Shown here: piece after piece, positions 1 to 26,200 of the stretch
Position numbering within the stretch: position 1 is the first letter of the stretch
Layout: each line of letters begins with the position of its first letter
Virus record (IMG/VR): IMGVR_UViG_3300025070_000197
Span: 1-26,200 of that record
Source of the DNA: a virus
DNA: 26,200 bases
Strand: one strand, 5' to 3'
Notes under the pieces: model-generated
What the model was told of the DNA's origin: nothing
The model's input: only the letters and a program-made list of their open reading frames with translations
Database searches by the model: none
Program-made: the position numbers and the translations under genes

Positions 1-280
1 ATTTTTTAATTATCTGGTAAAGCTTTTCGTCAATTTTATCTAGCTTGTCGCTATTTTGCTCTACCTTCTCTTGCGTGTTCATTATTGTTTCCCTGATTAG
101 CTGATCTTTTAAATCATACTCAGTTCTACTAACCTCTGGCTTAGGTAGTTCTTTAGCAAGATCTATATCTTTTTGAAGAGCAAACCACATGCCTACAACA
201 GTTACAACAAAACTTACAATAATAGCAAGTGTTTTTAAATCTAAAGTTAATTCAGTGTTTTCCGAAATTTTATTACTCAT
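1..280 (-). CDS. Small membrane-anchored coiled-coil protein, 3' end cut by window edge
   Basis: I translated this frame by hand: an ATG at 280-278 opens 93 codons that run off the left edge with no stop. The protein starts MSNKISENTELTLDLKT, then has one hydrophobic segment at about residues 17-35 (LAIIVSFVVTVVGMWFALQ), a short acidic/proline linker (KELPKPEV), and a charged, probably coiled-coil C-terminus (EKVEQNSDKLDKIDEKLY). One N-terminal membrane helix followed by a coiled coil is common in small phage envelope proteins such as some holins and spanin-like proteins, but no motif fixes the role. The start lies one base after the stop of the preceding gene, in a TAAAATG junction also found at two other joints in this cluster, so it belongs to the same transcript. 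A lysis role is a guess; the topology is what the sequence supports. Confidence 0.75.
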   Translation of the reverse strand, partial: MSNKISENTELTLDLKTLAIIVSFVVTVVGMWFALQKDIDLAKELPKPEVSRTEYDLKDQLIRETIMNTQEKVEQNSDKLDKIDEKLYQIIKK

Positions 281-281
281 T

Positions 282-536
282 TTATTCTTTTATTTCAAAA
301 TTTTTATTACTTAGTTTTTTAGTTTTGTAGTCTCCTCCTTTTAAATAGCCGTCTTCAATAAGCTTAGGATTTTTAATTCTTAAAGTATCACCTTTTTTTC
401 CAGCAACACTTTCTTCGCTACGTAAAACATACTTTCCTTTTTTATCTTTTTTTACCTCACCAGTGTTTTCTCCAACTGTTAAGCCATTTTCACGTAAAGG
501 TGATCCGTAAAAGTTTGGTATTTTTATTCCTCCCAT
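282..536 (-). CDS. Small Lys/Gly-rich hypothetical protein (84 aa)
   Basis: I do not recognise this family. The frame is open from an ATG at 566, giving 94 residues, but I prefer the ATG at 536, giving 84 residues starting MGGIKIPNFYGSPLREN. At 536 the start sits one base after the stop of a 29-codon ORF, in the same TAAAATG arrangement as the two neighbouring junctions, whereas the 566 start would overlap that ORF. The protein is hydrophilic and lysine-rich with no membrane segment or cysteine. Its C-terminal half (GDTLRIKNPKL, GGDYKTKKL) looks like short beta strands. It lies in a cluster of tiny genes behind the ejection module. Role unknown: a minor virion protein or early host-takeover protein is possible, with nothing specific to support either. 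Confidence 0.65.
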   Translation of the reverse strand: MGGIKIPNFYGSPLRENGLTVGENTGEVKKDKKGKYVLRSEESVAGKKGDTLRIKNPKLIEDGYLKGGDYKTKKLSNKNFEIKE

Positions 537-537
537 T

Positions 538-627
538 TTATTTTTTGTTTTCACATTCGCATTCATAATTCTTAAACATTAATTTGTACATTAATGAGTT
601 CCAAAGTTTTTTAATTTTTACTATCAT
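538..627 (-). CDS. Tiny 29-residue ORF filling the gap between two genes
   Basis: An ATG at 627-625 opens 29 codons ending in TAA at 540-538. The product is basic and amphipathic at its N-terminus (MIVKIKKLWNSLMYKL) and ends in an alternating Glu-Cys stretch (ECECENKK). Support is positional: it starts one base after the stop of the 97-aa gene and ends one base before the preferred start of the 84-aa gene, both joints reading TAAAATG. A GGAG lies six bases before the ATG, one of the few Shine-Dalgarno-like matches in the window, although it also encodes the end of the preceding protein (CGE-stop). It may be a real micropeptide or a translational coupling device. No family is recognised and chance cannot be excluded at this length. 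Confidence 0.45.
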   Translation of the reverse strand: MIVKIKKLWNSLMYKLMFKNYECECENKK

Positions 628-628
628 T

Positions 629-922
629 TTATTCTCCACATTTTTTTGATGGGTCTCCAACTTGTCTCCAGTCTTGTTCTACCCAAGTTTTTAAATCTCC
701 GCCACTGCTTGTTCCAGTAACATTACTTTTACTAGATCTTTTATATTTGCCTTTAGCTGCGGCAGATCTTTTAGCGTTAATTACTTTTTGTCTTTCTTCT
801 TTGCTCATACTAGCAATTTTAGCTTTAGGTAGGCATACTTTTTTAGTGCCTCCGCCTTTAGCTTTAACCTTCTTTACTTTTTTTTCATGTAAAGGTGTGT
901 TACCTGGCTGAATATAAGTCAT
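629..922 (-). CDS. Small basic protein with C-terminal W/C motif (97 aa)
   Basis: The product is strongly basic (KKVKKVKAKGGGTKK, KRSAAAKGKYKRSSKS). The C-terminal segment DLKTWVEQDWRQVGDPSKKC is rich in Trp and ends near a Cys; it recalls short C-terminal tags of small basic phage proteins I have seen next to structural genes (DUF5872-like), a recollection rather than a search. An ATG at 922-920 is chosen as start because it overlaps the stop of the preceding gene in TAATG; a GTG two codons upstream at 928 is possible but less likely. There are no hydrophobic segments. The positive charge suggests binding of DNA, RNA or acidic proteins, possibly packaged or acting on the host early after entry. 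Function is not assignable. Confidence 0.75.
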   Translation of the reverse strand: MTYIQPGNTPLHEKKVKKVKAKGGGTKKVCLPKAKIASMSKEERQKVINAKRSAAAKGKYKRSSKSNVTGTSSGGDLKTWVEQDWRQVGDPSKKCGE

Positions 923-1236
923 TAGCACTTACCTTTTTTCTGTTGCTTTGAAGCCCACATATTAGCATAAGCACTAGGATATACATCAAATTTTCTTCTT
1001 GCGGCTGCTTTACATCCTGCTGTTAATTTAGCGTATAGAGCAGAACCCATTTGTGGCGCAGCGTTTCTTGCATCTACTTTTGTTTTTAGTTTTTCCATTT
1101 TTCTTATTTTTCTACTATTTTTAGTAGCCATAGCTACATCGTTGACTTCTTGTCTATTGTCTATTGCCTGGGTGGTTATACCAGTTCCTTTGTTTGCTTT
1201 ATTTAATAATCTTTGTAATCTTTTTTCAGCACCCAT
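922..1236 (-). CDS. Small basic Cys-containing phage protein (104 aa)
   Basis: The protein has a basic, helical N-terminus (AEKRLQRLLNKANKG), a central Lys/Arg-rich segment (KNSRKIRKMEKLKTK), and a distinctive C-terminal block (AGCKAAARRKFDVYPSAYAN, then MWASKQQKKGKC at the very end). That C-terminal block, CK-x-AARRKFDVYPSAYAN-x-W, is one I recognise as recurring at the C-terminus of small and large proteins of marine phages; I know of no established function. The start overlaps the stop of the giant gene in TAATG, so translation is probably coupled. Together with the downstream 97-aa basic protein it makes a pair with related character: Lys-rich, with Trp and Cys near the C-terminus. A nucleic-acid-binding or virion-associated role is inferred from charge and position only. 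Confidence 0.8.
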   Translation of the reverse strand: MGAEKRLQRLLNKANKGTGITTQAIDNRQEVNDVAMATKNSRKIRKMEKLKTKVDARNAAPQMGSALYAKLTAGCKAAARRKFDVYPSAYANMWASKQQKKGKC

Positions 1237-4200
1237 TATTTTTTATCTTGTAATTCAATTATTTTTTTAACTCTTGCGTCTTCGTACTTTAAAGCTTTTA
1301 TTTGTTTTTTAGTAAGACCTAATTTTAATAAAGTTTCTTTTTGCTCTTTTGTATTAGTTTCTTTTTTCATTTTTAATACTTTGTCTCTAAGTATTGTTTG
1401 CGGTGTTTGAACCTCTTTATCTTTAACGCCATAATAAGGTAAACCAAGATCCCACGTTGACCAACCCATTAATAAAGCAACCTTTTGCCACTTAGCAGAA
1501 CTATCACTTGTAGCGGCTCTTAAGTTATTTATTTTTTGTATAGCTCTATCAAGCGGTACGTTTGTTAAACCTGCTAACACTTGAGCAAATGCTAAATAAG
1601 CAGGGTTATTTAAATTAAAACCTTCTTGGCTCATTTTTTCACGCTCCCAAGAAAGAGTATTAGCGCCGCTAGTTAGTTTTCTAATTTTAGAATCAAGTGG
1701 TGGTGAAAAACCAAACAAATCACTTATAGCTTTTCTAAATTCAGGTGCTCCTTTTTCTTTGTTAGCTTGTTTATATATAGTAAGTAAAGCATCTTTTACA
1801 GCAGCTACAGCAGCTCCTTGTATACCAAGACCTCTTAATAATGAATCGGCCATACCATTTGCTATTCTACCTGTTTTGTCTTCTTTTTCTTCATCTTCTT
1901 CGTTAAACGCTAAAGCAAATAAAGCATTAGATAAAGCGTTAAATATAAGGTTTTGTATTGCTGAGTAATAAACTATTTTAGATACATTTGTTTTCCAGTC
2001 ACCTCTTCCGTTTACAAGATCTTGACTAGCTCTTTTTATTATACGAGCATATTGCATTGGCGTATTAGCAAAAGCTAATATTACACGACCAGCACCTGAC
2101 GCTTGTTGTTGTGATATTTTACTTGGATTACTTGATTGCTGGCTTTCTTCTGCAATAGCATAAAAATCATCAAACGCTTGTTTTTCTGCGGCAGCCTGAT
2201 CCATACCACTTTTCATGTAAGCTTTAATTTGATTTCTATAAAACGTAGAACCACCAGCGGCAATAGCAAAACTATCTGCTATTCTTGTAAGTATAAACCC
2301 TTTGCTAAGTAATAAATTTAAAAATGCTTTTGGTTTGTTAGAACTTTCAGACACAGCGTCAGCTATTTCAGATTCACTAACGTTGATTTTTAATCCATCA
2401 CGTCTTTCAACTAAGTAAGGTGAATTCATAAGCGTCATAAAATCTTTCCAATATTGCTTTTGATTAAGTAACGCTTTACCAGCAGCTATAAGATTATTAT
2501 TACCGAAATTTATAAAATTTACTGCAGATATAGTTTGCAGCACCGCAGATCTTGTATTTAAGAACATTATAGCACCAACAGAGTTATTTAACCAGTTTAG
2601 CAATTGATCTACAATTCTTGAATTACCTACAGGTCTATTAGAACCTGACTTCATCCTACGCAATTGATCACGTAAAGCTTCTACATATCTAGGACCATAG
2701 GCAGCTTCAAGTTTGTTCATCACTTTATCTGAAAATATTATATCAACATTTTCATTAAACTCTTGCATGTATTCTTTTCTGTTAACTTTATTTATTTCGT
2801 TAACAATGTCTGATGTTATATTACCAGCTAACCAAGTTTGACTAGGTGCAGGGTAAGGTTTACCTTTTTGTATATTTATTAATTCATCTACAAAAACATC
2901 TAGCTCAGCATTATTATCTATAAAAGCATTTAATTCTTTAGCGTCTCTTTTAGATAAACCAGGAACTTTCATACCTTGTCTTGTCCACACCGCAACCCTA
3001 GCGGCTTGACCGAATGTAAACCCTCCAATACCTGTTAATTTAGATAACGACTTAGGTAACGTCTTAAGGCTTTTCTTTAATGCTTTAAAATCATTAGCGG
3101 CAGTTATTTTGGCTCTTGTTACTGCTAATTCCGCTCTATTATAAGGATCAATTAAGTTATCTTTAAAAAACTGAAATTGCGCATCACCTATTTTACCTTT
3201 ACCTAAAAATTTATATATTAAACCTACAAAATCTTCTGCAGATGGTGTTGTAAAGAAACTAAACTTACCTTTCTTAGCACCAACTGTTTGTGCTCTTGCT
3301 TTAGAAAACTCAGCTTCAGATTTTATACCTGTGCTATCTTCAAGAATATTATTTATTACTTTATCAAAAGTCTGTGACTTGCTATACTTAGCTTGTTGTA
3401 CTTTAGATTTTACATCTACTTGATCTAATATTTCTGCAACAGCTTTAACATTTTTAATAGCATCATCAGCAAAATAAAAATCATTATAACCCTCAGCTGT
3501 TTTACTTATCACCCAATTAGCTTTTGCTTGTGGTGACCCGTCTTCTAGTCCTGTAATATTTTCTAACGGTAAGTTTAAACCTATACCATCTAAAAACATT
3601 TTAATGTCTGTAGCCGCTATTTGTGGTCTAGCTGTTAACACAAATATATCTTTACTGCCAAATTTACCTTGACGTCTTAAAGCTAAATCAGCAAGTGGCC
3701 CTTTTTGAGTGCCTTTACCTACGTTTTCAAAATTATCAAAATTAAACGTAGCTCCATTTTCTTGTAGTTCACTGGCTTGCTCTGCAAACTTAGCAGCTGA
3801 TATTTCTATAGTAGTTCCGTCAGCTTTGTTAACTATAACTTTTTCTTTTGTTTTAGCTAACGTGTCGTCAAAATCAAACACGCTTATTCCTTTTGGTTTT
3901 GTATTTAAAGATCTTGAAAACTTAAGAGTTTTATCATAATCGCTTAATACGTTTATTTTTTGTATAATAGTGCTACCCACGCTTAATTTAGGTTCAAACT
4001 GCTTTTCAAGATTTTTACTTTGTTTAGCTTGAAGTTTTACTAAATCGTTAATTTTAATTTTTAAATTATTTTTAGCTTGCTTAAGCGTTTTTATTTTTGA
4101 AGTTATTTCAAATAATGCTTTTCTTTGAGCTAGTTTTGCTTCAGAATTATTTTCAAGATTTTTAGGTATTTCTACATCATAAAATTTAGCATAAGTAATT

Positions 4201-7200
4201 TTGTTTATAAAAGTTACATTTGGATCTACAGGATTATTAGCTAAATAATTATTAAAATATCTTATATCTGAATCTGGAACAACGCTCCAGTCTCCATCTT
4301 TAACAACTTGATCAAAAGCGTCTCTTAATAAAGGAAATTCATTTGACTTGCCGTTATATTTTGGTAGAATTTTATCCGCAACAAACTGATCTTTGTCGTA
4401 TGTTTGATTTAGACTAACATCAGTTTTATGAGATAAGGTTATTTGATAGTAATTGTTTTCAGCCCAATTAATCCAACCGTTTAAATTAGCTTCATATAAT
4501 GGATTGTTTATGTCAGATATAAATTGTATAGTTCTTCTTGCGAAATTTATCGCTTGGTATACATGCTCTTCAGTCCTGTTTCCTGGCACAGCTCCTTTTT
4601 CATAACCTAAAGTCATAGCGCTACTTCTTCCAAGATTGTTATTTAAATTAGAATTATAAAGAAATTCTGCGTAATATTGCAATAACTGATCTGCTTTATT
4701 TTTATTTGAAACTGCTAAATCCTTGTAAGTTTTAGCCATTATTCTAGTCATCAAGCTTAAACCTCTTTTTATAGATTTTTCATTTTCAATATTGTAATCT
4801 ATATTATCATTATTTTTAGAAATATTAAGATTGTTTAAATCATTTAACTCTTGGCTAGTAAATGGTTTGCCAGTTACTACGTTTATTTGAGAAGTAAAAT
4901 AAGTAACTTTTTTTGTTTTTGGATTACGAGTTCTTTTGTAATCAGACTTGTTTTCAGATAATTTTTTAGCAGATTTAAGCTCGTATACTTCTCCGTTTTC
5001 AATAGCTTTTTTGTTTGCTAATATATCTTCTTTGTTTTTTGTCTGGTTGGCATCGTTTATAACAGTGTTTGTAAAATCACCAGTTTTAAGGTTTTTATAA
5101 ACACTAGGTCTATTGCCATTTGTTATATTAGAGCTTTGTAAAAGAAACACAGGAAGATTTGTTTCTTCTTCAAAGTTAGATGTTATTTTTTTGAAAGAAG
5201 CAACCTTGTCTTTTTGATTAGTCATTCTAGATCCTCTAGCTTCTAATACTTCGTTTATAGCTAAAGTACCTTCTTTACCTAATTCTATAGATCTACTAAA
5301 TTTAGCGCCTGATTGTATTCTTTTTGCTTGTAAAGGCTGTGCTGTTTCCAGCATACGATTTCTAATAGTTAAATTTAATAAACCTCTAATAGTTTGACCT
5401 ACGCGATCTCTATATATAGGCTTAACAGGTTTTTCTCTGATAAGATCCATGTAATCTTTTAAGCTACCTGTTAATTCACCGTCAGTGTATAAAGCATCTT
5501 TAACGTTTTTAGGTACAAATGTACCTTTGCCAAAGTCATCTTTTAGTTTAGGTAAACGAGCATAGTCATCTTTAGCGTTTTTAAGTAAAAGTTGTTTTGC
5601 TTTCGTTAAACCTTCTGCATCTTTTTTAGTATAATTTTTTGTTTTATCAGTTATAGTTTGAGGATTTATTCCAAGTTGTTCTGCATATATAACAGCTACA
5701 TCGTTAGGAACGTCTCTAGTTTCTGAAAATTTAACATCCTGACCTTTAAAGTTTTTATTTACTGCTTCATCTATTCTAGACTCAGTATTTTTATCAAAAA
5801 CTGTAGTTTGACTAGGTTTCTTAGCTAACTTAGTATCGTCTTTTTTAGATGTGGTAGACTCATCAGCTATTTGTAATGTTCCACCATCAATACTTTTTTG
5901 TTGTTTAGCTTTTTCACCTTCTTTAAATAAAGCTTTTTTAGCATCTAGTTTAGCAAACCTAGTGTTAGCAAATATAGCTTCACCAAAGCCTTGCATGCCT
6001 ACAGGTTTTCCATCAGCTCTTTTAGCTTCAGGATTAAAGTTCATTATTCTATCTGTTAAACTTTCTATAGCTTTATCAGCTTCGGCTTTTGTAGTTGTTC
6101 TACTTCTTACGTAATTGTTTATAACACCACCTTCCTTTATCAATGCGTCAAATAAAGGTTTGTTAGCTCTAGGATCTGCTAAGAAAGCATCATATTCTTT
6201 TTTAGTAGTAATATCTTGTGGTACAAGCTTATTTATTTCTTCTAAAACTGACGACCTAGACAATTTGTCACCTGTTTTTATACCTTTACCAGCTTCTGCT
6301 AATTTTTTTGTTCTTTCAGATACTTTGCCTTCAGAAGTGTTTTTAACATACGTTTGAACAAAATTATATAAATCTTTACCGTCTTTAAATTTGAAATCGT
6401 TTGGATCTACTTGTAGTTTATCACTAAACAAACCACCAATAAAATTAGCTAGCTTTGTAAATAAACCATCTGTTGCTTGGCTGTATTTTATGTTATTTTC
6501 TTTTAAAACACTTGCAAATGTAGTAATATATTCGTCAGGATTTTTAGCTAAATATTCTGCGTCGTAGTTTGCTTCAATTCTAGCTATTACTTTGTCATAT
6601 ACAGATCTATTTTCAGATTTTAATATTTTTAAAAATTGTTCTTTTAATTTTTCAGCCTTTGCTGGATCTCTGCTAAATTCAGATTTTAGTACTTTGTGTA
6701 AAATTTCATGAATACCAGTACCTATATTACCACCATTACGCATAGCAGCCGCTAACATTTGAGCTTTATTAAGAACTATTTGCCCGCTTTTAAGCTCTAC
6801 ACCCTCAACACCTATTTCATCTATATTAGTCATTTCTTTAAAAGCAGCATCATCCTCTACAACTTCTACAGCTTGACCTGTTCCAACAGCATCTTCACCA
6901 AAATCAGTTTTACCTGTTTCTTCACCTATTTTTTTAGCTAAAGATATTTCTTCTCTTACACTTACTTCTGATAATAGTTTTAGTTTGTCGTTTTTTATAG
7001 ATCTTAATTCAGAGCTTAAACTGCTTAAAATAGATTCTCTATCTTTTTCATTTATATTATTATCATTAAGAGTAGTATCATATAATTCTCTTAAATTATA
7101 TATTTTATCTTCTTTAGCCATTAAGTCATTTTGCTCTTCTTGACTCATCTTGTCCATGTTTCTAAAATCTTCAGCCATTATCTGCTGAACTTTAGTGGCG

Positions 7201-9413
7201 TTTTCTTGTAATTCGTTTTCTAGTTTTTCTCTAACTTTAATATCTAACAAAGGACTATTTTCTAGTATTTTTCCTATTTCAATATTTCTTGTTTTTAATT
7301 TGCCTATAGTTTGGTTAGAATCTTCTGGTTGAAAAGCTCTATACATTTTAATTCCTAAACCAGGAGCTTTGTAAACAAAACCACTCATAAAAGCTCCAGA
7401 TATAAATTCGTCTTTCATACCATCAAAAAGACTAATGTCTTTTCCTAATACATATCTTTCTAAAGCTCTTTGTGAAAAACCAGCTACAGCTTCAGTAAAA
7501 CCTTCTTCAAAAGTTTCTTTACCATAAACAAAACCTTTAGTCGCCGTCCTTGTTGCTCCTTTTTTTGTAAATAAATTTCTTATGTAATCTTCAGTGCCTT
7601 GTTTTAAAGAGTTTTTACCGCTAGCTCGCAGGCCTTTTTTTATTCTATTTAATTGGCCTAAAGTTATTCTTTCGCTTAAACCTTCTGCTAGACCAGTACC
7701 AAGCGCAACTGTGTACATTTGTAAAGGTGTAATTTCTTCACCGTACAAATCTATATCTTTTTGCATACTGTTAAATGATGCTCCAGAAGAACTAGCGCCT
7801 AACAAAGGTAAGGCCCACCCGCCAGTGGTTAACATGACAGCAGTGTTTGTTGCTTGAGATCCTACCAAATGAGAACTCCACTGCCACATGCTACTCCAGT
7901 CATCTATATCACTTACGCTAATTGGCTCTGCTAAACCTTCTCTCATGTTGCTTATAGCAGTGTCAGCGCCAAAATTAGTTTTCTCTAAACCCTCCATAGC
8001 TAGTACACTTTCGTGAAGCCAAGAATCTTTATCTGTATTAACTTTAATAACATCAGCAGCCATTTCAAAAGGACTATACACCATTCTATCTATAAACTCA
8101 TCAACTCCATCAACAAAATCATACGCGCCACCAGCTAAAGCGCCAACTAGATTTACTAACCAACCTTGGTTGCGACTAACTGTGTTTAAATAGTCTGTAA
8201 TATCTTTTGATTCTCCACCTATTTCTATTTGCCTGTTCACCAAATCACCATAAGCATCGACTAAACCTTGCCTTTCTTTAAAAAGTAAATTAGCTTTACC
8301 TATTATTACGTTTGCTTCTTCTTGTGATGTTGGTTTTAATTTTTTTAAAGCTATTAATTGTTTTTCAACATTTTGTATTTTAGAATCTATATTTACAGAT
8401 GTTGCTATATTGCTTTGCGCTTCTTTGTTTAAACTACTAGCTACTAAAGCAGCGGCCTCTTCTAATCTATTTTGATTATCACCTTCAGTAAAACCATCCC
8501 AACCAGACTCTTTTTTGTTTCGCTCTATTATAGCTTCTTTTTGTCTTTGTTTAATGTACTTGTCTTGAAATATTTTTCTACTAGTATTTTGAAAATCTTC
8601 TTTTTGAGAATTATCTGCTATATATTTTAACACTTCTTGGCCCGAAGGGTTTTTATTTCCTTCTTTAAACAAATAATCTCTAGCCGCTATTTGTTCAGTT
8701 TCTTTTAATAAATTAAAATCTTTAACTTCTTTTGAATCTTTTACTAGTGTTTTATTGTTTAAATCACTAACGTCACTTGGTTTTATTTCTTCAAGTTTAG
8801 TTTTTAGTTTTTTTGCGTTTTCAACTTGCGTAGAAGTACTTTCTTCGTTTTCTATGATTTGATTTAATTCAATAATTTTATCATCTGAACCGCTTGTTAT
8901 TTTATCATAAACTGTAGTAAAAAAAGAATACGCATCACCACCAACATTGGCTAAACCTTCCTGTATAGGTTTAAAAACTTTTTCTATCGATTCAGGAACT
9001 TCGTAATCTCCTCTAGCTTGTTGATCTTCTAAAGCTTGTTGCGCTACAATATCTCCTTCTTCTTCTCTGGTAGTTAAGTCACTTATATCTTTATTTAATT
9101 GATTATATATTTCTTGTGATTCAATTGCGTATTTATCTGTAGTTTGTTGATCAAATAAAGAATCTTCTATCAATTGCTTAGCGGTTGCTAGTTCTGCAGC
9201 AGCAGTTGCCTTCTCCTCGTCTGATAATGATTTGCCATCCAAAGATTCGGATGCTTCTTGTTTTGCCGATGTTACAGTTGCATCCTGAGCCGCAACATCG
9301 TCTGTCTTTACTTCTTCTTCTTCTTCGTTTTCAAACTGTGAGGCTAGTTCTACTATTTCTCTACCAGTTATATTTTGAGATACTAAATCTTTTATATATT
9401 CTTCTCTAGTCAT
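1236..9413 (-). CDS. Giant multidomain polyvalent/ejection protein (2725 aa)
   Basis: Visible architecture: residues 1-400 are acidic and helical/coiled coil; about 410-560 holds hydrophobic Gly/Ala-rich stretches (LVNLVGALAGGAYDF, MLTTGGWALPLLGASSSG); about 870-960 has a zincin-like motif HEILH (H902, E903, H906) followed by DEYITTFA, whose Glu could be the third zinc ligand; 1838-2000 is a HAD phosphatase-like domain with DFDDT (D1847, D1849), LTARP, a Lys in SPQAKANW, and FADD; 2030-2700 resembles the C-terminal domains of large phage polyvalent proteins (LPD38-like), with hydrophobic patches near 2275-2305 and 2480-2505 and a block NPAYLAF...LTNVPLDR. Variants of K-F-S-R-S recur at domain joints. 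Its place directly behind two probable internal virion proteins suggests it is packaged and delivered with the DNA, like T7 gp16 or phage P1 DarB, perhaps also acting in the host. Domain calls are by eye; delivery is inference. Confidence 0.88.
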   Translation of the reverse strand: MTREEYIKDLVSQNITGREIVELASQFENEEEEEVKTDDVAAQDATVTSAKQEASESLDGKSLSDEEKATAAAELATAKQLIEDSLFDQQTTDKYAIESQEIYNQLNKDISDLTTREEEGDIVAQQALEDQQARGDYEVPESIEKVFKPIQEGLANVGGDAYSFFTTVYDKITSGSDDKIIELNQIIENEESTSTQVENAKKLKTKLEEIKPSDVSDLNNKTLVKDSKEVKDFNLLKETEQIAARDYLFKEGNKNPSGQEVLKYIADNSQKEDFQNTSRKIFQDKYIKQRQKEAIIERNKKESGWDGFTEGDNQNRLEEAAALVASSLNKEAQSNIATSVNIDSKIQNVEKQLIALKKLKPTSQEEANVIIGKANLLFKERQGLVDAYGDLVNRQIEIGGESKDITDYLNTVSRNQGWLVNLVGALAGGAYDFVDGVDEFIDRMVYSPFEMAADVIKVNTDKDSWLHESVLAMEGLEKTNFGADTAISNMREGLAEPISVSDIDDWSSMWQWSSHLVGSQATNTAVMLTTGGWALPLLGASSSGASFNSMQKDIDLYGEEITPLQMYTVALGTGLAEGLSERITLGQLNRIKKGLRASGKNSLKQGTEDYIRNLFTKKGATRTATKGFVYGKETFEEGFTEAVAGFSQRALERYVLGKDISLFDGMKDEFISGAFMSGFVYKAPGLGIKMYRAFQPEDSNQTIGKLKTRNIEIGKILENSPLLDIKVREKLENELQENATKVQQIMAEDFRNMDKMSQEEQNDLMAKEDKIYNLRELYDTTLNDNNINEKDRESILSSLSSELRSIKNDKLKLLSEVSVREEISLAKKIGEETGKTDFGEDAVGTGQAVEVVEDDAAFKEMTNIDEIGVEGVELKSGQIVLNKAQMLAAAMRNGGNIGTGIHEILHKVLKSEFSRDPAKAEKLKEQFLKILKSENRSVYDKVIARIEANYDAEYLAKNPDEYITTFASVLKENNIKYSQATDGLFTKLANFIGGLFSDKLQVDPNDFKFKDGKDLYNFVQTYVKNTSEGKVSERTKKLAEAGKGIKTGDKLSRSSVLEEINKLVPQDITTKKEYDAFLADPRANKPLFDALIKEGGVINNYVRSRTTTKAEADKAIESLTDRIMNFNPEAKRADGKPVGMQGFGEAIFANTRFAKLDAKKALFKEGEKAKQQKSIDGGTLQIADESTTSKKDDTKLAKKPSQTTVFDKNTESRIDEAVNKNFKGQDVKFSETRDVPNDVAVIYAEQLGINPQTITDKTKNYTKKDAEGLTKAKQLLLKNAKDDYARLPKLKDDFGKGTFVPKNVKDALYTDGELTGSLKDYMDLIREKPVKPIYRDRVGQTIRGLLNLTIRNRMLETAQPLQAKRIQSGAKFSRSIELGKEGTLAINEVLEARGSRMTNQKDKVASFKKITSNFEEETNLPVFLLQSSNITNGNRPSVYKNLKTGDFTNTVINDANQTKNKEDILANKKAIENGEVYELKSAKKLSENKSDYKRTRNPKTKKVTYFTSQINVVTGKPFTSQELNDLNNLNISKNNDNIDYNIENEKSIKRGLSLMTRIMAKTYKDLAVSNKNKADQLLQYYAEFLYNSNLNNNLGRSSAMTLGYEKGAVPGNRTEEHVYQAINFARRTIQFISDINNPLYEANLNGWINWAENNYYQITLSHKTDVSLNQTYDKDQFVADKILPKYNGKSNEFPLLRDAFDQVVKDGDWSVVPDSDIRYFNNYLANNPVDPNVTFINKITYAKFYDVEIPKNLENNSEAKLAQRKALFEITSKIKTLKQAKNNLKIKINDLVKLQAKQSKNLEKQFEPKLSVGSTIIQKINVLSDYDKTLKFSRSLNTKPKGISVFDFDDTLAKTKEKVIVNKADGTTIEISAAKFAEQASELQENGATFNFDNFENVGKGTQKGPLADLALRRQGKFGSKDIFVLTARPQIAATDIKMFLDGIGLNLPLENITGLEDGSPQAKANWVISKTAEGYNDFYFADDAIKNVKAVAEILDQVDVKSKVQQAKYSKSQTFDKVINNILEDSTGIKSEAEFSKARAQTVGAKKGKFSFFTTPSAEDFVGLIYKFLGKGKIGDAQFQFFKDNLIDPYNRAELAVTRAKITAANDFKALKKSLKTLPKSLSKLTGIGGFTFGQAARVAVWTRQGMKVPGLSKRDAKELNAFIDNNAELDVFVDELINIQKGKPYPAPSQTWLAGNITSDIVNEINKVNRKEYMQEFNENVDIIFSDKVMNKLEAAYGPRYVEALRDQLRRMKSGSNRPVGNSRIVDQLLNWLNNSVGAIMFLNTRSAVLQTISAVNFINFGNNNLIAAGKALLNQKQYWKDFMTLMNSPYLVERRDGLKINVSESEIADAVSESSNKPKAFLNLLLSKGFILTRIADSFAIAAGGSTFYRNQIKAYMKSGMDQAAAEKQAFDDFYAIAEESQQSSNPSKISQQQASGAGRVILAFANTPMQYARIIKRASQDLVNGRGDWKTNVSKIVYYSAIQNLIFNALSNALFALAFNEEDEEKEDKTGRIANGMADSLLRGLGIQGAAVAAVKDALLTIYKQANKEKGAPEFRKAISDLFGFSPPLDSKIRKLTSGANTLSWEREKMSQEGFNLNNPAYLAFAQVLAGLTNVPLDRAIQKINNLRAATSDSSAKWQKVALLMGWSTWDLGLPYYGVKDKEVQTPQTILRDKVLKMKKETNTKEQKETLLKLGLTKKQIKALKYEDARVKKIIELQDKK
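3414..3902 (-). other. HAD phosphatase domain inside the giant protein
   Basis: The segment carries all four HAD-superfamily motifs in order and spacing: motif I SVFDFDDTLAKT (nucleophile Asp and Asp+2), motif II FVLTARP (Thr), motif III Lys in GSPQAKANWV, and motif IV YFADDAIKNV (acidic pair). Complete motifs argue for an active phosphohydrolase rather than a decayed copy. Known HAD relatives in phages act on nucleotides or on 3'/5' ends of nucleic acids, but the substrate cannot be read from this sequence. The domain is bracketed by KFSRS before it and KYSKS after it. Confidence 0.8.
6534..6806 (-). other. HExxH zincin-like metallopeptidase domain inside the giant protein
   Basis: The motif GTGIHEILHKVLKSE contains HExxH in a predicted helix preceded by small residues. 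About 40 residues later NPDEYITTFASVL offers a Glu in a second helix, the layout of gluzincin-type peptidases (HExxH...E). Upstream, GQIVLNKAQMLAAAMRNGG is compatible with the edge strand and helix before such a site. Activity and substrate are unknown. Candidates from context are the giant protein itself, host-envelope proteins or host defence proteins. Confidence 0.6.
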
Positions 9414-9423
9414 TTGATTTAAT

Positions 9424-10509
9424 TTATTTAGTGCTACTCATTAGTTTTTCAGCCTTAGCTTGTCTAGCTTGCTCTAGATCAAATACAGAAGCGTCTTTTT
9501 GTACGCTAGGTATTTTGTTTGTTAAAAACTGAACTAAGTAATTTTTGTAAAAATATTCTTTGTACTTTTCTAAAAATAAAACTTTTTTATCTTGAAGCAA
9601 TGGTAAGTCTAATTCATATGACCATGAGTCACCAGCCGCATTAGCGTTTTGAACCATTTGATCGTCTTCTTCTTGGCTAGTTCCTTTAGATAAATAAACG
9701 TTCCAAGCAGCAATAGCTTCTTGCTCTGCGCTTAATATACCTGCTACTTGAGCATTAATAAAAGGAGTTACTTTTTTCTCTATTTTATCCATGTCATACC
9801 TTATTATATTTCTACCTTTACCGTTGCCTAAATCAATTATTTCATAATCAGGCTCACCGTTAAATTTTAATATAAAAGTTTCTAATATTTTAGCATCAGC
9901 ACCTAGTTTTTTATCTTCACCTATTGATTTAGGATCAAACAATTGTGACTCTACTAACAGTTCTGTCATGCTTATGTTTATGTCTGGAGTTTCAACAACC
10001 ATAGATGTGTCAGATTCTAATAAGCTTTTAAGAGCTGCGCTATTTATTACTAGAGGTTTATCAAATATAGGTCCCGTAAAAGTTAACTCTTGTGTTCCGT
10101 TTTGTAGTAGCTGTAACATTACATCGTAACCATCTGTTTTAGAAAATCCAGGTTTCTCAGAAATAATACAATTAGCAACCATAAATCCAAAGTAATTATT
10201 AGGATCATAGTTAGAAGTTTCTACTACGCTTAATTCACTCATAACGTTTTCTAAAAACTCCAATGATAATTTTGGCGCTGCTTCAAGCTGCATCAACATG
10301 TTGTTTTCTTCAATACAATTACCACACTTACCTTGGTCTATAGCTGTTTTTATTTTAGCATATTGTTTGCCAGTATCTTGGTAAGCCTTATCTAGCACTC
10401 TAAATTCAGTATCTACAGGAGAAGCTATATACCCTGGAACATAAGCCATGTTATCACTTTGCAGTAATTGTTTAATTAAAAGGTTTGTTGTTATGTTTCT
10501 ATTTTCCAT
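9424..10509 (-). CDS. Probable internal virion / structural protein (361 aa)
   Basis: I do not recognise a defined family. The protein is acidic to neutral and mostly helical, without signal peptide or membrane segment. Near the N-terminus it has a CxxC pair (QGKCGNCIEEN, about residues 61-65) and a third Cys about 55 residues later, which could bind metal, though two more ligands are not obvious. The C-terminus is helical and charged (DLEQARQAKAEKLMSSTK). It lies between the small Gly/Ala-rich protein and the giant protein, a small-medium-giant order that parallels the T7 gp14-gp15-gp16 ejection proteins. On that context I infer an internal core or ejection component. The start ATG at 10509 follows the preceding TAG by three bases. 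Confidence 0.8.
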   Translation of the reverse strand: MENRNITTNLLIKQLLQSDNMAYVPGYIASPVDTEFRVLDKAYQDTGKQYAKIKTAIDQGKCGNCIEENNMLMQLEAAPKLSLEFLENVMSELSVVETSNYDPNNYFGFMVANCIISEKPGFSKTDGYDVMLQLLQNGTQELTFTGPIFDKPLVINSAALKSLLESDTSMVVETPDINISMTELLVESQLFDPKSIGEDKKLGADAKILETFILKFNGEPDYEIIDLGNGKGRNIIRYDMDKIEKKVTPFINAQVAGILSAEQEAIAAWNVYLSKGTSQEEDDQMVQNANAAGDSWSYELDLPLLQDKKVLFLEKYKEYFYKNYLVQFLTNKIPSVQKDASVFDLEQARQAKAEKLMSSTK

Positions 10510-10512
10510 GAT

Positions 10513-11181
10513 CTACTTGTTATTGTAATAAGAACTTGCTGCGCCAGCCACACCAGATATAGCTCCTGTTAATGCTGATGTTTGATCAGCTGAAGCTTGA
10601 GCTTTTATACCTTGTTGAGTGTTTATTTGATTTTGTAATCTATTTAATTGCTGCATCTCTCTACTTTCAGTTTCACTATAAACAAACTTTTTACCCATAG
10701 CTTCGGCATCTTGCATTCTTTGTGCTTCTGTTATTTGCGCTTGTTGTAGTTTTTCTTCACCAGCTGCTCTTTTGTCTTCATTGGATTTTTCTTGTGCTTC
10801 TATATCAGCAGCAACATTTTTCTTAGACTGTAAAGCAGCTTGAGCCAAAGCAGTTGCGCCACCAGCTCCACCACCAGATTCTCTTAATGCGTCTAAAGTG
10901 TTAGCTAAAGCAATGTCAGTTTGCTCTATCTGCATGTCAGTAGCTTGCGTAGCAACAGATAAATTAGCCATAGGATTACTCATCATACCGCTTAAACTAG
11001 TCATGTCTTCATAAGGATTTATTATCTCCTGTCTGTTAGCCTCTAGCTCTTTCATTTTAGCGTTCATTCTTTTAAGCTTTCTTGCAGCTTTTCTCTTAGC
11101 TCTTCTAGCCTTACTACCACCGATAATACCACCAATAATACTAGCGCCAGCGCTTATAGCACTACCAATTAATACACTCAT
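10513..11181 (-). CDS. Probable small internal virion/ejection protein (222 aa)
   Basis: The N-terminus is a hydrophobic Gly/Ser/Ala/Ile stretch (IGSAISAGASIIGGIIGG) followed at once by a dense basic patch (KARRAKRKAARKLKR). The middle is Ala/Gln-rich and helical, with a Gly-rich hinge (ESGGGAGGATALAQAALQ). The C-terminus is a second small-residue stretch (ALTGAISGVAGAASSYY). This layout is typical of the small internal virion protein of podoviruses (T7 gp14-like), which enters the outer membrane during DNA ejection. Sequence-level homology cannot be claimed by eye. Position after the tail genes and before the 361-aa and giant proteins supports the assignment. The leader is A-rich without a Shine-Dalgarno sequence. 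Confidence 0.8.
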   Translation of the reverse strand: MSVLIGSAISAGASIIGGIIGGSKARRAKRKAARKLKRMNAKMKELEANRQEIINPYEDMTSLSGMMSNPMANLSVATQATDMQIEQTDIALANTLDALRESGGGAGGATALAQAALQSKKNVAADIEAQEKSNEDKRAAGEEKLQQAQITEAQRMQDAEAMGKKFVYSETESREMQQLNRLQNQINTQQGIKAQASADQTSALTGAISGVAGAASSYYNNK

Positions 11182-11202
11182 TTTTTATTTATTTTAAATT
11201 TT

Positions 11203-12669
11203 TTAATATCCATTGTTCATCACGTAGTCTGACATTACTGAAAACAATTGCTTTTCACCACCTAAATTTGTAACTAAATCTGTTGACAAAGTTCCTGTTA
11301 CATAAAATCCTTTTACGCCACTTATTTCAGAACCAAATAATATTTCTCCTGTCGAAGCGTTGCTGTTGTTTACTAAATTAGCTACGTATCTATTTTCTTT
11401 TCTATTAAAACCAGCGTAATATCTAGGTAAAGGAGGTTCTGTAGTTCCTAAAGTAGCTTGATAATTGGCTCTTACAACAGGTAACCCGTTAGCTGGATTA
11501 AATACATACTCACCATCTAATAAACTTAGCACTAAAGCTGATTCATCATTTGTTGTTATCCACTGTCCTGACGCCGGGCTTAATCCATCACCGGTTCCAT
11601 CAGACACTAATGTAGATAATTGCCAACCGCTACTTCCTTCGTAGCCTATTGTTTTAAAGTTTTTAGAAGAAACAGGTGATTCAGCGTTTAATATAAACGT
11701 AACAGAGCTACGGTAATTAGCTCCGTAAAAATTACCTCTGTTTACAGAAGTAGCATAGTGTCTGTATAGTGATTCGTTAGTAATGCTATAAAAGTTATTT
11801 CTTAGGCTAAACATTTGATCAGGATTATAATCAAAAAAGCTAGTCCAACCTTTAACACTTTCGTCAAAAGAAAGAGTATTGTAAGAAAGTAGTTTTTCAT
11901 CTAATGTGTTAACAACGTATTGATCATTGTGTATATCCCAACCTCCTATTATTTTATTTACTCGATAATTATTTAACTCATCTCTAAAATAATCTATCAT
12001 ACCAAACCTAGATATTTCATCAAGACCAGATTTAGATAATCTCATTATTACGTTATTATTTCTATCGGAAAAATATTTATTATAGCCATACACCGCAAAG
12101 CTTTCTGGATTTTTACTTATACCGTATTTACCTTGATAAGGTTGTATAACACCTATAGTTAAGTTAGAAGATGTAACAGCTGAGTTTCCTTCAGCGCTAT
12201 ATATTGCGTCTTTATCTATTAGCGCTCTACTTACTTTTAACTCTTGAAATATTGTTAAGTTAGTATCTTCTGCGTATAGTTTTTGAATTGTTCCGTTTGC
12301 AGGGTCTGCGCTTTTTGTGATATCATCTGCTACAGAAAATACATTTGTATTGTTTATACCTGTTCTTGAGTTAAATATACCAGAGTATATTAATGAATTA
12401 CCTCTTCTTACCGCATTAGGCTCTTCTTCTACTAAATAAGCTTTAGCTCCATTGTCAGTTGACAAATTATTATAACCACCTCTTATTCTAGCTTCTTCTA
12501 TTGCCCAGTTAGTGCTTCCATCTGTGTCGCTATCAACAACTACAGGATAACCACCTTTTGCTGCTGGTATACCAAAAGAACCATTCCATACGATAGTATT
12601 GTTACTTTCTTTTACGGTCTTCTTTAAAACAAAAGAGTTAAAATACTTTACTTCAACTATCGCTCCCAT
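11203..12669 (-). CDS. Tail/nozzle-type structural protein (488 aa)
   Basis: The protein is Asn/Tyr/Ser-rich and strongly beta-predicted. Blocks that I recognise as recurring in tail proteins of marine and crAss-like phages include FNSRTGINNTNVFSVADDIT, KVSRALIDKDAIYSAEGN, YGISKNPESFAVYGYNKYFSD, and GWTSFFDYNPDQMFSLRNNF followed later by KNFKTIGYEGSSGW. Such proteins form the lower tail (stabilisation or nozzle) and probably a beta-propeller-like body. The N-terminus (VEVKYFNSFVLKKT) begins without any signal. It follows the 1424-aa tail protein by a 34-base gap. In related phages I recall these blocks occurring in one chain with an N-terminal part like the 1424-aa protein, so this may be the split-off C-terminal half. 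Tail identity is fairly secure; the exact position in the tail is not. Confidence 0.8.
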   Translation of the reverse strand: MGAIVEVKYFNSFVLKKTVKESNNTIVWNGSFGIPAAKGGYPVVVDSDTDGSTNWAIEEARIRGGYNNLSTDNGAKAYLVEEEPNAVRRGNSLIYSGIFNSRTGINNTNVFSVADDITKSADPANGTIQKLYAEDTNLTIFQELKVSRALIDKDAIYSAEGNSAVTSSNLTIGVIQPYQGKYGISKNPESFAVYGYNKYFSDRNNNVIMRLSKSGLDEISRFGMIDYFRDELNNYRVNKIIGGWDIHNDQYVVNTLDEKLLSYNTLSFDESVKGWTSFFDYNPDQMFSLRNNFYSITNESLYRHYATSVNRGNFYGANYRSSVTFILNAESPVSSKNFKTIGYEGSSGWQLSTLVSDGTGDGLSPASGQWITTNDESALVLSLLDGEYVFNPANGLPVVRANYQATLGTTEPPLPRYYAGFNRKENRYVANLVNNSNASTGEILFGSEISGVKGFYVTGTLSTDLVTNLGGEKQLFSVMSDYVMNNGY

Positions 12670-12703
12670 ATTTAATTATTACTTATTTTGTTAGATATTT
12701 CCA

Positions 12704-15700
12704 TTATACAATTTCAAATTGATAACCAGTTGTATCTATATTACTAATATCTGTTATATTACCAGTGTTACCGCTAGTGCAAGTGCAATCGCTAGCCGTC
12801 CATAAAGCTCTAACAGCAGCGCTTGATGTAGGTGAAAAGAAAGCATCACCATAAGCAGGGCATGCCGCGCCTGATGGATTTGTTAATCTAGCGTTTGTTC
12901 TGTCTATTGTAATAACATTAGCACCATTAACATTGACTAATGTACTCCAAGGTACAGGAAAAATATACCAACCATTTTGTTGCGTAGGTGATGCTGATCC
13001 GTCTGTTATTTGTATTTCTACAGCTGGAAAATTATCGGCTTGAGTTTCTCCATCGCAAACTATTTGCCAAGTAATAGCTCTAACAACATTAGGTTCTATA
13101 ACCATATCAACGGTGTATACAGCGTTTACGCTAGCAATAGCGTCACTTAATCTTAAGTTAACAGTATATCTATTAGGTGGCATATTACCACCTGAACTAT
13201 TTGTAAGTATGGCTCTTTTTTGATTTGACACTACGCTACTTGGTATTGTAAAATAACCTAAATTAGTACCGTTTGGCCCTATATCAGTTGTAGGCGAAGA
13301 TCCAGTTAAATCAAAAACACTAACTATTTCCCATGTTAAATCTTGAGTTCTTAACGTAGTATTATTAGCACCATTTACACCGTCTAATGTTGCTAAAGAT
13401 TGCTCGTACCTGTTTGTGTTTATTGTAGTGCCAGACGCTGGTGTTGCTGCTGTTACAATAGGATCTACATTTTGTAAAGATACAGTTTCATTGTAAAAAG
13501 TTTCTGTCACATTAGTTCCGCTAGTTATAACTGATTTAAAAGTAATAGTAAAAGTTCTTAAAACAGCGTCATCTCCAAAAAATACATTACTATAATAAGC
13601 CGGTGTAGTTACTACATTAAAAAATCCTGAAGTTGGATTACTTAACGTAAAGTAATTATTAACATTAGTGCCGTTTCCATTTACTACAGACTGAATAACA
13701 AAACTAGTTATATTTGATGGCGATATTACAGCACCAAAGTTATCTTCAAGAGTAAAGTTAGCGCTTAATATTGATGATGTTGTAGGTAAAGCTTCTGTGA
13801 AAAGGCTAGTATTAAATGAACTAAAGTTAGCAGCGCCGTCTGAAGAGTTTAATATCAAAGAATTTAAATCACTTATTAAACCAGTGCTAGTTGTTTCCCA
13901 AAATATATCTAAAAGACTTTCTACTGGTTCAGTTTCCATAACAGCTAGGTATTGCACACCTGGTGTAGCGTCATTTACTATAGTTATTTCTGTATCAAAA
14001 GAGACTGTAACTGATTGATTTACTTTTATTTTTGCTGGTGTTTGAAAATCTATAGTAACTCCATTAGCAATATCAACAACATTACTAACAGTAACATTAG
14101 ATCCGTTTATACTTTGGACCACCGTACCTTCTGGCACGCCTGTAGCGCTAACGTATTGATTTGGCTCTATGTTAGAGCTAGATGATACGCTTATTATATT
14201 GCTTGAACTAGCGCTTGAAGATGTCGTTTGAACAACACTTGTTGCGGCTGTAAAACCTGGCGAGGCCACTAATAAGTCAGAAGGCAAGCCAACTCCTGTT
14301 ACTGAATTTCCTATAAGCGATACAGAAGTATTACCTATTACGTTTTTTAATAATATTTCATCACTAGTGGCATTTATAGCAACTTCAGCACCAACAGGTG
14401 AGTAGTTAGTAGTAGAAATTTGTCCTACTTGTTTTTCAGTACTTATTCTAGCAATTAAAGGGTTTGATTCGTATGAATAAAATTGTGGAAAATAGTTAGG
14501 TAAAGGCGGAACAACAGGATCGTAATCAAATAAATCTTGCATTGTAGATATAGTAGAAACTACATCGTCACTTTTATTAAGATAATATTGAACATTTGTG
14601 TTTGCAATCGCTGTAGTTGAACTGTTAGCAATGTTGTTTACTCTTCCAAACAAACCTACACTACTTCTAAACTGTCTTTGCTCTGGACCTACTTCGCTTA
14701 AATCTCTAGGTATTTTATTTATATTATCACTTATTAAGACAGCGTGAGATGTTTGTCCTAGTTCTAAAGCAGTATCTTCGGGATAAGCTGCCATTATTCC
14801 AGGTAAATAAACGTTATAGTATTCTTGCTCTGTTTGTTTTACAACAATTTTATAAGAATACCAACCTAAAGGATTATAACTACCACCTGGTACTCCACTA
14901 GGTAAAAGCCCTCTATACAAACCTGGCCAACCAGTAGCTGGATTAGCATTGTCTGGACCTATAGGTTGATTAAATAACACTTTTAAAGAATCTCCAGGCC
15001 ATTGATCAGTTCTTGTTCCTTCATCTAAATAAGGTGAATAAATAGTATCACCTATAAAAGTTCCATCTGTAGTTATAACTTCGTTTTTACTGCTAGATAA
15101 CAAAACTGTAGAAGTTCTTCCATATCTATCAGATAACATAACTCCAACTTGATAGTTTCTGTTTTGTTTTAACGTAGAATTAGGATACTCTACTTTTGTG
15201 ACGGTATTAGTATCAGGCCCAATAGGCGCAAAATTTATAACCGCATTGTTTGCTAAAGATACAGCTTTGTCTAATTTTATTGTGGTTGCTGTTTCTTCGG
15301 TTACAATTGCATTAGCAGGTATACCAGTACCTGTAGCTACGTCTCCTATTTTTATACCACCAGCAGGGCTTTCGTTTTGAATATTTATAGCAACACCCAC
15401 TCCAGCAGTTTGGGCTCCATTTGCTGTGGCTGTAGATAAATTTAAATTAAAATTAGATTTATCACTAACGTTTACACTGTAATCTAAACTGTCAGGCGGT
15501 GTATGTTGATTTTGAAAATTACCATAAATAACTCTATTACTAGCTATTTCTTGTGAAAAAGCTCTTACTGGTATTTTGTCGTAAACCCTAGTGAGCTCAT
15601 CCTCTGGTAGTGTTTTATATGGTTTTTTAGAAATATAATCATAAGTGAAAACATTAGGCTCTGCTGTTTGAGCTTTTATTTCTGCTATACTAATAGTGTC

Positions 15701-16978
15701 TATAACTTTAACGGCTAAACCGTTAGATTCTTTGTATAAAATATCGATTTCACTTATATTCAATTTCTCTTGTAAATCATTTTTACTAAAAGGCAAAGGT
15801 ATTCTTAACTTTATAAGATCAGCTTTATTTTCCATAAAACTTACTATAGTACTTCTATATGTATTGCTTTGATCAGTTGTTTCTGGAAAATTTAGAGCAT
15901 CGTTTTTTACATATAAAAAATACCCGTCTTGTTTTGGTATAAATGCTATTTGTGTAAATGGAGCAAATAAAGAATACTGATTGTCTTCAAACTTAAATCT
16001 ATAAGAAAACCTTACAAATTTATCTTCTAAATAATCTTCATCACCAGCAAATTGACCATCATAATAAGGATTAGGATTAAAAACTAACGTGGTGTTTTGA
16101 CTAAGAGCAGGTAAATTTGATGTAGCTGTTATTCTCCAATAAGGAGGGTCAGGGACTGGGCTAGGCGTTGTTGGCACAACATAAACAATCGAATTAACTC
16201 TTGTCCCTGTGCTAACTACATTACCTGCGCTGTTTATATAAGATATTAAAGATCCAGTACTTCCACCTGGTATTATATTGTTTTCAAGTTGATTTACGTT
16301 TATAGATAAAGCTCCACCAGAAAAAGAACCAACAGTTACAGCGCTACCACCATTAGGTAAATAAGGAGTTGTAACGTCTTGGATTGTAGTTTCATAACTA
16401 GCAGGGTTAGTCGTTGGACTTACGTCTTGCCAAAGTTCTATAGCTTGATATGGATTATATTTAGCTACAGATATTTGATCTTCTGTTGTGTAATAAGTGT
16501 TGTTAGTAGCCGCTGTTAAAACATTTATAACTCTTGGTTGATTTCTATTGTCAGTCCAAAATAAAAGATCTTCTAATAAATTAACACCATATATAGGGTT
16601 TGCAATGTTAAAATTTAAATAAGCACCACTAACTAATATAATGCTAATATTAGAAACAGTATCATGTCTTATTATAAAGTTTTGTGCAATTTTGTTAAAG
16701 CCAGCTGTAGAAGTATCGTTTGTTGTAAATAAATAAATGTAATTACTTATTTCATCAGTTAAGTATCCAATACATTTTTGACCAGTAGAACCTGTTAAAG
16801 TATTAATATTTAACAATAATTCATTACCAAGAACATTTTCTAAAGAACCAACATTAGCCCCTTCAGATCTACTGACCTGAATATTTCGAGCATCTCTATA
16901 CTCATCACTACGCATTAACCTAGCGTCGAGATCTTTGTTCATTTTACTTTTAGAAAAAGTGTTTCTTGCTTGTGCCAT
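12704..16978 (-). CDS. Large tail protein with repeated beta domains (1424 aa)
   Basis: The N-terminus (NTFSKSKMNKDLDARLMRSD, then EYRDARNIQVSRSEG and GSLENVLGNELLL) is a signature I associate with podovirus tail hub/nozzle (stabilisation) proteins. Residues 1-500 look like a beta-propeller scaffold (YLTDEISNYIYLFTTND, LLFWTDNRNQPRVINV). Three copies of a small beta unit with a G-[IV]-P core are visible: about 531-583 (TGTGIPANAIVTEE), 864-907 (VTGVGLPSDLLVA) and 921-979 (SATGVPEGTVVQSI). From about 1000 on, the chain resembles Ig/cadherin-like beta modules. The last 120 residues contain four cysteines (IVCDG, AACPAYG, DCTC) and may form the exposed tip. The start is seven bases from the preceding stop, without a Shine-Dalgarno sequence. 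A receptor-binding role for the C-terminal part is inference. Confidence 0.82.
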   Translation of the reverse strand: MAQARNTFSKSKMNKDLDARLMRSDEYRDARNIQVSRSEGANVGSLENVLGNELLLNINTLTGSTGQKCIGYLTDEISNYIYLFTTNDTSTAGFNKIAQNFIIRHDTVSNISIILVSGAYLNFNIANPIYGVNLLEDLLFWTDNRNQPRVINVLTAATNNTYYTTEDQISVAKYNPYQAIELWQDVSPTTNPASYETTIQDVTTPYLPNGGSAVTVGSFSGGALSINVNQLENNIIPGGSTGSLISYINSAGNVVSTGTRVNSIVYVVPTTPSPVPDPPYWRITATSNLPALSQNTTLVFNPNPYYDGQFAGDEDYLEDKFVRFSYRFKFEDNQYSLFAPFTQIAFIPKQDGYFLYVKNDALNFPETTDQSNTYRSTIVSFMENKADLIKLRIPLPFSKNDLQEKLNISEIDILYKESNGLAVKVIDTISIAEIKAQTAEPNVFTYDYISKKPYKTLPEDELTRVYDKIPVRAFSQEIASNRVIYGNFQNQHTPPDSLDYSVNVSDKSNFNLNLSTATANGAQTAGVGVAINIQNESPAGGIKIGDVATGTGIPANAIVTEETATTIKLDKAVSLANNAVINFAPIGPDTNTVTKVEYPNSTLKQNRNYQVGVMLSDRYGRTSTVLLSSSKNEVITTDGTFIGDTIYSPYLDEGTRTDQWPGDSLKVLFNQPIGPDNANPATGWPGLYRGLLPSGVPGGSYNPLGWYSYKIVVKQTEQEYYNVYLPGIMAAYPEDTALELGQTSHAVLISDNINKIPRDLSEVGPEQRQFRSSVGLFGRVNNIANSSTTAIANTNVQYYLNKSDDVVSTISTMQDLFDYDPVVPPLPNYFPQFYSYESNPLIARISTEKQVGQISTTNYSPVGAEVAINATSDEILLKNVIGNTSVSLIGNSVTGVGLPSDLLVASPGFTAATSVVQTTSSSASSSNIISVSSSSNIEPNQYVSATGVPEGTVVQSINGSNVTVSNVVDIANGVTIDFQTPAKIKVNQSVTVSFDTEITIVNDATPGVQYLAVMETEPVESLLDIFWETTSTGLISDLNSLILNSSDGAANFSSFNTSLFTEALPTTSSILSANFTLEDNFGAVISPSNITSFVIQSVVNGNGTNVNNYFTLSNPTSGFFNVVTTPAYYSNVFFGDDAVLRTFTITFKSVITSGTNVTETFYNETVSLQNVDPIVTAATPASGTTINTNRYEQSLATLDGVNGANNTTLRTQDLTWEIVSVFDLTGSSPTTDIGPNGTNLGYFTIPSSVVSNQKRAILTNSSGGNMPPNRYTVNLRLSDAIASVNAVYTVDMVIEPNVVRAITWQIVCDGETQADNFPAVEIQITDGSASPTQQNGWYIFPVPWSTLVNVNGANVITIDRTNARLTNPSGAACPAYGDAFFSPTSSAAVRALWTASDCTCTSGNTGNITDISNIDTTGYQFEIV

Positions 16979-16984
16979 TAAATT

Positions 16985-18217
16985 TTAGTGTTTAATCCAT
17001 TTAGACTGACCTCTCATCACTTGAACTATTTCTTCAAGCTTTATGTTAGATAATCTTATCTTTGCGTTTCTTAATGCAGCTCTTTTATCTTTTTTAAATC
17101 TAGCAACCATACCTTCTGATACATTAGCTCTATTTGCTAATAAGTTATATGATATACTTAAATACATTGCCTCTTCAGCCATCTTAGGTACTCTAGTATC
17201 TAGATCGTAAGCTAATCCATCTGATATATATTCTAATACTATTAATTTCTCTGCTAAGTTGCTAGAAAAAGTAAACTTACCATCTCTTTCATTTATGCCA
17301 AACCAACCGTTTACGTTAGAATACTGAGGGTCTAAACCGTATAATCTTCCCCAGTTCCAAGGCCCTGAGCCAAAATCATTACCGTAAACATCGTATGCAA
17401 AATTATCAAGTTCATTTAAAGCTTGATTATTTAATAATCTATTAGCATTTGTTTCTTTCCATCTTTCTACTGTTAACGATGTTCCTTCTAAGTCTTCACC
17501 AAAGCTATCTTGTGTAGGTATACCTCTATCGTCTTGTAGTAATTTTTCGTAAGGATTTATAGTTAAGTTATTATTTGGATATATAGGTCTTTTAACACCA
17601 TGAGAATCTATCCATGATAACGCTACGTAATTAACATAATCTTGAGGTATAACTAAAGATAAACTTGCTGGTATTGTAAGCTCTTGTGATTTAATACTTT
17701 TTAATGTATCGTAACTAAATTCTTGTAAAGATCTTTTTGCAAAAAACAACACATCAGATTTTTTTGCTCTTTGTATTATTTTACCATCACCCACGTAACC
17801 AACCATATAATTGTCTATAATATCGTTTAGTTTAACATATTGATATGTACCATAGTTTTCTTCAACAGCATCACCTATTGCTTCTTCTGTTATACTACTA
17901 GCATACTGACCACCGTCTAATGTTTTTAACTGAACAACTATAAATAAATTGTTAGCAGGAAAAGGAGCTGTGTTGAACGTTATTTGATTGTTAACAACAG
18001 TGTAGACTGAAAGATATTCACTCCAGCTACCAGGAAAACCTGTAGTACTAGTGTATATTTTAAAGTTATTTAAAGTATAATCTGCAACTGCTGGATCGTA
18101 GCTTCCAAAAACTAAATCAGTATCAAAAGTTGTTGTAATAGTAAGAGCATTACCAGTACCTCTAAAGCCTTGCGCGCCTTGATAATATTGTTGATTAGTT
18201 TCTGTTATTAGTGCCAT
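16985..18217 (-). CDS. Head-tail connector or tail-tube structural protein (410 aa)
   Basis: The first 100 residues (NQQYYQGAQGFRGTGNALTI, FKIYTSTTGFPGSWSEYLSV) form a beta-rich module, separated by a hinge from a mostly helical body. The body begins KLNDIIDNYMVGYVGDGKII and continues AKRSLQEFSYDTLKSIKSQE, IPASLSLVIPQDYVNYVALS, then WGRLYGLDPQYSNVNGWFGI. This body is a type I recognise from structural modules of marine and crAss-like phages, next to a short connector protein, where one protein forms a ring below the portal. The C-terminus is basic (KKDKRAALRNAKIRLSNIKL). Which ring it forms cannot be decided here. It starts four bases after the 247-aa gene, in the tail-module transcript. Confidence 0.78.
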   Translation of the reverse strand: MALITETNQQYYQGAQGFRGTGNALTITTTFDTDLVFGSYDPAVADYTLNNFKIYTSTTGFPGSWSEYLSVYTVVNNQITFNTAPFPANNLFIVVQLKTLDGGQYASSITEEAIGDAVEENYGTYQYVKLNDIIDNYMVGYVGDGKIIQRAKKSDVLFFAKRSLQEFSYDTLKSIKSQELTIPASLSLVIPQDYVNYVALSWIDSHGVKRPIYPNNNLTINPYEKLLQDDRGIPTQDSFGEDLEGTSLTVERWKETNANRLLNNQALNELDNFAYDVYGNDFGSGPWNWGRLYGLDPQYSNVNGWFGINERDGKFTFSSNLAEKLIVLEYISDGLAYDLDTRVPKMAEEAMYLSISYNLLANRANVSEGMVARFKKDKRAALRNAKIRLSNIKLEEIVQVMRGQSKWIKH

Positions 18218-18220
18218 TTT

Positions 18221-18964
18221 TTAAGATTTTTCATTTATTGAAGTTTGTTGCGCTTCTGCTTCTGCCGTTTGTATAATTTCAGGATCTCTTATTATTATAC
18301 CGCAATATTTTAATATACCTATTATTAAGTTTATTTGCTCTGATATATCTAGTTCAAAATCAATTGACGAACTAGAGTATATATATTGGCCTAGTGATCC
18401 AATGGTAAATTTCCACTCTGGAGTTACTGGAGTAAACAAAGCGTTCACGTTTAAAACGTTTGGTTGTGGACTAACTTTTATAAGTACAGAGTTATTTGGC
18501 CCTGTGCCTGTCGTGCATAAAGGATATTGCATAGTTGGAGCTGTCAATGCAGATCTTGTGATCTTAGAAAAATCACTTTGACTAGCTAACTCAGTAATAG
18601 AATCATACTGAGGATTTGTTGTATTATATGTAGATATTATTTCACCTAATTTAAATATAGTTCCAGCGCCTGTGTATTCCCAGCCTAGGATACCAGCGCC
18701 TGCGTTGTAAGTAAACGAAGCTGTTCTTTCAAAAGGATATAATTTATAAGCAGAGTCTTTAAACATGTTAAAAAACTCTGTATCATTTTGTTGATTATTT
18801 TGATTAAACCTGTTTAGTTGGTTACCATCTGGAAAATATGATTGAAAAATCTCGTCTTGAACTAAAGCAGCTAAGCTGTTAAACTCCGCTGGAGTTACAT
18901 AACCTCTTTGTTCTTTGTTTAATATGTACAAGACTGTTGTATATACTGTATTTATATTTACCAT
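18221..18964 (-). CDS. Head-tail connector (adaptor/ring) protein candidate (247 aa)
   Basis: The N-terminus (VNINTVYTTVLYILNKEQRG, then YVTPAEFNSLAALVQDEIFQ) is helical and matches my memory of a common short structural protein located between capsid and tail genes in Bacteroidota and marine phages. The middle is beta-rich (TASFTYNAGAGILGWEY, LIKVSPQP), and the C-terminus is helical (ISEQINLIIGILKYCGIIIR), ending in a polar tail. Helix-beta-helix with this position fits an adaptor that binds the portal ring. It is the first gene after the intrinsic terminator, so its transcription needs read-through or a promoter near 18965-19027. I could not identify a convincing promoter there. Confidence 0.78.
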   Translation of the reverse strand: MVNINTVYTTVLYILNKEQRGYVTPAEFNSLAALVQDEIFQSYFPDGNQLNRFNQNNQQNDTEFFNMFKDSAYKLYPFERTASFTYNAGAGILGWEYTGAGTIFKLGEIISTYNTTNPQYDSITELASQSDFSKITRSALTAPTMQYPLCTTGTGPNNSVLIKVSPQPNVLNVNALFTPVTPEWKFTIGSLGQYIYSSSSIDFELDISEQINLIIGILKYCGIIIRDPEIIQTAEAEAQQTSINEKS

Positions 18965-18985
18965 TTATATTTATTTTAATATACT

Positions 18986-19006
18986 AAAAAGGCGGCCGTA
19001 ACCGCC
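18986..19006 (-). terminator. Intrinsic terminator between capsid and tail modules
   Basis: On the minus strand GGCGGTTACGGCCGCC forms a six-pair GC-rich stem (last pair T-G) closed by a TACG loop, a UNCG-type stable tetraloop, and is followed directly by TTTTT. This is the most GC-rich spot in an AT-rich region. On the plus strand no T-run follows, so the polarity fits the gene direction. It lies 21 bases after the 270-aa gene. Confidence 0.82.
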
Positions 19007-19027
19007 TATATATAGTATCACTTGTTT

Positions 19028-19840
19028 TTATAGCTTTTTATCTATAGATTTGTAAATTTCTACACCTTCGTCTGTTTTTAAGAACGCAGCAAAAGCTGAA
19101 TAAGGGTTTTCGTCAAATGGAACATTCATTAACTTTCTATCGTTTGATCCCCAATGAAAAGTTCTTTGATCTTGAGATAATTTTATTACTCCAGCTTCAC
19201 GAGCTTTTATTGCAAAGTTTCTAAGCTGTACGTTTTCGTCATTAGCTAAGCTAATAAACATAGAAGCATTGTTTTTTGCAAATAATAATAAATCTCTTTT
19301 AATTTCTTTAGAACTCATACTATTTACTTCAGAACCTTTTTCTACTCTTAATATAGCTTCAGCATGATCAATATCTATTGAGCGCGCAGCGTTCATAGCG
19401 TCAATCTGTAAATCTAAATCTTCTAATTCATCTATAGCTTCTTCAACAGCACTATACTCTTCGTATATTTTGTTTTTTAACGGATGATATAATGAAAGTA
19501 GTTTTTGCAGGTTTTGCATATTTTTAGGAACTCTTAAAAATCCATCTTTAAAAATAATATGCCCCATAGTACATTCGCCTTTTTGCTCATCAACTAATGG
19601 TGAATCCTGATTAGTAGCATATCTTATTTCTCTTTGCTTACCTGATGTTTCATCAAAATATAATAAAGCGTGTTTTCTTGTATGCTTACCTGGTATTGTT
19701 AAAGTTAAAGGAGATTTGTTTCCTTTTAAATAGTAAATTCTATCTTTTATTTCCCAACTTGGTTTAGCTGGTGGTGCTACTTTTGTAGCTACCGGCTGAG
19801 GTGCAACCTCAATAGTTTCTGCTTGAGCTTTTTTAGCCAT
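19028..19840 (-). CDS. Capsid-module protein of unknown function (270 aa)
   Basis: Not recognised as a named family, though similar proteins follow the capsid gene in other marine/Bacteroidota phages in my memory. The first 28 residues are a flexible Ala/Pro/Lys/Val linker (EVAPQPVATKVAPPAKPSW). A compact beta region follows (IKDRIYYLKGNKSPLTLTIP, REIRYATNQDSPLVDEQKG, GHIIFKDGFLRVPKNMQNLQ), then an acidic helix (EEAIDELEDLDLQIDAMNAA) and a helical C-terminal half. It begins with the same 19-base leader as the scaffold gene and is enclosed by two hairpins, one after the capsid gene and one after itself, so its dose may be set separately from both. A capsid-associated, head-completion or decoration role is inferred from position alone. 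Confidence 0.75.
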   Translation of the reverse strand: MAKKAQAETIEVAPQPVATKVAPPAKPSWEIKDRIYYLKGNKSPLTLTIPGKHTRKHALLYFDETSGKQREIRYATNQDSPLVDEQKGECTMGHIIFKDGFLRVPKNMQNLQKLLSLYHPLKNKIYEEYSAVEEAIDELEDLDLQIDAMNAARSIDIDHAEAILRVEKGSEVNSMSSKEIKRDLLLFAKNNASMFISLANDENVQLRNFAIKAREAGVIKLSQDQRTFHWGSNDRKLMNVPFDENPYSAFAAFLKTDEGVEIYKSIDKKL

Positions 19841-19859
19841 AATATAATATAATTAAATA
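19838..19859 (-). repeat. Repeated 5' leader, copy 2 (before the 270-aa gene)
   Basis: The 19 bases directly before the start codon (plus-strand AATATAATATAATTAAATA) are identical to those before the scaffold gene at 22616-22634, and similarity continues for about eight more bases. Together with CAT of the start codon this is 22 identical bases. The exact repeat and identical distance to the ATG indicate a functional leader, such as a promoter or translation-initiation element, rather than composition bias alone. Confidence 0.7.
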
Positions 19860-19878
19860 GTTTATAAAAGTAATAATT

Positions 19879-19901
19879 ACCCCCGTTGATATAACGAGGG
19901 T
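19879..19901 (-). terminator. Hairpin after the major capsid gene (attenuator or weak terminator)
   Basis: On the minus strand ACCCTCGTT and AACGGGGGT pair over nine positions (one T-G) around the loop ATATC. It lies 22 bases past the capsid stop codon. The bases after it (AATTATTACTTTTAT) are T-rich but not a clean T-run, so partial termination, RNA-end protection or processing are all possible. It would raise capsid mRNA relative to downstream genes. Confidence 0.6.
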
Positions 19902-19923
19902 AAAAATTACACTTGTTGGATTA

Positions 19924-21381
19924 TTATAATCCTTGGAATAAAACGAAGTTGTTAGCAGCTTGCGTTACTAAACATCTTTCTGATAGGAAGTTAACTTGCA
20001 TTGCATCAAGCGTAGAAGTCATTGCTCCTCCAGCACCACCAGTTAACCATGATTTCATTCTTCTGTCGTCACCTTGAGAAGCTCTATATCTTACGTGTAA
20101 GAAAGGTCTTCTAATGTTAGTACCTAAGATTTGATCATAAACTGTAGATGTTCCAGCAGGAACTAATACACCTTCGATTGAATTAATACCAGCGATAGCA
20201 CCTCTTGTAGAAGCATCGTTTAAGTATTTCCAGTCAGTTTTATAGAAATCATAAGAACCTCTTCTAAATCCTGAGAATCCAAGATTTAAAGCCATTTCTT
20301 CTGAATTTTCAAATAAACCGAAAGCAGTACCACCAGCGAAACCACCAGAGATAGAAGCTAACATATCGTCAAAATCAAGAGATGTTTGTCTCTGTAAGAA
20401 TAACATGTTTTCTTCGATAGCTCCTTGAGTATCTAGGTTTTTAAGTATTGCATCAAATTCATCAAGTCCAGCAGCAGCAGTAAATCCTACTTCTACATTT
20501 CCTCTGTCTCTAATAGCAGCAAATAAACCTTGTGTACCTGGTAACATATCATTACTATATGCTCCTGCAGCACCGTTAGCGTTAGCGTTTAATTCACCTT
20601 CAACCATTGCCATTTCTAAGTAATCTTCGAAACGTAATCTTGTTTCAGATTCAGCTTTTAAATACCAAAGGTATCCAGAAGCACCGTCTTCAGTAGCAAC
20701 TTCAACCCAACCGATTTGAGCCATATCAGATCCAGTAACAACGTACTGATCTCTTATGATCACTGGTGAGTTAGAAAATTGTGTGAAATTAGGATCAACA
20801 GATACTCTTTCGGCAGAGTTTCCTACTCCTGCACCAATAGTTGTTCCTTTAGTATAATCAGAACCGTAAACAAATAATTTAATTGTTCCAGTACCAATAG
20901 TGATTCCTTGTGCATCAAATGTTGCGTTAGCAAACGGCTGAACTGTTACGTTTCCAGCAGCTCTAGCTGTAACAATACCTTTTCCTTCAGCTCCTGTAGC
21001 AGGATCTAAAAGTACAACAGTATCATTTATAGATATAACATTTACTATACTTGGTGCATTAACCGGAATTGTAACAACTGACGCTAATCCAGCAGCAGCA
21101 TTACCACCTGCAGCTACAGTACATCCATTGTAAGATATATGTAATCTATTTTGTTCAGACCAAATTACTTGATCAGATGTCATTGGCATTTCAGCGCCAA
21201 CCATTCTTAAAAAGCCAGATAACGTTCTGTTTCCATAACGCTCTACTTCTTGTTCGTAAATTTCTGGTAAATATTGTTGTGCAAAGTCATTTGCTCCACC
21301 GTTAAATGCTAAATAAGCAGAAGGTGATGGAGTTTGAGTTGGACTTGGTACAATACTACCAAATTGTGGAGATAAACTCAT
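19924..21381 (-). CDS. Major capsid protein (485 aa)
   Basis: Identified by position (after portal and scaffold), size and composition: Gly/Ala/Asn-rich, no signal or membrane segment. It starts with a Pro/Ser/Thr linker (SPTQTPSPSAYLAFNGG), then a helix (FAQQYLPEIYEQEVERYGN) like the N-arm and first helix of HK97-fold capsids. About residues 110-175 form a beta-barrel-like insert (INDTVVLLDPATGAEGKGIV, IGTGTIKLFVYGSDY). A long helix segment follows (AESETRLRFEDYLEMAMVEG) and a C-terminal beta region (TNIRRPFLHVRYRASQ). Codon choice includes more TTC, TAC and CGT than neighbours (for instance the RFEDY stretch), as expected for the most highly expressed virion protein. A hairpin follows the stop. 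HK97 fold is from family knowledge, not proven here. Confidence 0.88.
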   Translation of the reverse strand: MSLSPQFGSIVPSPTQTPSPSAYLAFNGGANDFAQQYLPEIYEQEVERYGNRTLSGFLRMVGAEMPMTSDQVIWSEQNRLHISYNGCTVAAGGNAAAGLASVVTIPVNAPSIVNVISINDTVVLLDPATGAEGKGIVTARAAGNVTVQPFANATFDAQGITIGTGTIKLFVYGSDYTKGTTIGAGVGNSAERVSVDPNFTQFSNSPVIIRDQYVVTGSDMAQIGWVEVATEDGASGYLWYLKAESETRLRFEDYLEMAMVEGELNANANGAAGAYSNDMLPGTQGLFAAIRDRGNVEVGFTAAAGLDEFDAILKNLDTQGAIEENMLFLQRQTSLDFDDMLASISGGFAGGTAFGLFENSEEMALNLGFSGFRRGSYDFYKTDWKYLNDASTRGAIAGINSIEGVLVPAGTSTVYDQILGTNIRRPFLHVRYRASQGDDRRMKSWLTGGAGGAMTSTLDAMQVNFLSERCLVTQAANNFVLFQGL

Positions 21382-21394
21382 AATTGTTTAATTT

Positions 21395-22615
21395 TTAATT
21401 GTTAAATTTTCTTGTTTTAATTTTCAGTTTTGAAGAATCAGCACCAGAAATTGCTTTAACTTTTAATCCGTTTATAAAAACATCACCTTGTTGTGATCTA
21501 GCTTTTATAGGTGATAAGTTTTTAGACTTATTAACCACGTCTTTAACTGCGTCAGCTTTTCCTTGCTCATAAAAATGAGTAGCGATTCTATCGACATTAT
21601 CAGCAGCGTATATAGCTTTATGATAACCAGCCGCGTCATTAACATTACCATCTTTGTCTAAGAACTTCTTAACCAGGTTGTTAATATTTGATTGATTTTC
21701 AGCAACCTTATCTACATCTTTTATATTATACTTAAATCTTTTTTCACCAACTTTGATATCGAAACCTTCGAAATCTTGATTAAAAAGTTCTTTAGTATTT
21801 TTTTGAAATACATCATGTTGTTGCTCAGCTTGTTTCTGCTGTTCATTGTAGCGGTTAAAAAAGTCCATAGCTTTTTGTTGGTCCTGAGTTACGCCGGGTC
21901 TCAACTTGATTTCGTCGTAATATTTCTTTTTCGTTTCCTCTAAAAAGTTTTTTGCTTTCGCAACCTCTTCTTTTTTAGCGAGTTTTTTCTTTTTGACGTC
22001 ACGCTCTTCGTCAAGATCTGTATCAAAATGGAAGCTTTCTTCCATTATAAAATCTATTTCTTCATTGTTTAAATGAGGTTTAGATTTTCTGTAATATTCT
22101 TTTAGTAAAGTATTTTCATCAACACTTGAATAATCAGCGTTAAGTCTTGTATAATCTTCTATGGTTCCACCAGTCTCTTCCATAAAAGTAACTAGCTTTT
22201 CAATATTTTCAGGTAAAGCTTTGCCTAATACCTTTTCATCTCTTACAGCTTCTTTAACTTCTTTTGTTACTTTTTCTACTTCTTCTTCAGTTACTTCTTT
22301 GATTGGAGAAAACCCTTCAACATCCTCGTTGGACTCTTGTACAGGTTCTCCCACCTCTGTGCTATCTCCGGATGGTTTTTCCACAGGTACTTCCTTTGTT
22401 TCTCCGATTTGAATGGCATCTGTTTCTTTTTTAACTGGTTCGTTAGGTATTGTAACCTTAACAACATCATTTGGTATTTCTACTAATGGCTCTTTAAGAT
22501 TAACCTTTTTGATCTCTTGTTCTTTAACACCTAGTTGCTTAGGTTTTTTAGGCTTAGACTTTATTTTAAAGTCACCTTCCTGTTTAACAGGTTCATTTGT
22601 TTTTACTTCTGACAT
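21395..22615 (-). CDS. Probable capsid scaffold protein (406 aa)
   Basis: Extremely charged and low in hydrophobic residues: a Lys/Pro/Glu-rich disordered N-terminus (EGDFKIKSKPKKPKQLGVKE), an acidic stretch (EVTEEEVEKVTKEVKEAVRD), then coiled-coil helices (ERDVKKKKLAKKEEVAKAKN, FFNRYNEQQKQAEQQHDVFQ), and a basic C-terminus (SSKLKIKTRKFNN). Scaffold proteins of tailed phages have this character, including a basic C-terminal end that binds the capsid protein, and the gene sits between portal and capsid as scaffolds usually do. No protease motif is visible, so a cleaving scaffold fusion is unlikely. Its ATG carries the 19-base leader shared with the 270-aa gene, suggesting joint control. Confidence 0.78.
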   Translation of the reverse strand: MSEVKTNEPVKQEGDFKIKSKPKKPKQLGVKEQEIKKVNLKEPLVEIPNDVVKVTIPNEPVKKETDAIQIGETKEVPVEKPSGDSTEVGEPVQESNEDVEGFSPIKEVTEEEVEKVTKEVKEAVRDEKVLGKALPENIEKLVTFMEETGGTIEDYTRLNADYSSVDENTLLKEYYRKSKPHLNNEEIDFIMEESFHFDTDLDEERDVKKKKLAKKEEVAKAKNFLEETKKKYYDEIKLRPGVTQDQQKAMDFFNRYNEQQKQAEQQHDVFQKNTKELFNQDFEGFDIKVGEKRFKYNIKDVDKVAENQSNINNLVKKFLDKDGNVNDAAGYHKAIYAADNVDRIATHFYEQGKADAVKDVVNKSKNLSPIKARSQQGDVFINGLKVKAISGADSSKLKIKTRKFNN

Positions 22616-22634
22616 AATATAATATAATTAAATA
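22613..22634 (-). repeat. Repeated 5' leader, copy 1 (before the scaffold gene)
   Basis: Same 19-base sequence as the leader of the 270-aa gene, directly abutting the ATG, in the 27-base gap behind the portal gene. It contains no Shine-Dalgarno-like G-rich stretch. It could act as an AT-rich unstructured ribosome-entry leader or hold a -10 promoter element (TATATT/TATATTA on the minus strand). Confidence 0.7.
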
Positions 22635-22642
22635 ATTAATAA

Positions 22643-25030
22643 TTAGACGTTAGGCATCATTGCTGCTCCGTCTTGTTCTTCAAAATTTATTGGTAATAAA
22701 TCATTTTGTCTTTGATCTATCATTTGACTTTGTTGCGTACCTTCTAATTTAATACGTTTATCTTTACGATCTTCTATTTCAGCTTCTTTTTCACTAGTAG
22801 CTTTCATGTCCATTTGCTTTAACTGCATATCAAACTTATGTTGTAATTGCATTTGTTGTTGCTTTATTTGAGCAGCAATTTGCATACGTTGTATTTCCAT
22901 TTGATTGTTAGCTTGTTCAAATTGTACCTTAGAACCTGATATAGCTTCTTGTTTTTGAACTTCAGACATTGCAATTTTTTCAGCAGCATCAGCTTGAGCA
23001 TTTGCTTGAGCTTGTGATTGCTGCATAGCGTTTTGTTGCTCTTCTCTACCTTTTTTCTTACGCTTAATTTTAAGCATTTGATTTGCTAGTTTAAGATTTT
23101 TTATTTGTCTTAAATCTATAGCATCTTCTAAATCAATACCACCTTGCTGTAAAGCAACTTGTATGTTTTGTTCTAATTGCTGTTGTTCTTCTTCATCTGG
23201 TTCTAATTCTAAGAATATACCAAAATCATGTAAATTTAAATTACTTATTTCTGTTAATGTATTAACATTATAGTTGGATATATTGTTTACTAGAGATTCA
23301 GCCGTAAGCGGAAACTGTAAAGCATCAGCTATTTTTAAAGCTATATTTTCTGCTATTCTTAAAGTTACATATAAGCTAGCTTGCTTTATATGCCTAGTGG
23401 CAGTGTTTGAAGCATTTGCAGCAATTTTTTGTAATCCTACTAATGTTTGTTTATCTGGTGTGCTACCATCTCTAGCTTCGTTAAGCCCGGTTACGTCACG
23501 TATCATTTGTAAATAATACTGATAAGTTTGTATTAAACTTTGTATTTTACCTTGGCCACTTGAGCTACTTAATTCTTGTATAGGTACTTTACCTTGATTA
23601 AAGTCACCGTCTTGAGTAAGTGATCTACCAACAATAGAACCTGTTTGGAAATACATGTTAAGTGCTTCTGCAGGGTTGTAGTTTGTACCGTTACCTAAAT
23701 CAACTTCTGCTAAACCGTCCATGTCTAAATAAACACCATCTGGTACCATTTTAGACATAACCTGTTGTAACTTTAAATGTGTTAGCTGAATCATATCAGC
23801 AAAACCTATACATTTACTTACAAGTGATTCTATACGTCCTTTATATATTCTAGGCGCACATATAGAATAATTCATTTCTACTTTTGTAGTATCAGCTAAA
23901 GGTCTTGACATGTTCTCTGCAAGTTCCCATTTAAGCATTGTATCAGTACCTAAAACTTTCGCGCCACTATATAGTACTTCAATAGATCTTGATACTCTCT
24001 CAAAACTATCGTTTTCTGGTGGATCAAATGTATCGTCTTTTTCTAAAGCTTTTTGTAAACCTTGATCAGTTTGTTTTATTTTAAATACTTGATTAGAATA
24101 TGTTTTATAATCAAAGTACATTACTTGAACAGTATTTTCATCATAACCACCCCAACCTGTAACATAAGATCTATTGCCTGGAGTTTTTTGTATACGTTCT
24201 AATTCTTCTTGACTAATATCTGGAAACTCTTTTTTAAGCTCAGGTATTGTTATAGACTTTACTTCACCAACGTAATATATATCTTCAAAGTTTGGATCTT
24301 CCGTGTAAGAGTAAACTAAATAAGCAGGATCTACATAATCAACAGTTATACCTTCAGCAGTATTAAAATTTGTTTTAGCAGCAGCAATACCACAAACCGT
24401 TAAGTCCATGTTTAATCTACGTCTAACTAAATCATATTTGTTTTGTGCTAACACAGATGATATAGCTTCTTCTTCTGCTATTTCAATTGATTGCTTATAA
24501 CTAAGTTGCATGTGTAATTCTAACTCTTCCGGTGATTCAGGTAAGTTAGTAGGATCCATACTTTGATATAAACTTATACCTAGACTATCCTTTAAAGAAT
24601 CAAGATATTCTCTAGCTAACATATCCTCTTGTATTTTAGAAGCGTATTCTGTTCTAGCTTTTACAGACTCAGGATCTTGAGCATATGCTTTTATATCATA
24701 ACTTTTGTTTGATATACCATTAACAACTATATCAACAAATTTAGATAATATAGGTACTGGTTGCCAGTCTAAATTAAGATAAGACAAATCGCCGTTTATA
24801 GACAACTCATCTTTGTATTTTTGCACGCTTTGTTCTCCACGAGCGTACAGTCTCAATTGGTGAAATTGATTCCAATTAGTTAAATATCTATTACCTGTAG
24901 TTCTTCCTGAGCGAAACCACTCGTACTCAATTGCCATAGCAACTTGACTTCCGTATTCCAAACTTGCTTTTTCAGCATCACTCACTACTTGACTAGGGAA
25001 AGCACTATTGGTATTAGTATATATATTCAT
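22643..25030 (-). CDS. Portal protein (795 aa)
   Basis: Follows the large terminase and precedes scaffold and capsid, with portal-like size. The body is mixed helix/beta: an N-terminal part with WNQFHQLRLYARGEQSVQKY and LSYLNLDWQPVPILSKFVDI (contact region typical of portals, with VDIVVNGISN), a middle with VDPAYLVYSYTEDPNFEDIY, and a helical part RDVTGLNEARDGSTPDKQTL preceding a long helix. From about residue 600 the chain is Gln-rich and coiled coil (EEEQQQLEQNIQVALQQGG, QAQANAQADAAEKIAMSE, QMEIQRMQIAAQIKQQQMQ), an extended barrel helix plus a polar tail. This resembles P22/crAss-type portals with long C-termini. The start overlaps the terminase stop by one base (TAATG), so the two are translationally coupled. 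The N-terminal 60 residues are not diagnostic. Confidence 0.88.
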   Translation of the reverse strand: MNIYTNTNSAFPSQVVSDAEKASLEYGSQVAMAIEYEWFRSGRTTGNRYLTNWNQFHQLRLYARGEQSVQKYKDELSINGDLSYLNLDWQPVPILSKFVDIVVNGISNKSYDIKAYAQDPESVKARTEYASKIQEDMLAREYLDSLKDSLGISLYQSMDPTNLPESPEELELHMQLSYKQSIEIAEEEAISSVLAQNKYDLVRRRLNMDLTVCGIAAAKTNFNTAEGITVDYVDPAYLVYSYTEDPNFEDIYYVGEVKSITIPELKKEFPDISQEELERIQKTPGNRSYVTGWGGYDENTVQVMYFDYKTYSNQVFKIKQTDQGLQKALEKDDTFDPPENDSFERVSRSIEVLYSGAKVLGTDTMLKWELAENMSRPLADTTKVEMNYSICAPRIYKGRIESLVSKCIGFADMIQLTHLKLQQVMSKMVPDGVYLDMDGLAEVDLGNGTNYNPAEALNMYFQTGSIVGRSLTQDGDFNQGKVPIQELSSSSGQGKIQSLIQTYQYYLQMIRDVTGLNEARDGSTPDKQTLVGLQKIAANASNTATRHIKQASLYVTLRIAENIALKIADALQFPLTAESLVNNISNYNVNTLTEISNLNLHDFGIFLELEPDEEEQQQLEQNIQVALQQGGIDLEDAIDLRQIKNLKLANQMLKIKRKKKGREEQQNAMQQSQAQANAQADAAEKIAMSEVQKQEAISGSKVQFEQANNQMEIQRMQIAAQIKQQQMQLQHKFDMQLKQMDMKATSEKEAEIEDRKDKRIKLEGTQQSQMIDQRQNDLLPINFEEQDGAAMMPNV

Positions 25031-26200
25031 TAATTTATAATTTTTGATAAAGTTCCTTTGTTGTCGTATCTTTTTATTCCAAGATCAACTGGTTTTAATT
25101 CAATTTTATTAACAGGTAAATACCTATGTTTGTTGCAGGCCATTAAAGCTAAGCCAGAACTAATAGACGCATCGTGTGTTGTTCTATTGTTTATATTAAA
25201 TTTAGCCCAATCTTCTAGAGTTCTTTGAAAATACACGTCTCCATAACCTGTTTCTTTTAATCCTACAAAGTGCTCTATATAAGTTTCTATAGCAGAAGCA
25301 TGTGCTTGTTTTATATCCTCACTTGAATTAGGTATACCACCTATTTCTCTTTCTGTTACAGATAGTTTATTTCTTTTTTTATCAGGTCTGTTCATAGCAA
25401 AACCTCTATAACCTCTACGTTTAAAATAATAAAGTAATCTAGGTTTGTTATTCTCTGCTAATATTGGCATACCATAAAACACACAAGCCATAAGTACATC
25501 TTCAAAAAATATTTCAGCTGTTTGTGGACGAGCAATATATTCTAAGAAAAAATGATTTGGTGGAACTTCTTCCATGCTAAACTTAGTTAACCCATGCAAA
25601 GCTCCATTAGAACCTTTACCGTCAACTGTACCTGATATATCATATGGATCACAACCAAAAGCGCCACAATGCTCGTTACCAGGATAATTAACTCCGTTCT
25701 TTATAAATCTTTTGTTTTGCAACTGTAAAGGTGGTACCCATGTTATAAAAAACCTACCTTGTTTGCTTGGCGCAAATATAACTCTAGTATCTTTTTCTCC
25801 GTTTTCCCATTGAAAATTGCCTTGCGTAACTGATAAAGAGTTTTTTAAATCTTCATTAAAATCTATTTGTTGATAAATTTTAGTTAGATTAAATAAAGAC
25901 ATTTTAGATTCATCTCTAAACGCGTGTTTAGTTGTACGAGGAAATTGTCTGTAAAATTCGTTTAATCCATCTTGGTCATCTTTAAGACCTTCTACTTCAT
26001 TATCCCAGTATTCAATAACCCCAGTTTTGATTGGTGTTCCATGAGGTCCATACACTTTTTTTGATGGTGTTTTGAAGACAGGGTGGCCATAAGAATCAAT
26101 GTATCCCTCGTAATTCCATTCCATAGGAATGAACAAAGAATAGAGTCCTGAACGAGTTTGTCCATTGGCATTTCTTTTTGTAACGTCTGAGTCATCATAT
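25030..26200 (-). CDS. terL: Terminase large subunit, C-terminal nuclease part (5' end outside window)
   Basis: The reading frame stays open to the right edge; hand translation gives DVTKRNANGQTRSGLYSLFI upstream of the TTG at 26136, so that TTG is an internal codon and not a start. The visible 389 codons hold the RNase H-like nuclease domain of large terminases: acidic motif I in FGCDPYDISG, a Glu in LAENNKPRLL, and the third acidic residue in THDASISSGLALMA. The region before it (PMEWNYEGYIDSYGHPVF, RQFPRTTKHAFRDES) is the linker typical of terminases between ATPase and nuclease domains. The ATPase (Walker A/B) part lies beyond the window. It cuts concatemeric DNA and drives packaging with the portal encoded next. 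The product is normal in the visible part, with no missing residues noticed. Confidence 0.88.
   Translation of the reverse strand, partial: YDDSDVTKRNANGQTRSGLYSLFIPMEWNYEGYIDSYGHPVFKTPSKKVYGPHGTPIKTGVIEYWDNEVEGLKDDQDGLNEFYRQFPRTTKHAFRDESKMSLFNLTKIYQQIDFNEDLKNSLSVTQGNFQWENGEKDTRVIFAPSKQGRFFITWVPPLQLQNKRFIKNGVNYPGNEHCGAFGCDPYDISGTVDGKGSNGALHGLTKFSMEEVPPNHFFLEYIARPQTAEIFFEDVLMACVFYGMPILAENNKPRLLYYFKRRGYRGFAMNRPDKKRNKLSVTEREIGGIPNSSEDIKQAHASAIETYIEHFVGLKETGYGDVYFQRTLEDWAKFNINNRTTHDASISSGLALMACNKHRYLPVNKIELKPVDLGIKRYDNKGTLSKIIN

Follow-up and report, generated by a model that had tools for sequence, protein, structure and literature searches.

Self-processing by zincin metallopeptidases has been proposed for the polyvalent proteins of phages by Iyer et al. 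2017, who cite the processed DdrB of P1 and describe for the zincins of these proteins an HExxxH variant and a layout of helices and strands similar to the one reported below (PMC5512222). The same work notes that the N4 vRNAP, which also carries a zincin, is packaged uncut, and its main text contains no HAD or phosphatase domain (PMC5512222). For crAss001, mass spectrometry finds gp45, gp46, gp47, gp49 and gp50 in virions (PMC10172136). Similarly, gp101 of the Cellulophaga phage phi40:1 is annotated as a 'structural protein' and virion protein from experimental MS/MS proteomics.

The window analysed here, 26,200 nucleotides spanning positions 1 to 26,200 of the IMG/VR record IMGVR_UViG_3300025070_000197, represents the late module of a marine, crAss-like podovirus of Bacteroidota. 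Its colinear gene order runs from the large terminase, portal, major capsid protein and ring-type proteins to a muzzle protein in two ORFs, a 222-aa gene, a 361-aa gene and finally a giant gene, the last large gene of the module. The major capsid protein (19924..21381, minus strand) matches phrog_13704 at 5e-88 and is up to 48% identical to its counterparts in Bacteroidota phages; its relatives comprise named phages, all with Bacteroidota hosts, and one spring metagenome record. The N-terminal part of the split muzzle protein (12704..16978, minus strand) matches Pfam crAss_MUZ (1.4e-13) and residues 1-155 of crAss001 gp44, while the C-terminal part (11203..12669, minus strand) matches crAss_MUZ (2.5e-8), Pfam MUZ_C (1e-6) and residues 1200-1296 of gp44. 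ORFs similar in size to these two (11203-16978) occupy the same place in three other loci (L009, L010 and L028). The 222-aa gene (10513..11181, minus strand) and the 361-aa gene directly before the giant gene (9424..10509, minus strand) lie in cargo positions, in the order of crAss001 gp45 and gp46 upstream of gp47, and no sequence match was found for either. The giant gene (1236..9413, minus strand, read from 9413 to 1236) is one intact ORF with an ATG start and no internal stop, encoding the 2725-residue polyprotein recognised in the original prediction; features of this protein are given below as residues with their minus-strand coordinates. Directly downstream (629-1236) lie the genes for two small and very basic proteins, 99 and 104 aa long.

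Searched at its whole length, the giant protein has no useful match in Pfam, PHROGs, the PDB or phage records, including a tblastn comparison with 50,697 phage records, and the signal of its enzyme domains emerged only from alignments and domain slices. A first scan of IMG/VR recovered 29 relatives, and a scan with an alignment of the C-terminal part yielded at least 494 confirmed matching stretches. Intact relatives range from about 2200 to 3600 aa in length. Across 20 of them the last 900 residues, comprising the HAD domain and a C-terminal module, retain 38-88% identity, whereas the first 1800 residues have mostly diverged to 13-27%, which indicates that the protein is modular. Split genes in two relatives (L017 and L029) were considered as natural fissions at domain edges and rejected, since the missing residues continue in other frames; a third split gene (L023) also looks like a frameshift and was left out of the evidence. 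Matches in bacterial genomes were likewise set aside as indicators of hosts, these being MAG contigs that are not trustworthy.

Delivery of the giant protein in the virion, as had been suggested for it from comparison with packaged and injected phage proteins, is well supported. The N-terminal core (residues 345-830; 6924..8381), which would be the ejection or structural part, is common to gp101 of Cellulophaga phages. Residues 345-814 align with phi38:1 gp101 at 24% identity over 477 aa (E 3e-10, in a single comparison with SEG on), and matching landmarks occur in the same order, the similarity being weak and confined to the N-core; the phi40:1 version of this homologue is the one detected by MS/MS. 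Weaker matches were obtained to gp18 of Flavobacterium phage elemo and to Maribacter phage Panino. The late module is also colinear with crAss001 gp43-gp47, and the giant gene has the late position of Crassvirales cargo, following the muzzle and the cargo genes. Comparison of crAss001 gp45-gp50 with profiles A1, A4 and A5 of the giant protein gave no significant sequence match. A PHROG exonuclease match was seen at 1703-1862 of crAss001 gp47 (L117, 18120-25145), which is annotated as an RNA polymerase subunit. Because of the late-module synteny and the gp101 homology, the giant protein is most likely a packaged, ejected polyprotein, with the packaging of this very protein deduced from sequence and analogy.

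All four motifs of a HAD phosphatase had been read in the original prediction, and the corresponding domain (residues 1839-2008; 3390..3899) is borne out by VIA fold matches, PHROG 415 and the Pfam DUF2608 and HAD families. In alignments of about 61-88 rows the catalytic residues are essentially invariant: D1847, D1849 and T1851 of motif I (DFDDT, 1847-1851; 3861..3875) in all 88 rows, T1927 of motif II (within LTAR, 1926-1929; 3633..3635) throughout the HAD alignment, and both K1964 of motif III (3522..3524) and D1983-D1984 of motif IV (3462..3467) in 87 of 88 rows, the remaining row being a gap. An AlphaFold model of residues 1541-2725 has a pLDDT of 81.5, and nearly all 50 rows returned for it by VIA are solved structures of HAD fold (best Z 10.4, rmsd 2.4 Å over 110 residues), with matches covering residues 1839-2003, whereas Foldseek alone gave no useful match. 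Judged from motifs I-IV and the modelled Rossmann-like HAD fold, the domain is complete. Two other assignments were discarded: weak matches of Pfam 'Pox_A28' at the HAD domain were judged chance, and a link to virion RNA polymerases was dropped as the DFDDT motif is that of a HAD and no polymerase match was seen.

By profile comparison the domain belongs with PHROG 415, whose name, 'polynucleotide kinase', is a transferred label. PHROG 415 matches 51 of 61 members of the HAD set, at best with 3e-8, and the giant protein's own HAD at only 0.013. In two further loci (L127 and L128) this PHROG is also matched, at 1e-11 and 8e-15, by stand-alone HAD proteins of 168-187 aa; these belong to the same HAD family with 28-29% identity, but are small separate proteins.

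The HAD domains of relatives offer a further indication of function. Motifs I and II are separated by 77-79 residues in most relatives, and by insertions of about 45, 140 or 200 residues in some. The 200-residue insertion corresponds to a P-loop kinase in which Walker A is intact and both an NQD motif and lid-type arginines are present. One scan detected this nested kinase at 29 loci, plus three in which it is nested but cut at the contig end, two with the kinase just after the HAD (L147 and L160) and seven lacking a readable frame; earlier scans had found seven loci, with two records common to both sets. Nested-kinase loci comprise L021, L022, L048, L049, L055, L058, L119 and L129-L169 (except L147 and L160), and in L019 the same kinase (75% identity) lies upstream of the HAD, near residue 800. 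When mapped onto a tree built from the C-terminal module, the nested kinase switches between states at least seven times. One 50-kb record, IMGVR_UViG_3300025131_000066 (L021, L129 and L132), carries two C-terminal parts of giant genes with the kinase on opposite strands, 88% and 100% identical to the query, a pair that reflects either paralogy or chimeric assembly. In the giant ORF of L095 the same HAD site holds a different insertion, of about 140 residues, so that this site seems to accept several domains; the 45-residue insertion was seen there in L006, L017, L046 and L050-L052. The giant protein of the window has no P-loop and hence no partner 5'-kinase domain, and would accordingly hold the phosphatase half only.

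The kinase profile matches best, among PDB entries, 171-aa chains named 'Metallophosphoesterase' (4gp7 and others; 1.3e-4), which we take to be the kinase domain of Pnkp, an RNA-repair enzyme of Clostridium thermocellum. Weaker PDB matches follow in the order PezT/zeta and T4 PNK, adenylate kinase profiles also match, and PHROG 505, 'polynucleotide kinase', is matched at 8e-13. That kinase and HAD are joined in three layouts suggests a common task, end healing in the case of these families, and the pairing in relatives thus points, at the level of sequence, to a role on nucleic-acid ends. That the phosphatase might act on such ends had been offered as a guess, which now has real backing in that the domain falls in PHROG 415 and that relatives carry a kinase inside their HAD. 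An ATP-dependent DNA ligase gene occurs in 11 of the 21 records of relatives. The RNA ligases T4 Rnl1, Rnl2 and RtcB were not found in 21-29 records of relatives, possibly fragments and searched for Rnl1 without a positive control, except for one match at a site where DNA ligase scores better. The ligase pattern leans weakly towards DNA ends and against RNA repair.

The kinase could instead be of zeta type or a small-molecule kinase, and an unlikely but serious alternative is that the substrates of the ejected HAD, and of the kinase in relatives, are signal nucleotides or small molecules, so that, for example, a nucleotide-signalled defence would be silenced. HAD enzymes are often nucleotidases, and nucleotide-taking class B/C acid phosphatases are among the VIA matches; the kinase matches to zeta/PezT and adenylate kinase profiles point the same way, and counters to nucleotide signalling have been predicted in polyvalent proteins (PMC5512222). 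Against this, the nearest phage families of both domains (PHROG 415 and 505) are named polynucleotide kinases, and end-healing enzymes are built by pairing a 5'-kinase with a HAD phosphatase. Caution on the substrate is nonetheless appropriate, as HAD enzymes hydrolyse many substrates.

The second enzyme is a gluzincin-type metallopeptidase domain (zincin; residues 789-1035; 6309..7049), identified from an AlphaFold model and VIA matches. The peptidase-like HEILH and downstream DEY pointed out previously withstood comparison with 89 non-redundant relatives that have 12-73% identity to the query in this region: in HEILH (residues 902-906; 6696..6710) H902 is retained in 96% and E903 and H906 in 100% of rows, as is E961 (6531..6533), the predicted third zinc ligand within DEY (D960-E961-Y962). 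HExxH is present in 95 of 104 long relatives against 0.4% of shuffled copies and is therefore not a chance occurrence; together with the HExxxH variant, seen in three relatives, the count rises to 98 of 104. One relative (L109) lacks both the HExxH and the LTAR motif. Around 4 of 89 relatives (L046, L072, L079 and L082) carry glutamate in place of H902 (EExFH) while keeping E903, H906 and E961, so zincin activity is not always kept, and judging from their sequence these four are possibly inactive.

In the zincin model (pLDDT 83.8) a long helix and three strands are accompanied by the HExxH helix and a glutamate helix. All nine best VIA-align matches are gluzincin-type metallopeptidases or their relatives, with a top Z of only 4.8, and Foldseek alone returned no significant match, so the fold call rests mainly on the invariant residues and the agreement of the top matches. 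The same zincin family is recognised in elemo gp18 (51 bits). With the HExxH, a third glutamate ligand and a modelled zincin fold, we regard the site as real, with peptidase activity predicted. Clustering of the zincin and HAD residues in active sites, as had been anticipated, we infer from the fold matches and conservation.

A possible clue to what the zincin does comes from a recurrent short motif. The giant protein contains four candidate processing sites of the form K[FYL]S[RK][ST], where 0.05 would be expected: KLSRS at the end of the zincin domain (residues 1050-1054; 6252..6266), KFSRS at residues 1371-1375 (5289..5303), KFSRS just before the HAD (residues 1831-1835; 3909..3923) and KYSKS just after it (residues 2009-2013; 3375..3389). 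The motif occurs 59 times in 104 relatives (5 expected) and nine times in 555 other ORFs (2.1 expected), counts that are inflated by homology and refer to a motif picked after looking. The density of K[FYL]S[KR] in relatives is highest in the pre-HAD linker and after the HAD (4.5 and 6.5 per 1000 aa) and zero inside the HAD. The strict motif is absent from 69 of the 104 relatives, and also occurs in divergent ones such as L021. We treat the position of K[FYL]S[RK]S at domain edges, which would fit processing, as a lead only.

The peptidase and phosphatase together had originally been cast as a delivered device for counter-defence or host takeover, and in that role the zincin would be an effector against host proteins, with the giant protein as a multi-warhead device and no processing involved. 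The top VIA row for the zincin is indeed the N-terminal region of a known effector protease (Z 4.8), zincins are able to act on other proteins, and the N4 vRNAP, zincin included, enters the virion without being processed (PMC5512222). This reading appears improbable all the same, as a single zincin whose position varies little (about 1009 +/- 100 residues before the HAD) in a multi-module protein is the published self-processing pattern, P1 DdrB is known to be processed (PMC5512222), and no host target is suggested. After the polyvalent-protein model, the domain is better read as a processing protease (PMC5512222). A counter-defence function of the giant protein is possible.

Between the two enzymes lies a variable middle (residues 1036-1555; 4749..6308) in which no Pfam or PHROG domain was found in the giant protein and, across most relatives, no conserved match except for a patch at 1052-1225. 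It is followed by a conserved domain (residues 1556-1810; 3984..4748) with an (E)EHxxPA-type motif, of which the EH (E1616-H1617; 4563-4568) is nearly invariant in two separate alignments of diverged N-terminal parts. This EH domain precedes the HAD in most relatives and has a predicted core of two strands and a helix; it is modelled with high confidence except at 1674-1691, and possibly has a nuclease-like fold.

The most conserved part of the giant protein is its C-terminal helical module (residues 2013-2725; 1239..3377), which is modelled as all-helical and has no convincing Pfam or PDB match. Of the polyvalent-type C-terminus proposed earlier, the conserved helical module stands, whereas Pfam LPD38 was unmatched in a comparison in which no positive control gave signal either. 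A profile link to polyvalent Pfam domains was also sought through MPTase-PolyVal, which had no match in 21 records, this being one profile and short of the 12 clades described. The hydrophobic patches noted along the chain proved weak, with a Kyte-Doolittle window mean of 1.3 or more in three segments only, all C-terminal. In L054 the C-terminal module is kept while HAD motifs are not readable. That the giant protein is chiefly structural, as an entry channel or internal scaffold in which the HAD is a leftover or serves structurally with no role as a phosphatase, might be argued from the annotation of relatives as 'structural protein', the high conservation of the C-terminal module and its retention in L054, but is quite improbable given that both enzymes have kept all their catalytic residues unchanged among deeply diverged relatives and that the HAD is repeatedly accompanied by a kinase whose Walker A is intact.

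We thus favour, with a probability of roughly 0.45, the reading that the giant protein is an ejection polyprotein which its own zincin probably processes and which delivers a polynucleotide-end-healing HAD phosphatase for a crAss-like marine podovirus. It would be produced late and kept in the virion until its ejection, together with the DNA or before it, its N-terminal core being the shared ejection part. The zincin (about 845-1035) would most likely cut the polyprotein into pieces, before or after entry, and one freed piece would be the HAD phosphatase (1839-2008), of the polynucleotide 3'-phosphatase kind. This could restore clean 3'-OH ends on nucleic acid damaged at entry, either at nicks in the phage DNA or on RNA such as tRNA cut by host nucleases, while the C-terminal helical module may be a structural or docking part. 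Delivery is the well-supported element of this scheme, and zincin processing and the phosphatase substrate are put forward as proposed extensions of it. Overall, what the original prediction observed is confirmed and its interpretation is partly supported.

Phage DNA is most exposed just after entry, and most known repair and counter-defence enzymes are made later. It is possible, and we suggest it tentatively, that this phage family ships an end-healing enzyme in the virion inside a self-processing polyprotein, so that breaks suffered at entry are mended before expression begins, with the 5'-kinase nested in the 3'-phosphatase in many members. If true, a packaged end-healing enzyme would represent a new class of protection, prepared in advance and widespread among marine phages. 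The nested kinase-in-phosphatase, the most unusual part of the finding, would be a novel way of building a textbook enzyme pair. For the giant 'structural proteins' of Cellulophaga and Flavobacterium phages in culture, the comparison further suggests both a location in the virion and a function.

Among known systems, crAss001 gp47 (PMC10172136) lies in the same place after the muzzle and two cargo genes and is similar in size (2341 aa), but has HEAFH near its C-terminus (residue 2157) as opposed to the mid-protein zincin found here, and no HAD motif pattern was seen in it. The gp101 proteins of Cellulophaga phages phi38:1 and phi40:1 (Pervagoviridae) share the genome place and a homologous N-core, but are 1691 aa long with neither HExxH nor HAD motif. 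Elemo gp18 (3694 aa, annotated structural protein) occupies the same place and shares the zincin, but lacks the HAD and a C-terminal module of the giant-protein type. Polyvalent proteins are likewise giant multidomain products of late genes that join a zincin to unrelated enzyme domains, and as in the giant-protein group they carry HExxH or HExxxH and have modules swapped between relatives (PMC5512222). With two unrelated enzyme domains, zincin and HAD, in one late-gene polypeptide, the giant protein fits the definition of a polyvalent protein in layout and, by analogy, would work like one. T4 Pnkp is a small enzyme with kinase and phosphatase domains in tandem. To our knowledge, a 5'-kinase nested inside a 3'-phosphatase domain occurs in no described enzyme, and no report of a nested kinase-in-HAD was found in the literature searched, of which coverage was partial. 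Relatives of the giant protein thus resemble T4-type Pnkp in pairing a HAD phosphatase with a PNK-like P-loop kinase, but differ in placing the kinase inside the HAD and the pair within a giant putative virion polyprotein, of which the window's copy carries the phosphatase without the kinase.
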